Source: Methanococcoides alaskense (GTDB lineage: Archaea; Halobacteriota; Methanosarcinia; Methanosarcinales; Methanosarcinaceae). Taken from it: a stretch of 64,000 nucleotides of DNA. A model generated the notes under the pieces. That model ran no database searches. It was not told the DNA's origin and worked only from the letters and a program-made list of their open reading frames with translations. Made by a program: the position numbers and the translations under genes. Below, piece by piece: positions 1 through 64,000 of the stretch (its first letter is position 1; each line of letters opens with the position of its first letter). The stretch is taken from NCBI RefSeq assembly GCF_027594145.1, contig NZ_JAQFFK010000003.1:248001-312000 (forward strand), read 5' to 3'.

Positions 1-1
1 A

Positions 2-703
2 AAGGACCTGAAGGAGGAACTTGTGAGGCGTGGTATCGAAGAGGTCGAGGATGTTCCTAATTATGAGACAGTTAGCACAAGGATCGCCTCCATCGAGAAG
101 GCCATGGAACGTCTCGAGCCTGTTAACATGAGAGCCATCGATGAATACGATGAGGTGGATGGAAGGGTCGTGGACCTTAAGACCAGAAGGGCCATTCTCT
201 TTAATGAACGGGAACAGATCCTTTCTCGTATCGATCAGTATGAGACGCTCAAGAAAGATGCTTTCATGGAAACTTTCCATGGTATCAACGAACCTTTCAA
301 GGAGATCTTCCACGAACTTTCTGATGGTTCCGGGGAACTCGTACTTGATGATACTGACGAACCCTTCAATGGTGGACTTACCCTTCGGGCACAGCCAAAG
401 GAGAAGACCCTGCAGCGTCTGGAAGCAATGTCCGGTGGGGAGAAGAGTCTTACTGCACTGGCATTTGTCTTTGCTATCCAGCAGTATCGCCCTGCACCTT
501 TCTACGCATTCGATGAGATCGATATGTTCCTTGATGGTGCGAACGCTGACCGTGTTGCACAGCGTGTTAAAAAAGCAAAGGGTAAGGCACAGTTTATCGT
601 CGTGTCCCTGCGTAAGCCGATGATAGAGGCGGCTGAGCGTACCATTGGTGTGGCCATGCAGGAGAACAATATCACAAGCATTACGGGTGTGAAATTACGT
701 TGA
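2..703 (+). CDS. smc: Chromosome segregation ATPase SMC, C-terminal part (5' end outside window)
   Basis: SMC forms the ATP-driven condensin ring that compacts and separates chromosomes. The reading frame is open to the window edge, so only the end of the second coiled coil and the C-terminal ATPase lobe are present. Visible are the conserved EPVNMRAI stretch near the coil-head junction, the ABC signature MSGGEKSL (from about 428) and a Walker B region YAFDEID with the acidic pair at 512-517, followed by the D-loop region. The stop codon overlaps the scpA start (TTGA), and scpB follows, so all three condensin subunits form one operon. The family assignment is secure. Confidence 0.96.
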   Translation, partial: KDLKEELVRRGIEEVEDVPNYETVSTRIASIEKAMERLEPVNMRAIDEYDEVDGRVVDLKTRRAILFNEREQILSRIDQYETLKKDAFMETFHGINEPFKEIFHELSDGSGELVLDDTDEPFNGGLTLRAQPKEKTLQRLEAMSGGEKSLTALAFVFAIQQYRPAPFYAFDEIDMFLDGANADRVAQRVKKAKGKAQFIVVSLRKPMIEAAERTIGVAMQENNITSITGVKLR

Positions 704-1542
704 ACGATATTCCAGAGGAGCCTGAAGGGATCGATGCAAGTATGGATGAAGCAGGCGCTGGCATCGATGAGGTCGTCAAAATATCCGGTAGTTCCATTGA
801 TCCTGAGTTTCTTGAGACCCTTCGCTCCCTCGGTGTCGATGAATCGCAGATAGAGATATCCGATGATGTTCTCTGTGAACCTGTGGAGATATTCGTCACC
901 CTTGCGAAGAACGGGGATATTAATCCCTGGGATATTGATATTGTCGAAGTTACAGATAAGTTTCTGGCATATATAGAAGATCTTAAGATAATGGACCTCA
1001 GGATCTCAGGAAGGACACTTCTATATGCATCTATTCTTCTCAGGATGAAATCTATAGGTATCGTTCAGGAAGAAGAGGAAGTGGATGATGATCTCCTGGA
1101 CGATGACATGGATTTTTATGACATCAAGGAATATCCAGTACCAAAGCTTCCTATACGCCGTACTGCAACCCGGCCGGTCACTCTTCAAGAGCTTATCACT
1201 GAGCTTAAGAAGGCGGAAAAGGTCGAGACCAGAAGGAAAGACCGCAGAATACGCCGCCGTCTTGAAGTGTTTGATAGGGTCACTACAGACGATGTGCTCG
1301 GGATAGCCCATGAGGAGGATATACGCGGCAGGGTGGACACTCTTTATACTTCTCTGGAAGAGTTGTTTAGAACTAGGGATGAAGTTATGTTCTCGGACCT
1401 TGTAGACTGGTCCGGAAGCCGCTCGGAAAGATTGATGACGTATATCTCACTGCTGTTCCTTGCTTCTGAGAAAAAGGTATTGTTGGCACAGGAAGAACTT
1501 TTCGGGGAATTATTTGTGCTTCCCCCAGCTGTCATTGAATGA
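700..1542 (+). CDS. scpA: Segregation and condensation protein A (kleisin)
   Basis: ScpA is the kleisin that bridges the SMC heads. The 280-residue protein has an acidic N-terminus of about 50 residues, then the typical ScpA core (LVTLAKNGDINPWDIDIVEVTDKFL-type helix-turn-helix around residues 65-90) and a C-terminal winged helix (about 195-270) that would contact the SMC head. The start is a TTG at 700 overlapping the smc stop by four bases, implying translational coupling. scpB begins 16 bases after the stop. A long acidic loop (DDDLLDDDMD, about residues 128-137) lies in the middle. Function follows from the family and the operon. Confidence 0.92.
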   Translation: MNDIPEEPEGIDASMDEAGAGIDEVVKISGSSIDPEFLETLRSLGVDESQIEISDDVLCEPVEIFVTLAKNGDINPWDIDIVEVTDKFLAYIEDLKIMDLRISGRTLLYASILLRMKSIGIVQEEEEVDDDLLDDDMDFYDIKEYPVPKLPIRRTATRPVTLQELITELKKAEKVETRRKDRRIRRRLEVFDRVTTDDVLGIAHEEDIRGRVDTLYTSLEELFRTRDEVMFSDLVDWSGSRSERLMTYISLLFLASEKKVLLAQEELFGELFVLPPAVIE

Positions 1543-1558
1543 TTTGAAGGGGAAATAA

Positions 1559-2662
1559 ATGAGCGATAGAGAGATCATAGAAGCTGTACTTTTTGCGGCT
1601 GGTGAAGCTGTTGACACACAGACGCTTGCGAAGGTCCTCAATAGGTCAGCAAGGAATGTCGCACCTGTGATCCGGTCCCTGATGGAAGAGTACTCGACAC
1701 GCGAGTCCGGAATGGAGATCATAGACCTTGGCGGGCGTTATGTCATGCAGGTCAAACCAAAATATACTGATGTTATAAGTCCCATCGCACCAAAGGAATT
1801 GAAAGCGCCTATACTTCGTACGCTTTCCATGGTTGCTTATCATCAACCCGTTGTCCAGTCGGAGCTCGTTGATATGAGGGGCAATTCCGTTTATGATCAT
1901 ATTCGGGAACTTAAGGACAGGGGCTTCATTGAAGCAGTGCCTCATGGGAGGACCAAACTTCTTCAAACGACTCCGCTATTTGCAGATTATTTCGGTCTTG
2001 ATAGGAATGAACCGGAATCGATCAAGAAAAAGATCGTTGAACTCTCACGCCAGCAAAGCGGTAAGGAAGGTCTTGATAGGTGGCTGGGACGCAAGTTCAT
2101 TGGTTTTACTCCGATGTACAGGTCCCTTGTGGACCTTTGTGGTATAAAGGACTACAGGACGATCAATGCCTATGATCCTACTGAAGAAGAACTGGATGAG
2201 CTTGCTGATGTTTATAAGCTTGTAATAACAAAAGGTTACGTCGAGAAAGTAACAAATAATTATGACGGTGAGATAATTGAGGTACGGTCTACCACTTTTG
2301 ATGATCTCCTCGATGCCATAAAGTTACTTGAGAACGTGGCTGATCCAGAAAGGGTGAAAGAAAGCATCGAACTCATTACGGAACTGAGGGAGAGGTATGT
2401 GTCAAAGGCACTTGTGATCAGTAAGAAGGTCAGGCCAGCAACAGATATGATCGCCCGGATCGTTAGTGATCTGCGCCTTGGTATTTCAGCAGAAGGGGTA
2501 GTTATAGCACCTGACTATGGTACATCAAGCGAAGGTACGAACGTTACCGAAGGGGCTGATATTCTGGTCCCTACTCATTCATCTGTCGAGGGCGATCTCA
2601 TTGAGAGGGTGTGCAAAAAATATGATGCTATCATCGATGGATTGAAGAAGCTCGAAGACTGA
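1559..2662 (+). CDS. scpB: Segregation and condensation protein B, with long C-terminal extension
   Basis: ScpB binds the kleisin and regulates the SMC ring. Residues 1-160 carry the tandem winged-helix fold of the family, including the typical QPVVQSEL and GNSVYDHI stretches. Bacterial ScpB usually ends near 180-200 residues, but here another 170 or so follow, rich in charged helices and with no domain I can name. The ATG at 1559 is preceded by GAAGGGGAAATAA. It is the third gene of the smc-scpA-scpB operon. The extension is in frame without a break and is probably a lineage-specific module rather than a fusion to a known enzyme. Confidence 0.9.
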   Translation: MSDREIIEAVLFAAGEAVDTQTLAKVLNRSARNVAPVIRSLMEEYSTRESGMEIIDLGGRYVMQVKPKYTDVISPIAPKELKAPILRTLSMVAYHQPVVQSELVDMRGNSVYDHIRELKDRGFIEAVPHGRTKLLQTTPLFADYFGLDRNEPESIKKKIVELSRQQSGKEGLDRWLGRKFIGFTPMYRSLVDLCGIKDYRTINAYDPTEEELDELADVYKLVITKGYVEKVTNNYDGEIIEVRSTTFDDLLDAIKLLENVADPERVKESIELITELRERYVSKALVISKKVRPATDMIARIVSDLRLGISAEGVVIAPDYGTSSEGTNVTEGADILVPTHSSVEGDLIERVCKKYDAIIDGLKKLED

Positions 2663-2669
2663 CTTTTCA

Positions 2670-2768
2670 TTGATATAGTTTTTAAATGGATATATAAAGG
2701 AAAGGGTATAAGTATATATACTGTATTTGCGAATATACCTATCCTTATAATACTGAAGGTCAAAGAAC
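2670..2768 (+). promoter_or_regulatory. AT-rich promoter region of tbp
   Basis: Between scpB and tbp lies a strongly AT-rich stretch with several overlapping TATA-like boxes (TATATAAAGG at about 2691 and GTATATATACTG around 2712). This suits an archaeal promoter of a highly expressed gene and could allow TBP to act on its own promoter, although autoregulation is inference. Confidence 0.5.
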
Positions 2769-3320
2769 ATGTCGGAACATAATATCAAAATAGAAAACGT
2801 GGTCGCATCAACTAAACTTGCTGAAGAGTTCGACCTCATAAAGATCGAAGCGGAATTCGAGGGTGCGGAATACAACAAGCAGAAATTCCCTGGGCTTGTT
2901 TATCGTGTTACTGACCCAAAGGCCGCATTCCTTGTATTCACATCCGGTAAGGTCGTATGTACCGGTGCTAAGAACGTTGCTGACGTACACATAGTCATTG
3001 GCAATATGGCAAAGAAGCTCAACGGTATCGGCATGGAAACTATTGTAGATCCTGAGATCACTGTACAGAACATTGTTGCTTCAGCTGACCTTAAGGCTAC
3101 TCTCAATCTCAATGCAATTGCTATAGGGCTCGGGCTTGAGAATATCGAGTATGAACCTGAACAGTTCCCCGGACTTGTTTACAGGATCGCTGATCCGAAA
3201 GTCGTAGTACTCATTTTCAGCTCCGGTAAACTTGTGGTCACAGGTGGAAAATCACCTGAGAACTGTGAGCAAGGAGTTGAGGTTGTAAGGCAGCAGCTTG
3301 ACAACATGGGACTTCTGTAA
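2769..3320 (+). CDS. tbp: TATA-box-binding protein
   Basis: TBP is the general archaeal transcription factor that bends promoter DNA and recruits TFB and RNA polymerase. The 183-residue protein is two imperfect direct repeats of about 90 residues, each with the IENVVAS/VQNIVAS opening, the FPGLVYR segment and the phenylalanine-containing [12 protein letters not shown] / [12 protein letters not shown] strand that inserts into the minor groove. Length and repeat structure are normal for Euryarchaeota. The next gene starts immediately after the stop (TAA then ATG), so the two are probably co-transcribed. Confidence 0.98.
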
Positions 3321-4247
3321 ATGAGTATTCCTGCCTCACTGGACAAAAACGATGTTTGCATCCTCATTCCCACATTGAATGAGGAAGCTACCATTGTACA
3401 GCTTATCAAGGATTTCCGATCCGAAGGGTTTGAGAATATTCTTGTTATAGATGGCCATAGTTCCGACAATACTCGACAGCTTGCTGAAGAGATCGGTGCA
3501 AAGGTGATCGTTCAGGAAGGTAGGGGTAAAGGGCAGGCTGTTCAGGAAGCATTTAAGCTGATCGAAGAGCCTTACACCGTCATGATAGATGGTGACGGAA
3601 CTTATCTTGCCAGTGATGTTCATGCTTTGCTCCAGCCTATCCTCGATGGCCGCGCTGATCAGACCCTCGGGAACAGGATGGCCAATTTTGAACCCGGTGC
3701 TTTTACAAGATTGAATCTTGCAGGGAATCGGGTACTCAACAAGCTTTTCGGGTTTGCATATGGTATCTGGCTGGAAGATATACTGACAGGATATCGCGGG
3801 TTCACACGTCATGTGATAAAGAACCTTTCTCTGACCGAAATGGGATTTGAGATCGAGACCGAGATAACGGTCGAGAGTGTTAAGCACGAGATGAAGGTCG
3901 AGGTTGTTCCCATCACTTATGTGGCAAGGCATTCCTCTGCGGATACAAAGCTCAATCCGTTAAGAGATGGGTTGAAGATCGGTAAGACCATAATCAGAAT
4001 GGCAAGATTGCATAATCCGATGTTCTACTTTGGAATATTAGGTACCGGATTAATACTTTCGGGTATTGCTGTTGGTCTTTATGTGGTAAACGAGTGGATG
4101 AACGGGGTAACTCGCATTCCGATGACCATTTTAACGGCATTGCTTATCCTTTCTGGAATTCAGATGTTCATTTTCGGAATGTTGAGCGATCTTATAGTTT
4201 CTCTCCACAGGGAAACAATGCGCATGCTCAGAAAAAGAGATGAGTGA
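3321..4247 (+). CDS. aglJ: AglJ-type dolichol-phosphate glycosyltransferase with C-terminal membrane anchor
   Basis: A GT2 (GT-A) family glycosyltransferase. AglJ homologues add the first sugar to dolichol phosphate for archaeal N-glycosylation. Seen here: the LIPTLNEEATI opening, the VIDGHSSDNT segment, the DxD-like catalytic DGDGTY around residue 90, the EDILTGYRGF acceptor region near 155, and two hydrophobic segments at about 235-258 and 267-292 that would anchor it in the membrane. The substrate is inferred from similarity to the AglJ/DPM1 group; a related dolichol-phosphate mannosyltransferase role cannot be excluded. It is adjacent to tbp with no gap, with no other glycosylation gene nearby. 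Confidence 0.82.
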   Translation: MSIPASLDKNDVCILIPTLNEEATIVQLIKDFRSEGFENILVIDGHSSDNTRQLAEEIGAKVIVQEGRGKGQAVQEAFKLIEEPYTVMIDGDGTYLASDVHALLQPILDGRADQTLGNRMANFEPGAFTRLNLAGNRVLNKLFGFAYGIWLEDILTGYRGFTRHVIKNLSLTEMGFEIETEITVESVKHEMKVEVVPITYVARHSSADTKLNPLRDGLKIGKTIIRMARLHNPMFYFGILGTGLILSGIAVGLYVVNEWMNGVTRIPMTILTALLILSGIQMFIFGMLSDLIVSLHRETMRMLRKRDE

Positions 4248-4267
4248 AATTGATTCACTTATTTTTC
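4243..4267 (+). terminator. Terminator after the glycosyltransferase gene
   Basis: An inverted repeat AGTGAA-ATTGA-TTCACT overlaps the stop codon and is followed by TATTTTT, forming a hairpin plus U-run. Confidence 0.6.
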
Positions 4268-4695
4268 ACGTTACTATAATACTATGATCTATTATCCTTT
4301 GATCATACTTCTATTGTTTTTTTGTTCTTCTTCTATTATCCCTATCATGCTTTGGCAATGTCCGGTCGGATGTGCTAAAATCTCCAATATGTTATCTATA
4401 TGAAATTTTTACCAAAATCAAGTAATCTTACTTTATATCTATTCAAGAAAACTTGAGTTTGTGGAGTTTTATACAATTGTAATAATATTACTTTAGTTAA
4501 AATCGTCTACTTCAAACGGTATGTGAAGACGCTTTTATTTTTGAAATCTTTTGATATTTGGACCTAGGTGCCTTAGTATAATTGAGATCGATCATTTGAT
4601 ATTCAACTTTACTTGATTGGTTCTCAAGTTCATTTTGTGACAATACTTAAATAAAATACCTTCTTTTTTGGGATAACTAATCACGAGGTTTAATC
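4268..4695 (+). promoter_or_regulatory. Long leader/promoter region of thiC
   Basis: About 430 bases without a credible gene. It is very AT-rich. A hairpin can form at 4504-4531 (CGTC-TA-CTTCA pairing with TGAAGACG, with a small bulge) and is followed by CTTTTATTTTT, so it looks like an intrinsic terminator or attenuator. Close to thiC there is a TATA-like CTTAAATAAA around 4646 and the ribosome site CGAGGTTT just before the ATG at 4696. I searched for the TPP riboswitch signature (CUGAGA with the distal UACCUG-like segment) and did not see it, so control by thiamine, if any, is by another mechanism. Confidence 0.45.
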
Positions 4696-5979
4696 ATGTC
4701 AATTGTAACTGAGGCCAAAGCTGGTAAAATTACGGACGTAATGAAAGAAGTCGCAAAGAATGAAGGTTTAGATCCTGAATACATTATGCGCGGAATCGCT
4801 GCAGGTAGGATCGTAATCCCAACCTCCCCATACAGGGACGTTAAGCTCTGTGGTATCGGCGAAGGTCTTACAACAAAGGTAAATGCATCCATTGGTGCAT
4901 CCTCAGACATCATCGATGAGGACATGGAAGTCGCAAAAGCAAAGGCTGCAGAAGCTGCAGGTGCTGACACCCTTATGGAGCTTGGAACAGGTGGAGATTT
5001 CCTTAGTATCAGAAAGAAGGTATGTGACGCTATTTCCCTCTCCGTTGGTTCAGTCCCACTCTACCAGGCTTTCATTGGCGCTGCAAAGAGAGACGGTTCT
5101 ATCATCCACATGACAGAAGATGATCTGTGGAACGCAACTGAGCAGCAGGCAAAGCTCGGTACCAACTTCATGGCTATCCACACCGGTATCAACAACATCG
5201 TTCTCGACAGGCTCAAAGCACACGGTCGCTATGGTGGTATCTGTTCACGTGGCGGTGCTTTCATGACCACATGGATGCTTCACAACGAGAAGGAAAACCC
5301 ACTTTACGCTGACTTCGACTACCTTTGTGAGATCCTTAAAGAGCACGACGTTGTTCTCTCCACAGGTAACGGAATGCGCGCAGGTGCTATCCACGATGCT
5401 ACCGACAGGGCACAGGTACAGGAGCTCATCATCAACTCAGAATGTGCACAGAAAGCACACGACAAGTATGACCTTCAGGTAATTGTAGAAGGCCCAGGTC
5501 ACGTACCACTCGATGAAGTAGAGATGAACGTCAAACTCATGAAGTCCATGAGCGGACACAAGCCATTCTATATGCTCGGTCCACTTGTAACAGATATCTC
5601 TCCAGGAAGAGACCACATCGTAACAGCTATCGGTGCAGCAACATCCGCATCACACGGCTGTGACTTCCTCTGCTACGTAACTCCTGCAGAGCACCTTGCA
5701 CTTCCAAACATCGATGATGTTATTGAGGGTGTCCAGACATCCAAGATCGCAGCACACGTTGGTGACATGGTCAAACTCGGAAAGAGGGATCAGGACCTTG
5801 CAATGGGCAGGGCACGCAGAGACCTTGACTGGAAGAAGATGTTCAGTCTTGCACTCGACCCAGAACTCGCAAGAAAGATTAGAACCGAGAGATCCTCAGC
5901 AGATGAAGATGCATGCACAATGTGCGGTGACTTCTGTGCTGTGAAGATCGTCAACCAGAACTACAATCTCGCAAAGTAA
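4696..5979 (+). CDS. thiC: Phosphomethylpyrimidine synthase ThiC
   Basis: ThiC is the radical SAM enzyme that rearranges aminoimidazole ribotide to hydroxymethylpyrimidine phosphate for thiamine. The 427-residue protein has the family blocks MRAGAIHDATD, VEGPGHVPLDEV, MLGPLVTDISPGRDHI and CDFLCYVTPAEH, and the unusual C-terminal cluster motif CTMCGDFCAVK that binds the [4Fe-4S] centre. Length matches the short archaeal type rather than the about 600-residue bacterial type. The codon use is biased toward C-ending codons, suggesting high expression. It is a single-gene unit ending in a strong terminator. Confidence 0.97.
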   Translation: MSIVTEAKAGKITDVMKEVAKNEGLDPEYIMRGIAAGRIVIPTSPYRDVKLCGIGEGLTTKVNASIGASSDIIDEDMEVAKAKAAEAAGADTLMELGTGGDFLSIRKKVCDAISLSVGSVPLYQAFIGAAKRDGSIIHMTEDDLWNATEQQAKLGTNFMAIHTGINNIVLDRLKAHGRYGGICSRGGAFMTTWMLHNEKENPLYADFDYLCEILKEHDVVLSTGNGMRAGAIHDATDRAQVQELIINSECAQKAHDKYDLQVIVEGPGHVPLDEVEMNVKLMKSMSGHKPFYMLGPLVTDISPGRDHIVTAIGAATSASHGCDFLCYVTPAEHLALPNIDDVIEGVQTSKIAAHVGDMVKLGKRDQDLAMGRARRDLDWKKMFSLALDPELARKIRTERSSADEDACTMCGDFCAVKIVNQNYNLAK

Positions 5980-6010
5980 TGCCATTGGCATTACTTTTAA
6001 CTTCTTTTTT
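5976..6010 (+). terminator. Strong terminator of thiC
   Basis: A perfect 19-base palindromic hairpin (GTAATGCCA-T-TGGCATTAC) begins at the stop codon and is followed by a T-rich tail ending in a run of seven T. Confidence 0.8.
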
Positions 6011-6096
6011 TGAATTATTTTTTGTCCTGTGATCTTTCATATTATTTTTAGAATTAAACCCCATTATTTCTGATAATAATTAGACGTAGCAACGCC

Positions 6097-6407
6097 AGTA
6101 GGATGGAGTGACGTCTAGTAGGATGGAGTGACGTCTAGTAGGATGGAGTGACGTCTAGTAGGATGGAGTGACGTCTAGTAGGATGGAGTGACGGCTAGTG
6201 AGGTGGAGTGGCAGCTAGTTGGTGGAGTGACAGCCAGTAGGATGGAGTGACGTCTAGTAGGATGGAGTTACGGCTAGTGAGGTGGAGTGGCAGCTAGTTG
6301 GTGGAGTGACAGCCAGTAGGATTGAGTGCCTACTAGTAGGACGAAGCAAAATTCAGTAGAATAGGGGGTAGTTAGTAGACACAGCAACAGCTAGTAAGGT
6401 CCTGTCT
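6097..6407. repeat. Tandem array of 19-20 bp repeats with higher-order 79 bp period
   Basis: Fourteen or more head-to-tail units, each starting AGTAGGATGGAGTGACGTCT or a variant. Units 1-4 (6097-6176) are identical. Units 5-8 (6177-6255) and 9-12 (6256-6334) repeat one another as a 79 bp block of 20+20+19+20 bases (variants containing AGTGAGGTGGAGTGG and AGTTGGTGGAGTGA). After 6335 the units decay but the AGTAG phase persists to about 6400. The 20-base period is not a multiple of three and the units contain stops in every frame, so it is non-coding. The unit carries the palindrome GACGTC once per two helical turns. Confidence 0.9.
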
Positions 6408-6498
6408 AATCAATCATAAAAATAAGATATTATTCACCACTCTGGTGTAGAATGGTGCAATAAATATTTTCAATTATCTTTTGTCTCACACTAATAGA

Positions 6499-6774
6499 TC
6501 AGTATGTTGTCTTTGTTACGTACGAAAGGTCAAGTTTTGATACATTCGACTTCTGAACTATAAGGATCGATGACCCATAGTCAGGATTTTCATATTTGAA
6601 GCTCAACCAAGTAACATCGTCTTCTTCCACTTGGCTGCAATCTGTAATGTTATCATACCAAATGATAGAGGATGATGCACCGTCAAGCAAATAGATATAA
6701 CCTGACAGTTCCTGTCCCTCTGGAACATTCTTTATCATTTCAAGAATTGAATTAATCATTTTAGTAACACCCAT
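6499..6774 (-). CDS. Small protein of unknown function (91 aa)
   Basis: I do not recognise this protein. The start at 6774 is chosen because the ATG is preceded by TAGGGGTTGTTAAA, a good ribosome site, and by an AT-rich promoter with TTTTATATG. A longer frame beginning at 6900 has no such signal. The product is acidic, without signal peptide or membrane segment, with a short N-terminal helix (INSILEMIKNVPEG) and then alternating beta-like stretches (YIYLLDG, IIWYD, VTWLSFKY, SILIVQK). It lies alone between the repeat array and the large surface protein gene. It could be a small alpha/beta regulatory or adaptor protein, but no function can be assigned. Confidence 0.6.
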   Translation of the reverse strand: MGVTKMINSILEMIKNVPEGQELSGYIYLLDGASSSIIWYDNITDCSQVEEDDVTWLSFKYENPDYGSSILIVQKSNVSKLDLSYVTKTTY

Positions 6775-7033
6775 TTTAACAACCCCTACACATATAAAAT
6801 GATTTTGGTAAAAATCTATATTGAATACGGTATCGGAATTAAGTTTTTTCCAAATCAAACTATTATATAAATAAATCCGCAAAATAATGAGATCATGCAC
6901 ATAAATGATCTAAAAATTGCAACGTTTGATCGATCTGCAATATGGTTGTTTTAAATTCTCTTATTATTATTCACCATACTTATATACTTTTAATATCCAT
7001 TTAAATCTTGGTGCATAATTCAGGGTAGATCAC

Positions 7034-10000
7034 ATGAGAACATCAGCAAAGTTAGCGAGTATTCTAGTTCTATTATTTTTATTCACAACTCCTGCAATAG
7101 CCGTAACATTGGAGCTTTCAGCTAGTGATACTTCGGCACAAGTAGGAGAGAACGTATCATTAACTGCCCTTCTCATGAACGGGACGCTACCTCTTAACAA
7201 CACCTCGGTTAATTTTTCGACCAATCTAGGAACCCTCAGTTCTCTTTCTTCCACAACGAACGATTCCGGGTTTGCCATTGTTTCCATCAATTCTACAATT
7301 TCCGGCAACTTGGTCGTAAATGCTAGTTCGGGCACTGAAACGAACACAACCCTCGTCTCATTTTTGCCTGGTCCGGTAACGGATATTATCTTCGACATCA
7401 ACAACACTGATCCGGTAGCAGGGGATGAGGTCGATGTGAATGTAACTGCTCGTGATCAGTATGGCAACATCAACAACACTCCAACTATCAACATCTATCT
7501 TACAATGGAGGACGTACTCTCTGAACCACATAACGAGAACATTGCCCTATCTGAAGTGATGGGTAACATGTTCGAAATATCCATTGACCATAACAACATG
7601 ACCTCTGTCAAATCGGTTGAAGGTACAGGGCTTTTATTGCGAATAAATTCCACTCTTGCAGGAACACTCTCAATAGGATCAGATCTAGTGGGGATTACGA
7701 ACAATACATCTGTAGTTTATGCACCATCCAGCCCTTACTCAATGGAAGCACTTTATGATCGTGAATATCTCGTCAATACAACTTCTGATATCGTTGTAAG
7801 TTTATATGACCGTTACGATAATCCAATCGAAGGGGCTACTTTAACGTTCAACTTAACATCTCCTGCAGACACCATATACAACAGTCCGATAACATATGGC
7901 TCAGCATGGCTCTCCTCTTCAGTAGAGATCACACCTGTGGATGGTACTGCGACTGTATCTTTCAGAACAGACAAACGTGCCGGGGGAAATATAGTCAATG
8001 TAGATGCACTAAATACCTCTCTATTCCTCAGGCTCAGCATAACTGGTACTTCGGACATTGCAACTGCCCTCACACTCTCAGCAACGCCTTCATCCTGTTA
8101 TGCAAACAATGAAGATTCTTACCGACTTTCTGCACAGGTCATAGACCAGTTCTCGAATCCTTTACTTCCGGGAAATTTCCAGATAAAGGACCGGGTACTG
8201 TTCGAATCAAATTCCGGGTCCACGTTGATCCCGTTGAATGGCTATGGGGTCGGAACCACTGTAGTTGGTCCAACTCCCTATGTAGAAAACATAACGGTCA
8301 CAGCAACGTATAAGAACGAGACCGGTTCCACAGATATCAATGCATCAAAAGAGCTTTCATTCACAGAAGGGCCTCTCTCAATCTTTAATTTTTATGCAAA
8401 TCCAGATAAAGTACTTTTACAGAACATTTCTGGAAACCATAATTCAAGTGTCATATTGATAGCATTTGATGCATGGGGGCACACTCTGCAGGATGTGAAT
8501 ATAAGCCTTAACAACACAGCTCCTTCCATGGGTACTCTTTCAATGGATGGGTATCAAGGAACTAATGTAATAAACGCCACAACTGACCAATATGGGCGAG
8601 TGAATGCACTCTTCACAAGTTCGAACATCGTGGACAATTGTACCCTTATCGCAACAAGTGGTGTCATAAACGATAGTATGTCAATAGAGATCAAGGATGA
8701 GCCATTCCTCAGTGCCTATATCGATGCAGAACCTTATATCGTAAACTCTGGTGATATTGTAAACGTCACAACGATCATTACAGTAGAAGGAGAACTGCCT
8801 ATAAGCAGATCGGCTGCAACATCAATGCTTGTCCTTGACCGGTCTGGAAGTATGGACCCCGATTATTACGCAGGCACCCCCCTTGACGTAATTCTTGTTC
8901 TGGATCGTTCTGGAAGTATGGAATACCTTGGAACCACACCGGAGCAACCACTTACAGATGCCAAGTCAGCAGCAAAGGTATTCATGGAGAATCTGGTCTC
9001 GAATGCAGAAGTGGGTGTTGTCTCTTTTGCAACCTATAGTGCCGTAGATCAACAGCCATTACCCCTTAATCTTTCTGGCAACAAAGATCTGCTGCACAAT
9101 GCAATCGATTCCATGGATGCAAGTGGTTATACTGCAATGGGGGATGGTATGGTAAAGGCTAATGCCCTTCTTATCAATGGTCGCCCGGGTGCCAAAAAAA
9201 TAATGATAGTCCTTACGGATGGAGTGACAAATAGAGGATCTGATCCAGAAAGTGCAATAAGTACTGCAAATTTAAACAACATCAGGATATACACCATAGG
9301 TCTTGGAAGTTCTGAATTAATCGATGAGACGCTGTTGGAACACATTGCATCTGAAACCGGTGGTAGCTATTACAACGCTCCAAGCAGTTCTGAACTGCAA
9401 ACAGTTTACAATGCCATTGCAAAAGAGATCAGTGATTTCGATGTAACAGAGATCGATTATGGCGCTGAAGGATTCACTCCATACAGTTATGCTTTTGAAG
9501 ATGAGCTTACTTTGACATTTTCGCATGCGCCATATATACTAAAATATGATGTATGGGACATTGATAATCTCGATGAAAACTGTGGCGTTTATGTTAATGG
9601 AAATTATGTCTTCGAGATACCTGTTACCGGAGGTGAAAAATGGTCTACCTTTGAGCATGACATCTCTTCAGAGGTCCTGAACGGTACGAACACTATCATT
9701 ATTGAAGATCCGATGAATTCTCCCAATTCTATCAGAAATCTAGGAGTGTTTGCAGATGGGATCCTTTTAGCATCCAAACCCTCAGAAACAACATACACAA
9801 GTGCTGAGCCATATGTGATCAATTTCAACACTTCATACTATGGGTATGAAAATGTATTTCAGGTAAATGAGGAGGTCAATGATCTCAAGGTAATGGCAAG
9901 TTGGGCTTTCATTGATAATGATCTGGATGTCAGATTAACATCACCATCCGGCATATCTTATGGGAAAATGGAATCTACCTCCGGATACTTCACGGATGAA

Positions 10001-12310
10001 AGGTCCTCTGTAGATATCAATGTGAGAGATGCTGAATTTGATACTTACATAACCTCCTTAAATCCGGATACTAATTATGAGGCATCAACTTCACTATTTG
10101 TTACCAGCGATCTGAACGATACAGGCGATCAAGCAGCTTCTATGATGAAATGGAGACTTCCTTCAGCTCCCACACACAATACAACAATAAGATGTGTAAA
10201 GCTTTACTTGACGGGTATGGATGAGCCTGATATTGGATGGGATGCAGGAACTGATTCCAGAACGATCACGGTCTATGACCTTTTGACACCCTACTCAAGT
10301 CCCACATGGGACAATAACGCAACATCACAAATATGGGTGTCCGGTTCCTTTAGTAATTCCGATTACGAAAATTCATATGCGATCGATGCACTTTCATTAT
10401 CCTCCTCCGTGTCAGGGGATGTCGTTGAATTCAATATTACTGATTCAATGTGGGGTTCAGACAGGGTTCCAGAATGGGATGACGAATGTAGCCTTGTACT
10501 CGTAGGAAGCAATTATGGTGGAACTGATGCCAATCCGAGCGTTGACCGTTTTGCATCATCCGATACCAACGCAAACGACCATACCAGATACCTCAACGGA
10601 TGGAAACCTTTGGTGGTCGTGGAATATTCGATCACAAAGGACACTTCCGAATTTGTATGGGTGCAGCCTACCTCTTATGATTATCCGGATCTAGATATGG
10701 TCGAAACCGGTAACTGGACCGTACAGGTCAGTAGTTATTCCGCAGATGGACCGTTCACACTCAACACTTTTATAGACAAAAAGAGTGCAACACAAATTGC
10801 ATCAAGAGCCTTCATATCAAGCTTTGATGAGAATCGCGGTGATCTTTCAGGACTTGTTCTTTACAGTGATAATAACGTAGTAACTTCGGATAATCAATCC
10901 AGCTATCTGCGCAATAGCAGTGAATGGGTCAGTTATTTCACACCGGAAACGGATGCATCTCACAGTTTTGAGCTCTTCTGGAATGATAGTTCCACTCTCG
11001 ATATGGCATTGTATGAAGGAACTAAACTTCTGGCATCTTCAACCGGATCCAATCCTAAGGTGTTGAATTCATCATTACTCATAGGAAATGATTATTATCT
11101 GATTGTTAACAAAACAGCAGGGAATGAGGACGACACATTCTTCACGATCAATGCAACGAACAACGATGCACCCTATTTGCCTATGGAGTTGAATTGGAAG
11201 GAATGGAGAGCTACAGTCACTTCTTCATTGGCATATAATTCGTTTGATCATCTTGAAAATTCAATAGATACGATCACTGCTGATGGAATGACTGCAATCG
11301 ATGAAGGTCTTTACGCAGCCAACAATGAGCTTTCAGCAATTAACGGCAATTCAACAGTTGTCCTTATGACCGATGGTCTGGATAATGCAGGACATCACTC
11401 GTTGATAGAAGAAGCCCTCCGCGCAAAAGAACACAATACAACTATATACACCGTTGGTCTTGGCAACAATGAAGGTGAGGTCGATCCCATCCTTTATGAG
11501 ATCGCGAATATGACTGGTGGGGAATATTACTTTGCGCCGAATTCCACTGTATTAGAAGATATCTTTGTAGGCATTGCATCAGATATTGCAAATTTCACTG
11601 CATCAGGTCCCACACTTTCAATACACATACCTAATAATTACATAAAGGGATTGTCTGTAGCTACAGCAACTTACATACCAAATAGTACAAATTCCACGTT
11701 TGGGAATGCGACCAACTATTCTATTCCAATGGCTCCTCCACAAGGCAATGCAGAACCAACTATCAGTACTGAAGGAAGTAGGTCGGAATTACTTTGGGAT
11801 CTCCCATCCATGATCCCTGGGCAGAAATGGGGAGTATGGTACCAGCTCAAGGTCCAAGGTGCGGGTTCAGTTCCTTTGATATTACCTACCTCATCGTTAA
11901 GCTATACCGATGTCAATGAAACAACCATTGATATTAATATCAATTATGAAGGCGAAACCGGTATTTCCGGATTTGGGGCTGATGTTGATTATGTCTCTCT
12001 TGGAAGTATCTCAATTGTCCCGGAATCTCCAACTGTGCTTATTGATGAAGATGCGATATTGAACCTGAAAGCTTTTTATTCTGATGGGAATCCGGCTATT
12101 GTCAACATGCAGATATATTCAAGCATCGGCGCGTTCAATGAAACTGAAAATCCAATGAACATAACTGTCAGTGGGTCTGATCAAATAAACCTTATGAGCA
12201 CGAGGGCAGGCACTGCAAACATCAAAGCCATAGGAAGCAATGGAAACAATTCAGTCTCTGATGATACTGTGGTGTACATAAGGCCAAAAGGTGTAATAAC
12301 GCTTTCATGA
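7034..12310 (+). CDS. Very large secreted VWA/Ig-like surface protein (1758 aa)
   Basis: An N-terminal Sec signal peptide (hydrophobic core residues 8-22, cleavage near AIA-V) precedes several invasin/Big-like beta repeats (about 25-580). A VWA domain follows at about 595-800 with the MIDAS motif DRSGSM present twice, at residues 602 and 624, plus VLTDG near 725. Next come a P-domain-like region (about 900-1000 and 1200-1260) interrupted by a DNRLRE-type beta domain (about 1000-1199), a pre-peptidase C-terminal-like domain near 1330-1390, a second VWA-like half (VVLMTDGLDNAG near 1443) that lacks the first MIDAS segment, and a final Big-like domain. It is rich in N-glycosylation sequons (NxS/T). 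No C-terminal membrane anchor is visible. Probably an adhesin or envelope protein facing the pilin-like operon. Confidence 0.85.
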   Translation: MRTSAKLASILVLLFLFTTPAIAVTLELSASDTSAQVGENVSLTALLMNGTLPLNNTSVNFSTNLGTLSSLSSTTNDSGFAIVSINSTISGNLVVNASSGTETNTTLVSFLPGPVTDIIFDINNTDPVAGDEVDVNVTARDQYGNINNTPTINIYLTMEDVLSEPHNENIALSEVMGNMFEISIDHNNMTSVKSVEGTGLLLRINSTLAGTLSIGSDLVGITNNTSVVYAPSSPYSMEALYDREYLVNTTSDIVVSLYDRYDNPIEGATLTFNLTSPADTIYNSPITYGSAWLSSSVEITPVDGTATVSFRTDKRAGGNIVNVDALNTSLFLRLSITGTSDIATALTLSATPSSCYANNEDSYRLSAQVIDQFSNPLLPGNFQIKDRVLFESNSGSTLIPLNGYGVGTTVVGPTPYVENITVTATYKNETGSTDINASKELSFTEGPLSIFNFYANPDKVLLQNISGNHNSSVILIAFDAWGHTLQDVNISLNNTAPSMGTLSMDGYQGTNVINATTDQYGRVNALFTSSNIVDNCTLIATSGVINDSMSIEIKDEPFLSAYIDAEPYIVNSGDIVNVTTIITVEGELPISRSAATSMLVLDRSGSMDPDYYAGTPLDVILVLDRSGSMEYLGTTPEQPLTDAKSAAKVFMENLVSNAEVGVVSFATYSAVDQQPLPLNLSGNKDLLHNAIDSMDASGYTAMGDGMVKANALLINGRPGAKKIMIVLTDGVTNRGSDPESAISTANLNNIRIYTIGLGSSELIDETLLEHIASETGGSYYNAPSSSELQTVYNAIAKEISDFDVTEIDYGAEGFTPYSYAFEDELTLTFSHAPYILKYDVWDIDNLDENCGVYVNGNYVFEIPVTGGEKWSTFEHDISSEVLNGTNTIIIEDPMNSPNSIRNLGVFADGILLASKPSETTYTSAEPYVINFNTSYYGYENVFQVNEEVNDLKVMASWAFIDNDLDVRLTSPSGISYGKMESTSGYFTDERSSVDINVRDAEFDTYITSLNPDTNYEASTSLFVTSDLNDTGDQAASMMKWRLPSAPTHNTTIRCVKLYLTGMDEPDIGWDAGTDSRTITVYDLLTPYSSPTWDNNATSQIWVSGSFSNSDYENSYAIDALSLSSSVSGDVVEFNITDSMWGSDRVPEWDDECSLVLVGSNYGGTDANPSVDRFASSDTNANDHTRYLNGWKPLVVVEYSITKDTSEFVWVQPTSYDYPDLDMVETGNWTVQVSSYSADGPFTLNTFIDKKSATQIASRAFISSFDENRGDLSGLVLYSDNNVVTSDNQSSYLRNSSEWVSYFTPETDASHSFELFWNDSSTLDMALYEGTKLLASSTGSNPKVLNSSLLIGNDYYLIVNKTAGNEDDTFFTINATNNDAPYLPMELNWKEWRATVTSSLAYNSFDHLENSIDTITADGMTAIDEGLYAANNELSAINGNSTVVLMTDGLDNAGHHSLIEEALRAKEHNTTIYTVGLGNNEGEVDPILYEIANMTGGEYYFAPNSTVLEDIFVGIASDIANFTASGPTLSIHIPNNYIKGLSVATATYIPNSTNSTFGNATNYSIPMAPPQGNAEPTISTEGSRSELLWDLPSMIPGQKWGVWYQLKVQGAGSVPLILPTSSLSYTDVNETTIDININYEGETGISGFGADVDYVSLGSISIVPESPTVLIDEDAILNLKAFYSDGNPAIVNMQIYSSIGAFNETENPMNITVSGSDQINLMSTRAGTANIKAIGSNGNNSVSDDTVVYIRPKGVITLS

Positions 12311-12330
12311 AAACGTTATTACTTCTTTTT
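12293..12330 (+). terminator. Terminator of the large surface protein gene
   Basis: GTAATAACG (12293-12301) and CGTTATTAC (12314-12322) pair across a 12-base loop containing the stop codon, followed by TTCTTTTT. Confidence 0.65.
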
Positions 12331-12403
12331 GATAATACGACTGGTTCATGCCATCATCATCTCGGTAGATATTTCACTGAAAAGAATATCATCTAATAAT
12401 AGA

Positions 12404-12450
12404 TGGCAATTTTAAAAAAGGATGAGGATGTGGCCTTAAATAACCACATC
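12404..12450 (-). terminator. Terminator of the pilin-like operon
   Basis: Read on the minus strand, GATGTGG and CCACATC (12427-12433 with 12444-12450) form a stem followed by CTCATCCTTTTTTAAAA. It lies just beyond the last pilin-like gene, facing the opposite terminator of the surface protein gene. Confidence 0.6.
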
Positions 12451-12475
12451 ACTTCTATTCCTGCTATACTCATAT

Positions 12476-13213
12476 TCAAGTAATTATGGTGTCAACTATG
12501 TTGTAACCTATTATCAGGAATGTATCGTTCTTGTATGCTTCAAGATAGGTGGTATTTACGGTAGATGTTGTAAATCCTATGTCTTCAAAGTGATCTCTCC
12601 ATACATATGCATAGTCACTATTCATGACCATAGTTACATCAACGGGCACATCTGTTCTTGTCAGAACTGTGTCATTGTGTTCCATCTTCAAAGTGATCAC
12701 AGAACTTCCTGATGAGCCGCCATTACCATTAACCTGCACGAGACCAATAGTGGTTATGTTATCGCCTCCAATAACCGTTGAGTATATCCGGGGGTCAGAA
12801 AGCATGATCTTCGACCCGGTGTCATATTGTGCCATTACAGCACCGTTCTCATAAGCTAAGGACTGTTCCTCTTTTATGTATTCTATCTTTCCTATGGGAT
12901 AATGTGTACTCGTTCCATTGTAAGATATTTCCATGGAAGGTGTATCATCGATCCACATTCCTGCCGAATGAAGCTTGAGGTTCATGTTCTTAACAGGTGT
13001 CTGGTCAAAAGAGACCATTTTCATATCACTTTGCATAACAATGAAACTTTGTTCAGCCCCTTGAAAGATGCTTGAATCCATGTTCGATTGTAATATAGGA
13101 TAGCCCGTTACATAAATGAAACTCATTCCTATTACAACCACACCAAACAGGAGTATGAATCCTACTGTTTCAGATACGGCTTTATCTCCTCTATCATTGT
13201 CTTGTTGAATCAT
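12476..13213 (-). CDS. Type IV pilin-like protein (DUF7289-like), class III signal peptide
   Basis: Last gene of a five-gene minus-strand operon. The N-terminus has a short charged leader ending DRGDKA followed by VSETVGFILLFGVVVIGMSFIYV, a class III (prepilin/archaellin) signal in which a PibD/FlaK-type peptidase would cut after the small residue and leave the hydrophobic helix as assembly scaffold. The remaining 210 or so residues are predicted beta-rich and extracellular with NxS/T sequons. I place the start at the internal ATG (13213) because a class III leader is short; a GTG-type start at 13240 is possible. It overlaps the preceding gene. It is likely a minor pilin or pseudopilin subunit. 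Confidence 0.75.
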   Translation of the reverse strand: MIQQDNDRGDKAVSETVGFILLFGVVVIGMSFIYVTGYPILQSNMDSSIFQGAEQSFIVMQSDMKMVSFDQTPVKNMNLKLHSAGMWIDDTPSMEISYNGTSTHYPIGKIEYIKEEQSLAYENGAVMAQYDTGSKIMLSDPRIYSTVIGGDNITTIGLVQVNGNGGSSGSSVITLKMEHNDTVLTRTDVPVDVTMVMNSDYAYVWRDHFEDIGFTTSTVNTTYLEAYKNDTFLIIGYNIVDTIIT

Positions 13214-13640
13214 AACTGATCCTATGCTCCATTTCACCACTCAAGGCAGTTCCATTAATTGGGACCGTACTCGCGATCCCGCTGATCGTTACATCTACTT
13301 TCCTTTGAGATGATTGGGATTCCACTTCAATTAGCTGGTCTGTAGTGGCCACGTCTGCATTTATTGTATAATATTCATTTCCAATGGTCGTCGGTATCAT
13401 GTACTTTGTATCGATCCTGCCATTTTCCGGTGCGACAAGGTACATATCGGTGAGGGTGGTGCTCATCATATTCCCTATGTCACTGAATCCCTCTTCGATC
13501 ACAATATCACTTTGTCTTTCCAGCAAAACATCGTTCACACTAAAATGGATGGCTACGAAGAACATTATGAATATGGATGAATATAACAGATAACCGGTTG
13601 TAGAAGATACTCCTTTTTCATTTTTGAAAAATAATCTCAT
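13194..13640 (-). CDS. Pilin-like protein with class III signal peptide (148 aa)
   Basis: Fourth gene of the operon. The leader MRLFFKNEKG is followed by VSSTTGYLLYSSIFIMFFVAIHFSV, again a short charged leader, a small residue at the cleavage position and one hydrophobic helix. The rest is a compact extracytoplasmic domain with several beta strands. It resembles the small pilin-like proteins (DUF7266 type) found next to type IV pilus genes in haloarchaea. The ATG overlaps the upstream stop by four bases. The exact DUF assignment is from memory of the family layout and is less certain than the pilin-like nature. Confidence 0.7.
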   Translation of the reverse strand: MRLFFKNEKGVSSTTGYLLYSSIFIMFFVAIHFSVNDVLLERQSDIVIEEGFSDIGNMMSTTLTDMYLVAPENGRIDTKYMIPTTIGNEYYTINADVATTDQLIEVESQSSQRKVDVTISGIASTVPINGTALSGEMEHRISYDSTRQ

Positions 13641-14095
13641 ACACTGACCTCCACTATCTCTGGTTCTGAAGAATAGAATGTATTTCCATCATTATAGCTG
13701 ATGTTCAGCCAGATAATATCACCAAAAGCTGATGTTGAATCGTTCGTCGTGATGTTCGATACGCTTATAGCAACCGTTTGGCCATGTGAAGCATACAGCA
13801 AACTTGTCTGGCGACTAAAATCTTCAATAATAGAAGTAGTGATATCTGGAATTGTCTGATTGGATGACTGGTTTATCTGATGTGCAATATGAACTGCCTG
13901 GGATGTAGCCTCTCTTGACTGGGATACAAGATCCCTGATATCATCTTTTGGAAATTCGAGGGCATTGTTAGATGAGTGATAACCGGTAACTGCCGCATTG
14001 TTCATTAGGGTTACCAGGAAGACCAGAGCAATAGCTACCACAAGACCTGAGAGCAGGATCCACTGTCCCTGATCATTTTCAATTATACGTGCCAT
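13637..14095 (-). CDS. Pilin-like protein with class III signal peptide (152 aa)
   Basis: Third gene of the operon. The leader ends ENDQG with the hydrophobic segment QWILLSGLVVAIALVFLVTLM directly after it. The mature part begins with a mostly helical, polar region (DDIRDLVSQSREATSQAVHIAHQI) and ends with beta strands, and is reminiscent of the DUF7261 group. NxS/T sequons are frequent (NQSSNQT, NITTNDST), consistent with surface exposure and N-glycosylation. It overlaps both neighbours by a few bases (4 and 13), so the operon is tightly coupled. Confidence 0.7.
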   Translation of the reverse strand: MARIIENDQGQWILLSGLVVAIALVFLVTLMNNAAVTGYHSSNNALEFPKDDIRDLVSQSREATSQAVHIAHQINQSSNQTIPDITTSIIEDFSRQTSLLYASHGQTVAISVSNITTNDSTSAFGDIIWLNISYNDGNTFYSSEPEIVEVSV

Positions 14096-14598
14096 GCAGT
14101 TAACCTCACTTCTACTACTTTGAGTTCATCATCGGCTACCACCCATGTTCCGCCATAAGAATTCACAGTTGAATTGCTCAACGTCACAAGTCGGTTCGCA
14201 GTGATCGAATTTTCTGTTGGGGCGCCATTAAATACAGTGTTTTTCACTACTACACTGTTATTTTCCACATAAGCAAATTCAACATTATACATGAGATCCG
14301 GCAACATTATTGCCAATTGCTTATCAAGTGCCACAAGTTGATCTTTTCCGTAAGATGCTTCTGTGCTCGTGTTCCAGCTGGCAACGCATTCCGTCAGGTT
14401 ATTCTCAATTGTAGTATCAGGAGTTACATCGAGTATCACAAGCGCATCATTTATTTTCTGCTTCATCTGCACTTCAAGGAAATTATCCGTCTGAGGGGTG
14501 ATCACCACTGAACTTTGTGCAACAGCCAGTACTGTTATAGTGATCAGAACTGCTGCCATAAGACCTTCGAGGGTGTATAGTTGTGCTTTATCGTTCAT
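14083..14598 (-). CDS. Pilin-like protein with class III signal peptide (171 aa)
   Basis: Second gene of the operon. MNDKA is followed by QLYTLEGLMAAVLITITVLAVAQSSVVI. The glutamate in the TLEG position is like the Glu at +5 of type IV pilins that pairs with the preceding subunit during assembly. The family resembles DUF7288. The mature domain has cysteine-poor, sequon-rich sequence (NNSVVVKNT, SNSTVNS). It overlaps the next gene by 13 bases and the previous stop by four. Confidence 0.72.
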   Translation of the reverse strand: MNDKAQLYTLEGLMAAVLITITVLAVAQSSVVITPQTDNFLEVQMKQKINDALVILDVTPDTTIENNLTECVASWNTSTEASYGKDQLVALDKQLAIMLPDLMYNVEFAYVENNSVVVKNTVFNGAPTENSITANRLVTLSNSTVNSYGGTWVVADDELKVVEVRLTAWHV

Positions 14599-15542
14599 TT
14601 CCAGACCTTCACCATCATTTGTGCCAGTTCATAGAACGGTTCTTTGCTAGCTGTGTATTCCACTGCTGGTCCTGGTACAAAGGTAACATTATCGAATTCA
14701 ATTTTCACGAGGCTCGAATTTTCAAAAGTCATTGGATAAATTTCCAGACGAAGCGTATTTTCGCTCATAATAGGGGATGAATAGTTTTCAAAGCCATTGC
14801 TACTGTTTTTAAGATAAACAACATAATCAGCTGAGTTGCTCAATAGAGTTCCATCCATGTATATATTCTCGAAACTTGAATTTGGCGAAGTCGTTGTAAA
14901 GTTACTGATGTCAATTACCATCTTGCCTTTTTGTGACCCGTTTATAGATAGTGTTGTAGTGTTCGCAGTTCCATTGGAATAAATGGAATGGGCATCATAC
15001 TCGACAAATGTGCCTGTTTCCACTAATGCAAGACGCTCTATCTTGAATACATCTACAGAATCTGTATTTATCTCTCCCCTGACAAATAAAGTATCATTCA
15101 ATAAAATGGGTTTACCGTCCTGATTGAGGGAGATGTTGTAGCCGTATCTGATATGTTTTCCATTAATATTATCATAAAGGCCTAATTTCGTTACTACGGT
15201 GTCTTCATCCAGCTGCATGAACTTCAATGATTTGTTCATACTCAGAAGATTTATCGTATCCGTCAGTCGGGTTTTCGGAATAGTATCTACTGCAAGCCCT
15301 ATTCTTGTTGAGCTGGATAAATGATCTTCCCAATCCGTACCCTTTTTGATGCTGTTGTCCCACCAGCCCGGATCTTCACTTAGGACCGTAGCAGTACGAT
15401 ATGCAGTAAAAGCAATGCCAGTCTCATCGGTAGAATCAGAAATGAACAAACCCGGTACAAATTGCATCGTAAAAATAAATGCAACTAAAAATAAACCCAT
15501 TCCAAGGAGGAAATCAAAAGCAACTTGACCGCGATCATCCAT
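14595..15542 (-). CDS. Pilin-like protein with class III signal peptide (largest subunit)
   Basis: First gene of the five-gene operon. The start at ATG 15542 is preferred over the GTG at 15551 because AGAGTGATAAG stands just before it as a ribosome site. MDDRG is followed by QVAFDFLLGMGLFLVAFIFTMQFV, a class III signal. The roughly 290-residue mature part looks beta-rich with many sequons, similar to the DUF7287 group. Upstream (15550-15690) is an AT-rich promoter region. No pilB/pilC ATPase or membrane gene lies in the window, so assembly would need machinery encoded elsewhere. Confidence 0.72.
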   Translation of the reverse strand: MDDRGQVAFDFLLGMGLFLVAFIFTMQFVPGLFISDSTDETGIAFTAYRTATVLSEDPGWWDNSIKKGTDWEDHLSSSTRIGLAVDTIPKTRLTDTINLLSMNKSLKFMQLDEDTVVTKLGLYDNINGKHIRYGYNISLNQDGKPILLNDTLFVRGEINTDSVDVFKIERLALVETGTFVEYDAHSIYSNGTANTTTLSINGSQKGKMVIDISNFTTTSPNSSFENIYMDGTLLSNSADYVVYLKNSSNGFENYSSPIMSENTLRLEIYPMTFENSSLVKIEFDNVTFVPGPAVEYTASKEPFYELAQMMVKVWK

Positions 15543-15800
15543 TCTTATCACTCTACATTTGTATATATTTATATAAAAATAATATTTGTGAATATATTTT
15601 AGGCAAACAATATCATGTTACTTATATTTTATAAATATATATGTATATGTATGAACGAATTTATATATGCATCTTGGTCAAGCAACCTAAATTTATAGGC
15701 GACTCATAAAATTGAATGTCCTATTAATCTCTATTTTTTCAATAAGTAACACGGAAACCCTTAAATTATCAATTGCCATAATTCCGAAAGGAGATCAATA

Positions 15801-16226
15801 ATGAAAAAAGCGATAATTGAGACAAATAAAGGAACTATAGTACTCGAACTTTTTGAAAAGGATGCACCTAAAACAGTTGCTAACTTTGAGAAGCTTATTA
15901 AACAGGGCTTTTACAACGGCCTTACTTTCCACAGGGTGATCTCTAACTTTATGATCCAGGCAGGATGTCCAAAAGGTAATGGAACAGGTGGACCAGGCTA
16001 CTCTATCAAATGTGAGATAAATCCAAATAGACACACAAAGGGCGCTCTTTCAATGGCACATGCTGGAAAGAACACTGGTGGAAGTCAGTTCTTCATCACT
16101 CACTCTCCTCAGCCACATCTTGATGGTGTACACACTGTCTTTGGAAAGGTCATCGAAGGCATGGACGTTGTCAATGCTATCAAAGAGAGTGACATCATGA
16201 CCAAATTAACAGTAGAAGAAGATTGA
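15801..16226 (+). CDS. Cyclophilin-type peptidyl-prolyl cis-trans isomerase
   Basis: Catalyses proline cis-trans isomerisation during protein folding. The 141-residue protein is the short cytoplasmic single-domain type without signal peptide. Seen: the [15 protein letters not shown] segment with the catalytic Arg in FHRV, the [10 protein letters not shown] loop, the [20 protein letters not shown] block, and [19 protein letters not shown]. The ATG follows an ideal ribosome site (AAAGGAGATCAATA). It is a single-gene unit with its own hairpin terminator. Confidence 0.97.
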
Positions 16227-16252
16227 TACTATAGTATCCATTCATTCTTTTT
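16225..16252 (+). terminator. Terminator of the cyclophilin gene
   Basis: The palindrome GATACTATAGTATC begins at the stop codon and is followed by CATTCATTCTTTTT. Confidence 0.6.
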
Positions 16253-16378
16253 GAAGAATAACGTGGGGCAATACAAGGATATTTTCAAGTTCTTGGATAT
16301 TCATATCCTTTATTGAAAATTTGCCTTGGTATTGTTTCTTTTTTTTATATTGCTACGTAGTGAAATATAAGGTGTAAC

Positions 16379-17104
16379 ATGGATCGAAAGACGTTCAATC
16401 GTGTAAGATTAGCAAGTATTGTGCTCAATGAGATCGAAGATCTTCCTGCTAAAATGTATCCATTCCTCGAATTTGAAAAGAACGAGAATGAGGCGGAAGG
16501 AAAATTCAGGATACTCCCACCTGTGGGCGAAGCTAAAGAGTCACAGGCAATCTTTTCTGTGGAATATAAGAAATGGTCTGAAGAAGTTCTGGACCTGTTA
16601 CAGAGATTTTATCCTCAGAAAGTGGATGAATTTACTGCTGCATATCAGTCAGCTCTTCCTTATGTAACCCTTGAAATAAAACCAAAGACGGCAAACAGCC
16701 ACAAGCTGAAGTTCACATTCATAAAGTATCTGACAGAACAGAGGACCATTCTTTCACACCTGTTCGCAAAAATATCATCTATGGAAATAACAGATGATGA
16801 ATGTGATATGAATAAGGACGTAGAATGTGGTTTTACCGATAATTCCCTGAGGGTTTTCAGAGCTGCTGTTCAGCCGGTATTGGAAACTGAAATAAATACG
16901 TTCAAGGCAAACCTTTCCGAAAGGAACGGTGACTTCAAGGCCATTCTTGATATGGCAGATCAGATAAATGATGCCGCTACAAATGATGTCAGCAAATTGA
17001 TCAATAAGTGTAACAGTCTTAGAAAGCTGTGTGCGGAAAGCGTTGAATGCGAGGATGCTATCAGATCATTGACACCCGTATTTGATATGATTGGCAGGAT
17101 GTGA
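16379..17104 (+). CDS. Conserved-looking protein of unknown function (241 aa)
   Basis: I do not recognise this protein. It starts at an ATG preceded by AAGGTGTAAC, with an AT-rich promoter (TTTTTTTATATTG) 25-40 bases upstream. It is soluble, acidic and largely helical, with a beta-containing N-terminal half (residues 35-110) and a long helical C-terminal half (about 150-240) containing four of its cysteines. The spacing of these cysteines does not form an obvious metal site. A 67-residue DUF1059 protein starts 42 bases downstream and may be co-transcribed. No membrane segment or signal peptide is visible. Confidence 0.72.
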   Translation: MDRKTFNRVRLASIVLNEIEDLPAKMYPFLEFEKNENEAEGKFRILPPVGEAKESQAIFSVEYKKWSEEVLDLLQRFYPQKVDEFTAAYQSALPYVTLEIKPKTANSHKLKFTFIKYLTEQRTILSHLFAKISSMEITDDECDMNKDVECGFTDNSLRVFRAAVQPVLETEINTFKANLSERNGDFKAILDMADQINDAATNDVSKLINKCNSLRKLCAESVECEDAIRSLTPVFDMIGRM

Positions 17105-17146
17105 TCCCTGCCTTTTTTCAATTCAACTATCCATGGGGGACAAAAA

Positions 17147-17350
17147 GTGAAGATAATAAAATGCAGGGACTTGGGCTTTAACTGTGACTTCATTGCAACC
17201 GGCAGCGCAGCTGAGGCTGACAGTGTTATACAAAAAATGCTGGTGCATATCAAAGAGGCCCATGAGGGTCTTTCGGATGAGGACCTTGCTGATATCAAAG
17301 CACGTATGTCCGTTCTTTTGAGCAGGGGCTGTGGGTGCGGAGCCCTTTGA
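17147..17350 (+). CDS. DUF1059 small protein
   Basis: A 67-residue protein starting MKIIKCRDLGFNCDFIATG, the hallmark of DUF1059 proteins, which are small alpha/beta proteins of unknown role in archaea and bacteria. It continues with the HIKEAHEG segment and ends in a Cys-Gly pair (GCGCG). The GTG start is supported by GGGGGAC eight bases upstream. It lies between the unknown 241-residue gene and the HxlR regulator on the other strand. Its function is not known, and the four cysteines hint at redox or metal contact. Confidence 0.82.
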   Translation: MKIIKCRDLGFNCDFIATGSAAEADSVIQKMLVHIKEAHEGLSDEDLADIKARMSVLLSRGCGCGAL

Positions 17351-17361
17351 TATAGGTACGT

Positions 17362-17727
17362 TCACAATTTACAGTTCTTGCATTTTGAAAGCCCGCATGC
17401 TTTATTCTCAAATTTCCATTCAAGACCCCATTCTTTGATAGACTGGATGATCTCCATGAAATCCGCTCCACTTTCTGATAGGGAGTAAGTGTATACCATG
17501 GGGTCAGTAGCCTCATCAAGAGTCCTTTTAACAAGACCGTCTTCTCCAAGTTCCTTTAGCCGTGTGGAAAGGGTTTTCGGAGTAATGCCTGCAACTTTTT
17601 TCTTAAGTTCGTTGAATCGTTTTTCACTGTTATTTCCTTTGTAAAGCTCAAGAAGTATGCACAAAGTCCACCTCTTGCCAATGATATCGATCGTTTTGTA
17701 GATGGTACAGTCCTTCATAGTATCCAT
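17362..17727 (-). CDS. HxlR-family winged-helix transcriptional regulator with C-terminal cysteines
   Basis: HxlR proteins are dimeric MarR-like winged-helix regulators, often sensing reactive or redox signals. The typical elements are present: CTIYKTIDIIGKRWTLCILLELY at the N-terminus, RFNELKKKVAGITPKTLSTRLKELGEDGLV as the recognition helix region, and YSLSESGADF after the wing. The C-terminus adds CGLSKCKNCKL, a CxxxxCxxC cluster beyond the usual fold that could bind a metal or form disulfides. The gene is divergent from the siroheme reductase-like gene and shares a 77-base promoter with it, so it probably controls that gene. ATG starts at 17727 or 17718 are both possible. Confidence 0.88.
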   Translation of the reverse strand: MDTMKDCTIYKTIDIIGKRWTLCILLELYKGNNSEKRFNELKKKVAGITPKTLSTRLKELGEDGLVKRTLDEATDPMVYTYSLSESGADFMEIIQSIKEWGLEWKFENKACGLSKCKNCKL

Positions 17728-17739
17728 CAAGAAACTGCC

Positions 17740-17800
17740 ATTATATATAGAAGTATCTCGAATATACTTGATACCAAAAAGATATCAATTGGAGTGATCA
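17740..17800. promoter_or_regulatory. Divergent promoter with inverted-repeat operator (HxlR / reductase-like gene)
   Basis: AAGTAT (17751-17756) and ATACTT (17764-17769) form an inverted repeat across a 7-base centre; GTATC (17753) and GATAC (17770) give a second, wider one. It overlaps a TATA-like TTATATATAG (17741-17750) directed at the regulator or reductase gene. GGAGTGATC lies before the reductase ATG. It is a plausible HxlR operator, though no site consensus was tested. Confidence 0.45.
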
Positions 17801-17804
17801 AAAA

Positions 17805-18464
17805 ATGTCAAAAGATATACTTGAAAAGGGAGCTATTGTTCAGAGAGACAAGGAAACATTTGCTATCGCACCACATATTCCTGGCGGTATTACAACCCCT
17901 GATCTTCTCAGAAAGATCGCAGATGTCTCTGAAAAATACGGAGCTGCTGCAATTAAGGTCACATCAGCACAGAGACTTGCCATCGTTGGACTCAAGGAAG
18001 ATGACCTGGACAATGCCTGGGATGACCTTGGGATGAAACCAGGGGCAGCAATAGGGCTTTGTGTAAGAAGTGTGAAGATTTGTCCGGGAACCACATTCTG
18101 TAAGAGGGGACAACAGGACGCTGTAGGGCTTGGACTCAAACTGGATGAGAAATACCATGGAATGGAGCTTCCATCAAAGTTCAAGATCGGTGTTTCAGGT
18201 TGCATGAACTCATGTGCGGAGAATGCCATAAAAGATGTTGGAATAATGGGTACTCCTAAGGGATTCACAGTAATGGTCGGAGGCAGTGCAGGTCTAAAAC
18301 CACGCCTTGCAGATACTATCGCTGAAGAACTTGATGAGGACGAGGTTCTTTCACTTGTTGACAGTATCATTTCATTCTATAAGTCACATGCAAAGAAACA
18401 GCGTATTGGAAAGGTCATCGAAGAGATCGGACTTGACACCTTCAAGAAGGAAGTTGGTCTTTAA
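17805..18464 (+). CDS. Small siroheme/[4Fe-4S] nitrite/sulfite reductase-like protein
   Basis: A 219-residue single-copy version of the sulfite/nitrite reductase fold. The siroheme-[4Fe-4S] ligand set CPGTTFC (C-x5-C, near residue 92) and CMNSC (C-x3-C, near 132) is intact. Residues 5-65 form the ferredoxin-like half domain (APHIPGGITTPDLLRKIADV), and the C-terminus is helical. It belongs to the small archaeal dissimilatory-sulfite-reductase-like group seen in methanogens, whose substrates are mostly unknown; sulfite, nitrite or a siroheme-assisted electron-transfer role are possible. The start has the ribosome site GGAGTGATC. It is followed by a hairpin terminator and is divergent from an HxlR regulator. 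Confidence 0.85.
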   Translation: MSKDILEKGAIVQRDKETFAIAPHIPGGITTPDLLRKIADVSEKYGAAAIKVTSAQRLAIVGLKEDDLDNAWDDLGMKPGAAIGLCVRSVKICPGTTFCKRGQQDAVGLGLKLDEKYHGMELPSKFKIGVSGCMNSCAENAIKDVGIMGTPKGFTVMVGGSAGLKPRLADTIAEELDEDEVLSLVDSIISFYKSHAKKQRIGKVIEEIGLDTFKKEVGL

Positions 18465-18489
18465 GCTGTTAGGACCTTTCATAAATTGA

Positions 18490-18514
18490 GGGCTTCAAAT
18501 AGCCCTTTTTTCTT
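18490..18514 (+). terminator. Terminator after the reductase-like gene
   Basis: GGGCT-TCAAAT-AGCCC followed by TTTTTTCTT. It implies the DUF166 gene at 18577 is at least partly a separate transcription unit. Confidence 0.7.
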
Positions 18515-18576
18515 ATTTGTTTAGTTCATATCGTTTTTAGAGCAACCCAATTCCTGATGGCTTAAGGGAGTTAACA

Positions 18577-19329
18577 ATGAGGATAAGTTTCTATTATAAT
18601 AGTGAGTTCGGTAAAAAGGTCATAGGCAATATCGTCAACTCAAGCACGTTCTGCACCTCGTGTGGGGACCTGTGTGACCACTGTCGTGAACTGAAAATAT
18701 CGCATGCTGATAGTATTGTTGATCTCTATGAGTTCCCTGATGATCTTCCCGAGTTCATAGATGATCCTTTCGATCACATCCCGAAAAATGTGGGTGAATG
18801 TGACCTCCTCATAGCTATGGACCTGCATCCCGATATTTTTTCGGTGCTTCCTGAAATAGCAGCCAATGCTAAAGCAAAGGCAGTTATAGCACCTGTGGAA
18901 GTGCCAAAACTTGCACCTGCAGGACTTGTGCAGCAGGTCAAGGAAAAGCTTGAATCCGCTGGAATTGACTGTGAGTTCCCCAAGCCCTTCTGTTCACTGA
19001 CAAAAACAGGCAAGGCCCTTATCGATGAATTTGTTGATATGGGATTTGGAAGACCCCTGCTGAAGATCGAGATCGATCCTGACCGGAGGATATTCTCTCA
19101 TGTGCAGGTGCTCAGGGATGCACCCTGCGGCTCCACATGGTATGTTGCAAAAAAACTAAGATGGACGGACATAGACGATTATAAAGAGATCGTATCGGGG
19201 GCACATCATGCATACCCATGTACTGCCAGCATGGATAAGGATACCCAACTGAAAGATACGATATTGCATGAAGCCGGGTACATCATAAGGGGAAGTGTGG
19301 AAGAAGCTTCGGGTTTTAAAAAGGAGTGA
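18577..19329 (+). CDS. DUF166 family protein
   Basis: A 250-residue methanogen-type protein of the DUF166 family, whose function is not established. Seen: the N-terminal TFCTSCGDLCDHCR cysteine group around residues 26-37 (CxxCxxxCxxC), a Rossmann-like middle (CDLLIAMDLHPDIF, AKAVIAPVEVPKL), and a C-terminal stretch GSTWYVAKKLRW with a further HHAYPC. The cysteines suggest an iron-sulfur or zinc site. The ATG is preceded by TAAGGGAGTTAAC. It is upstream of the CGGC protein, ferredoxin and GXGXG gene, so all may work together in a redox process. Confidence 0.78.
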   Translation: MRISFYYNSEFGKKVIGNIVNSSTFCTSCGDLCDHCRELKISHADSIVDLYEFPDDLPEFIDDPFDHIPKNVGECDLLIAMDLHPDIFSVLPEIAANAKAKAVIAPVEVPKLAPAGLVQQVKEKLESAGIDCEFPKPFCSLTKTGKALIDEFVDMGFGRPLLKIEIDPDRRIFSHVQVLRDAPCGSTWYVAKKLRWTDIDDYKEIVSGAHHAYPCTASMDKDTQLKDTILHEAGYIIRGSVEEASGFKKE

Positions 19330-19357
19330 AGAGCACACTTGAAAATGAGGTGATATC

Positions 19358-19696
19358 ATTACTGAGGAAAGACCCAAAAAAATAGCAGTACTCCGATGCG
19401 ATATTGTTTCCGAGGCATGTCCCGGAGTTGGGTGCTTAAAGGCATTCAATGCTAGGAAAGTAAAGTTCGCAGACTACGATGATGATACTGAGATGATCGC
19501 ATTCTTCACATGCGGGGGCTGTTCAGGAAGAAGGGTCTTCCGACTGGTGCGTTCCCTGAAAAAACACGATATTGACGTGATACACCTAAGCTCATGCATG
19601 ATCATGAAGAACTATCCGGAATGCCCGCACATTGATTCTATCAAGAAGACGATCACTGATGCCGGTATCGAAATTGTAGAAGGAACACATCACTAA
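19358..19696 (+). CDS. CGGC-domain protein, probable ATT start codon
   Basis: CGGC-domain proteins are small cysteine-rich proteins, putatively metal or redox binding. The conserved family N-terminus (KKIAVLRCDIVSEACPG, then CLKAF) is fully encoded upstream of the first ATG at 19493, and the only upstream frame with no stop begins at 19349. There is no ATG, GTG or TTG in that stretch. ATT at 19358 stands right after GAGGTGAT (19347-19354), a strong ribosome site, so translation most likely starts there, giving 112 residues. The core FFTCGGCSGRR follows near residue 48. Using the ATG at 19493 would delete half the domain. Fifteen bases separate it from the ferredoxin gene. Confidence 0.8.
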   Translation: MTEERPKKIAVLRCDIVSEACPGVGCLKAFNARKVKFADYDDDTEMIAFFTCGGCSGRRVFRLVRSLKKHDIDVIHLSSCMIMKNYPECPHIDSIKKTITDAGIEIVEGTHH

Positions 19697-19710
19697 AGGA
19701 GATATAGAGA

Positions 19711-20079
19711 ATGGTTAAAAGAATGATCGTTAAGATAGATGAGGATAAATGTACTGGCTGCGGACAATGTGTTTCACCTTGTGCCGAAGGAGCTATACAG
19801 ATAATTGATGGAAAGGCAAAGGTCGTTTCTGAAGATCTTTGTGATGGTATGGGATTCTGTATCGGTGTCTGTCCTGAAGGTGCTATCACAATAGAGGAAA
19901 GGCAGACTGTGGAGTTCAATGTTGAAAAGGCAGAGGCTCAGTCAAAGAGCACGGATATCTCTATCTCCTGTTTCAGTTGCGGTGCCGGGGAAAATGAAAG
20001 ATACCTCCTGCCTATGAGGCACAATATGGAAAGCCTCTGGGTCTGCACACGCTGTCTGCCTCAACTTATCCATGGGTGA
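19711..20079 (+). CDS. Ferredoxin-like protein with C-terminal cysteine ribbon
   Basis: A 122-residue electron carrier. Residues 14-35 hold a complete [4Fe-4S] motif CTGCGQCVSPC. The second region, CDGMGFCIGVCPEG, lacks one of the usual four cysteines, as in several archaeal ferredoxins of this type. The C-terminal tail adds CFSCG and, about 24 residues on, CTRC, a zinc-ribbon-like pair. The ribosome site AAAGGAGATATAGAGA precedes the ATG. Probably transfers electrons to or from the neighbouring CGGC, DUF166 or GXGXG protein. It is co-directional and tightly spaced (15 bases after, 9 bases before its neighbours). Confidence 0.85.
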   Translation: MVKRMIVKIDEDKCTGCGQCVSPCAEGAIQIIDGKAKVVSEDLCDGMGFCIGVCPEGAITIEERQTVEFNVEKAEAQSKSTDISISCFSCGAGENERYLLPMRHNMESLWVCTRCLPQLIHG

Positions 20080-20088
20080 GAGCGGTAA

Positions 20089-21060
20089 ATGGAGCTTGAA
20101 CTGACATCTGTACCTGACAACGTATGTGATTATACGTTCAATTTCTACTGGTATGAGAAAAAGCTGGAGCCATCTGCGGTCATACCTGGTCAGAAGGGTA
20201 CCGAATATACCTATCAGCAACTTGTGAACGAGCTTAAGAAAGGAAATGATGTTCACATTAAAGGGAGTGTGGGAGGTCGTTTTGCCTACTCTCTGGGGGT
20301 TGGCCTTGCCCATTTCGGAGGTAGCGGCAAGAGCGAAGCTGCCGGTAACATTTTCGTTGAAGGAAATGTGGGGCCGGAAGCAGGGATGGGGATGTCAGCA
20401 GGCTCGCTTTACATTACAGGCGATATTGAACAGCCCTTTGGAAACATCATCGAGGTGGTATCCGATGTTGAGGGATACCGGAAGTTCATTTCCATAACTG
20501 AACTTCTGTGTGGCAAAGGCGTTGAAGAGCTTTGTGGGAACGATTTCGATGCGGTAAATGGTAAACTTATCCTCGATGATGGTATTCTTCGGGGAACACT
20601 GGCCTCGAGATGTAATTGTGATGCAGAAGTTCTCGTAAAAGGCGATGTTTACAATGGAACAGGACTTCTTATGGAAAGGGGTAATGTCAATGTGCAGGGA
20701 AATGCCGGGCTTAACACTGGCGCTCATCTGAATGGTGGTTCTGTTGTGGTAGAAGGTACTGTAGGGGAATTCTCCGGTGCTTATATGAAAGCTGGAACTC
20801 TCATTTTCAATGATGCTAAGGGGTATGTGGGTGCCGGTATGCTCGGTGGCACGATATATTCAAAAAAGAAAGTGACACCTGCTCCTCCTGCTGAAAAAGT
20901 GCGGGTGGGTGGTCAGAACATATCTATCGTTCGAAAGTTGACCGGCGCAGGGCGAGTGGAGTCCATGCTGTATAACAAATATGAGGTCGGTGAAGAGAAA
21001 GAACAATACGTCAAGGTAAAAATGAGGGATGGGTCCATATTCATGCGTAAATTGGACTGA
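20089..21060 (+). CDS. GXGXG-domain protein (glutamate synthase domain 3 / FwdC-like)
   Basis: A stand-alone right-handed beta-helix of the GXGXG type, which forms the last domain of glutamate synthase large subunit and the FwdC subunit of formylmethanofuran dehydrogenase. The 323 residues show the repetitive G-rich strands (VHIKGSVGGRFAYSLGVGLAHFGGSG, NIFVEGNVGPEAGMGMSAGSLYITGDI, VVVEGTVGEFSGAYMKAGTLIF). Two cysteines lie in CNC near residue 184. It follows the ferredoxin by nine bases. The role is unknown; a structural partner in a redox complex is plausible, and it could be a GltB-like piece lacking the catalytic parts. Confidence 0.8.
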   Translation: MELELTSVPDNVCDYTFNFYWYEKKLEPSAVIPGQKGTEYTYQQLVNELKKGNDVHIKGSVGGRFAYSLGVGLAHFGGSGKSEAAGNIFVEGNVGPEAGMGMSAGSLYITGDIEQPFGNIIEVVSDVEGYRKFISITELLCGKGVEELCGNDFDAVNGKLILDDGILRGTLASRCNCDAEVLVKGDVYNGTGLLMERGNVNVQGNAGLNTGAHLNGGSVVVEGTVGEFSGAYMKAGTLIFNDAKGYVGAGMLGGTIYSKKKVTPAPPAEKVRVGGQNISIVRKLTGAGRVESMLYNKYEVGEEKEQYVKVKMRDGSIFMRKLD

Positions 21061-21156
21061 GATCATTTCGTCATCTATTTTTTCTGACATAATCTATTTA
21101 AATGACAAACATTGTATCTTCATTATATTTGTTATACCTAAAAAGGTTGGATATGC

Positions 21157-21660
21157 TTGACTACGGAGAGAACTGAAGACTACCTTAAGGCTATTGATAC
21201 CATCATTGAGAAAAAGGGCTATTCTCAGGTAAAAGATATCTCACGATTCCTTGATGTAAGTCCGTCCAGTGTCACGGGAATGTTCAAAAAGCTGACAAGG
21301 GAAGGATTCATCAATTACGAGAAGTATGGCGGTGTTACTCTCACCGTGGAAGGAAGAAAGCTTGCGAGAAGCACGAAGGAAAAGTTCAGTGTGTTGCATG
21401 AGTTCCTCGTTCTCCTTGGTGTGGATGAAGATACCGCAGACGATGATGCCTGCAAGATGGAGCATGCCATAACCCCTGAGACCCTTGAAAGGCTCACAAA
21501 GTTCAGCGATTTTGTTAATTGCAGAGAAGAAATGCCAAAATTTTTCCTCAATTTTAAGGAATTTTGTGAAAAAGGTGAGATCCCAAACTGCAGAAAGAAA
21601 AACAACATATCTTCCTCCTTTGGCAAAGATCTCAAAAAAGAGTGCAAGGATCGATCTTGA
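21157..21660 (+). CDS. DtxR-family iron-dependent repressor
   Basis: Senses Fe(II) and represses iron uptake genes. Residues 1-65 form the winged helix (DISRFLDVSPSSVTGMFKKLTREGFINYEKYGGVTLTVEG), and the dimerisation/metal domain follows. The stretch DACKMEHAI matches the C-x2-E-H metal ligands of DtxR/IdeR (C102, E105, H106 in DtxR), favouring iron over manganese. The C-terminal SH3 domain is absent, so at 167 residues it is the short form. The TTG start is supported by AAAAGGTTGG. It lies directly upstream of feoB, whose promoter carries a DtxR-like palindrome. Confidence 0.9.
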   Translation: MTTERTEDYLKAIDTIIEKKGYSQVKDISRFLDVSPSSVTGMFKKLTREGFINYEKYGGVTLTVEGRKLARSTKEKFSVLHEFLVLLGVDEDTADDDACKMEHAITPETLERLTKFSDFVNCREEMPKFFLNFKEFCEKGEIPNCRKKNNISSSFGKDLKKECKDRS

Positions 21661-21759
21661 GACTTTCTGACCGCTAAGACTTCAGAACCTATCCTTTTTT
21701 GATTCTGGACTTTATTGGTCCCATTTTTATTTCTTATAGTTTCAACACTCCGTAATATG

Positions 21760-21842
21760 TTAGGCGCGCCAAAATTTATATACTATGGTTAACTAGTCCC
21801 CTCTATATTAGGATAGCCTAACTTTAGGAGGCTCGTGAACAA
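21760..21842 (+). promoter_or_regulatory. Iron-responsive feoB promoter with DtxR-type operator
   Basis: A TATA element TTTATATACT (around 21775) precedes TTAGGATAGCCTAACTTTA at 21808-21826, which matches the DtxR/IdeR consensus TTAGGTTAGCCTAACCTAA at 16 of 19 positions by eye and contains a perfect TTAGG-ATAG-CCTAA inverted repeat. A weaker copy starts at 21760 (TTAGGCGCGCCAA). The strong site lies where transcription would start, fitting repression by the adjacent DtxR protein. The ribosome site TTAGGAGGCTCG is just before the ATG. Confidence 0.75.
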
Positions 21843-23870
21843 ATGTTGTCTATACTAAAAAAGAAACGCTGCTGCGGTCAGGAAGATGAGACCCAGAGCG
21901 ACCTTGAACGGATAATCCTTGTGGGGAATCCGAATGTGGGTAAGAGTGTCATCTTCAATCACTTTTCGGACAGTTATGCGATAGTTTCCAATTATCCGGG
22001 AACCACTGTGTCCATAAGTAAGGGAAAAGGGTGGATCGACGGGAAGGAATACGAGATAATCGATACGCCAGGGATGTACTCATTATTGCCTATAACTGAG
22101 GAGGAGCGTGTATCACAGAGCTATCTGTTCGACAACGATCCTTTTGTTTATGTGCATGTGGTGGATGCGAAGAACATCCAGCGTATGCTTCCCCTTACGC
22201 TTCAGCTTATCGAAGCGGAAGTTCCCCTTATACTTGTATTGAACATGATGGATGAAGCGACCGAGCGAGGCATTGAGATAAATGCTTCCCGGCTTGAGCA
22301 GCAACTTGGGGTTCCGGTCATCTGCACGACCTCAATAAAAGGAGAGGGTCTGGACAAGCTTGAAGAAGCGATATCTAAATACAGCTTCCAGCATGTCGAT
22401 AGCAAGGTAGTGTATAGCAGAGGGATCGAGTATGCGATCGAAAGTATCTCATCATTGATACAGGATGAATACGGCATCTCGAAAAGAACGCTTGCTCAAT
22501 TGTTGCTTCAGAACGATAAGGTCGCATTCGAGGCCATCTCTCAGAAAGGCGAAGATGTCGATGCTATAAAGAAGATAATAGATGGGACTGAAAAAGAGTA
22601 CAACAATCCTCTTAATTATGTCCTGACCATAGAAAGACAGGCATTCGTCAATGATATTGTTGAGAATGTCATGACAACAGGAAAAAGGGACGTTACACTT
22701 ACAGAAGACGTTGAAAAAAGTTCCCGAACATCACTAAGGGAGCGCATCGATGGCCTCCTCATTCACCCTGTCACCGGGATTCCAATACTGATTCTGGTGC
22801 TTTATTTCGGGTTATACAAGTTCGTAGGTGGGTTTGCGGCAGGAACGGTTGTGGATTACCTCGAAGGGACGCTGTTCGGGGAAATGATAAATCCCTGGGT
22901 AATCGAGAGTTTCAATGCTGCTGTGCCCTATCCGGCCATACAGGACCTTTTCGTAGGTGAATATGGGATACTCACACAGGCTGTAACCTATGCAATAGCA
23001 CTTATCATGCCGCTGGTAGGTGCATTCTTCATTGTGTTCTCCATTATCGAGGATACTGGATATCTTCCACGTCTTGCAATGATGATAGACCGTGCATTCA
23101 AGAAGATGGGCATGAGCGGCAGAGCTGTCATCCCAATGGTACTCGGTTTCGGCTGTTCTACCATGGCGACAATGGTGACCCGTACTCTCGAGACAAAACG
23201 GGAAAGGATCATCACAAGCATGTTGCTGTCACTGGCAATACCCTGTTCCGCACAGCTTGGTGTAATACTGGGTATACTATCATTCAGTGGAAGGGCACTG
23301 TTCATATGGGCGATCGTGATCTGTCTGGATCTGGTATTGGTGGGATATCTTTCATCAAAGGTCCTGCCGGGAGCAAGTCCCAGTTTCTTCATGGAGATGC
23401 CCCCACTGAGGCTTCCAAAGCTGTCAAATGTGCTCATAAAGACATATTCGAGGATGCAATGGTATTTCCTTGAGGTACTGCCTCTGTTAGTTGTGGCAAG
23501 TGTGCTTATATGGATAGGTAGGTTGACCGGACTGTTCGAGATTGCAGTTCAACTGTTCAGTTATCCATCGCAGTGGATAGGACTCCCTGCAGAAGCGGGG
23601 TTCATGTTCCTGTTCGGCTTCTTCAGGAGGGATTTCGGTGCTGCCGGAATGTTCGATATGTATAACGCAGGGCTGCTGAGCGATATTAACATCGTTGTTG
23701 CTGCTATCACATTGACACTGTTCATGCCATGTATAGCCCAGTTCATGGTCACTGTGAAAGAGAGAGGTATCAAGATAGCTCTCGGAATGGCTGCATTCAT
23801 CTTCCCAAGTGCATTTGCAGTAGGCTTTGTTGTGAACTATGTTCTCACTACATTCGGGGTGGTCCTATGA
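21843..23870 (+). CDS. feoB: Ferrous iron transporter FeoB
   Basis: FeoB imports Fe(II) across the membrane, driven or gated by an N-terminal GTPase. Seen: G1 GNPNVGKS (residues 28-35), G2 threonine in GTTV, G3 DTPG, G4 NMMD, then a guanine-dissociation-inhibitor-like helical region to about residue 300, then 8 or so membrane segments with the Gate motifs (PRLAMMIDRAF, GCSTMATMVTR, FRRDFGAAGMF). At 675 residues it is a normal full-length archaeal FeoB. The N-terminus has KKKRCCGQ. It forms an ATGA-coupled operon with the zinc ribbon protein and the FeoA-DtxR protein. Confidence 0.97.
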   Translation: MLSILKKKRCCGQEDETQSDLERIILVGNPNVGKSVIFNHFSDSYAIVSNYPGTTVSISKGKGWIDGKEYEIIDTPGMYSLLPITEEERVSQSYLFDNDPFVYVHVVDAKNIQRMLPLTLQLIEAEVPLILVLNMMDEATERGIEINASRLEQQLGVPVICTTSIKGEGLDKLEEAISKYSFQHVDSKVVYSRGIEYAIESISSLIQDEYGISKRTLAQLLLQNDKVAFEAISQKGEDVDAIKKIIDGTEKEYNNPLNYVLTIERQAFVNDIVENVMTTGKRDVTLTEDVEKSSRTSLRERIDGLLIHPVTGIPILILVLYFGLYKFVGGFAAGTVVDYLEGTLFGEMINPWVIESFNAAVPYPAIQDLFVGEYGILTQAVTYAIALIMPLVGAFFIVFSIIEDTGYLPRLAMMIDRAFKKMGMSGRAVIPMVLGFGCSTMATMVTRTLETKRERIITSMLLSLAIPCSAQLGVILGILSFSGRALFIWAIVICLDLVLVGYLSSKVLPGASPSFFMEMPPLRLPKLSNVLIKTYSRMQWYFLEVLPLLVVASVLIWIGRLTGLFEIAVQLFSYPSQWIGLPAEAGFMFLFGFFRRDFGAAGMFDMYNAGLLSDINIVVAAITLTLFMPCIAQFMVTVKERGIKIALGMAAFIFPSAFAVGFVVNYVLTTFGVVL

Positions 23871-24031
23871 AGTGCCCCCTTTGTAGCTTTGAGTTCGATG
23901 AACCTGACAGGTCAAAATGTACAAGCTGTGGCAGGTTTAGCTCATGTAATCTGCAACGTTGCCCGAAATGCGGGTATGAGATACCACCGGAGACAAAACT
24001 GGAAAAATTCGTAAGGGGGCTGTTCAAATGA
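23867..24031 (+). CDS. Zinc-ribbon microprotein in the feo operon (54 aa)
   Basis: Starts at ATGA overlapping the feoB stop by four bases and ends with a stop overlapping the next ATG by four bases, so it is a genuine coupled gene. The 54 residues hold CPLC, CTSC and CPKCG pairs plus CNLQR, i.e. two zinc-ribbon knuckle pairs, and end in a helical tail (ETKLEKFVRGLFK). Its function is unknown; being between feoB and feoA/dtxR suggests a partner of FeoB or an iron/redox sensor, possibly analogous to bacterial FeoC. That comparison rests on position only. Confidence 0.85.
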   Translation: MKCPLCSFEFDEPDRSKCTSCGRFSSCNLQRCPKCGYEIPPETKLEKFVRGLFK

Positions 24032-24675
24032 AAATAAGTGAAGCCGCAGAGGAAGTCCTGGAAAGGATGTGGATCTGCACAAATGAAAATAATATGGTTC
24101 ATGTGGGCCTGAGATCCCTCGGACTGAACGAGACATCTCCGCAGATACAGGAGCTACTTGAGATCGGCAATATCACCATTTCCGATACAAACGCAAGCCT
24201 TACGGAAGAAGGTGCCAAAAATGGCAGATTGGTTGTCAGAAGGCATCGCCTTGCCGAGCGACTTCTGGTGGATGTGTTGAACACAAAGGACAAGTACGTG
24301 CATAGTTCTGCATGTGAGTTCGAACACATACTCCATAGGGGTATTGATGACAATGTGTGCACCCTGCTAGGACATCCGAGTACTTGTCCTCATGGTAAAC
24401 CAATACCTGAAGGGGAATGCTGCAAGAAAGCCAGGGATGAATTGGAACAGGTCGTTACCCCCCTTTCATTGTTAAAGAAAGGACAGAAGGGCAAGATAGC
24501 ATATTTCAATATGAAGGAAGAAGAGAAGATGCAGAAAATGTTGGCAATGGGTGTACTGCCAGGCATTCCTGTGAACCTTGTCCAGTCGTATCCTTCGTAT
24601 GTCTTCGATCTGAACCATACTAGATATGCAGTCGATAGGGAGATAGCGGAGAGTATATTTGTAAGGATCGAATGA
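24028..24675 (+). CDS. feoA: FeoA-domain DtxR-like protein with reduced winged helix
   Basis: A 215-residue protein combining a DtxR-type dimerisation/metal domain (residues about 70-130: VVRRHRLAERLL, SACEFEHIL, LGHPSTCPHGKPIP) with a C-terminal FeoA/SH3 domain (about 140-215: LLKKGQKGKI, KMQKMLAMGVLPGIPVNLV). The C-x2-E-H metal ligands are intact. The N-terminal part corresponding to the winged helix is shorter than in typical DtxR and lacks the SPPSVTEMLKKL recognition helix. So it may act in the membrane FeoB complex or as a non-canonical regulator. It is last in the feoB operon. Confidence 0.85.
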   Translation: MKISEAAEEVLERMWICTNENNMVHVGLRSLGLNETSPQIQELLEIGNITISDTNASLTEEGAKNGRLVVRRHRLAERLLVDVLNTKDKYVHSSACEFEHILHRGIDDNVCTLLGHPSTCPHGKPIPEGECCKKARDELEQVVTPLSLLKKGQKGKIAYFNMKEEEKMQKMLAMGVLPGIPVNLVQSYPSYVFDLNHTRYAVDREIAESIFVRIE

Positions 24676-24694
24676 GAATGATAACTAATTTAGC

Positions 24695-25012
24695 TCAATA
24701 ATGTACCGCCAACCAGAGGGTTTCTGTCGTGTCACTGGTCCAAATGACCCTGTGTTTGCAGTGGGCAGGAATATTAATATGATCGCCGGGATCGAGGTGC
24801 ACCACCTCCGAATCTTCAAACACCAACTTCGCTTCCCCCTGCAACACCATGACCCATTCACTGCGGTCTTGATCGTACCATTGTCCCTCTGGGGTCACAT
24901 GTTTCTTTGAAATGATACGCTCGATCAATACCCCCTGTTGATCCACCAGAGGCTCGAACACTTCATGGGTTAGGTCGACTGGTATTTGGTTAAATATATT
25001 ATGTTTTTCCAT
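24695..25012 (-). CDS. Cupin-domain protein
   Basis: A small single-domain cupin of about 105 residues. Seen: the first motif WVMVLQGEAKLVFED, the second PGDHINIPAHCKHRVIW with His residues in the metal-ligand positions, and the final strand LWLAVHY. The start at 25012 is chosen for its ribosome site GAGGTG and because longer frames lack one. Cupins span many functions (isomerases, dioxygenases, metal-binding sensors) and nothing here decides which. It is alone on the minus strand between the iron operon and the CinA-like gene. Confidence 0.85.
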   Translation of the reverse strand: MEKHNIFNQIPVDLTHEVFEPLVDQQGVLIERIISKKHVTPEGQWYDQDRSEWVMVLQGEAKLVFEDSEVVHLDPGDHINIPAHCKHRVIWTSDTTETLWLAVHY

Positions 25013-25255
25013 GGTACACCTCATGGTTTCGATCAATAAAAAAGACACCTTAAGGTACCCTTACATTGCCAGTTACCAAGGCCTGCATGATGCAAGGATT
25101 GAATTAAAAGCCCAGTGGCGATACCCATCGATCCATGGATATAGTGGATGATCAGACCTTCACCCCTTGTCATCAATAACTTTATCTGATGTTCCATACA
25201 GACCTCTGTCCTATGAAAATAGGATCTGAACAACCCTTCAAAGGAAGTGGTCATT

Positions 25256-26437
25256 TTGCGTGATATCATCATGCATATACACGAGCACCCCTGTCAGCTC
25301 GTTCTTGCGCTAACAGGAGGCGGTGCTGGAGCCATTGACCTACTGTTGAGGTATGGGGGCGGTTCTGCTACAGTCCTTGAAGCTCTCGTTCCCTATAGTT
25401 CTAAAGCGCTCGATGAACTTATTGGCAAAAAGCCTGAAAAATATGCTTCACCTGTGACCGTAAGGGCCATGGCCATGGCTGCATACCGCCGTGCTTTATC
25501 TCTTGCAGGCAATGACGAAGTGGTGGCAGACAAAGGATTGATGGGCGTGGCTGCTTCCTGCAAACTTTCTGTGGGGGAGGATGAGCGTGAAGGGCGTGAA
25601 CATAAGATCTTCGTTGCTATACAGTCCTTCGATAGGACCCTCGTAAGAACGCTCATACTCAGAAAAGAGCGGTCGAGGGAAGAAGAAGAGTACCTTGCAA
25701 CTTGCATGATAGTCGATTCCATTGCAAAAGAATGCTCTTGGACCGGAAATCTGCTCCTTGAAGAGCTTTTACATGGGGATGAGGTCGTTGAAGAAAGGGA
25801 AGCCACCGCTTCTAAAGAAGTGGCTCAGATGCTCGCCCTTCCTGATAATATCATGAACAGCTTGGACCTTGTGTCCGATGTTGTTCAATTCGATCTGGGC
25901 AGCGAAACTGTTACTGAAAAGCCGGAAATTATATTCTCAGGTTCTTTTGATCCGTGCCATAAGAATCATATTCAAATGGCTGAGCAGGCTTTTAATAAAT
26001 TGGGGAAGAAGGTTCACTTTGAGATCTCTCTCACGAACGTGGACAAGCCACCAATAGATCTTATATCGCTTCGGGAAAGGCTGGATTCTCTCAGGAAGTA
26101 CAAGGATGAGGTCTTTTTTGGTGGTGTTTTCCTGACTGTCGCTCCCTTATTCGTTCAGAAAGTTAATCTCTTCGAAAATGCCACTTTCATTATCGGGGCG
26201 GATACTGCGAACCGTCTTTTCAAAATCCGATACTATCGCAATGTTGAAGACATGAGGGACATGCTGCAATATTTCAGGAATAAGAACACTCATTTCCTTG
26301 TATTCCAGAGAAAAGGGGTTGACATCTATCTTGAGCCTGAGATATTAGATATTTGTGAGGTAGTTCCTCTTGCTGACTACCTTGATAATGGTACTTCTTC
26401 AACCTCCATTAGAAAAGAATTGTATAAGGATGAATGA
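25256..26437 (+). CDS. Fusion of CinA-like amidase domain and nicotinate-nucleotide adenylyltransferase-like domain
   Basis: The N-terminal 200 residues resemble the C-terminal CinA (nicotinamide-nucleotide amidase) fold: LALTGGGAGAIDLLLRYGG, EALVPYSSKALDELIG, ASPVTVRAMAMAAYRRAL. The C-terminal 170 are a nucleotidyltransferase: FSGSFDPCHKNHIQMAE carries the GxFxPxHxxH motif (with KN in place of G), and TSSTSIRKEL resembles the ISSTxIR motif. Together they suggest recycling of damaged or deamidated NMN/NaMN in NAD metabolism, but the precise chemistry is inference. The TTG start at 25256 follows AAGGAAGTGGTC; GTG at 25247 and ATG at 25271 are alternatives. Confidence 0.75.
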   Translation: MRDIIMHIHEHPCQLVLALTGGGAGAIDLLLRYGGGSATVLEALVPYSSKALDELIGKKPEKYASPVTVRAMAMAAYRRALSLAGNDEVVADKGLMGVAASCKLSVGEDEREGREHKIFVAIQSFDRTLVRTLILRKERSREEEEYLATCMIVDSIAKECSWTGNLLLEELLHGDEVVEEREATASKEVAQMLALPDNIMNSLDLVSDVVQFDLGSETVTEKPEIIFSGSFDPCHKNHIQMAEQAFNKLGKKVHFEISLTNVDKPPIDLISLRERLDSLRKYKDEVFFGGVFLTVAPLFVQKVNLFENATFIIGADTANRLFKIRYYRNVEDMRDMLQYFRNKNTHFLVFQRKGVDIYLEPEILDICEVVPLADYLDNGTSSTSIRKELYKDE

Positions 26438-26566
26438 TATTGTTAGTAAGTAAATGGATCAAGTTTGATATTGTGTTCTTTGTATGTGAGATGCAATATA
26501 TATGTGCAGGAAAGTATTTATCTGGTTGCAATACATTTTTGAACATAGGTATTTCGAGGGAATATT

Positions 26567-27028
26567 TTGAACAAATATGAGAAATTCACTAAATTAGAGA
26601 ATAAAAGTTACTCTGATGTCACACGTTTTCTGAAAAAGACCACTCATCTTACTGCACGGGAATGGGTGATCGCACGTTTGTGTGCTGATTTCAAGAATCT
26701 CTCTAATCGTTCCGAGATGACGTGGATAGGGGAGAACCTGCCTGAGCTTGTTCCTTTTGTGGATGAGCCATATACGAGGCAGGAAGTGTCCAATGCACAT
26801 GCTGCTTTCAAGCACAAGATCGAGAGAAGCGGTACAACTTTCTTTTATGCATACTATGCCGGGCTCATCGGACAGGAGGAGATGATAAAGATAATACACA
26901 AGATCGTATCTGACCTGCAACTTCTGATCGAGACCGAGAGCGGTGAGATCTCCGATGACCATATGACAGATGTACAAATGCTTGTGGCAGATACCCTTCG
27001 CAGGATAAATGAGTCTCTGGACTATTGA
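26567..27028 (+). CDS. DUF5806-type protein
   Basis: A 153-residue protein whose N-terminus (MNKYEKFTKLENKSYSDVTRFLKK, then LTAREWVIARLCADF) and middle (TWIGENLPELVPFVDEPYTRQEVSNAHAAFKHK) match the archaeal DUF5806 pattern I recall from haloarchaea and methanogens. It is helical, soluble and of unknown function. The TTG start is preceded by CGAGGG. The upstream region (26438-26566) is AT-rich and may hold its promoter. It is a single-gene unit. Confidence 0.75.
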   Translation: MNKYEKFTKLENKSYSDVTRFLKKTTHLTAREWVIARLCADFKNLSNRSEMTWIGENLPELVPFVDEPYTRQEVSNAHAAFKHKIERSGTTFFYAYYAGLIGQEEMIKIIHKIVSDLQLLIETESGEISDDHMTDVQMLVADTLRRINESLDY

Positions 27029-27322
27029 GTTGTACAAGTACCATTGCAAACCGTTACTATTTAAGATAACATACATTACCTAAAAACGATACTATTTATG
27101 GTATAAGGCAATTCTAACAATTGCTTCGAAGATGTTGTCGCACAAAAAACCCATTGCAACTCCTTTACATCTTGGTTTCCCAAAAATTTCGATGTTTTGG
27201 TGGGTCAACCTCCTTCCTTTGACAACATTTTCTTTTTTATGTTTCATAACATCTGCCGGACAAGAAAAGTGAAAGGTACGACAATGTATTTATCATGAGA
27301 CATTTTCTTATACCTCGATACA
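27029..27322. other. Intergenic region upstream of the mevalonate genes
   Basis: 294 bases with no gene I can support. It contains an inverted repeat GCAATT-CTAAC-AATTGC at 27108-27124, a T-rich stretch near 27230, and a probable promoter for the UbiD gene with TATTTATCATG (about 27288) before the ATG at 27323. Confidence 0.4.
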
Positions 27323-28588
27323 ATGAGCTTCAGAGATTTTATCGACCATTTACGAACCAGTGGCAGGTTAGTTGAGGTCACAGAGCCTGTTTCGAAAGTA
27401 TTCGAAGCACCAAGACTTGCAAAGAAGAGCAATGCTCCCATACTGTTCCACGATATTGACGGACAAAAGGCCATCATGAACCTGTTGGGTTCAAGGGATG
27501 AGCTTGCCGATATGTTCGGTGTGCCCAAGGACGGTATCATACAGAGGCTTTCAGATATAAGGCCGGACGGGGAAGTAAAGATAGTAGATACCTCTCCGAC
27601 CATGGAGGTCATTGAGGACGATGTGGACCTTTCAAAACTTCCTCTGATGACACACTTTGAGAAAGACGGTGGTCCTTATATCACGGCCGGAGTTGTCGTT
27701 TCTGAATATGGCGGGATGATGAACGCGTCCATCCACAGACTTATGGTCGTGGGTAAGAACAAGCTGGCAGCACGCCTTGTTCCTCCACGCCACTCCTATG
27801 TACTTCACAAAAGGGCAGCTGAGAATAACGAGCCTTTACCGGTAGCCATCGTGCTGGGTGCTGATCCGGCTATAACCTTCGCTTCCACCACCCGTGTTCC
27901 GGCAGGAAAGGAATTCGAATATGCAGCAGCTTTAAGAGGTGCTCCTGTGGAACTGTTCGAGTGTGAGAACGGTGTGAAAGTTCCACATGCAGAGATAATC
28001 CTTGAAGGCTATGTGGACCCCACAGAAAGAGTGGATGAAGGACCTTTCGTTGATATTACAGGCACCTATGACCTTGTGCGCAAGGAACCGGTGATCACAA
28101 TTACAAAGATAATGCACAGGAAGGACCCTATCTATCACGGCATCCTTCCGGCAGGTGCAGAGCATCTTCTCATGATGGGCGTACCTTACGAGCCAAAAAT
28201 ATACAATGCAGTGGCAGAGGTCACGACCGTAAAGAACGTAGTGTTAACGGAAGGTGGCTGCTGCTATCTACACGCGGTCGTCCAGATCGAAAAACAGACA
28301 GAAGGCGATGCCAAGAACGCCATCATGGCGGCATTTGCAGCCCATACGAGCCTTAAGCACGTTGTTATCGTGGATGAGGATATCGATATCTTCAATATGA
28401 TGGATGTGGAATTTGCCATTGCAACAAGGGTGAAAGCTGACCTCGATGTCATGATAATCCCGAACGTGCGTGGAAGTTCCCTTGACCCAAGAGGTTCTCC
28501 CGATGGGACCACCACCAAGATGGGCATAGATGCCACAAAGGTCCTTGCAGAAAAAGAGATATTCGAGCGCGCAAAGATGCCCGAATGA
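27323..28588 (+). CDS. UbiD-family decarboxylase, probable anhydromevalonate phosphate decarboxylase
   Basis: A 421-residue UbiD-type enzyme using prenylated FMN. In archaea the UbiD next to aconitase-X genes decarboxylates trans-anhydromevalonate 5-phosphate to isopentenyl phosphate, a step of the archaeal mevalonate pathway for membrane lipids. Seen: VTEPVSKVFEAPRLAKKS, SIHRLMVVGKNKLAARLVPPRHSYVLHK, the VFVTEGGCCYLHAVVQI-like block near residue 310, DIDIFNMMDVEFAIATR with the acidic catalytic residues. Prenyl-FMN supply (UbiX) must come from elsewhere. The AcnX subunits follow directly in the same operon, supporting this role. Confidence 0.9.
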   Translation: MSFRDFIDHLRTSGRLVEVTEPVSKVFEAPRLAKKSNAPILFHDIDGQKAIMNLLGSRDELADMFGVPKDGIIQRLSDIRPDGEVKIVDTSPTMEVIEDDVDLSKLPLMTHFEKDGGPYITAGVVVSEYGGMMNASIHRLMVVGKNKLAARLVPPRHSYVLHKRAAENNEPLPVAIVLGADPAITFASTTRVPAGKEFEYAAALRGAPVELFECENGVKVPHAEIILEGYVDPTERVDEGPFVDITGTYDLVRKEPVITITKIMHRKDPIYHGILPAGAEHLLMMGVPYEPKIYNAVAEVTTVKNVVLTEGGCCYLHAVVQIEKQTEGDAKNAIMAAFAAHTSLKHVVIVDEDIDIFNMMDVEFAIATRVKADLDVMIIPNVRGSSLDPRGSPDGTTTKMGIDATKVLAEKEIFERAKMPE

Positions 28589-28606
28589 TAACTATAGGAA
28601 ATTATA

Positions 28607-29794
28607 ATGTATCTGACAGCAGAAGAAGAAAATGTACTTGACGGCGAACAGGGGGAGACCCTGCGCAAAGCCATGGAGATCCTTGTTGCACTTGGAGATA
28701 TTTATGGTGCGGATGGTCTGATCCCTGTCAAGAGCGCCCAGATAGCAGGCGTGTCCTACAAGACGATGGGGGATGCCGGACTTGAATGGATCTCCGATCT
28801 CGAAGGGACGGTAAAGGTCCCTTCAATATTGAATCCCGCAGGCATGGACATGGTCCGGTGGAAAGAGATGGGCATCGAGCCGGAATTTGCCGAAAAACAG
28901 TTGGAGATAATAGCTGCTTACGAAAAGCTCGGTATAAGTTCAAAGTGCACTTGCACTCCCTACTATCTCGAAGGCTTCTCAGCTACCTGTGGCGACCACC
29001 TTGCATGGAGCGAGTCTTCGGCTGTCTCCTATGCCAATTCGGTGATAGGTGCACGTACCAACCGTGAAGGCGGTCCGTCCGCATTATCTGCTGCACTGGT
29101 CGGGAAGACAGCGAACTATGGTTACCATCTTGATGAGAATCGTGTTCCTACGGTCTCAGTGGTAGTGGACCATGAGCTCTCAGGCTCTGATTATGGTGCC
29201 CTTGGTTATATCGCAGGTAAGGAAATTGGTAATCGCGTACCGATGTTCCATCTGGCCTCCACACCTACCTCAGATGAACTGAAAGGATTGGGTGCTGCAA
29301 TGGCGGCATCCGGTGCAGTTGCATTGTATCACGTGGAGGGTGTCACGCCTGAGGCGAAGCAGGTCAATTTTGATAAACCCGATGAGACCATCACTATCCA
29401 GAGAAGTCAGCTTGATGAGGTATATGAGACCATCATTGGCAATGAGGATGACCTGGAATGCGACATCGTAGCGGTCGGCTGTCCGCACTGCTCTCCTGAG
29501 GAATTGAACAGGATCGCCGATCTGCTGGAAGGCAAAAAGATAGAAAAGGAACTCTGGGTATGCACTTCAAGGGAAGTTGCCCAAAGATATCCCGATGTTG
29601 TGAAAAGGATAGAAGAGAGTGGCTCAAAGGTGTTGTGTGATACCTGTATGGTCGTCTCCCCTGCAACGGAAGGCCACAATTGTATGATGGTCAATTCAGG
29701 CAAAGCACTGGCTTACGTTCCGGGAATGTGCAAGGTCCCTGCAAAGATCGGAAGTCTGGAAACATGTATCAAAAGGGCAGGTGGTGACAATTAA
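28607..29794 (+). CDS. Phosphomevalonate dehydratase large subunit (aconitase X)
   Basis: AcnX (DUF521) is the catalytic subunit of the archaeal phosphomevalonate 5-dehydratase, which dehydrates mevalonate 5-phosphate to trans-anhydromevalonate phosphate. The 395 residues show CTPYYLEG (cluster cysteine), the GARTNREGGPSAL block, HYHLDENRVP-like segment, and DTCMVVSP with additional cluster cysteines (C in GCPHCSPEE, CDTC). The [4Fe-4S] ligands are therefore visible. It starts 18 bases after the UbiD stop, and the small subunit overlaps its 3' end by 14 bases. Confidence 0.92.
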   Translation: MYLTAEEENVLDGEQGETLRKAMEILVALGDIYGADGLIPVKSAQIAGVSYKTMGDAGLEWISDLEGTVKVPSILNPAGMDMVRWKEMGIEPEFAEKQLEIIAAYEKLGISSKCTCTPYYLEGFSATCGDHLAWSESSAVSYANSVIGARTNREGGPSALSAALVGKTANYGYHLDENRVPTVSVVVDHELSGSDYGALGYIAGKEIGNRVPMFHLASTPTSDELKGLGAAMAASGAVALYHVEGVTPEAKQVNFDKPDETITIQRSQLDEVYETIIGNEDDLECDIVAVGCPHCSPEELNRIADLLEGKKIEKELWVCTSREVAQRYPDVVKRIEESGSKVLCDTCMVVSPATEGHNCMMVNSGKALAYVPGMCKVPAKIGSLETCIKRAGGDN

Positions 29795-30194
29795 GATTGA
29801 ATGCAGGACCATTGCAAGAGGAGTTGCGGAAGGCGAGGTGCTCCTATCAGAGGATGCTCTCTCTTTCTTAGGTAACGTTGACCCGAAAACAGGAGTAGTT
29901 GTTGATCCCGGTCATGCCATTTATGGAGAATGTATCAAGGACAGGATACTTGTTTTCCCGCATGGGAAAGGTTCTACCGTGGGTTCTTACGTGATATACC
30001 AGTTGAAAAAGAACAACGTATCCCCTGCTGCAATGATAAACATCGATTCTGAACCGATAGTTGCAGTGGGAGCTATCATCTCTGATATCCCTCTCGTGGA
30101 CAGGCTTGACAAGGACCCTTTCACCATTTTTAAGAACGGTGATCGTGTGAAGGTCGATAGTACCGGCGGTTTCGTTGAACTGATTGACAGTTAA
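29781..30194 (+). CDS. Phosphomevalonate dehydratase small subunit (DUF126)
   Basis: The swivelling-domain small subunit of AcnX. The 137 residues show the ARGVAEGEVLLSEDALSFLGNVDPKTG opening and GKGSTVGSYVIYQLKKNN, typical of the DUF126 family in which a serine contacts the substrate. GTG starts at 29781 or 29784 lie within the end of the large subunit gene, giving translational coupling. The UbiD-AcnX-DUF126 order is a full three-gene module of the archaeal mevalonate pathway. Confidence 0.93.
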   Translation: MVTIKIECRTIARGVAEGEVLLSEDALSFLGNVDPKTGVVVDPGHAIYGECIKDRILVFPHGKGSTVGSYVIYQLKKNNVSPAAMINIDSEPIVAVGAIISDIPLVDRLDKDPFTIFKNGDRVKVDSTGGFVELIDS

Positions 30195-30221
30195 ATTCAG
30201 ACGTGGGAAACAATAAAGTTA

Positions 30222-31331
30222 ATGTCTTCAAGAAATAAAGCTCCAGAGGATGCAGAGGTAGAGGCCATGGTCATGGACCTCTATGATGACATTCATCCAT
30301 TTTTCAAAGCCTATGAAGTGAACTATGCTGACAGTGAAATTCATTTTTACGGCCTTCCCCAAATTGAACCCAAGATGGTACATCAATATCTCTGGCCAAA
30401 GTTAACAGCCAAGGGCTATCAACTCTCCTTTACAAAGGAACTCGGGGAAGATGTATTGGTCGTTTCTCCGATACAAGAGGTCCCTGAGCGCATATGGATA
30501 AATGTCCTGCTCGCTGTAGCAACGGTATTTACCACCATGTTCGCAGGCGCCACGATGTTCGGGGTGGATATATTCAGCGAACCTTCTCAGTTCACCAAAG
30601 GACTTCCCTTTACGCTTGCGATAATGTTCGTTCTCGGCTCTCATGAAATGGGGCATTACATGGCTGCGAAGATGCACGGCATGCGAACCTCATTGCCATA
30701 TTTCATTCCTTTCCCCACGATCATTGGCACAATGGGTGCTGTTATTAAACACAGAGGTATCATACCTGACAGGAAAGCATTGTTCGATGTGGCCGTTGCA
30801 GGTCCTATTGTGGGTATTGTGGCCTCTGTTATCGTGACCTTCATCGGGCTGTCATTAACGCCTGTGGAGTACATAGTCACACCTGGCAATATGGTGATCG
30901 ATATACAGGTCCCTCTTCTGTTCCAGGTTATTAATACGATATCCGGCAATACTGTCGATACCATGCATCCTGTGGCATTTGCAGGCTGGGTCGGTATGCT
31001 GGTGACCGTGTTGAACCTGCTACCTTCGGGGCAGCTCGATGGCGGGCATATCGTTCGTGCAATGCTCGGGGAACGTGCAAAACATGTTTCTATGGCAATG
31101 CCGTTCATTTTGGGAAGTCTCGGACTTTATGTCATCTTCGTGCTTCAGCAAAATGGCGGTATATGGATGTTCTGGTCTATTTTCCTTCTGCTTTTTGCAC
31201 TGGCAGGTCATCCAAGGACCTTGAATGATGATATCAAGCTTGACAACAGGAGAATTGCATTGGGGATCGGGACTTTCATACTTGGTCTGCTATGTTTTAC
31301 TCTGGTACCTTTTACACTGGTAATTACTTGA
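30222..31331 (+). CDS. Site-2 protease (M50) family membrane metalloprotease
   Basis: An intramembrane zinc protease. Residues 1-85 are a cytoplasmic domain, then about seven hydrophobic segments follow. The zinc ligands are HEMGH in LGSHEMGHYMAAKMHG (near residue 141) and the aspartate in LLPSGQLDGGHIVRAMLG (near 270). The AGPIVGIVASVIVTF segment is the usual helix after the metal site. No substrate (for example an anti-sigma-like factor) is visible. It starts 27 bases after the AcnX small subunit and may belong to the same transcription unit, although the functional link is unclear. Confidence 0.93.
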   Translation: MSSRNKAPEDAEVEAMVMDLYDDIHPFFKAYEVNYADSEIHFYGLPQIEPKMVHQYLWPKLTAKGYQLSFTKELGEDVLVVSPIQEVPERIWINVLLAVATVFTTMFAGATMFGVDIFSEPSQFTKGLPFTLAIMFVLGSHEMGHYMAAKMHGMRTSLPYFIPFPTIIGTMGAVIKHRGIIPDRKALFDVAVAGPIVGIVASVIVTFIGLSLTPVEYIVTPGNMVIDIQVPLLFQVINTISGNTVDTMHPVAFAGWVGMLVTVLNLLPSGQLDGGHIVRAMLGERAKHVSMAMPFILGSLGLYVIFVLQQNGGIWMFWSIFLLLFALAGHPRTLNDDIKLDNRRIALGIGTFILGLLCFTLVPFTLVIT

Positions 31332-31341
31332 GGTTGAAAAA

Positions 31342-32448
31342 ATGGATGTATGTTTCAGGTTGATGCAGAAGAACACTTACAGCCTTGCGGCCCTTCTCCC
31401 CCTTCTTCCCGAAAGCAAGCTTGTAAAAGAGATGCATGAGGGCATCATGATCTATAGCTTTGCCACCAAACAAAAAGAGAATGTGTTTGCAGAGGTAGAT
31501 TCCCGCCCTTCCGATACCATCTGTATAGCAGGTGGTCCGCATCCTTCAGGTTCTGTTGAGGATACTCTGGAGCACTTCAATTTTGTCGTTATAGGGGAAG
31601 GTGAAGAGACCCTTCCGCATCTTGTAAATACACTCCTTGAAGGCGGGGATGTCTCAAAGGTCAAGGGTATCGGATACAAATGCGATGGGAGGGTCGTGCT
31701 TACGGAAAAGCGTGACAATGTGGACCTTGATAATTATCCGTGTTTTGACTCGAAAGCTCTTCGCTCACCCATAGAGATAAGCAGGGGCTGTTCGTGGAAT
31801 TGCAAATACTGTCAGACGCCCCGCATATTCGGACATGAGATGAGACATCGAAGCATCGATTCCATTGTCAGTTTCGCTAAATATTACAACGACCTGCGCT
31901 TTACTTCCTCAAACGCATTTGCTTATGGCGGCAATGGTATTCAGCCAAGGTTCGACAAGGTCGAAGCTCTGCTTTCAAAGTTGAGTTCCATTGAAGGCAA
32001 GAACATATTTTTTGGTACATTCCCTTCCGAGATACGTCCTGATTTTGTCACACACGAAGGGTTGGACCTCATCGATAAGTACTGCAGCAACAGAACGATA
32101 AGTCTGGGTGCCCAATCTGGAAGTGACAGTATATTGAAAGAGATGTTAAGGGGACACACGTCCGAAGATGTCAATGTCGCTGTTGAACGGTGCTTTGAGC
32201 ATGAGATCATACCGGTAGTGGACTTTATCTTCGGTTTTCCCAATGAGACCGAAGAAGACCAGCAAAGAACACTTGACCAGATAAAATGGATCTGCAAAAA
32301 AGGTGGAAAAGTGCGAGCCCATTACCTTTCACCTTTACCTTCAACACCTTACGAGAAAATCGTTCCCTCACTTATCAGTGATACTGTTAATCGGGTACTG
32401 GGCAAAATGGCAAGGGATGGTAAGCTCAGCGGTAGCTGGAATGAGTGA
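31342..32448 (+). CDS. B12-binding domain / radical SAM protein (TIGR04013-like)
   Basis: A 368-residue protein with an N-terminal cobalamin-binding Rossmann-like part (CIAGGPHPSGSVEDTL, VVIGEGEETLPHLV) and a radical SAM core: SRGCSWNCKYCQTPRIFG carries the Cx3Cx2C cluster motif near residue 150. The C-terminus has SLGAQSGSDSILKEMLRGHT and VDFIFGFPNETEEDQQRTL, typical of this superfamily. It fits the family I know as TIGR04013; the substrate is unknown. It follows the M50 protease by ten bases, on the same strand. Confidence 0.88.
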   Translation: MDVCFRLMQKNTYSLAALLPLLPESKLVKEMHEGIMIYSFATKQKENVFAEVDSRPSDTICIAGGPHPSGSVEDTLEHFNFVVIGEGEETLPHLVNTLLEGGDVSKVKGIGYKCDGRVVLTEKRDNVDLDNYPCFDSKALRSPIEISRGCSWNCKYCQTPRIFGHEMRHRSIDSIVSFAKYYNDLRFTSSNAFAYGGNGIQPRFDKVEALLSKLSSIEGKNIFFGTFPSEIRPDFVTHEGLDLIDKYCSNRTISLGAQSGSDSILKEMLRGHTSEDVNVAVERCFEHEIIPVVDFIFGFPNETEEDQQRTLDQIKWICKKGGKVRAHYLSPLPSTPYEKIVPSLISDTVNRVLGKMARDGKLSGSWNE

Positions 32449-32450
32449 TA

Positions 32451-33155
32451 TCATTTCTCTTTTGAGATGCGGCAAAGCTCCAATCCGTTTTTGTGGAACA
32501 CGTAAACTACTATCTCTTTTCCCTTTTCAAAGGCTCGCATCTGGCGGTCATAGACTGATTTGACATGCCTTGATCCATTCTCTTTGAAATGTTCCTTTAC
32601 TTTTTTAAAGAAAGCTATCTGCTGCTCAAGGTATGCTTCTTCGTATTCTTTAATATCAGATGCTATCACTTTCGCATCTTCATCCGTGATCTCACTATGA
32701 TAACATCCATGCTGGTCCAGACCGGATATCTGCCGCCAGTCAAGGTTGCCTTCTTCATCTGTCTCCCGGTGGAGCATGTACGGGTAAAGACTGCATATGG
32801 TAGGCCTCTTGTCATAGATGGTACACCTATTGTTCTCGAGAAGGACGCAACTTCCATCCTCTTTTGTTCTCAGTGAGTATCCGGAAACGTAAAAATTCCC
32901 TTTCTGGTCACAGAACTCATAGTATGGTGCAGGGGTGATAAGGGATGCATCTATCTGTTTCATTGCTTCCACATCTTTTTCTAGCAGGAAAACGTGGTCG
33001 TTGAACTGTCTGGTGCAGCACATCCCACACAGATCGCACTCGAACCCGACCTCCTTTATTATCTCAATAAGCTTGGCATCGGGATATTTTTTCAATGCTT
33101 TGAGCTCTTTTTCCGTTTCCCTTATCATTTCTTCTATCATTTTAAAGGTCATCAC
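32451..33155 (-). CDS. YkgJ-family cysteine cluster protein
   Basis: A 234-residue protein with the CxxCxxCC motif (CDLCGMCC near residue 40), a second group CVLLENNRCTIYDKRPTICSLYPYML near 105-125 and a C-terminal helical tail. Members of the family are putative zinc- or iron-chelating proteins, sometimes flagellar or modification-related; the function here is unknown. It converges on the radical SAM gene, with 2 bases between stops. The ATG at 33140 after GGTGATGACC is an alternative to the start given. Confidence 0.85.
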   Translation of the reverse strand: MMTFKMIEEMIRETEKELKALKKYPDAKLIEIIKEVGFECDLCGMCCTRQFNDHVFLLEKDVEAMKQIDASLITPAPYYEFCDQKGNFYVSGYSLRTKEDGSCVLLENNRCTIYDKRPTICSLYPYMLHRETDEEGNLDWRQISGLDQHGCYHSEITDEDAKVIASDIKEYEEAYLEQQIAFFKKVKEHFKENGSRHVKSVYDRQMRAFEKGKEIVVYVFHKNGLELCRISKEK

Positions 33156-33405
33156 CTGCTTGTTACTATGAGTTTGTTCTTTGAACGTCGTGTTCCTTAA
33201 TCTTAATTATGGTATTTTCCTTTATCAAAGTTTCATGTCAGAATACCGTTCTCTCACTTTTTTTGTTTCAAACGGATGCCAGTTTCTGCATCATATTCAA
33301 ATTGTGGAGTAAATGAATGTCTGTACATTGATGCATCCATATCTCTAAAAAAGCAGGCAAATGTTTGCGATTAAGTGTCGCATATTGCAGTAAAAAAGAT
33401 TAAAT

Positions 33406-35220
33406 TTACTGGTTTGCAACTCTCTCTTTTTTAAAATGAGCAATGATCTTTTCAGCAAGTCCTTTACTGATGCCCTCCACTGCAGTAAGTTGTTCAACGG
33501 ATGCATATCGTATCTGATCAATAGAACTGAAATGGTTCAACAATGCCTTTTTTCTTGAGGCTCCTATTCCTGGTATAGTGTCTAGTTCTGAGTGGGATAG
33601 CCTTGCAGTGCGTCTTCTTCTGTGGGATGATACAGCGAACCTGTGGCTCTCATCCCTTACACGCATGAGCACTTTGAGGGCTTCGGAGGTGTGGGGTAAT
33701 ATCACTACCTCATCGGTGCCATCCCTTGGTACGATGATATGCTCGAATCGTTTTGCAAGTCCCACAAGCGGGATGTCGAGTTGTAGTTCCTTTAAAGATC
33801 CCATGGCAGCACTGACCTGTCCGGGACCTCCGTCTATGAGGATGAGGTCTGGTAGTTTGTCCTTTTCGGCTTTCTGCCGCGTATATCTGCGTTTTACTAC
33901 CTCTGCCATCATGGCAAAATCATCTATTCCCTTTACCGTTTTTATGTTGAAATGCCTGTATTTGCTATTTGCAGGTAGGCCGTTCTCAAAGACCACCATT
34001 GAACCAACAGCATCAGTGCCCGATATGTTGGAAATATCAAAACCTTCGATGTGTGCAGGCAATGTGGACAGTGAAAGGGCACCCCTTAGCTGTAACAGTG
34101 CTTGCAGTGCCTGTTCCTTATCACTTTGCTTAAGGTGTGACTGCTCCATGGTCATTTGGGCATTTTGCTCGGCCATTTCCATCAATCTTTTCTTGTTACC
34201 CCTTTGAGGTACCTGTATCTGTACACTTCTCGCGGCTTTTTCAGAAAGCCAGTTGATAACGAGTTCCTTTTCGGGTATCGGGTGCTGTACAAGTATCTCA
34301 GGTGGTACAGGAGCATCCTGATAGTATTGCTTTATGAATTCCTCTGTGACACGGGCTATATCGCCGGTGGCATCTCCCCACGAAAGGGACATATCGGCTT
34401 TACCGACCATGTTCCCATCCCTGATGTAGAAGATCTGTACGAAAACGGTCTCATCGTCGGAAGCAGTTGCAATTATATCGCTGTCATCATTTCCAGCAGT
34501 GGCCGTCTGCTGCTGGGAAAGGCTTTTCAGAGCATCTATCTGGTCACGTATGGCAGCAGCACTCTCATATTCCTGTGCCAGAGCATGGACGTTCATCTTT
34601 TCCTGAAGCTCCTTTATTATGCCGGATGTCTCACCCTTAAAGAACTTCACCGCTTCCATCACATTATCGCGGTATTCTTCAGGGGAGATCGAGCCATTGC
34701 ATGGGGCATAACAGCGATCGATATGATAGTTCAGGCACGGCCTTTTTCCTTTGCCATCTATCCTACGGTTGCATCTTTTGATCCTGAATATCTGTGAGAT
34801 CATCTCAAGGGTCTGTTTGACAGGTTTCACATTCGTATAAGGACCAAAATAGAGAGCGCCGTCCATAAGCCTGCGGCGCGTCATGAATATCTTGGGAAAT
34901 TTTGTATTGACAGTGACCTTCACGTAAGGATAACGCTTGTCATCCTTCAGGGCGATGTTGTAGTGCGGTTTGTTCTTCTTTATTAGATTCGCTTCGAGTA
35001 TCAGTGCGGCGACCTCGGATTCCGTGACAATGTAATCTATATCCGCTATCTTCCTGACCATTGCTATTGTTTTGGAAGAATGGTTCTTGCTGGATTGGAA
35101 GTACTGGCTGACCCTTTTTTTAAGGGACTTCGCCTTTCCGATGTAGATGATGTTGTCGGATACGTCCTTCATAAGATAGACGCCCGGCAGGTCAGGGATA
35201 TTAGATATGTCCGGTCTCAT
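33406..35220 (-). CDS. uvrC: UvrABC excinuclease subunit C
   Basis: UvrC makes both incisions flanking DNA damage during nucleotide excision repair. The 604-residue protein shows the GIY-YIG 3' nuclease (PGVYLMKDVSDNIIYIGKAKSLKKRV, residues 11-36), the UVR motif region (KINVHALAQEYESAAAIRDQIDAL near 210), the RNase H-like 5' nuclease (FDISNISGTDAVGSMVVF, LILIDGGPGQVSAA), and a C-terminal helix-hairpin-helix pair (LDTIPGIGASRKKALLNHF, LTAVEGISKGLAEKI). No uvrA or uvrB is in the window. It is likely of bacterial origin by ancient transfer, as in other mesophilic methanogens. Confidence 0.97.
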   Translation of the reverse strand: MRPDISNIPDLPGVYLMKDVSDNIIYIGKAKSLKKRVSQYFQSSKNHSSKTIAMVRKIADIDYIVTESEVAALILEANLIKKNKPHYNIALKDDKRYPYVKVTVNTKFPKIFMTRRRLMDGALYFGPYTNVKPVKQTLEMISQIFRIKRCNRRIDGKGKRPCLNYHIDRCYAPCNGSISPEEYRDNVMEAVKFFKGETSGIIKELQEKMNVHALAQEYESAAAIRDQIDALKSLSQQQTATAGNDDSDIIATASDDETVFVQIFYIRDGNMVGKADMSLSWGDATGDIARVTEEFIKQYYQDAPVPPEILVQHPIPEKELVINWLSEKAARSVQIQVPQRGNKKRLMEMAEQNAQMTMEQSHLKQSDKEQALQALLQLRGALSLSTLPAHIEGFDISNISGTDAVGSMVVFENGLPANSKYRHFNIKTVKGIDDFAMMAEVVKRRYTRQKAEKDKLPDLILIDGGPGQVSAAMGSLKELQLDIPLVGLAKRFEHIIVPRDGTDEVVILPHTSEALKVLMRVRDESHRFAVSSHRRRRTARLSHSELDTIPGIGASRKKALLNHFSSIDQIRYASVEQLTAVEGISKGLAEKIIAHFKKERVANQ

Positions 35221-35267
35221 TTTAGCTGTTCCCTCCGGTCACAGCAGAAAGTGCTGCTTCCCTCCTG

Positions 35268-36029
35268 TCATTTCCCGAGGGTCTTCTGGAATGTTCTCTC
35301 GATGAACTGGGGATACGTTTTTTCAATTATTGTTTTAAGGTTGACAATATCTTCCCTGTTATATTCCAGCAACAGTTCAAGGGAGCCTTCATTACCGCGT
35401 TCATATTCGTGCCAGAGCCTTACTGCATCGAATCCGGTGATCCCTACGGTCTCATCGGTTCGGGTTATCTCCAGTTTTTTCTCAATTGCTTTGAGGCCGC
35501 CGGAAAGGCCTATGCGCCTTAGAGGATACATCAGGTCGATGTGAAGCTGGTTGAACTCTATCTGTGGGAACTCTTTTTGTATAAAAGGCAGGTCAAAACG
35601 GGCACCGTTGAACGATACGAGGAGTTCATATTTCTGTAACTCTTCCACAGCATCTTCAAGGTCTATGCCTTTGACGTACGTTTTTGCATCTTCCCCATCG
35701 TATATTCCTATCACTGTGATGTAGGAACTTGAAGGTGAAAGTCCGGTTGTCTCTATATCCACATAGGCTACCGAATCGGAGAAGTGTTCAAATGCCCTCC
35801 ATTGTTCCGCACTTGGGATACAGTTGGCGAAATATTCGAAATCTTTTTGTTCCAGGTGTTTTTTAGATTCGGCTATGCCATTTGCTATCTTTTCTTTTCG
35901 GGTTGCTGGAATGGATATTTCATCCTGATGCTCAAGGTACTCATCCCATGTGCAATATCCACTCTCCCATATTCGTTTTTCAATAGTTTTTCCAATTCCG
36001 GGAATGTGTGTGTAAGTGCTTGTAAGCAT
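35268..36029 (-). CDS. RNase H-like DEDD exonuclease domain protein
   Basis: A 253-residue protein. The N-terminal 50 residues look like a helix-hairpin-helix-type DNA-binding region (YTHIPGIGKTIEKRIWESG). Then a DEDDy exonuclease core: VAYVDIETTGL (Exo I), LVSFNGARFDLPFI (Exo II) and YNREDIVNLKTII (Exo III). It resembles YprB-like ribonuclease H proteins. The gene is on the same strand and 47 bases upstream of uvrC, suggesting a role in DNA processing alongside repair. RNA or DNA substrate is not determined. Confidence 0.85.
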   Translation of the reverse strand: MLTSTYTHIPGIGKTIEKRIWESGYCTWDEYLEHQDEISIPATRKEKIANGIAESKKHLEQKDFEYFANCIPSAEQWRAFEHFSDSVAYVDIETTGLSPSSSYITVIGIYDGEDAKTYVKGIDLEDAVEELQKYELLVSFNGARFDLPFIQKEFPQIEFNQLHIDLMYPLRRIGLSGGLKAIEKKLEITRTDETVGITGFDAVRLWHEYERGNEGSLELLLEYNREDIVNLKTIIEKTYPQFIERTFQKTLGK

Positions 36030-36181
36030 TTTGTTTGCTCCACTGGACTTTCAGCTATACTTCTATTTAATGATGATGAGTTGCCATTTCTTTAGAAGGA
36101 TTTAACATTAAGAATACACATTTTATATATAGAATCAACATATATCTTATATTTATTATTAGGAATACAACAGGGACTATC

Positions 36182-36454
36182 ATGCGTGCAGATATAACTT
36201 CACTGTTTGGATTAAATGTGTATACGAACCAGGGTACATATGTAGGTAAAGTGAACGACCTCGTCTTCGATGTAGATGAAAGAATTGTTTCGGGGATTGC
36301 TCTTTCAGACATCAATCGTGATATTTTTGATGTCCAGACAAGAGGCGTTATCCTTCCGTACCGCTGGGTGGTCACAACCGGGGACATCGTCATTATCCGT
36401 GATGTCGTCAGCAGGTTCAAGAAACCTGTAAAAGAGGAACCAAAAGAAGACTGA
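36182..36454 (+). CDS. PRC-barrel domain protein
   Basis: A 90-residue single PRC-barrel (photosynthetic-reaction-centre-type beta-barrel) protein, residues 5-75: ITSLFGLNVYTNQGTYVGKV, NDLVFDVDERIVSGIAL and the RGVILPYRWVVTTGDIVII end. Archaea often carry several such proteins; one kind (CdpB) links division proteins. It precedes the Thg1 gene by eight bases. The upstream region has ATTTTATATATAG and ATATATCTTATATTTA as promoter-like elements. The function is unknown beyond the fold. Confidence 0.88.
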   Translation: MRADITSLFGLNVYTNQGTYVGKVNDLVFDVDERIVSGIALSDINRDIFDVQTRGVILPYRWVVTTGDIVIIRDVVSRFKKPVKEEPKED

Positions 36455-36461
36455 TGTTATT

Positions 36462-37193
36462 ATGAAAAAACGGGAGATCTATTCGGATCTACGCTGCGTC
36501 CCGCCTGTGATCGTACGTGTGGACGGCAGGACATTTAAAAAGACACTTTCCCGGCTTGGATGTGAAAAGCCGTACGATGAAAAGTTCGCAGCTGCAATGG
36601 CAGATTCGCTTGAGCTTTTTTTCAAAAAAAGTGGAATTAATGCAGCGTTAGCGTACACATTTTCTGATGAGGCAAGTATCCTCTTCTTTGATCTGCCTTT
36701 TGAGGGGCGGGTCGAGAAACTGGACTCTGTCATATCCAGTTACCTTAGCAGTGCTTTTACCATCAGGATGGGTCTTGATGAACCTGTATCCTTCGATTCG
36801 AGGATAGTTCCGGTAACCAAGGAGTATGTTTCTGAATATCTTATCTGGAGGCAGAGTGAGGCTTGGAGGAACTGTGTCAGTTCATACGGCTATTACACAT
36901 TGCTTTCGGAAGGGATGAGTAAAAAGGATGCTGCATCGGCTATTAAGGGTAAGAAGGCGCAGGATATACATGAATTGCTTTTCCAGCGCGGCATAAATCT
37001 CGATAAGGTTCCTAAGTGGCAACGCAGAGGGGTTCTTGTTTATAAGGACGATTACGAGGTAGCCGGATTTGACCCTGTACGCAAGGAAACAAGATCAAGT
37101 ACAAGGAAAAAAGTGGTTCAGGACTGGGAAATCCCCAAATTCTCTTCTGAAGAAGGTACTGATCTTTTGAAAAAACATCTTATAGGTTATTGA
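36462..37193 (+). CDS. thg1: tRNA(His) guanylyltransferase (Thg1 family)
   Basis: Adds or repairs the 5' G of tRNA-His by 3'-5' polymerisation. The 243 residues show the palm motif VIVRVDGRTFKK and SDEASILFF (residues about 64-72), the acidic metal-binding pair of the family, and YLIWRQSEAWRN with the catalytic helix region. In Methanosarcina acetivorans the homologous gene contains an in-frame amber (pyrrolysine) codon according to the literature; here the frame is open without a TAG. It is an archaeal-type Thg1 and is co-directional with the PRC-barrel gene. Confidence 0.92.
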   Translation: MKKREIYSDLRCVPPVIVRVDGRTFKKTLSRLGCEKPYDEKFAAAMADSLELFFKKSGINAALAYTFSDEASILFFDLPFEGRVEKLDSVISSYLSSAFTIRMGLDEPVSFDSRIVPVTKEYVSEYLIWRQSEAWRNCVSSYGYYTLLSEGMSKKDAASAIKGKKAQDIHELLFQRGINLDKVPKWQRRGVLVYKDDYEVAGFDPVRKETRSSTRKKVVQDWEIPKFSSEEGTDLLKKHLIGY

Positions 37194-37284
37194 TGTATCG
37201 TAATCTATATTGTGATGGCTTAACTTTAATGTTTTATTATTCATAACAATTCTAATATAATGGATGATCTAGAGCGGTGAATTT

Positions 37285-38238
37285 ATGGAAAAGATGGATC
37301 TTATAAAAAGGAACGTGCAGGAAATAGTTACAGAAGAGGAACTTACTAAATTGTTGGAGACAAAGGAACATCCTTCAGCATATACCGGCTACGAACCAAG
37401 CGGAAAGATCCACATGGGTCACGTTCTTACTGTTAACAAATTACTTGATCTCCAGAAAGCCGGATTTGAGATAACGGTCCTTCTTGCGGATGTTCATGCT
37501 TACCTTAATCAGAAGGGAACAATGGAAGAAGTACGCAAGACCGCTGATTACAACAAGGAATGTTTCCTTGCACTTGGTCTTGACCCGGAGAAGACGAATT
37601 TCGTTTATGGCTCTGACTTCCAGCTATCTCCTGAATACATGCTTAATGTTCTCAAGCTCACTCAGGCCACTTCACTCAACAGGGCAAAGAGAAGCATGGA
37701 CGAGGTAGGCAGAAAGATGGAAGATCCAAAGGTGTCCCAGATGGTCTACCCGATCATGCAGGCAGTGGATATTGCTCTTCTTGGTGTCGATGTTGCAGTT
37801 GGTGGCATTGACCAGAGGAAGATACACATGCTTGCAAGGGAAGGTCTTCCTGGTCTTGGTTTTAAGGCACCTCTTTGTATCCACACCCCTATCCTTCTCG
37901 GACTGGACGGTACGAAGATGTCCTCTTCAAATGAGAACTACATCTCTGTTGACGACGATGAAGCAGCTCTCAAAAAGAAGTTCAAGAAAGCATTCTGTCC
38001 GGCAGAAGATATTGAGAACAATCCGGTCCTTGAGCTTTTCAAGTACCACATAACCCCACGTTATGATGAGATGGTTTTCGAAAGACCGGAAAAGTTCGGC
38101 GGTGACCTTGTCTGCAAGAGTTATGCTGAGCTTGAAAAAGTGTTTGCAGACGGCAGTCTTCATCCAATGGACCTGAAGAACGGTGCAGCCAAATACCTCA
38201 ATGAGATACTCGAACCGGTACGTGCAGTTCTTGGATAA
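37285..38238 (+). CDS. tyrS: Tyrosyl-tRNA synthetase
   Basis: Charges tRNA-Tyr. The 317-residue archaeal form, lacking the bacterial S4 domain, shows YTGYEPSGKIHMGHVLT (the HIGH motif as HMGH), QAVDIALLGVDVAVGGIDQRKIHMLAR and the KMSSS loop (DGTKMSSSNENYISV). ITLLADVHAYLNQKG also matches. The ATG follows GAGCGGTGAATTT. It is a single gene, ending in a hairpin with a UUCG loop. Confidence 0.97.
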   Translation: MEKMDLIKRNVQEIVTEEELTKLLETKEHPSAYTGYEPSGKIHMGHVLTVNKLLDLQKAGFEITVLLADVHAYLNQKGTMEEVRKTADYNKECFLALGLDPEKTNFVYGSDFQLSPEYMLNVLKLTQATSLNRAKRSMDEVGRKMEDPKVSQMVYPIMQAVDIALLGVDVAVGGIDQRKIHMLAREGLPGLGFKAPLCIHTPILLGLDGTKMSSSNENYISVDDDEAALKKKFKKAFCPAEDIENNPVLELFKYHITPRYDEMVFERPEKFGGDLVCKSYAELEKVFADGSLHPMDLKNGAAKYLNEILEPVRAVLG

Positions 38239-38247
38239 TGGTATTTT

Positions 38248-38267
38248 GGCAGAAATTCGTTTCTGCC
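38248..38267 (+). terminator. Hairpin with UUCG tetraloop after tyrS
   Basis: GGCAGAAA-TTCG-TTTCTGCC is an 8-bp stem with the very stable cUUCGg-like loop. There is no strong T-run after it, so it may be an RNA 3'-end stabiliser rather than a terminator. Confidence 0.55.
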
Positions 38268-38336
38268 TACACAACCTATTTAATGCTTGCACTCTAACAA
38301 TTAATTCAATGAATATATGTTAAGATGGGGAGTAAT

Positions 38337-39473
38337 ATGAAATACACGTTTCAGGACTCTACCGATCTCCCTCTTCAAAGAGATATTATCAAGGATGTTC
38401 AGAATTTCGTTGATATATCAAGAAAGGTCCTTCCGATAGAGAACGCTTCGATTGAAAAGAACGATGATCTCTACAGAAGGCGTATCTCTCTGGAAAAAGG
38501 GGTCGATGAGCTCGAGTCTATTAACAGTAAGGTTCTTGAATTCATAAACGGTCTGACAGAAGATTCTGATATGAAAGAGATCCTTGATTACAGGAATTCT
38601 GTTTTTGATCAGTGTGATGCTTCTTTCAATAAAAGCACAAAGACAATGCAATTTGAGATCGAGAGCATCAATAATAGCATCGAAGATGCTAATTTGGGTG
38701 CAAGCAGACAGATATTGTCGAGTCTCAATTCTCTTTTTGAAGGTGGCATCTATGGGACGACAGACAGGTTCTTCGCTTCAATGAACAGGGGTGTTCTTAG
38801 TGGGAAAATTTCATCAACGGTCGCTGGAATGGAATACGAGTCTGAACTCATTTTCAAAGATGACCTGCTAACGATAAGGGGTGTATATGGCACTCTTTTC
38901 CTGCCTACATGGATAAAGTCTGGCATATTTTACAAAGAAGAAAAGGTCAAATTGGAAGAAGTATCCGATTTCATGTTAACGTCCCTGGAGTTTGATGATG
39001 TTCGGGCTATGGCCAGTTTCGAGAACAAGAAATCCACCAAACGTTTCAAGGTTGAAATGGACGGCAACTCCTTTATATTGCATTACCATGGGAACGAGGT
39101 GACTGCAGACCCTACTTTGATGCAGTCCCTAAAATCGGAACATGTGATAGCTTTGCTTGATACATTTAAAGAACACATTAGTTCCAGCATCAAAAAACAC
39201 ACTCTTGTCAAATTAGTGCTTGATGGTGATGATGCTATCATGAACAATCAGATATTCGATTGCCTGAAACTTATTGCCGAGCAGTTCACAGAACTTATCA
39301 ACGAATGTCTCGAAAGGGGTTACGCTAAGGATGAGATCACTATAAAGATCGAGGAGAACGATGGTACTCGCACTGAAAAATATGTGAGCAAGACCGATCT
39401 GTTCGACCAGCTTTCGGAGCTTGGTAGTGAAGGTCTGGAACTTGCAAGCCTTCTCGGCGTGGACAACATTTGA
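38337..39473 (+). CDS. Protein of unknown function (378 aa)
   Basis: I do not recognise this protein. The ATG at 38337 is preferred over that at 38325 because GGGGAG directly precedes it. Residues 10-130 look like long helices (coiled-coil-like pattern, DVQNFVDISRKVLPIEN, VDELESINSKVLEFING). The middle (150-280) is beta-rich (LSGKISSTVAGMEYESELIF), and the C-terminus is again helical. There is no signal peptide, cysteine cluster or membrane segment. It sits alone between tyrS and the Kef-type antiporter, followed by a hairpin. Confidence 0.72.
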   Translation: MKYTFQDSTDLPLQRDIIKDVQNFVDISRKVLPIENASIEKNDDLYRRRISLEKGVDELESINSKVLEFINGLTEDSDMKEILDYRNSVFDQCDASFNKSTKTMQFEIESINNSIEDANLGASRQILSSLNSLFEGGIYGTTDRFFASMNRGVLSGKISSTVAGMEYESELIFKDDLLTIRGVYGTLFLPTWIKSGIFYKEEKVKLEEVSDFMLTSLEFDDVRAMASFENKKSTKRFKVEMDGNSFILHYHGNEVTADPTLMQSLKSEHVIALLDTFKEHISSSIKKHTLVKLVLDGDDAIMNNQIFDCLKLIAEQFTELINECLERGYAKDEITIKIEENDGTRTEKYVSKTDLFDQLSELGSEGLELASLLGVDNI

Positions 39474-39482
39474 TCTGAACTC

Positions 39483-39515
39483 CCGGTACTTTCGTACCGG
39501 TACGATCTTTCCTTT
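39483..39515 (+). terminator. Terminator after the 378-aa gene
   Basis: CCGGTAC-TTTC-GTACCGG is a perfect 7-bp stem (39483-39500), followed by TACGATCTTTCCTTTC. Confidence 0.6.
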
Positions 39516-39582
39516 CTCTTTATAGTTTTGCTCTAGAGAATTCTTGTTAGCTTATATACTATAAAGCAAAGGAAAATACGGG

Positions 39583-41580
39583 TTGATATCTTTGATAATA
39601 AACGATCTTACCATAATCTTTGGTCTATCCATAGTGATCCTTTACTTATGTCATCGCCTTCACATTCCCATTATTGTCGGTTTTCTTGTGACCGGAATAC
39701 TTGTAGGTCCCCATGGTTATGGTTTTATAGATGCCGTCGAAGAGGTGGAGGTACTTGCGGAGATGGGCATCGTCCTTCTTTTGTTCACTATCGGTGTGGA
39801 GCTGTCCATTAAAGATCTCTGGAAGATCAAAAGAGCGGTTGTATTCGGAGGCTCTATTCAGGTCCTTCTTACAATTATTGCTGTCTTTTTCATTGCCAAC
39901 TACCTTGGATACGGTATAGGCGAATCGATCTTCATTGGCTTCCTTTTCTCTCTGAGCAGTACTGCCATCGTGCTCAAACTGTTGCAGAAACGTGGGGAAC
40001 TTCAGGCACCTCACGGTCGTTTTTCACTTGCAGTTCTATTGTATCAGGATGTCATTGTCGTACCAATGATACTTATCACTCCATTCCTTGCAGGTGCTGG
40101 CTCCATGTCGGATGCTGCTTTTATTCCTATCATCGCAAAAGGGCTTGGCTTGATCCTTCTTGTTTTTGCAAGTGCAAAATGGATCGTTCCACAAGTACTT
40201 TTCCAGATAACAAAGACAAGGGATTCCGAACTGTTCTTTCTCAGTATAATCGTCATTTGCCTTTCTGTCGCATGGTTAACATCGAGTCTGGGCCTATCCC
40301 TTGCTCTGGGGGCATTCCTTGCAGGGCTTATCATCTCCGAATCCGAATATAGTCATCAGGCACTGAGTAACCTCATACCATTCCGTGATATTTTCATGAG
40401 CTTCTTTTTCATATCCATAGGGATGCTGCTTGACCTTGGTTATTTCTTCAATGATCCTGTTCTGTTCATACTAGTCGCAGTCTGTGTATTAATGCTCAAA
40501 TCGGTAATTGCAGGAATGTCTTCGTATTTGCTTGGTTTCCCTTTGCATACGGCTGTAATGGCAGGACTTGGTCTTGCACAAGTAGGTGAGTTCGCCTTCG
40601 TTCTCTCCACGTTCGGTGTGGAATTTGGGCTGCTCACCGACGATGTCTACCAGCTTTTCCTTGTGGTCTCTATTCTTACTATGGCAGTCACATCATCTGT
40701 GATGTCCCTGTCTCCGAAAGTTGCGGACAAAATTGTGAACCTTCCAATTCCTTCAAAAATGAAATGTGGTTTCCACTCCCGTAAAATGATGCCGGTACTT
40801 GACAAGAAGGATCACCTGGAAGACCATCTTATCATTGCAGGATTTGGTTTTAATGGCAGGACAGTTGCAAAAGCTGCAACGGTTGCAGGCATTCCTTATC
40901 TTATCCTTGACACGAACCCTGAAACGGTCAGGAAGGAGCAGCTAAAAGGCGAGCTCATCTATTATGGTGATTCTTCCCAGCAGGGTGTTTTGGAGCATGC
41001 GGATATCAAAGATGCGAGGGTAATGGTCGTTTGTATCTCTGACCCTGCAGGTACAAGAAGGGCTATTGCATTGGCACGTAAGATGAATCCCAATATCCAT
41101 ATTATCGCACGTACCCAGTATCTTCAGGAAATGGAGCCGCTTTATGAGCTGGGTGCCAACGAGGTGATACCTGAAGAATTTGAGACCTCAATAGAAATAT
41201 TCGTGCGTTTGATGAAGCGGTACCTCATTCCCAAGGACGAGATCGAGAAGTTCATCTCGGAGATCCGTTCAGATGGATATGAGATGTTCAGGACAATGTC
41301 AGGTTCCATGAACATTTATGACATGGAGTTCGATCTGCCGGAAATGGATATCACCAATCTGAGAGTGCGAGCATCCTCCTTTGCAGTTGGCAAGAACCTA
41401 TTACAGCTTGATCTCAGGAAAAAGTACAGTGTCACCTTGCTTGCTATCAGGAGAGGTTCGGATATCATAGCGAATCCTGATGCAGATCTCGTTCTGGTAT
41501 CAGGCGATGTGCTTGTACTCATGGGCTCACCAGAAATGATATCAAAGGTAGCACCTCTCTTTGTAGGTGGGGATATTTAA
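39583..41580 (+). CDS. Kef-type cation/proton antiporter with TrkA-N and TrkA-C domains
   Basis: A monovalent-cation:proton antiporter-2 (CPA2) protein. Residues 1-380 form about 12 membrane segments (SIVILYLCHRLHIPIIVGFLVTGILVGPHGYG, AFLAGLIISESEYSHQ). A TrkA-N (RCK) domain near 410-530 has the nucleotide-binding glycines in IIAGFGFNGRTVAKAA and YYGDSSQQGVLEHADI, and a TrkA-C domain lies at about 575-660. Typical substrates are K+ or Na+ and regulation is by NAD(H) or nucleotide binding. The TTG start at 39583 is supported by AAAGGAAAATACGGG; TTG at 39592 is an alternative. A single-gene unit, 20 bases before the marker 16 gene. Confidence 0.93.
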   Translation: MISLIINDLTIIFGLSIVILYLCHRLHIPIIVGFLVTGILVGPHGYGFIDAVEEVEVLAEMGIVLLLFTIGVELSIKDLWKIKRAVVFGGSIQVLLTIIAVFFIANYLGYGIGESIFIGFLFSLSSTAIVLKLLQKRGELQAPHGRFSLAVLLYQDVIVVPMILITPFLAGAGSMSDAAFIPIIAKGLGLILLVFASAKWIVPQVLFQITKTRDSELFFLSIIVICLSVAWLTSSLGLSLALGAFLAGLIISESEYSHQALSNLIPFRDIFMSFFFISIGMLLDLGYFFNDPVLFILVAVCVLMLKSVIAGMSSYLLGFPLHTAVMAGLGLAQVGEFAFVLSTFGVEFGLLTDDVYQLFLVVSILTMAVTSSVMSLSPKVADKIVNLPIPSKMKCGFHSRKMMPVLDKKDHLEDHLIIAGFGFNGRTVAKAATVAGIPYLILDTNPETVRKEQLKGELIYYGDSSQQGVLEHADIKDARVMVVCISDPAGTRRAIALARKMNPNIHIIARTQYLQEMEPLYELGANEVIPEEFETSIEIFVRLMKRYLIPKDEIEKFISEIRSDGYEMFRTMSGSMNIYDMEFDLPEMDITNLRVRASSFAVGKNLLQLDLRKKYSVTLLAIRRGSDIIANPDADLVLVSGDVLVLMGSPEMISKVAPLFVGGDI

Positions 41581-41600
41581 CAGAATAATAAGGTGATCTC

Positions 41601-42884
41601 ATGGAACAAAGCATTGAACAGATAAATCGCAAGATCGAAAAAGGAGATGCAGTCGTGCTTACTGCTCAACAGGTCTGCGATCTTGTGGATAGTGGGGAAG
41701 ATATAAGAGCTGAAGATGTGGATGTCGTGACAGCAGCTACGCGTGCCATAATGAGTGGTACATACGCGATCCTGTCATTTCCTGTGGAGTCTTCACACAG
41801 TTTCTTACGTGCAAAAGAAGTCTATATGAATGGTGTGCCTGCACACGTTGGTCCCTGTCCGAACGAAAGGCTTGGTATTCTTGACCTGATGCTTTTCGGT
41901 ACAGACCATAGTGTAGATGATTCCCGTTATGGTGCTGGTCATCTTTTCCGTGACCTTGCAGAAAGAATGTCTGTGGAGGTCAAAGTAGTTACTGATAAAG
42001 GTGAATCGTTCAAGACACATGTAACACTTGATGATATGCCGTATGCTATGCTCTACGGTACGAGGCATGCTTTCAAGAACTATTCCGCATTTGTGAACAC
42101 TTCGGATGAGCCGGCAGCCAGTATATTCCATGCCATGGAGTTTGGTCCAAGGCTTACAGAGGCTACTATTTCCGGTTGCGGTCAGATTAATCCGGTTAAG
42201 AACGATCCTCTCCTGGAATCCATTGGGATTGGAACGCGGATGCTCATGAACGGCTCCGAAGGTTTCATAATGGGGCCCGGGACCCGCAGCAGTGCAGAAA
42301 AACCTAACCTTACTGCCTTTGCGGATATGCATGGGATGAAACCTGAATACATGGGTGGTTTTTTCACTTCAGCCGGTCCGGAATGTATTGTTTCCTGGGC
42401 TGTGCCTGTTCCTGTGACAAGTGATTCAGTGCTCGAATCGATAAAGGAACGTGACAGGCAGCTTAAGATGCCGGTAATGGCCGTTGATAAAAGGGCATGT
42501 GTTGGTTATTCCGACTATGGCGATGTATGGGAAGGTACGGACCTTATGATAGATTTCAGCCCGAATGAATGCATTGGCTGTACTTTGTGTGAACCTGCGG
42601 AGATGTGTCCCATGGCTTCTATCAGCTTTGAGGACGGTGAGGTAAAACTTGACCGGTACACATGTTTCAATTGCGGTCTTTGTTCCACTCTGTGTGTGAC
42701 CGATGTTTACACTGCCAATCTTGGCTCCATCAATTTTGAGCTTGGAGGGGAGTCCACAAATGTTCCTATCGTCCTGCGTCAGTCTGATAAGAAAAGGGCT
42801 CTGGAATTATCCGAAAAGTTAAAAGAACAGATACTTGATGGTTCTTTCAGGATGACATCGATGGTCGAGCGCATTCGGACATGA
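41601..42884 (+). CDS. Methanogenesis marker 16 metalloprotein (DUF39 plus ferredoxin domain)
   Basis: A 427-residue protein with a DUF39 domain (residues about 20-320), which in related archaeal proteins makes homocysteine from aspartate semialdehyde, and a C-terminal pair of [4Fe-4S] motifs (CIGCTLCEPAEMCP, then CFNCGLCSTLC, near 330-380). This fusion is what I know as methanogenesis marker 16, found in almost all methanogens, and its activity is not established. Seen: MNGVPAHVGPCPNERLG, CGQINPVKNDPLL, GSEGFIMGPGTRSS. It overlaps the convergent comE gene by 38 bases. Proximity to the coenzyme M genes fits a sulfur-chemistry role. Confidence 0.85.
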   Translation: MEQSIEQINRKIEKGDAVVLTAQQVCDLVDSGEDIRAEDVDVVTAATRAIMSGTYAILSFPVESSHSFLRAKEVYMNGVPAHVGPCPNERLGILDLMLFGTDHSVDDSRYGAGHLFRDLAERMSVEVKVVTDKGESFKTHVTLDDMPYAMLYGTRHAFKNYSAFVNTSDEPAASIFHAMEFGPRLTEATISGCGQINPVKNDPLLESIGIGTRMLMNGSEGFIMGPGTRSSAEKPNLTAFADMHGMKPEYMGGFFTSAGPECIVSWAVPVPVTSDSVLESIKERDRQLKMPVMAVDKRACVGYSDYGDVWEGTDLMIDFSPNECIGCTLCEPAEMCPMASISFEDGEVKLDRYTCFNCGLCSTLCVTDVYTANLGSINFELGGESTNVPIVLRQSDKKRALELSEKLKEQILDGSFRMTSMVERIRT

Positions 42885-43416
42885 ACCTTTCGATTATCTT
42901 TTCAGGGGTCAGGTGTATCACAGGAACTTTTGAATTTCCTGCATCAACGTGCACCACAATTACTCCCCTGTCAACATTTTTTAGTTTCTCCCTGAATTCC
43001 TCTTCGCTGAACGTATTATGAACTTCATCGATACCAGCTCCTTTTGCAACGATTGCGAGATCGGTACCAAGAGCTGTGGCTGTGAGCTGGTCTCCGGTAG
43101 AACCGTAGGCTCCATTATCTATTATTATCAAAAGGTAATTTTCAGGATGTTGGTGTGCAATGGTGGCAAGACTTCCCATGTTCATCAGGACCGAACCGTC
43201 CCCGTCTATTGCTATGACATGCCTGTCGGGAACTGAAAGGGCAACTCCAAGACCGATGGATGATGAAAGTCCCATTGAACCCAGCATGTAGAAGTTTGCG
43301 CTCCTGTCTTTCAGATCATGTAGTTCGCGGGAAGGGTATCCAATATTGCAGATGAGGAGTGAATCCTTATCTTCTGCCTTTTGAACTATCGCTTTAATGG
43401 CATTGAAACGTTTCAT
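42847..43416 (-). CDS. comE: Sulfopyruvate decarboxylase, beta subunit
   Basis: ComE with ComD decarboxylates sulfopyruvate to sulfoacetaldehyde in coenzyme M biosynthesis. The 189 residues carry the TPP-binding GDGSVLMNMGSLATI motif (residues about 71-85) and the IDNGAYGSTGDQLT acceptor segment. It is preceded by comD, whose stop overlaps its start (ATGA). Its 3' end overlaps the marker 16 gene on the other strand. The two subunits together equal a single TPP decarboxylase split in two genes. Confidence 0.93.
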   Translation of the reverse strand: MKRFNAIKAIVQKAEDKDSLLICNIGYPSRELHDLKDRSANFYMLGSMGLSSSIGLGVALSVPDRHVIAIDGDGSVLMNMGSLATIAHQHPENYLLIIIDNGAYGSTGDQLTATALGTDLAIVAKGAGIDEVHNTFSEEEFREKLKNVDRGVIVVHVDAGNSKVPVIHLTPEKIIERFMSECARPSMSS

Positions 43417-43910
43417 TCTGCCTCCCAGAACCCGATCTCAAGAAGAACCGCTACAGGTCTCTTTTTTTCAATGGCTATTCTCCACGCATAATGTATTGCG
43501 TCTTCCACAGTATCGATCGTGGGAACTACATATGGTATGTCAAGGGTATCGAGTAACGAAGGTGTCATTTGTCCCATTGGGTACTGTGCACAGATCGTCT
43601 CCCCTTCACAACCACGGTGGCTCATTATAAGGAGTAGCGGGATATGAAAAAGGTTGTTCAATGATGCCAAAGCATTGATCGAGTTTCCGAGTCCCGAATT
43701 TTGCATTAGCATTGCGGGGATCCTTCCTCCCATGTAAGCTCCGGCACAGATACCCACACCTTCCTCTTCACGCGTGACCGGAATATGTATCATCGTAGGA
43801 TCGTCATCGATCATGGGGAATATTTCTTTCAGGTTAATGCAGGGTACACTCACTACAAAGTCCACACCTGTCATCTTTATACCGTTAAATACTGCTACAC
43901 TGGCATCCAT
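43413..43910 (-). CDS. comD: Sulfopyruvate decarboxylase, alpha subunit
   Basis: The pyrimidine-binding half of the TPP enzyme. The 165 residues include the catalytic-glutamate region (HIPVTREEEGVGICAGAYMGG), QNSGLGNSINALASL and IMSHRGCEGE. The ATG at 43910 is preceded by GTGGTGATACAA, a better ribosome site than the GTG at 43922. The gene is 38 bases downstream of the cysteate synthase gene on the same strand, completing the coenzyme M set cysteate synthase-comD-comE. An aminotransferase from elsewhere would link cysteate to sulfopyruvate. Confidence 0.93.
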   Translation of the reverse strand: MDASVAVFNGIKMTGVDFVVSVPCINLKEIFPMIDDDPTMIHIPVTREEEGVGICAGAYMGGRIPAMLMQNSGLGNSINALASLNNLFHIPLLLIMSHRGCEGETICAQYPMGQMTPSLLDTLDIPYVVPTIDTVEDAIHYAWRIAIEKKRPVAVLLEIGFWEAE

Positions 43911-43948
43911 TTGTATCACCACACTTTAAGATCGATGGCACCGTTCAT

Positions 43949-45202
43949 TCAATAACCTCTGTTCTTTAAAAGTTCAGCGACCTTTTCCAATATCTTGTTC
44001 TCTGCATCGGTGTCATCAGAGGATACTTCAAGATCAACACCCAACTGACGGGTCGGTAATTCCTCTTCCAGGCGTTTCTGACCTCCTCCGGTAATGTTCA
44101 GAACAATACTTTCATCAGCCTTTATCTCGCCTTTTTCCAGAGCTTTCATAATGGCTGCACAGGCAATTGCAGGAGCAGGTAATATGTCAATGCCTTCGTT
44201 CTCTTCAAAGAGCTTTCTTGCCTGATCAGCTTCTTTGTTCGTTATTCCGTAGATGATCCCATTAGTGTCATCAAGGGCATCCTTCACTCCACCGATGGCT
44301 CCGTATGGTGGTTTTCTGTTGAACAGCACATCATCGTACATCTCTTCCGGGCAGTTCCCATTGGTCTGTTCGCCTGTCCAGGTTGAATAAAGCGGGGCAC
44401 ATGGCAGGTTTTGTGCAAGATGAAGGCGTGGCATATTATTCCCGAAACGGCCATCTTCTATGAGCCTCATGGAAGCTTCCCAGGCGGATATTCCGCCAGT
44501 ACCGCTTCCGACAGCCTGGAAATAATGCTGGGGTAGGCTCTTTGTAGTGAGGACCGCATCAAGCATCACGGTTCCCATACCATCACGTCTGGCAACGTTG
44601 CGTGCTCCGCCTTCACTGACAAAACCATCCCTTGCTGCTATCTTTTCCGCCATTGCGATGGCCTGGTAATAATCACCATCTACAGTTACCGTACAGACCG
44701 AAGATGTGTCCTCTTCAGTTGTCCAGAGCCTATATGTACTGTTCTTTGGAACTATGAGCAATACTGGATATCCTGTTATTGATGCCACATGAGTAAATGC
44801 CCTGGCAGTATTGCCGGCGGATGCTACAACGAGTATCCTCTTCTCATTGTGTTCCATGAGGCGCTGTATGGTTGGGAACGATTCAAGGTCTTTAAAACTG
44901 CATGTTCTTATGGCACCCTCTTTTTCAGGCCAGTATCCATTGAAAGTTATGTTCAGGTCGTTCAATCCCAGCTCTTTTGCAAACCCTTCGCTTTTGTAGG
45001 TCACGGGTCTGCCGGAACCTTTCTCTATTATGCCGTTTACAGGCAGCCAATCGTAATATCTCCATATTCCCGGCATATCGGTTGGCTCGATCTGCTTTTT
45101 GAAGTATTCGGTACGTGGCAATGCATCATCATCAGGGCAGTGTAATGCGTATGGGTCACGAACTTCCCCGCATCCGGGGCATTTCACAATATATTTGTTC
45201 AT
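43949..45202 (-). CDS. Cysteate synthase (coenzyme M biosynthesis)
   Basis: A PLP-dependent enzyme of the threonine-synthase fold that converts phosphoserine and sulfite to cysteate in Methanosarcinales coenzyme M synthesis. At 417 residues it matches the length known for Methanosarcina. Seen: the zinc-knuckle-like CPGCGEVRDPYALHCPDD at the N-terminus, VASAGNTARAFTHVA, AVGSGTGGISAWEA and NITGGGQKRL. A TATA box (TTATATAA) about 25-30 bases upstream of the ATG at 45202 suggests a leaderless transcript; longer frames to 45304 lack any ribosome site. It is the first gene of the cysteate synthase-comD-comE operon. Confidence 0.9.
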   Translation of the reverse strand: MNKYIVKCPGCGEVRDPYALHCPDDDALPRTEYFKKQIEPTDMPGIWRYYDWLPVNGIIEKGSGRPVTYKSEGFAKELGLNDLNITFNGYWPEKEGAIRTCSFKDLESFPTIQRLMEHNEKRILVVASAGNTARAFTHVASITGYPVLLIVPKNSTYRLWTTEEDTSSVCTVTVDGDYYQAIAMAEKIAARDGFVSEGGARNVARRDGMGTVMLDAVLTTKSLPQHYFQAVGSGTGGISAWEASMRLIEDGRFGNNMPRLHLAQNLPCAPLYSTWTGEQTNGNCPEEMYDDVLFNRKPPYGAIGGVKDALDDTNGIIYGITNKEADQARKLFEENEGIDILPAPAIACAAIMKALEKGEIKADESIVLNITGGGQKRLEEELPTRQLGVDLEVSSDDTDAENKILEKVAELLKNRGY

Positions 45203-45339
45203 GGGTTCAAGTCGGAAAATATGTTTATATAACTTTTCATTAAATGGGCAAAAATTGCCGTATTGTGTATCTATTGTGGCTGGTAATGTACATTTCGGAC
45301 ACAACCGTTCAAAAAATGCTGTTCACTCTTGAGCTTATC

Positions 45340-45375
45340 ATAGGGTAAAAAATAAAATGAGGCTACCAAAGCCTC
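45340..45375 (-). terminator. Terminator of the cytochrome b5-like gene
   Basis: On the minus strand, GAGGCTTTGGTAGCCTC forms a 6-bp stem followed by ATTTTATTTTTTACCC. Confidence 0.6.
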
Positions 45376-45390
45376 GAAAAAAAGAAGGTT

Positions 45391-45624
45391 TCAGGCCTTC
45401 AAAGTTCCCACTACTGGTAAATCTTCCAGTACATCGTCATCATGGGGCGCATCTTCCTGATCAGCTGTAAGGTCAATGCCTCCCTCATGCATTCCCTGAT
45501 GGTCACCGTCCTCCCATAGCATGCTCTCGGTTACATCATAGACCTTCCCTTTATATGCAATATAGCATTTTTCTCCATCTTTGCCGTTGTATTTTGCAAG
45601 TTCCTCTGTTGTGAATTCTTCCAT
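45391..45624 (-). CDS. Cytochrome b5-like haem/steroid-binding domain protein
   Basis: A 77-residue stand-alone domain of the cytochrome b5 superfamily. The FTTEELAKYNG-KDGEKCYIAYKGKVYDVT opening and the HQGMHEGGIDLTADQEDAPHDDDVL core are typical; the histidine pair that would bind haem in true b5 corresponds to H in HQGMH and PHDD. Archaeal members often lack demonstrated haem binding. The start has GGGAGGAATC. It is a single-gene unit with its own terminator, between the coenzyme M operon and the PAS kinase. Confidence 0.9.
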   Translation of the reverse strand: MEEFTTEELAKYNGKDGEKCYIAYKGKVYDVTESMLWEDGDHQGMHEGGIDLTADQEDAPHDDDVLEDLPVVGTLKA

Positions 45625-45671
45625 TTGATTCCTCCCATTTTTCTATATCTTTACTATGTCCTAATAATTAT

Positions 45672-48164
45672 TTATGCTTTCTTCAATGTGACCCAGAACA
45701 TACTACCTTGTCCTTCAGGATTATCTTCCACACCAACTTTGCCTTTATGGAGTTCAACTATCCTTTTTACGATGGCAAGGCCAAGCCCGCTTCCCTTTAT
45801 ACTCTTGTTTCCCACACGTTTGAAACGTTCGAATACCAATGGCTTGTCTTCGTCTGAAATACCTTCGCCTGAATCAGTAACCGCGATCTTACAGTTATCG
45901 TCCGCATCTTCAATTCGGACCACTATGTCCCCTTTGTCAGATCCGTATTTCAATGCATTTGATATTAAATTGATGAAAACTTCCTCTATCATTGGATTTG
46001 CAAGTGCAGTGCATGACCCTTCCGAAATTATCCTGATATACACACCTTTTTCTTCTGCCTGATACTCAAAGTTGGCTATAACGCCATTTATCATATTGCC
46101 AACATCAATGGTTTCAAACTCCATATCATCGGTAGAATCCAGTTTGGCAAAAGCAGCTGCACTTTCAATAAGTTCAATAAGGTTTTTGGTACTGAGATCG
46201 ATCTTTCCCAATCTTTTCAGCTTCGTTTCATCATCTTCTGAAGAAAGCATCATGTATGTATATCCACTTATTACAGTTGCGTGGTTCAATAGATCATGTC
46301 GCATGATGTCTGTAAAGATATCTTTGAGTTCATTTGAATGCTCAAGTTCTTCAGAGTATTTTTTAAGCAATTTTTCGGACCTGACACGTTTTGTGATATC
46401 AAGGATGGCTCCAATAAGTCCTAACGTTTCTCCATTCATATCCGTGAAGACCGATTTGTGGAATATCACATCTTGTCTGCTTTTTGTCACTGGATTTTCG
46501 ACCTGACCTTCGTATATCTGCGTACCTTCGCTGGCCATGAGGTCCATATCCATTTCGTGATATTTATACGCAAGATCATTTTGACAAAGCTCATATACAC
46601 TTTTTCCAATAATATCATCTTTCTTATGAGCTGTCATATCTTCGAAAGCTTTGTTACATCCGATATATAGTCCTTTTTTGTCTTTATAGAACATCGGTGC
46701 AGGTATAGCGTCCATCAGTTCCTGAAGGAAATGAAGCTGTTTTTTCAGTTTGTTTTCTGATTCCACGCGCTGAGTAATGTCAAGGATAACTCCTATGAGT
46801 CCTGCAGTTTCTCCATTCATGTCAGTGAAAACGGACTTATTGAAAAGGACATTACGTTCTGTATTATCTCCCATGTAAACGACCTCAGATTCGTATGTCT
46901 GTGTTCCGCCGTTCTTCACAAGTTCCCGGTCCATATGGTGGTATTCTTCAGCCTGCTTTTCATCATATACCCCATATGCATCCTTTCCTACCATATCCTC
47001 ACATTTTGAACCGGAAAATGTCTCAAAGGCCCCGTTGCAGCCAAGATAGTTCCCATTCTTATCTTTATAGTACACAGGTGCAGGGATCGCTTCAAGCAGT
47101 TCCTGCATGAAATGGGCGTGCTTTCTTTGGGCTTCCTCTGCCTCTTTACGCTCTGTTATATCGAAAACGGCACCGATCTGTCCTGCAACGTTACCATCTA
47201 TATCTGTGAAAACCGAATTATTGAAAATAACTGCACGTTTTTGTCCGGAAACTGATCGCAAGTAGTACTCGTATGTCTGAGTTCCTCCCTTTTCAATGAG
47301 CTCCGTATTCATTTGATTGTACTTCTCTGCGATATCGTTCTCGTACAGCTCATAAACACCTTTTCCGATCATATCTTTTTTTGGTATGCCTGTAAATTCT
47401 GCAAAAGTATTGTTGCATCCAAGGTAGATCCCGTCCTTGTCTTTATAGAATATTGGCACTGGAATGGCATCGATAAGTTCCTGCATGAAATGAACTTGTT
47501 GTTTTTTCACCTTCTCGGCTTCTTTTTGCCTAGTGATATCATTTCCAATTGCAATTGAGCCAATGGTCTCGCCGCTCTCATCAAGAAGATTCCTTGAATT
47601 CCATGATATTATACGCTCTTTCCCATCTTTTCGTTTGATCACAGTTTCAAATCCTGAGACCTTCTTTCCTTCGTTTATGATGGCATTAGCTGTGGCGAAT
47701 ATCTCATTTCTATATTTTTTATCAGGATATAAGTGATCCCATATTTTTGTCGTTCCAAGTACTTCTTTCCTGGAATATCCACTTATGGCCTCCGCAGCAT
47801 TGTTCCAAACAATTACTTCTGCATCCTTGTTGAGGACATTTATCCAGACATCTGCACTTTCAATGATGGTCTGCTGGAATTGGTTAAGTCTGTACAGATC
47901 TTCTTCGGCAAGTTTTTTCTCTGTAAAATCCTGCACTGTAAAGGTAACCCCTGTCGAAGGGTCATTAACATCGATAAGTGCAAATGTCATATAGATATCT
48001 CTGATATCCCCGTTTTTGCGAACCCATTGTGATTCTATCAGACCTGGTTTTTTGCTATCGATAATTCTCTTCAGTTCTTTGCCGACACGTTCGTATTCTT
48101 CATGACTTGGATAGAGCATCTCAGTATTCTGTCCGATAAGTTCCTCTTTTGTATATCCGAACAT
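45672..48164 (-). CDS. Multi-PAS sensor histidine kinase, part downstream of the amber codon
   Basis: 830 residues starting at an internal ATG. It contains five PAS domains: the first resumes at MFGYTKEELIGQNTEML, then one with ESADVWINVLNKDAEVIVWNN, then three near-identical copies opening (I/A)IPxPxFYKDK-GxYLGCN. The histidine kinase core follows: H-box MRHDLLNHATVISG (about residue 600), N-box INLISNALKYGSDKGD, G1 DSGEGIS, G2 GSGLGLAIVKRIV. The frame is the same as in the upstream gene, and the codons between 48290 and 48165 continue a PAS domain without a gap, so this ORF by itself starts in mid-domain. Ends in TAA. Confidence 0.9.
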   Translation of the reverse strand: MFGYTKEELIGQNTEMLYPSHEEYERVGKELKRIIDSKKPGLIESQWVRKNGDIRDIYMTFALIDVNDPSTGVTFTVQDFTEKKLAEEDLYRLNQFQQTIIESADVWINVLNKDAEVIVWNNAAEAISGYSRKEVLGTTKIWDHLYPDKKYRNEIFATANAIINEGKKVSGFETVIKRKDGKERIISWNSRNLLDESGETIGSIAIGNDITRQKEAEKVKKQQVHFMQELIDAIPVPIFYKDKDGIYLGCNNTFAEFTGIPKKDMIGKGVYELYENDIAEKYNQMNTELIEKGGTQTYEYYLRSVSGQKRAVIFNNSVFTDIDGNVAGQIGAVFDITERKEAEEAQRKHAHFMQELLEAIPAPVYYKDKNGNYLGCNGAFETFSGSKCEDMVGKDAYGVYDEKQAEEYHHMDRELVKNGGTQTYESEVVYMGDNTERNVLFNKSVFTDMNGETAGLIGVILDITQRVESENKLKKQLHFLQELMDAIPAPMFYKDKKGLYIGCNKAFEDMTAHKKDDIIGKSVYELCQNDLAYKYHEMDMDLMASEGTQIYEGQVENPVTKSRQDVIFHKSVFTDMNGETLGLIGAILDITKRVRSEKLLKKYSEELEHSNELKDIFTDIMRHDLLNHATVISGYTYMMLSSEDDETKLKRLGKIDLSTKNLIELIESAAAFAKLDSTDDMEFETIDVGNMINGVIANFEYQAEEKGVYIRIISEGSCTALANPMIEEVFINLISNALKYGSDKGDIVVRIEDADDNCKIAVTDSGEGISDEDKPLVFERFKRVGNKSIKGSGLGLAIVKRIVELHKGKVGVEDNPEGQGSMFWVTLKKA

Positions 48165-48290
48165 CTTGTACAGTTTGTCATTAACATCGAGGAACTTGCG
48201 TGCCCATGTGATCCCTATTCCTGTTGGTGTTGCCTGGAATATACTCCGAATATGTCTCTTTTTCTTCTCCTTTTCCAGGTCTATCCTTTT

Positions 48291-48293
48291 CTA
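48291..48293 (-). other. In-frame amber (TAG) codon, candidate pyrrolysine codon
   Basis: The TAG follows DITE and is followed in the same frame by KRIDLEKEKKKRHIRSIFQA and a PAS domain. Seven equivalent PAS-end linkers in the same protein have K, H, K, Q, R, R or R at this position (for example DITKKKLAE). An AAG to TAG change is one base. Readthrough as pyrrolysine or a nonsense mutation are the alternatives. Confidence 0.6.
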
Positions 48294-49553
48294 TTCGGTG
48301 ATGTCCTGTGCGGTAAAGGTCATTCCTACTTCGGGATCTTTGGGATCTACCAGAGCTACTGTTAGTAGCACGTCAATAGGGGTTCCTTCCTTTTTTCTGA
48401 GCTTTGTTTCGACAGTTTCCGTTGTTCTGTCTTTTATAAGCTTAATAAGCTCAATACCAACTTTATTGTACTCCTCTTCGGAATCGTAACATATCATTAC
48501 GTTCCTTCCGATGAGCTCTTCTCTTGAGTAGCCTACAATATCACAGAATCCCTGATTCACATCTTTGAATACCCTATCCCAGACAACACCAATCCCGATC
48601 GGTGTGGCAAGGAATATACTTCTGTTCTTTGCTTCCTTTTCTCGAATGGTCCTTTCAGCAAGCTTTTTCTTAGTGATATCCTGCATTGTGAAAATATACC
48701 CTTTTGAAGCATCGTCAGGGTCTGCAAGAGCAAAATTAAGCAGTATGTCTGTTATCTGTCCGTTCTTCCTTTTGAAAGGGTACTCTACAGTAGCTATTCG
48801 TTTTTCAGTTAGATCGGGGTATATCTCTTCCCCGGCCTTTTTGTAATCTTCATTGGAAAGATAGAATTTCCGGGTATCCTGCCCTATCATTTCTGACCTT
48901 TGATACCCTGTCATACGACAGACTTCATCGTTCACTTCCAATATCTTCCTACCAGTAACTTTTCCAATTCCGATCGGAGCTACACGCAATATACTTTCTG
49001 AAAGGGCCTTCTCTTCTTTCAGGGAAGCTTCAATTTCCTTTCGTTCCTCAATTTCCTTTTTTAGGTCCTCGTTGGCCTTTGTCAGTTCAGCGGTCCTTTC
49101 ATCAACAAGCTTTTCAAGGTGTTTGCGATCTGTCCGCAGATCCTCTTCCGTGAGCTTATGTTCGTTTATATCCCTGAGAACTCCAATGATGCCTGCTGAG
49201 CTACCATCTTTATTGCTCTGGAACTGTGGCAGGTTTTCCATCCAATGTGGATTTCCTTCGCTATCGACCAATCTGAAAGTTGTATTAATAGCTCTACGAC
49301 TTTCCATCGTCTTCCAGAACTCATCAATGAGCCTTTCACCATCACCCGGGTACACGTAGTCTTTAAAATGAGTGTTCTGTATATCTTTTGGATCGAGGCC
49401 ATAGTGATTCATCTGTGGGCTGATATAAAGTACAATTCCTTCTGAATTCACTATGTAGAGGATATCACTTGTATTCTCTATGAGGAACTTGTATTTCTCC
49501 TCCCCTTTGTTCACAAGATCTTCAATAGAGACAAAACGACCGTTTTCTGTCAT
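48291..49553 (-). CDS. Multi-PAS sensor protein, part upstream of the amber codon
   Basis: 420 residues: PAS domain 1 (about 15-130, YKFLIENTSDILYIVNSEGIV), a coiled-coil linker (LRTDRKHLEKLVDERTAEL), PAS 2 (about 188-290) and PAS 3 (about 305-410), ending at DITE followed by TAG (48291-48293). There is no signal peptide or membrane segment, so sensing is cytoplasmic. Without reading through the TAG, this protein has no kinase domain, and the kinase part would have no full fourth PAS domain. The ribosome site AAAGGTAGG precedes the ATG. The whole gene is 45672-49553 (1293 codons plus stop). Confidence 0.9.
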   Translation of the reverse strand: MTENGRFVSIEDLVNKGEEKYKFLIENTSDILYIVNSEGIVLYISPQMNHYGLDPKDIQNTHFKDYVYPGDGERLIDEFWKTMESRRAINTTFRLVDSEGNPHWMENLPQFQSNKDGSSAGIIGVLRDINEHKLTEEDLRTDRKHLEKLVDERTAELTKANEDLKKEIEERKEIEASLKEEKALSESILRVAPIGIGKVTGRKILEVNDEVCRMTGYQRSEMIGQDTRKFYLSNEDYKKAGEEIYPDLTEKRIATVEYPFKRKNGQITDILLNFALADPDDASKGYIFTMQDITKKKLAERTIREKEAKNRSIFLATPIGIGVVWDRVFKDVNQGFCDIVGYSREELIGRNVMICYDSEEEYNKVGIELIKLIKDRTTETVETKLRKKEGTPIDVLLTVALVDPKDPEVGMTFTAQDITE

Positions 49554-49647
49554 TGATGTTGCCTACCTTTCGGTGAACTACTCAGTTAACAATTATAATC
49601 TTCAAGTACCCATATAAGTTCCATCTAATTATATATGAAGTGTTCTA

Positions 49648-50787
49648 TCAATCATTTCCTTCCAGAACTTCCACAACCCTTTTTAGGATCTCTCGTATCT
49701 GAATATGCTGCGGACAATGTTCTTCGCACAGCCCACATTCCGTGCACCTGGAGGCTGCTTCTTCGGGGGGTACGAACAGACCGTATTGGAAACTTGCTTT
49801 TTCAACATTGCCATACATTGAGGCACTGTTAAGATAGGTAAATGCGGCCGGTATATTCACTCCTGTTGGGCATGGCATACAATATTTGCAGTTAGTACAA
49901 TTGACTTCCATTTTCTCATTGTAGAACTTGCGCACCTTTTGGAGAACTTCTTTGTCATTATCTGTAAGCGAATTTGCTTCTCCTTTCTCAGCATAGGCAA
50001 TATTCTGCTCCACCTGCTCCAAAGTGCTCATTCCGCTAAGAACTATGCTTATTTCCGGCTGGTCCCACAAATACTGGAAACACCAGTTCGCAGGGGTGCG
50101 TTTTATTTCGGCACTGTCCCAGATGCGCTGTACTGTTTCAGGCACCTGTACGAGATTTCCTCCCCTTAGGGGTTCCATTATAGCTACATCTATGCCTTTT
50201 TGTGCAGCATATTGAAGTCCCTGCTTTCCTGCCTGGTAGTCCTCATCCATGAAATTATACTGTATCATGCAGAAATCCCAGTCGTAGCCATCTATGATCT
50301 CTTTGAATACCGTTATGTCGTCGTGGAACGAGAATCCGATATATTTGATCTTTCCACTGGATATGGCACTTTCAATGAATTCGAACATGCCAAGCTCTCT
50401 CATTCTGTTCCAGTATCCTCTGGTAAATCCATGCATGAGGTAAAAGTCAATATGGTCTGTCTGAAGGCGTTCTAACTGTTCTTCAAGGAATCTGTCCATG
50501 TCCTCCCTTGTCTGGACAAGCCATAATGGAAGCTTTGTGGCAAGGAGCACCTTGTCCCGAAGACCGTTGGCAAGTACCTTTCCAACAAAAGGTTCGCTCA
50601 TTCCTGCATGATACGGGTAAGCGGTATCAAAGTAATTGACCCCATTTTCAATGGCAAATTCGATCATTCTGGTCGCTTTTTCTTCATCGATCTGATCTTC
50701 TTTTCCATCGATGACGGGGAGTCTCATGCAACCAAATCCAAGTATCGAGACCTTTTCATCTGCATTGCCAAATTTACGATATAACAT
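49648..50787 (-). CDS. Aldo/keto reductase with C-terminal two-[4Fe-4S] domain
   Basis: Residues 1-270 form the aldo/keto reductase barrel with the catalytic Tyr/Asp/Lys/His set recognisable in YFDTAYPYH (Asp, Tyr), LLATKLPL (Lys) and DFYLMHGF (His). A C-terminal ferredoxin-like domain follows with CTNCKYCMPCPTGV (about residue 296) and CTECGLCEEHCPQHI (about 345), giving two [4Fe-4S] clusters. This fusion is common in anaerobes, where the clusters feed the reductase; the substrate is unknown. A single gene, whose promoter lies in the tnpB left-end region. Confidence 0.93.
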   Translation of the reverse strand: MLYRKFGNADEKVSILGFGCMRLPVIDGKEDQIDEEKATRMIEFAIENGVNYFDTAYPYHAGMSEPFVGKVLANGLRDKVLLATKLPLWLVQTREDMDRFLEEQLERLQTDHIDFYLMHGFTRGYWNRMRELGMFEFIESAISSGKIKYIGFSFHDDITVFKEIIDGYDWDFCMIQYNFMDEDYQAGKQGLQYAAQKGIDVAIMEPLRGGNLVQVPETVQRIWDSAEIKRTPANWCFQYLWDQPEISIVLSGMSTLEQVEQNIAYAEKGEANSLTDNDKEVLQKVRKFYNEKMEVNCTNCKYCMPCPTGVNIPAAFTYLNSASMYGNVEKASFQYGLFVPPEEAASRCTECGLCEEHCPQHIQIREILKRVVEVLEGND

Positions 50788-50837
50788 GTAATCCCTCTAT
50801 TTTATAATTAAATAAGCAAGAATACCACCCATTTTAA

Positions 50838-52163
50838 TTTCGCATTAAAACGAAGATTTAATGGGAGTTTCATTTCATCGAAAACATCCAGATTAATCTG
50901 GATGTCTTGCAGTGTAACTGCAAGATGAAACAGATGGATGAATTGCGTAAAAAGTTGTTTGTTCTTGTTTCTGATATATATTAGTAGTATCAAAGCGTAT
51001 ATAATAATATGCGGAAATCCTACAAATTCCGTCTGTACCCGGCCAAAGAACAGGAGATTGTTCTGGTCAAAACTCTGGACGTATGCAGATACATCTACAA
51101 CGAGTTTCTTTCGGACAGAAGGGATGCGTATGACCGATGCAACCAGGGATTAACGACATTTGACCAGATAAATCAGGTCAAGTATATCGAGTGTAGGACT
51201 GAAGTATTCTCACAGATCAAACAGGATGTATTGCGAAGACTTGGAAAATCATTTGATGCTTTTTTTAGACGGTGCAAATCAGGTGAAACGCCAGGGTATC
51301 CAAGGTTCAAAGGAAAGGACAGGTATAACAGTTTCACATATCCTCAATCTGGTTTCAGGATAGAAGGAACTAAACTGAAACTTTCCAAGATAGGGAGTAT
51401 CAAAATTAAACAACACCGAGAGATAGAAGGCAAGATCAAGACATGTTCTATCAAACGTAAAGGGGATCAATGGTATGCAGTCTTTTCTGTTGATATGGGT
51501 ACAAGTCCTGAAAAGATCGATCCTGTTACATTCATAGGGGTCGATGTGGGGCTTAACTCGTGTGTCTCATTGAGCAATGGGGAACAATTCGATTCTCCTA
51601 CATATTACCGCAAGTCTGAGAGGTCCTTTGCAGTCCAGCAGAAGAGACTGAGCAAGAAGAAAAAGGAATCATCAAACCGTCTTAAACAGAAACTTAAAGT
51701 TGTTAAGGTTCACAGAAAGATACGTAACCAGAGACTTGATTTTAACCATAAGTTGAGCAGAATCCTTGTCGACAGGTTTGACTGGATAGTGTTCGAGGAT
51801 CTGAGCATCAGGAATATGGTTAAGAATCATCATCTTGCAAAATCAATAATGGATGTTGCATGGGGTCAACTGATCCAGATGGCAAAAAGCAAAGCGGAAG
51901 AAGCTGGCAAGTATGTCGAATTGGTTAACCCATACAATACATCACAGAAATGTAGCAGTTGTGGAAACATTGTCAGGAAAGGTCTATCGGTCAGGGTACA
52001 CAAGTGCCTCGAGTGTGGACTTGAGCTTGACAGGGATGTTAATGCAGCAATCAATATTCTAAATCTATGCACCGTAGGGACTACGGAGAGAGCCTGTGGA
52101 GTCACGGACGTTGGTCTGGGCTATGAAACAGGAAGTCACCTATTTTAATAGGTGGTAGTTCAC
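50838..52163 (+). mobile_element. IS605-type (IS1341 group) element with solo tnpB
   Basis: A single tnpB flanked by hairpin-rich ends and with no tnpA nearby. Left: hairpin CATTAAA/TTTAATG (50843-50863) and a three-way junction at 50873-50930 in which TTTCATC pairs with GATGAAA and encloses a perfect 22-bp palindrome (50884-50905) and an 8-bp stem (CTTGCAGT-GTA-ACTGCAAG, 50906-50924). Right: CACCTATT-TT-AATAGGTG (52137-52154) overlapping the tnpB stop, then GTAGTTCAC. Ends are estimated from these structures. The element would depend on a transposase encoded elsewhere for movement. Confidence 0.6.
51009..52148 (+). CDS. tnpB: TnpB RNA-guided endonuclease (IS605 OrfB family)
   Basis: TnpB is a compact nuclease guided by an omega RNA derived from the 3' end of its own element. 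The 379 residues show the N-terminal helical part (YKFRLYPAKEQE), the RuvC catalytic residues in FIGVDVGLNS (Asp), IVFEDLSI (Glu) and LDRDVNAAINIL (Asp), and the zinc ribbon CSSCG/CLECG between the last two. All catalytic positions look intact, so it should be active. The 3' end of the gene and the hairpin at 52137-52154 are the probable omega RNA region. Confidence 0.93.
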   Translation: MRKSYKFRLYPAKEQEIVLVKTLDVCRYIYNEFLSDRRDAYDRCNQGLTTFDQINQVKYIECRTEVFSQIKQDVLRRLGKSFDAFFRRCKSGETPGYPRFKGKDRYNSFTYPQSGFRIEGTKLKLSKIGSIKIKQHREIEGKIKTCSIKRKGDQWYAVFSVDMGTSPEKIDPVTFIGVDVGLNSCVSLSNGEQFDSPTYYRKSERSFAVQQKRLSKKKKESSNRLKQKLKVVKVHRKIRNQRLDFNHKLSRILVDRFDWIVFEDLSIRNMVKNHHLAKSIMDVAWGQLIQMAKSKAEEAGKYVELVNPYNTSQKCSSCGNIVRKGLSVRVHKCLECGLELDRDVNAAINILNLCTVGTTERACGVTDVGLGYETGSHLF

Positions 52164-52271
52164 GTATCATCAATTAATTCTTGGTTATAGTTTGTTATAG
52201 TTATCGATTGTGTATCCCGTCCTTCTAAATATTTGCAGTTATTTCCATTCATTAATTGCGATGGTGTTGAA

Positions 52272-52868
52272 TTGTACAAAACAGTAGGTTCTTTTGCAGT
52301 CGTCCGAAAAGAGTTCAGGAATTCTACCTTCATAGGTCATGTGAGGTCCATCGATAGTGAGGCTGAGGCAAGGTCCTTTATCGATCAGCTCAAAGGACAG
52401 TACAGTGATGCCAATCACAATGTTTCGGCTTACCTGATAAAGAATGACAATGCTCTGGTGGCGAAGTATGATGATGACGGAGAACCTGCCGGAAGCTCGG
52501 GTAAGCCGGTTTTCAAGGTGCTGGAACTTAAGGGCTTGAGCAATACGGTGGTCGTGGTCACTCGTTATTTTGGCGGTATCAAACTGGGTTTTGGCGGGCT
52601 TTCAAGGGCTTACAGGGAAACAGCAGTTGCTGCGATCGAGGAAGCGGGGATAGTTGAGGTCCATGAGATGGTGGAATTGGTGGTCTGCCTTGATTATTCT
52701 GATATGCAGTCGGTCAAAAGGCTGGCTGAGGAATATGGACAGGGCACTGGAGAGGATTATAGTGATGTGGTCAAACTATCCGTTAAGGTGAGAAAGGGCG
52801 AGGAAGATGGGTTTGCAGACAAGCTCACGAATCTGACCAGGGATAGAGCAAAAATCGTGAAAGTATGA
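52272..52868 (+). CDS. YigZ/IMPACT (UPF0029) family protein
   Basis: The family is found in all domains; IMPACT regulates translation through GCN1-like binding in eukaryotes and its archaeal role is not known. Seen: YDDDGEPAGSSGKPV (residues about 65-80 of the trimmed protein) and VVVVTRYFGGIKLGFGGLSRAYRE, the two diagnostic blocks. The TTG at 52272 preceded by ATGGTGTTGAA fits family N-termini; a longer frame from 52233 exists. It follows the tnpB element with no obvious link to it. Confidence 0.88.
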   Translation: MYKTVGSFAVVRKEFRNSTFIGHVRSIDSEAEARSFIDQLKGQYSDANHNVSAYLIKNDNALVAKYDDDGEPAGSSGKPVFKVLELKGLSNTVVVVTRYFGGIKLGFGGLSRAYRETAVAAIEEAGIVEVHEMVELVVCLDYSDMQSVKRLAEEYGQGTGEDYSDVVKLSVKVRKGEEDGFADKLTNLTRDRAKIVKV

Positions 52869-52912
52869 GCAATGTCTGTGAGTGTGGGATATATTCGATA
52901 TATTACGCTCTT

Positions 52913-53593
52913 TCATTTGATGGCATAGAATCCTGCCTGCATGTATGATGTCCAGAAAAGTTCGCATGTGGTGAATCCGGTCTCTTTTAGCATTTCAATA
53001 TGTTCGGCAATCGTTATAGGAAAATAAACGGTGTTGTATCTTTTCAGGTTCTCTTCCACAGCAACACTTTCCTTTCCACATTCAAGCTGGAACCTTCTCA
53101 ATCTGTCCAGGACGATCTCTATCCCTCTTTCCGTTGCAGGTGCGGTATTCTCAAATGCTATGAAAATGCCGCCACTTTTCAGCATTTCGTAACATTTCGC
53201 TGTGGTGTTTGCCCTTTCTTCTCTGTTCAGGTAGTGATGGGATTGTATCGCTGTAACAACATCGCATTTTGTTACTTCGTATAAGGGCAGGTCTGCGGTG
53301 GTATAATTTGTGAATTTGAACCTTTCAGCCTCATGTTTTCCAAGTCTGGTCCTTGCATATGACAGCATTTCTTCGGAAGGGTCGTTCAGGTAAAAGTTAC
53401 AGTCCTGAAATGTCTCATTTGCGAGCTCAATTAATGACCCTGTTCCACACCCGGTGTCAAGCCAGGCCTCACAATCAGGTTTTGTTGTTCTGATGAGGTC
53501 GATGATCTCCTTTTGGAAACTGGAATAATGGGGTATTGTCCGGTGTATGTTCTTCTCATAGTGTTCCGGTGTGAATTGTGTGGTATTGGTCAT
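52913..53593 (-). CDS. Class I SAM-dependent methyltransferase
   Basis: A 226-residue methyltransferase of the UbiE/Tam group. Motif I is WLDTGCGTGSLIELA (residues 45-56), the next acidic strand is FYLNDPSEEML, motif post-II is DVVTAIQSHHYLN and the fourth is GGIFIAFENT. The substrate is unknown. It converges on the YigZ gene with about 44 bases between. The ATG is preceded by AAAAGAGGGCAC. A small cysteine-containing peptide gene lies 160 bases upstream on the same strand, a possible substrate. Confidence 0.9.
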   Translation of the reverse strand: MTNTTQFTPEHYEKNIHRTIPHYSSFQKEIIDLIRTTKPDCEAWLDTGCGTGSLIELANETFQDCNFYLNDPSEEMLSYARTRLGKHEAERFKFTNYTTADLPLYEVTKCDVVTAIQSHHYLNREERANTTAKCYEMLKSGGIFIAFENTAPATERGIEIVLDRLRRFQLECGKESVAVEENLKRYNTVYFPITIAEHIEMLKETGFTTCELFWTSYMQAGFYAIK

Positions 53594-53753
53594 GAAGTGC
53601 CCTCTTTTCTTTATTCCTGTTATAAATCATATGCGATATTATTTATTGCTCCTTTTTAGCTTATAGTCAAAACTCTAAAATAAGGCGGAAAACCAGCATA
53701 CAAAAAATAAGAGTTGCCTATATCCCCTCGTATTTATTGAGGGTAGTCATCCC

Positions 53754-53933
53754 TTAATTTCCATCAACTATGTTATCTGCAACTGAAGATGTGCAGGAAC
53801 CGCCCGGGCAACTGTAGAGACCTATGGACATGGAATGTTCACCACTAACAAAAAGAGCATTAAAGATCCTGTCTGCAAACCATCTTGCGCCAACCGTAAA
53901 TGAAGGGACATTTAGACCAAGTACGCGACTCAT
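53754..53933 (-). CDS. Small CPGGSC peptide gene (59 aa), unknown
   Basis: The ATG at 53933 is preceded by AGGTGATAATACA, an almost perfect ribosome site, and by TATATAAC-type promoter sequence near 53970. The product is 59 residues: a helical N-terminal part (SRVLGLNVPSFTVGARWFADRIFNAL), then a C-terminal tail LYSCPGGSCTSS with two cysteines three residues apart. No family is recognised. It could be a small regulatory or metal-binding protein, or a ribosomally made peptide with a modified cysteine tail; a methyltransferase gene is adjacent. The gene is short, so it might be non-coding despite the good signals. Confidence 0.5.
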   Translation of the reverse strand: MSRVLGLNVPSFTVGARWFADRIFNALFVSGEHSMSIGLYSCPGGSCTSSVADNIVDGN

Positions 53934-54204
53934 TGTATTATCACCTATAATCACAAGTCATTCGTAATAATATATAACGATATCGTCAATTAATTACTAT
54001 AAGTAATATTAGGTTGTTGCTAGTTCTGGCATAGCCCTGACAAGCTTATGTCCTTTATAGCCAGACATTCGCTTGCGGATCATATCCCAAATCCTACGGA
54101 ACTTTTTTTTTTTAAAAGGTGTGCAGAAAAGTCACAAAATACCGTTGCCATATTTTTCTTTGTATTATACAGTTAGAATAATATATTTTGAAAATACGAT
54201 GAGA
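53934..54204. other. Gene-poor stretch with transposase-like remnant
   Basis: About 270 bases without an intact gene. The 53934-54000 part is the probable promoter of the small peptide gene on the minus strand and includes CGATATCG. 54009-54125 holds the remnant described in the next entry, and 54126-54204 shows nothing coding. Confidence 0.4.
54009..54125 (-). pseudogene. C-terminal remnant of a transposase-like protein
   Basis: Reading on the minus strand to a TAA at 54009, the frame gives KKKKFRRIWDMIRKRM then SGYKGHKLVRAMPELATT, a basic tail that resembles transposase C-termini. Its 5' end runs into an 11-base run of A (minus strand) and is cut off. No catalytic part remains. The identity is uncertain, but the codons look protein-like and the fragment lies in a patch of broken sequence. 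Confidence 0.35.
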
Positions 54205-54789
54205 TTACTTTTCTGGCCTATATCTGAACTCAAAACCAAGGTGATCCAATGCAAACAACGCCATCATGATCACAACAAAGAGAAAGAAGACCAATACATA
54301 TGATGCCATTAGATAACGAATGAAATTAACCCTTGCAATTCCTACATCCATATAAGAGGATACACTGAACGCTCTGCTGGATATTGGATATAAATAATAT
54401 ATGGCGCCTCTGGAAAGATCATCCAGCAATAGATGTGCAAGGGATGCAGACATGGCAAAAAGACCCACATATACAGCCTTGCCAAATTCCCGATATATCA
54501 TATATCCAATAAATGTTCCAAATAGGATCGCAGAAGAACTGAATAACAGCGAATGCGTTGGTATCGGTCCAATCTGGGAGTGTTCCATGGTACCATTTAC
54601 AAGGATATTATAAACAGCCGGGATGTCCGGGAACTCTGCAAAAAATCCTCCTACAAGCAGTAGCAACAGGATCTGAATGATATTTTTGGATGAAATATCT
54701 CTGCGAAGGAGTGCTACCAGGATCGTATAGACTGCTATTGCACAGATGCAGAGAACGAAGAACATAACATGCGCAACTGGATATGGCAT
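54205..54789 (-). CDS. YdjM/DUF457-like membrane-bound metal-dependent hydrolase
   Basis: About 194 residues with five or six hydrophobic segments. The family pattern HxxxxS/D with a distal HLLLDDLSRG is present (LAHLLLDDLSRGAI near residue 120) along with HSLLFSSSAILFG near 80, both characteristic of YdjM-type inner-membrane hydrolases. The ATG at 54789 is preceded by GAGGTT 14 bases upstream; the frame to 54879 would add an unsupported polar tail. Function is unknown. A single-gene unit. Confidence 0.75.
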   Translation of the reverse strand: MPYPVAHVMFFVLCICAIAVYTILVALLRRDISSKNIIQILLLLLVGGFFAEFPDIPAVYNILVNGTMEHSQIGPIPTHSLLFSSSAILFGTFIGYMIYREFGKAVYVGLFAMSASLAHLLLDDLSRGAIYYLYPISSRAFSVSSYMDVGIARVNFIRYLMASYVLVFFLFVVIMMALFALDHLGFEFRYRPEK

Positions 54790-54960
54790 ATTAAAAGATA
54801 GAACCTCTGGGTGTATAAAATTATCTGAGGTGTGCTGGTGGGATGTTGAATTCTTTTTCCACCAATATAATGAAAACATTAAAAGCTGCGGATCAGCGTA
54901 TCAGGCCGCCAGAAGAGTTTTCCTTTAAATGCAATATTTTTTAAAATAAAAGTAAGGATA

Positions 54961-54980
54961 TCCTGCGATCACTCGCAGGA
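54961..54980 (-). terminator. Hairpin at the end of the gene remnant
   Basis: TCCTGCGA-TCAC-TCGCAGGA is a perfect 8-bp stem. On the minus strand it is followed by TATCCTTACTTTTA. It is the right place to terminate the remnant at 54990-55105, which supports that this was once a gene. Confidence 0.5.
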
Positions 54981-54989
54981 AGTATTCAT

Positions 54990-55105
54990 TTAAGCGAATG
55001 GGTGTTCTGCACAGTCCTTCTTTGCAAGGGCTTCATCTACGGTAGGTGTTCCTTCGACAGCACGCTTTAATGCAAGCTTTGTTGCTTCGTAGTTGTACAA
55101 CCTAA
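54990..55105 (-). pseudogene. C-terminal fragment of an unidentified protein beside tRNA-Gly
   Basis: On the minus strand a frame ends in TAA at 54990 and reads LYNYEATKLALKRAVEG then TPTVDEALAKKDCAEHPFA, which has soluble-protein codon use and a natural C-terminus followed by a hairpin. No start codon or upstream domain is present: farther up the frame closes before the tRNA. It is therefore probably the remnant 3' end of a displaced gene. I cannot name the family. Confidence 0.4.
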
Positions 55106-55174
55106 GGGTAAAAATAATCTGGAAAAAAGAGTAGCTTCACTAGAAAAACGACTAAAATCACTATACGAAGACGA

Positions 55175-55245
55175 TGCGGCTGCCGGGATTCGAACCCGGG
55201 TTCTAAGCTTGGGAAGCTCAGGTCATACCACTAAACCACAGTCGC
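55175..55245 (-). tRNA. tRNA-Gly (anticodon CCC)
   Basis: The minus-strand sequence folds as a cloverleaf: acceptor GCGACTG/CAGCCGC, D-arm with GGTTTAGTGGTATGACC, anticodon stem TGAGC/GCTTA with loop TTCCCAA (anticodon CCC, reading GGG glycine codons), short variable region, T-arm CCGGGTTCGAATCCCGG, discriminator A. No intron. CCA is not encoded. Acceptor pair 4-69 is A-C, a mismatch. Position 55174 and below begin a stretch with a gene remnant, which suits an integration site. Confidence 0.93.
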
Positions 55246-55337
55246 ACAACTTCTCTATGTCCTTTTAGCCGTTTTATATTATAGCTGTTTTGGTCTTCTG
55301 TGGGCGATTTGAACAGCGTTGGCACTTTTGGGATAGA

Positions 55338-56549
<1,212 letters not shown>

Positions 56550-56608
56550 TCACTTCTCTTTCCAGAGTGGCAACTAATGGGTCAAAATAGTAAAAAAGTG
56601 TGGAAATA

Positions 56609-56884
56609 TTATTCCACAGCTTTAGTGAAGACTGTAGTGAACTCTTCACAATCTGTGATCAATTTAGCCACAGCATCCTTGACAACATCTATGGGATCAG
56701 CATTCTCTGTCTTAATGAAAAGAACAGGCTCACTGACATTGATGTGTTTCATATCATATGACGCGGTATGGACGCGTTCATCTTCAATAAGGATGATCTT
56801 GAGCATGTTCAAGAGCGTATGGCTCTCTCCAGCTATCTCCATTTTCATCTCATCATCAGATTTTTCTAAAATCTTAAGTTCCAT
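56609..56884 (-). CDS. rpoL: DNA-directed RNA polymerase subunit L (Rpb11)
   Basis: A 91-residue assembly subunit of archaeal RNA polymerase, pairing with subunit D. Residues 17-43 (AGESHTLLNMLKIILIEDERVHTASYD) match the Rpb11 dimerisation region and the C-terminal helix KLITDCEEFTTVFTKAVE fits. The ribosome site AACAAGGAGATTAAAAT is strong. It follows csl4 by 24 bases on the same strand, as in many euryarchaea. Confidence 0.96.
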   Translation of the reverse strand: MELKILEKSDDEMKMEIAGESHTLLNMLKIILIEDERVHTASYDMKHINVSEPVLFIKTENADPIDVVKDAVAKLITDCEEFTTVFTKAVE

Positions 56885-56908
56885 ATTTTAATCTCCTTGT
56901 TGTTGAAC

Positions 56909-57622
56909 TTAAATAATACCGGTGCCGTAATCGGAGGATATCTTACGTGACTCTGCACGTCCGCATTCAGGACACTTCAATATCTGATCCTCTTTCCTCA
57001 ACGTACTTCCACAATTGGCACATGTTGCGACCATCACACCAAGTTCGTCTCCGGAAGTGGTCATCCTCATATTCTCGAGGTTGATGACCTTCGCCTTAAC
57101 AACATCAGCTACGGCGAACTCCTTTGACATTTCCTTAACGTATGATTCCTTCACATTGGACACATGAATGGCAGCAATTCCGGGTTTGATGAACTGACGG
57201 TCAACGACACCCTTGATTCCCTCTATCTGCACAAGTGCCATGGAATCACGCACATTGACGACCGTTCCTATCAGTATATCACCCTTCTTGATAGTTGGTG
57301 GCATGCTTGTGGTCGGTTTTACAGATATCGTCCTGCTCTTCTTGTTCACCATTACGAAGCCGGCGGCAAGTGAAAGAATGTCACCTCTGACAATGTAAGT
57401 GTTATCCCCTGCTTCAAATTCCTCGGTAGTGCCGATAATGTCACCAGGCATTACCAGGACCTTCTCTCCATGTTGTTCCTCTTCCACGTGATCATCTTCC
57501 GTATTAGTCTTAGGGGTCTCGGTTTTCCTCTTCTCTACTTTATTTTCTGCCACTTTTACCTTTTTACTGGCAGTATCTAATACTTCCTCTTCGACCTCTG
57601 GCTTCTCACCCAAGGACTTCAT
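56909..57622 (-). CDS. csl4: Exosome complex subunit Csl4 with acidic N-terminal extension
   Basis: Csl4 is the RNA-binding cap protein of the archaeal exosome. The core begins near residue 52 (VLVMPGDIIGTTEEFEAGD) with an S1 domain (KGDILIGTVVNVRDSMALVQIEGIKG) and the C-terminal zinc ribbon CANCG/CPECG. The first 50 residues are a charged, low-complexity extension (EVEEEVLDTASKK, KRKTETPKTNTEDDHVEEE) not found in typical about 190-residue Csl4, possibly a flexible protein-interaction tail. It is followed by rpoL. Confidence 0.93.
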   Translation of the reverse strand: MKSLGEKPEVEEEVLDTASKKVKVAENKVEKRKTETPKTNTEDDHVEEEQHGEKVLVMPGDIIGTTEEFEAGDNTYIVRGDILSLAAGFVMVNKKSRTISVKPTTSMPPTIKKGDILIGTVVNVRDSMALVQIEGIKGVVDRQFIKPGIAAIHVSNVKESYVKEMSKEFAVADVVKAKVINLENMRMTTSGDELGVMVATCANCGSTLRKEDQILKCPECGRAESRKISSDYGTGII

Positions 57623-57695
57623 ATTCCTTCTGGTCGTTTTCTTGCGGTTTCTTATTCTAATAGGAATCCCTCATATAATTTAAATACGCCAGCAA

Positions 57696-58307
57696 TTACT
57701 TTTGTTCGGTCTGGCAATTATCTGTAATAATCCTGTAAATTTCAACCTCAATTCTTTCTACATCTTTTTTATGGAATTTAAATGTTCGTTTTATCGGAAA
57801 TCCAGTATTGTACCATTCCGTGATGACCGCAGGTTGAATGAACTTTTTCACGAACGCCAGACTTCCACTATTGTGTATGGAATACGTCACATCCGCCACT
57901 CGCAATGCGGTTTTGAGGAAAGGCCTGTCACTTCCCTTTACCTGTGCACCAAAAGGCGGATTCATGACCACAGTATCTGCATGTCCTCTGACCTGTCTGA
58001 TATCCATGCACTCGAATTCCACATCTACACCGATCATCTCAGCATTCTCCCGGGCGATCTCCAGTGCTCCCGGGTCTGAATCGAATCCCACGACCCTCTC
58101 AGCACCAAGGACGGCTGCACCGATGGCAAGCATTCCTGTGCCGCATCCCAGATCATAGACCGTACCCTCAAGATCTCCCTTCATTAACGCAAAATGAAGC
58201 ATCTCCGCCGCAAGCAAAGCCGGGGTGGGGTACTGTTCCAGGGTTATATTAGGCTTCTCGAACCCCCTTACCTTTTCAAGGAGGATCTCGAGCTTGCGTT
58301 GCTTCAT
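57696..58307 (-). CDS. METTL5-like N6-adenine methyltransferase
   Basis: A 203-residue class I methyltransferase of the N6-adenine type. Motif I is VYDLGCGTGMLAIGAAVLGA, the acidic residue is FDSDPGALEIA, and the NPPF catalytic motif is in TVVMNPPFGAQVKGSDR. It is close to the archaeal/eukaryotic METTL5 group that methylates small-subunit rRNA. The TREE: QYPTPALLAAEMLHF N-terminus fits. It overlaps no neighbour and lies between csl4 and dph2, 5 bases from dph2. Confidence 0.88.
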   Translation of the reverse strand: MKQRKLEILLEKVRGFEKPNITLEQYPTPALLAAEMLHFALMKGDLEGTVYDLGCGTGMLAIGAAVLGAERVVGFDSDPGALEIARENAEMIGVDVEFECMDIRQVRGHADTVVMNPPFGAQVKGSDRPFLKTALRVADVTYSIHNSGSLAFVKKFIQPAVITEWYNTGFPIKRTFKFHKKDVERIEVEIYRIITDNCQTEQK

Positions 58308-58312
58308 GATCC

Positions 58313-59308
58313 TCAGTCTCCCCTTATCTCATCAAAGACCATGTCTTCCCACTCACGTTTTCCGAGAACTATCTCAAATTCCTGTGGGGTGAGCATGGGT
58401 GCGGAGAACCTTCCCACCTCATCCACAGCAAGCCGCGGACATGCAGTGCTCACAAAAGCATCCACTTTGAACTGCAGCATCTGGTCAGGGGTGATGAGGT
58501 CGAGTATCAATATATAAGCGGTCTTGCCCTTCTCCTCGGCAAGCTTTTTAAGTTCCCTGGCAAGTTCCATTCTGTATTGCCCTGGTTTACTGGAAACAAT
58601 GATCCCGAAAGACTCAGCATCCAGTGACTTCGCAATTGCCGCACTACGCTGACGCATGATAAGGGACGGGTCTACCTCCCTCACATCCTTTGAGAAGGGG
58701 TCTGCAATAAGGACCCTCTTTCCGGTAGCAAGCGAAACCCCAAGCGGATGGAACCCTCCACTGCCAATATACAGGAACTCCTCACAGTCCAGGTCGTCTG
58801 CAACCGAAAAGTTGCATCCCAGCACCTGTCCGGCGTATGCAATCTTACTGTCGCCTCTTCCTATGGCTACGACCTTGCCGTTGGCCTCAAGGATCTCCCG
58901 AACCTCCGGCAACTTATGGACATGCTGTACAGTGGTCAGAAGTCCCACTTTCTTCCCCTGGAGTTCCTCTAAACCCTTGAGGACAACATCCTTGACGTCC
59001 GCATCGGAGCGTGTCTCTATAAAAATGACCTTGTCGCTATACCTGTTATCATCAAGTTGAGCATGCCCGAAATGGAAAAGGAGGTCAACATTTTCGAGAA
59101 TGGGTATATCGAGGTCACAAGCACCATAACAGGGATTTGCAGAAATGATGATCTCCACACCTGTGGCTTCACTGATCTCTGAAGCAATAGCAGGACCTCG
59201 CCTCTTGAACCCTTCTGGAAATTGCAGCCCGATGATCTCAGGTTGCACTTTCCTTATTATCTCAATTATATGGTCTATCTGAAAATCGAAAGGCTCACTG
59301 CTGCTCAC
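58313..59308 (-). CDS. dph2: Diphthamide synthase, 2-(3-amino-3-carboxypropyl)histidine synthase
   Basis: Radical-SAM-type enzyme that starts diphthamide synthesis on elongation factor 2. The 331 residues contain the cluster cysteines of the archaeal enzyme in [12 protein letters not shown] (near residue 58), [11 protein letters not shown] (near 162) and [13 protein letters not shown] (near 290). The GTG start is preceded by GGAGGTGGCCG, an ideal ribosome site. The gene overlaps the hpt stop by 14 bases and precedes METTL5-like methyltransferase. Confidence 0.95.
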
Positions 59309-59867
59309 CGGCCACCTCCAGAATAGAGACCCCGTTCATATCGACATCTATCTTCACAAGGGTATTGACATTATAGCCCATATCGCTCATCTTTGCAGCA
59401 CCATCGCCTCTGCTGATGACCACGATGACATTACATATATTCGCCCCCATGTTCTCAAGTGCCGGAAGAAGGGCTTTCAATGTGCCGCCGGTACTGATAA
59501 CATCGTCCACAACAAGGACAGTCTCGCCCTTGCTCACTCCGTTGATGTAAAGCTCGCCTTTTGAATAACCTGTGCTCTGTGAAAGGACTACCTCGCCCTT
59601 AAGTCCGTATTGCCTCTTCCTGACAATGGACATGGGCTTTCCTGTCTTCATTGAAAGTGCCGTTGCCAGTGGAATTCCCATTGCTTCAATGGATACTATC
59701 CTGTCGTAATCCGTTCCCGCAATATCTATCATATGGTCTGCGATCTCATCCAGCAGCTCCGGCTCAAGGGATGGGACTCCATCTGAGATCGGGTGTATGA
59801 AATACGGATATTCGCCTCTTATCACAATGGGTGCCTTACGGAGTGATTCCTGAAGAACTTCTAACAT
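59295..59867 (-). CDS. hpt: Hypoxanthine/guanine phosphoribosyltransferase
   Basis: Purine salvage enzyme of the archaeal Hpt/Apt-like type. The 190 residues show the PRPP-binding [17 protein letters not shown] motif (residues about 117-133), [22 protein letters not shown] and the [14 protein letters not shown] flexible loop. The ATG at 59867 is preceded by GGCAGGATAAC; the longer frame to 59960 runs into the preceding gene and lacks support. It overlaps dph2 by 14 bases. Confidence 0.9.
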
Positions 59868-59931
59868 GTTATCCTGCCTTTTATGTTTAAAAAATGACCG
59901 CGTTCGCAGTCCCGGGGGTAACGACCCCGCC

Positions 59932-61536
59932 TCATCGAAGATTAGAGGCAGAAGATGCAATATCTGTCAGGTCGTCACGCTCTCCTTTTATAGCAGAATA
60001 AAGTGTTTCTTTACTTAAAAGTACTGGATGGTAATATTTGCCGCAGGCAACATCTGCCAGCTTTTCCGCAAGGTCACTTCCATTCCTGCTGATATCAACA
60101 ACAAGCATGTTTATCCTGTAATCACTAACACCCTTGCATACCTGTAGCAGTTCCCTTTCTATGCTCCCGCCCCGATGCAATGGGACATTGGCAGTACCAT
60201 CTGTCACAAGTATCATGATAGGGACAGCTGAAGGTTCACGCTTCAATTCCTGAAGGATTGTCTGGACCCCTGCGAGTATGCCGGAGGCCATCGGTGTGGT
60301 CCCTCCGAAAGGCACCTTTTCCAGATATCTCTTTGCAGACTCCACGGACGAAGTGAACGGTAGCACGAGTTCTGCCGACCTTCCGCTATATGTAACAAGA
60401 GATACCCTGTCTCTTCTCTGATACGCATCTTTGAGGAGTGCGAGAACAACATCTGTCGTGATCTTGATCTTCTCTTTTTCATCCATGGAATCAGAAGTAT
60501 CAAAAACGATATTTATTAGAGTGGATATCCTTCGTCGCCTTATCTTTTCCCTGATATCGCTCTTTTTAATGCTTATCTTTCCGTCCTTGGCGTGATGTGC
60601 CGCTGCACGCACAGTAGGCGCAATGGCGATATCCGTTACCTTATCTCCAGGCATCTTATACCTGACATAACGCCCTCTCTTACCCTTGGTGAGAACCTCT
60701 GCTCGTCTGCCTGATTTCAGTCTTCCGGAAACTACTTTCTTCTTCTGTTTGTTCTTCGCAAAATCCGTAAGTATCTTGCTCACTGCTTTCTCATCTTCGA
60801 GAGGATCATCTCTTTCAGGCTTTGCTTTTGACTTTGGTACTGCTATCTCTTCAGCAGTATCCTTTCCGGTCTCTGAAATAGGGACCAGCTCTTCGATCAC
60901 AGGATCATTATCTACTTCCTCTTCTGGTTCCGTTACTTCTGCTTCCAGTAATTCCGAAGTATTCTTTTCCTCTGAAATCTCTGGGGCCTCTTCCTTTGCT
61001 CTGGATATATCCGTTACCACGGTCTGCCTGGCTTTCTTGATGAGTACGGGACTCTCTTTCTTTATCTGTTTTGGACCCGTTTCGATGGTCGGTTCATATT
61101 CCCTCGGGACAAGATGAACTTCTGGCTCATCAATTACCTTGTCAACGGTCTCTTTGTTTTCTTCCTCGACCACTTCTTCAGGAACTGTTATCCTCATGAT
61201 AGCATGGTCATCATTCCTGGATAATTCCTGTTCTTCCTCAAAGACCGTTTCTATCTCTGGCTCTTTCTTAAAAGAATCGAAAAAGTCCTTCGGATCAACT
61301 ATCACATGGTCGTTATCAGCGATAATGAATATCTCTTTCACATCTTCCGGCTTTATCGACCATGTTCCCGATATGAGCTTTTCGTGAACAGCCTCGGTAT
61401 CAGTCCCACTTATCTGAGACAGATCTGTAAGGGGCAGCCGAACGCTCATTACAGGTCTGCCCGGATTGAACACCCCGACATCATAGTCCCTGTCAAGGCT
61501 TTTCCTCATACGGGATGCGGTAACTTGATCCTTCAT
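59932..61536 (-). CDS. BchD/ChlD-like VWA protein (chelatase D-type subunit)
   Basis: A 534-residue protein: an N-terminal mixed domain (1-110), a long acidic and proline/lysine-rich linker (115-250), and a C-terminal VWA domain (about 320-510) with the MIDAS sequence [15 protein letters not shown] (DxSxS), the threonine near GGTTPMASG and [13 protein letters not shown]. With the AAA+ subunit beside it, it would form an ATP-driven chelatase-like complex, as in magnesium or cobalt chelatases. No large CobN/BchH partner is present. It may instead serve other MoxR-type assembly work. Confidence 0.85.
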
Positions 61537-61550
61537 TCGATATACCTGTC

Positions 61551-62675
61551 TTAAACAGTTCCGTTAACTACGGCCCGAAGTTGTTCCGCACTGAACTCCT
61601 CTTCCTCGAATGGTTTCTTTCTCATTCTGTGAGGCAGTACCATCTCTGCGGCCTCTATGATATCCTCGTTGGTGATCCTCTCTCTGCCTTCATAGGCTGC
61701 ATTTGTGCGTGCAGTACGCTCTATCATAATATCGGCTCTGTGACCATCAACATTGAAGGCAACACATATCTTCGCAATTGTTCGCAGATTGTCCCTTGTT
61801 GCGGATATCCTGCCTATTGCCTGTTTTGCCTTGAGTATCTTGGCACGCAATTTATCCTGTTCGGATTCAAAATCCCTTCTGAACCCTTGCGGGTCATCGT
61901 TGAAATGGTTCCGTCTCTCAATGATCTCTACCCTTTGCTCAATATCGATAATTCCCTCAACTTCTACCTGAAGGGCTATCCTGTCAAGAAGCTGTGGTCG
62001 AAGCTCTCCTTCCTCCGGGTTCATACTTCCTACGATAATGAAATTGGCAGGATGACTGACACTTATGCCCTCTCTTTCCACCGTATTCACGTTCATTGCA
62101 GCAGCATCGAGCAATGCATCCACTACAAAATCATCCAGCAGGTTGATCTCATCCACATAAAGGATATTTCGGTTCGCATTGGCAAGGATACCCGGCTCAA
62201 AGGCCTGGGTACCTTCCTTTACAGCCTTCTCTATATCTAGACTTCCAACTACCCTGTCCTCGGTAGCTCCAACCGGAAGGTCTACGACCTTCATGGGTAC
62301 TTTTTCTACCTTTATCTGACCCTTCCTCTGTTTGTCCACACATTCCCAGCAGAACGTGTCGGTGTCCATGGGGTCACAGTTATATTTGCATCCGCTGATC
62401 ACTTCGATCTCCGGCAAGATCTCTGCTAATCCTCTCACGGCTGTTGATTTTGCCGTTCCTTTCTGGCCTCGTACCAGAACTCCTCCGATGGATGGATTGA
62501 TTGCATTCAGTATCAATGCCCGAAGCATCATTTCCTGTCCCACGATCCCGGAAATAGGGTACATTACCCTTTTCGTCTTGGTAGCCGTTTTTTGGATCTC
62601 ATCAAAGGTCGTTCTCTTCTTTTCGACCGGTTTTGGCACTTCTCTTATGGTGCCTGCAATATTGGTAAAGCTCAT
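61551..62675 (-). CDS. Magnesium/cobalt chelatase-like AAA+ ATPase (BchI/ChlI type)
   Basis: A 374-residue AAA+ ATPase of the chelatase I group. Walker [18 protein letters not shown] (near residue 75), Walker [24 protein letters not shown], sensor 1 [23 protein letters not shown], and the arginine-finger region are visible, as is [20 protein letters not shown]-like cysteine-rich insert ([13 protein letters not shown]) unique to this methanogen/archaeal form. It is 14 bases upstream of the VWA gene, forming a pair. Confidence 0.93.
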
Positions 62676-62713
62676 GATATCCCCTCTGTTGGATTATTTG
62701 TATGTCTTTCCGA

Positions 62714-63118
62714 TCATATATATCTCAGGATCAATGCTGAAATGAGTGCTATGAACAGCAATATCATTGCAATTATGAAAAGCAGGAATATTACGTTCAT
62801 CCTGATCTTTTTGCTTGGGTCTCTCACCGCATTCAATTGTATCAGTGAGTAGAACATTGTTATCAGGAACATCATTGAAGAAAGCAACATCAATGATCCC
62901 GCGACAATAACGAATTCTGCGGTCCATGTAAGTGCTTTTGCATTGATAAGGTCGATAAAGAAGTCCTTTCCATGGCGTTCATACGCAGCTGTGATCCACA
63001 ACATCGTGTAAGCGATCTCAGCAGCTCCCATTATGGCAGAACATGTTGCAGTTGCCAGCAGTGTGGCCATTGCAGATATATCCGGCAATTTCAGGTCTAT
63101 CTCCCATTCATTATCCAC
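62714..63118 (-). CDS. Small membrane protein of unknown function (134 aa)
   Basis: Four hydrophobic segments of about 20 residues (near 22-45, 66-89 and 108-133, with a weaker one between) and a polar N-terminus. I do not recognise the family. The GTG start is preceded by GGGTGAAAAA, a good ribosome site. It is upstream of the chelatase-like genes on the same strand, 38 bases before them, and may belong to that unit. No conserved catalytic residues are apparent. Confidence 0.65.
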   Translation of the reverse strand: MDNEWEIDLKLPDISAMATLLATATCSAIMGAAEIAYTMLWITAAYERHGKDFFIDLINAKALTWTAEFVIVAGSLMLLSSMMFLITMFYSLIQLNAVRDPSKKIRMNVIFLLFIIAMILLFIALISALILRYI

Positions 63119-63294
63119 TTTTTCACCCTTCTCTCTTATTATAATGCACTAATTTGTCCACTAACCAATATAACTATTATCATCATAATAAGATATATAT
63201 TTTATCGATGCAAATAGATAATATAAAATAATCTGTTATGAGCTGTTTTTCCTCATACATCACTTATTTATCTTTTCGGTACTTTGGATTTAGC

Positions 63295-64000
63295 GTGGAC
63301 CCCTCAATAGAATTGAAAATACTCGATAAAATTAATCTTATAAAAGAGGCCATATCTAAGAAAGAAAAGGTGCTTGTTGCTTTCTCAGGAGGCGTGGATA
63401 GCTCAACTCTTGCTGCTCTGGCTTTTGATGCATTGGGGGACAATGCTCTTGCTGTCACCCTTTATTCACCTGTGATCCCGCAAAGTGAACTTGAATATGC
63501 AAAAAGAACAGCAGAAGTTATTGGAATAAGACACATTGTTGTTGACCATGACATTCTTTCCGATGAGCGTATAAGAATGAACGATCCTCAGAGATGTTAT
63601 TATTGCAAGAAGCAATTTGTCAAGAAGCTAAAAGGCGTAGCTTCAGAGGAAGGGTTGAATGTGATCATGGAGGGGACAAATGCTTCCGAAATAACCGGTC
63701 GCCGACCCGGGCTGGAAGCCCTGAGGGAAGCTGGATCCTCGATCTTTACCCCTTATGTAGAGTTCGATGTAAGTAAAGGGGAAGTTCGCCAGATGGCATC
63801 CTATCTCGGACTTGATGTTGCTAATCGACCTTCAAATTCCTGTCTTCTTTCAAGACTTCCTTATGGCACTGAAGTGACCTCTGATATCCTTGGAAAAATT
63901 GAAACTGCGGAAGATCTCATTCATTCCTTGGGAATTTCTTCTGTAAGGGTGCGGGTACACGATGATATTGCCCGTATCGAGGTATAGCCTGTGGATATTC
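63295..64000 (+). CDS. larE: LarE-type ATP-dependent sulfur transferase, frame crossed by an amber codon (3' end outside window)
   Basis: LarE-type PP-loop enzyme. Seen: PP-loop SGGVDSS (about residue 34 of this start), the cluster-type cysteines CYYC in PQRCYYCKKQF and the third cysteine in SNSCLLSRLPYG, matching the [4Fe-4S]-containing LarE group rather than the single-cysteine type. After VRVHDDIARIEV there is a TAG at 63985-63987, but the following codons give PVDI, which fits the family pattern RIEV-x-PED-(I/F) beyond this point. The frame therefore probably continues off the window. The GTG start at 63295 is preferred over the ATG at 63238, which would add an unrelated hydrophobic tail. 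Confidence 0.82.
63985..63987 (+). other. In-frame amber (TAG) codon in larE, candidate pyrrolysine codon
   Basis: ATC GAG GTA TAG CCT GTG GAT ATT: the family motif RIEV is followed by TAG and then by PVDI, which aligns with the conserved P-E-D of the family. Only two TAG-terminated frames exist in this window and both are internal to conserved proteins. Alternatives are a genuine stop, a nonsense mutation or a sequencing error. Confidence 0.6.

Follow-up and report, generated by a model that had tools for sequence, protein, structure and literature searches.

The Methanococcoides alaskense genome (G000) carries a multi-PAS sensor histidine kinase gene that contains a single in-frame amber codon, and this TAG is most probably decoded as pyrrolysine, with the full-length kinase being made (probability about 0.83). 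The gene lies in a 64-kb stretch of the genome, here called the window, whose positions serve as coordinates. In the proposed scheme, 45672..49553 on the minus strand would encode one 1293-residue multi-PAS kinase, and a recent CAG-to-TAG transition would have converted the codon for the Gln that opens an inter-PAS linker into amber. The products of pylTSBCD would supply pyrrolysyl-tRNA(CUA), by which the TAG would be decoded as pyrrolysine and the full-length kinase still produced. The relevant features of the locus are:

45672..49553, minus strand: complete gene read through the TAG, predicted 1293-residue sensor kinase with eight PAS domains and HATPase_c (profile matches, full-length orthologues)
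48291..48293, minus strand: in-frame amber TAG at residue 421; the three orthologues have CAG (Gln) here
48294..49553, minus strand: N-terminal part, 420 residues with three PAS domains; the sole product if the TAG terminated
48165..48290, minus strand: 42 codons from the TAG to the next ATG, comprising the linker and the first half of the fourth PAS domain (protein-level conservation, dN/dS 0.10-0.28)
45672..48164, minus strand: C-terminal part, 830 codons from a Met inside a PAS domain, with the remaining PAS repeats and HATPase_c

The first-pass annotation had described a multi-PAS kinase split by an in-frame TAG, and this was confirmed: the TAG at 48291-48293 is the only one, and the rest of the 1293-codon gene is open. 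The TAG-terminated ORF (48291-49553, minus strand) spans 420 codons, and the same frame continues open down to 45672, adding 872 codons free of TAA and TGA. Such a length is beyond chance expectation, as is the full-length homology of the kinase to unbroken orthologues. A Pfam/NCBIfam search placed PAS domains on either side of the TAG and a HATPase_c domain at the C-terminus; eight S-box stretches are distributed across the whole protein, and the combination of PAS repeats with HATPase_c identifies it as a PAS sensor histidine kinase. The HisKA match is weak (20.7 bits against a cut-off of 26.9), with an RHDLLNH motif visible by eye. At the PAS-end linker position that matches the TAG site, the seven other repeats carry H, K, K, Q, R, R and R, the residues listed in the first-pass annotation apart from their order. 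As in pyrrolysine proteins, the single in-frame TAG is flanked on both sides by homologous sequence in one frame.

A separate downstream gene starting at the ATG at 48164 was considered and rejected, as this start falls in the middle of a PAS domain and the 42 codons preceding it are conserved as protein. The Met is itself a conserved PAS-domain residue, and no Shine-Dalgarno-like sequence was seen by eye ahead of the ATG; an independent translation start is therefore unlikely. Two further in-frame TAGs lie just upstream of 49553 on the minus strand (LLTE-O-F.ER-O-ATS-M) and are kept in all four species. They probably belong to the leader sequence, where a GGTAG Shine-Dalgarno-like motif overlaps, the alternative being an N-terminal extension.

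The best relatives belong to Methanococcoides. A scan of genome contigs yielded only three orthologues and distant bacterial matches. The orthologues, from Methanococcoides seepicolus LLY (G006) and the genomes G007 and G008, are 94%, 90% and 91% identical to it, respectively, and gene order around the kinase is the same in all three. The gene is full-length and in one frame in G006 and G007; in G008 it is in one frame and lacks one PAS repeat. The orthologue alignment suggested in the first-pass annotation thus returned fused single-frame proteins in all three cases, with no downstream decay or frameshifts. The G008 orthologue (L015, G008:C9) is without one of the similar PAS repeats, and this 127-column gap suggests the loss or gain of a repeat. 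Elsewhere in the window, an insertion of ~1.35 kb (50806-52155) carries an ORF (51009-52148, plus strand) resembling an IS605-type TnpB on visual inspection; the syntenic site of G006, G007 and G008 lacks the insertion, the alignment breaking at 50805/52156.

Codon 421 is CAG (Gln) in all three orthologues, and the TAG is private to G000. The M. seepicolus gene has a TAG of its own, in place of the CAG that the others carry at alignment column 334. Each of two close species accordingly has one amber in this kinase gene, and the Gln codon affected differs between them. Homologues in G002 and G004 (about 54% identical) share a common TAG after 'NKG' near the N-terminus, at a site where relatives carry GAG, AAG or GAA.

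The first-pass annotation had named a nonsense mutation as the alternative. With a recent mutation of this sort, the TAG would terminate translation, a 420-residue PAS protein would remain, the kinase would be lost and the gene would be an incipient pseudogene. As the TAG is private to one genome, there would have been little time for decay, and the G000 branch is relatively rich in amino-acid changes upstream of the TAG (48294-49553), with 21 nonsynonymous to 17 synonymous changes versus 3:12 in G006. Against this, the downstream frame is intact and under purifying selection. The 872 downstream codons are free of indels and of additional stops, and dN/dS is not raised: in pairs with G000 it is 0.21-0.30 upstream of the TAG versus 0.17-0.18 for all downstream codons, and 0.10-0.28 for the 42 codons between the TAG and the next ATG, a segment with few changes. 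Changes specific to G000 downstream of the TAG number 12 nonsynonymous to 20 synonymous. A pseudogene would be expected to show relaxed selection, frameshifts or additional stops past the TAG, none of which was found. Purifying selection appears to be the same downstream of the TAG as upstream, and part of this signal may predate the TAG on the G000 branch. The independent amber at another codon in M. seepicolus, the pyl system of G000 and a genus that nearly lacks TAG terminators, with TAG mostly inside conserved genes, likewise speak against termination, and we consider a nonsense mutation improbable.

The search for pylT, pylS and pylBCD that the first-pass annotation had called for found all of them in G000. 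PylS, PylB, PylC and PylD score far above the curated cut-offs, a tRNA-Pyl with anticodon CTA is encoded, and the pylT/S/B/C/D cassette is complete; the mttB and mtbB genes of the same genome contain in-frame TAG. On the basis of this machinery we infer that pyrrolysine, rather than another suppressing residue, occupies codon 421; its actual insertion, and the efficiency of that step, would follow from the same reading. No PYLIS-like RNA structure was detected downstream of the kinase TAG (z -0.09), and such an element is not essential for decoding (PMC2933860). The pylB gene of G000 (L042:8705-9817, minus strand) ends in TAG, followed by 42 open codons, and M. burtonii pylB likewise ends in TAG (PMC2933860). 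TAG may still terminate pylB, and because this gene is still TAG-ended, reassignment of the codon is perhaps incomplete.

To assess the status of TAG in the genus, stop codons were surveyed in 784 kb of sampled stretches from three genomes: 384 kb of G000 and 200 kb each of G001, which we take to be the M. burtonii DSM 6242 chromosome, and G005. Sampling was at even spacing in G001 and G005; in G000 some stretches had been picked for kinases or pyl/methyltransferase genes, so that its internal-TAG rate may be somewhat high. Called genes ending in TAG amounted to 12/317 (3.8%) in G000, 3/175 (1.7%) in G001 and 3/185 (1.6%) in G005, and an automatic score found a coding-like extension past the TAG in 12 of these 18 genes. 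As a true terminator, TAG was thereby left with about 1% of genes in sampled Methanococcoides, versus 12-15% in the comparison genomes G013 and G066. With the same procedure, TAG ended 15 of 99 genes (15.2%) in G013, a pylS-positive member of another genus, none of the 15 with a coding-like extension, and 14 of 120 (11.7%) in the pylS-negative relative G066, where three of the 14 scored as coding-like; in G039 it ended 3/73, none coding-like. TAG makes up 0.18-0.20 of stop-like trinucleotides in every genome compared, a near-constant share, and the difference in TAG terminators is therefore not a matter of base composition. Genes ending in TAA or TGA with coding-like extensions were discounted, since by eye the extensions resemble in-phase neighbour genes with their own starts.

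Rarity as a terminator is matched in the sample by the presence of TAG inside many unrelated genes. Conserved families spanning an internal TAG are larE, an ABC ATPase and a cobaltochelatase-like protein, the first of which is the second amber gene of the window:

63295..64000, plus strand: larE (TIGR00268) with TAG at 63985-63987; conserved C-terminus beyond the window end (L163)

Its TAG, 13 bases short of the window end, is probably internal on closer inspection, as is, with less certainty, that of an AlkZ-like gene of G000; these two come on top of the 12 genes picked out by the automatic score. Ambers were also observed in G001 in a cobaltochelatase-like VWA protein (L074:13643-15268) and a HerA-type helicase (L075:7748-9031). 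With so few TAG terminators and most TAGs standing inside conserved genes, the codon is best read in Methanococcoides as a general pyrrolysine sense codon. The same survey bears on an assembly or sequencing error, with CAG as the true codon. A single assembly, 76.6% complete, provides the TAG at codon 421, which differs from all orthologues by one C/T base; yet internal ambers occur throughout G000 and other genomes of the genus, single-contig ones included, which makes an amber here unexceptional. Such an error is the least probable of the explanations considered.

The proposal in the first-pass annotation that the TAG could be decoded as pyrrolysine thus held with respect to the pyl system, the fused orthologues and the intact downstream sequence, whereas the orthologues carry Gln rather than the expected Lys/Arg or TAG. 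Its further suggestion, that kinase signalling is tied to pyrrolysine supply, was not supported. In such regulated readthrough, the supply of pyrrolysyl-tRNA would determine how much short PAS protein is made relative to full kinase and thereby link signalling to methylamine/pyrrolysine status. The arrangement is mechanically possible wherever TAG is ambiguous, and the substrate-dependent UAG decoding of Acetohalobium offers a precedent (PMC8211752). However, a functionally required pyrrolysine calls for an amber position conserved among orthologues, and here the codon is Gln in each of them, with the amber of the sister species at another site; there is no special RNA structure, and nothing else singles out codon 421. 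We therefore regard regulated readthrough as very improbable, slightly more so than a nonsense mutation. Decoding of codon 421 as pyrrolysine looks instead like tolerated drift in a genus nearly without TAG stops. Because the TAG is private, the orthologues have Gln and the sister species has its amber at a different Gln codon, the Gln-to-Pyl change would be a near-neutral replacement.

A search with another amber kinase of G000 revealed a different pattern, with 12 kinases from eight Methanococcoides genomes sharing a TAG at one identical position:

L087 and L117-L127: G000 (C1:342614 and C1:495183), G001, G002, G003 (two), G004, G005 (two), G009 (two) and G010

The shared site lies in the HATPase_c domain, just past the N-box (NSLKFTPENGCI-TAG-INA). 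Pairwise dS among these kinases ranges from 0.16 to saturation. Invariant columns contain 40 four-fold degenerate sites, all but one of which vary among the 12 kinases, so long persistence of a neutral TAG is very unlikely. Selection apparently maintains the codon, which supports decoding over a long period and suggests that the residue may be required at this position. No methylamine genes were seen beside the conserved-amber kinases in four 20-kb stretches, judged from protein starts. Kinases whose matches seemed to include a TAA or TGA served as a control and as possible counter-examples; none of the eight examined has a stop within the kinase core, and mid-kinase stops are therefore amber only among those examined. 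A broader reading, in which TAG is a general sense codon in Methanococcoides, the pyrrolysine by the N-box is selected and functional in signalling, and the window kinase is an example of drift, is put forward tentatively, as rather less than an even chance.

The window kinase illustrates how a stop codon turned sense codon may be taken up by drift, as seen in the ambers at different Gln codons in two close species, and a third amber in a more distant homologue fits the same picture. Standard annotation would cut the kinase in two and clip genes such as larE. The conserved-amber clade, in turn, provides a direct test case for a role of pyrrolysine beyond methylamine metabolism.

With regard to known systems, the methyltransferases MtmB, MtbB and MttB also rely on this cassette to decode an in-frame amber; theirs is conserved and at the active site, whereas that of the window kinase occupies a variable linker position. 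Heinemann et al. 2009 reportedly found pyrrolysine in the tRNA-His guanylyltransferase (Thg1) of Methanosarcina acetivorans and ascribed it to 'neutral evolution'. Thg1 is likewise a non-methyltransferase with one in-frame amber missing from relatives and a near-neutral reading; it is a different protein, and Methanococcoides in addition nearly lacks TAG terminators. An archaeal 'Pyl code', in which certain archaea use TAG generally as a sense codon for pyrrolysine, is said to have been described by Kivenson et al. in Science 2025; the Methanococcoides case resembles it, on genomic evidence alone. A parallel in protein type is cluster 16 of PMC3639795, a sensory transduction histidine kinase of M. 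acetivorans, M. mahii and M. barkeri, predicted to contain a UAG that the three organisms share and that was proposed to be less neutral. Likened here by description, it too is a Methanosarcinaceae sensor kinase with an in-frame UAG, and its sharing among organisms places it nearer to the conserved-amber clade than to the window kinase. Candidate amber kinases and neutral ambers have already been described in Methanosarcinaceae (PMC3639795), and the window kinase is of this known kind.
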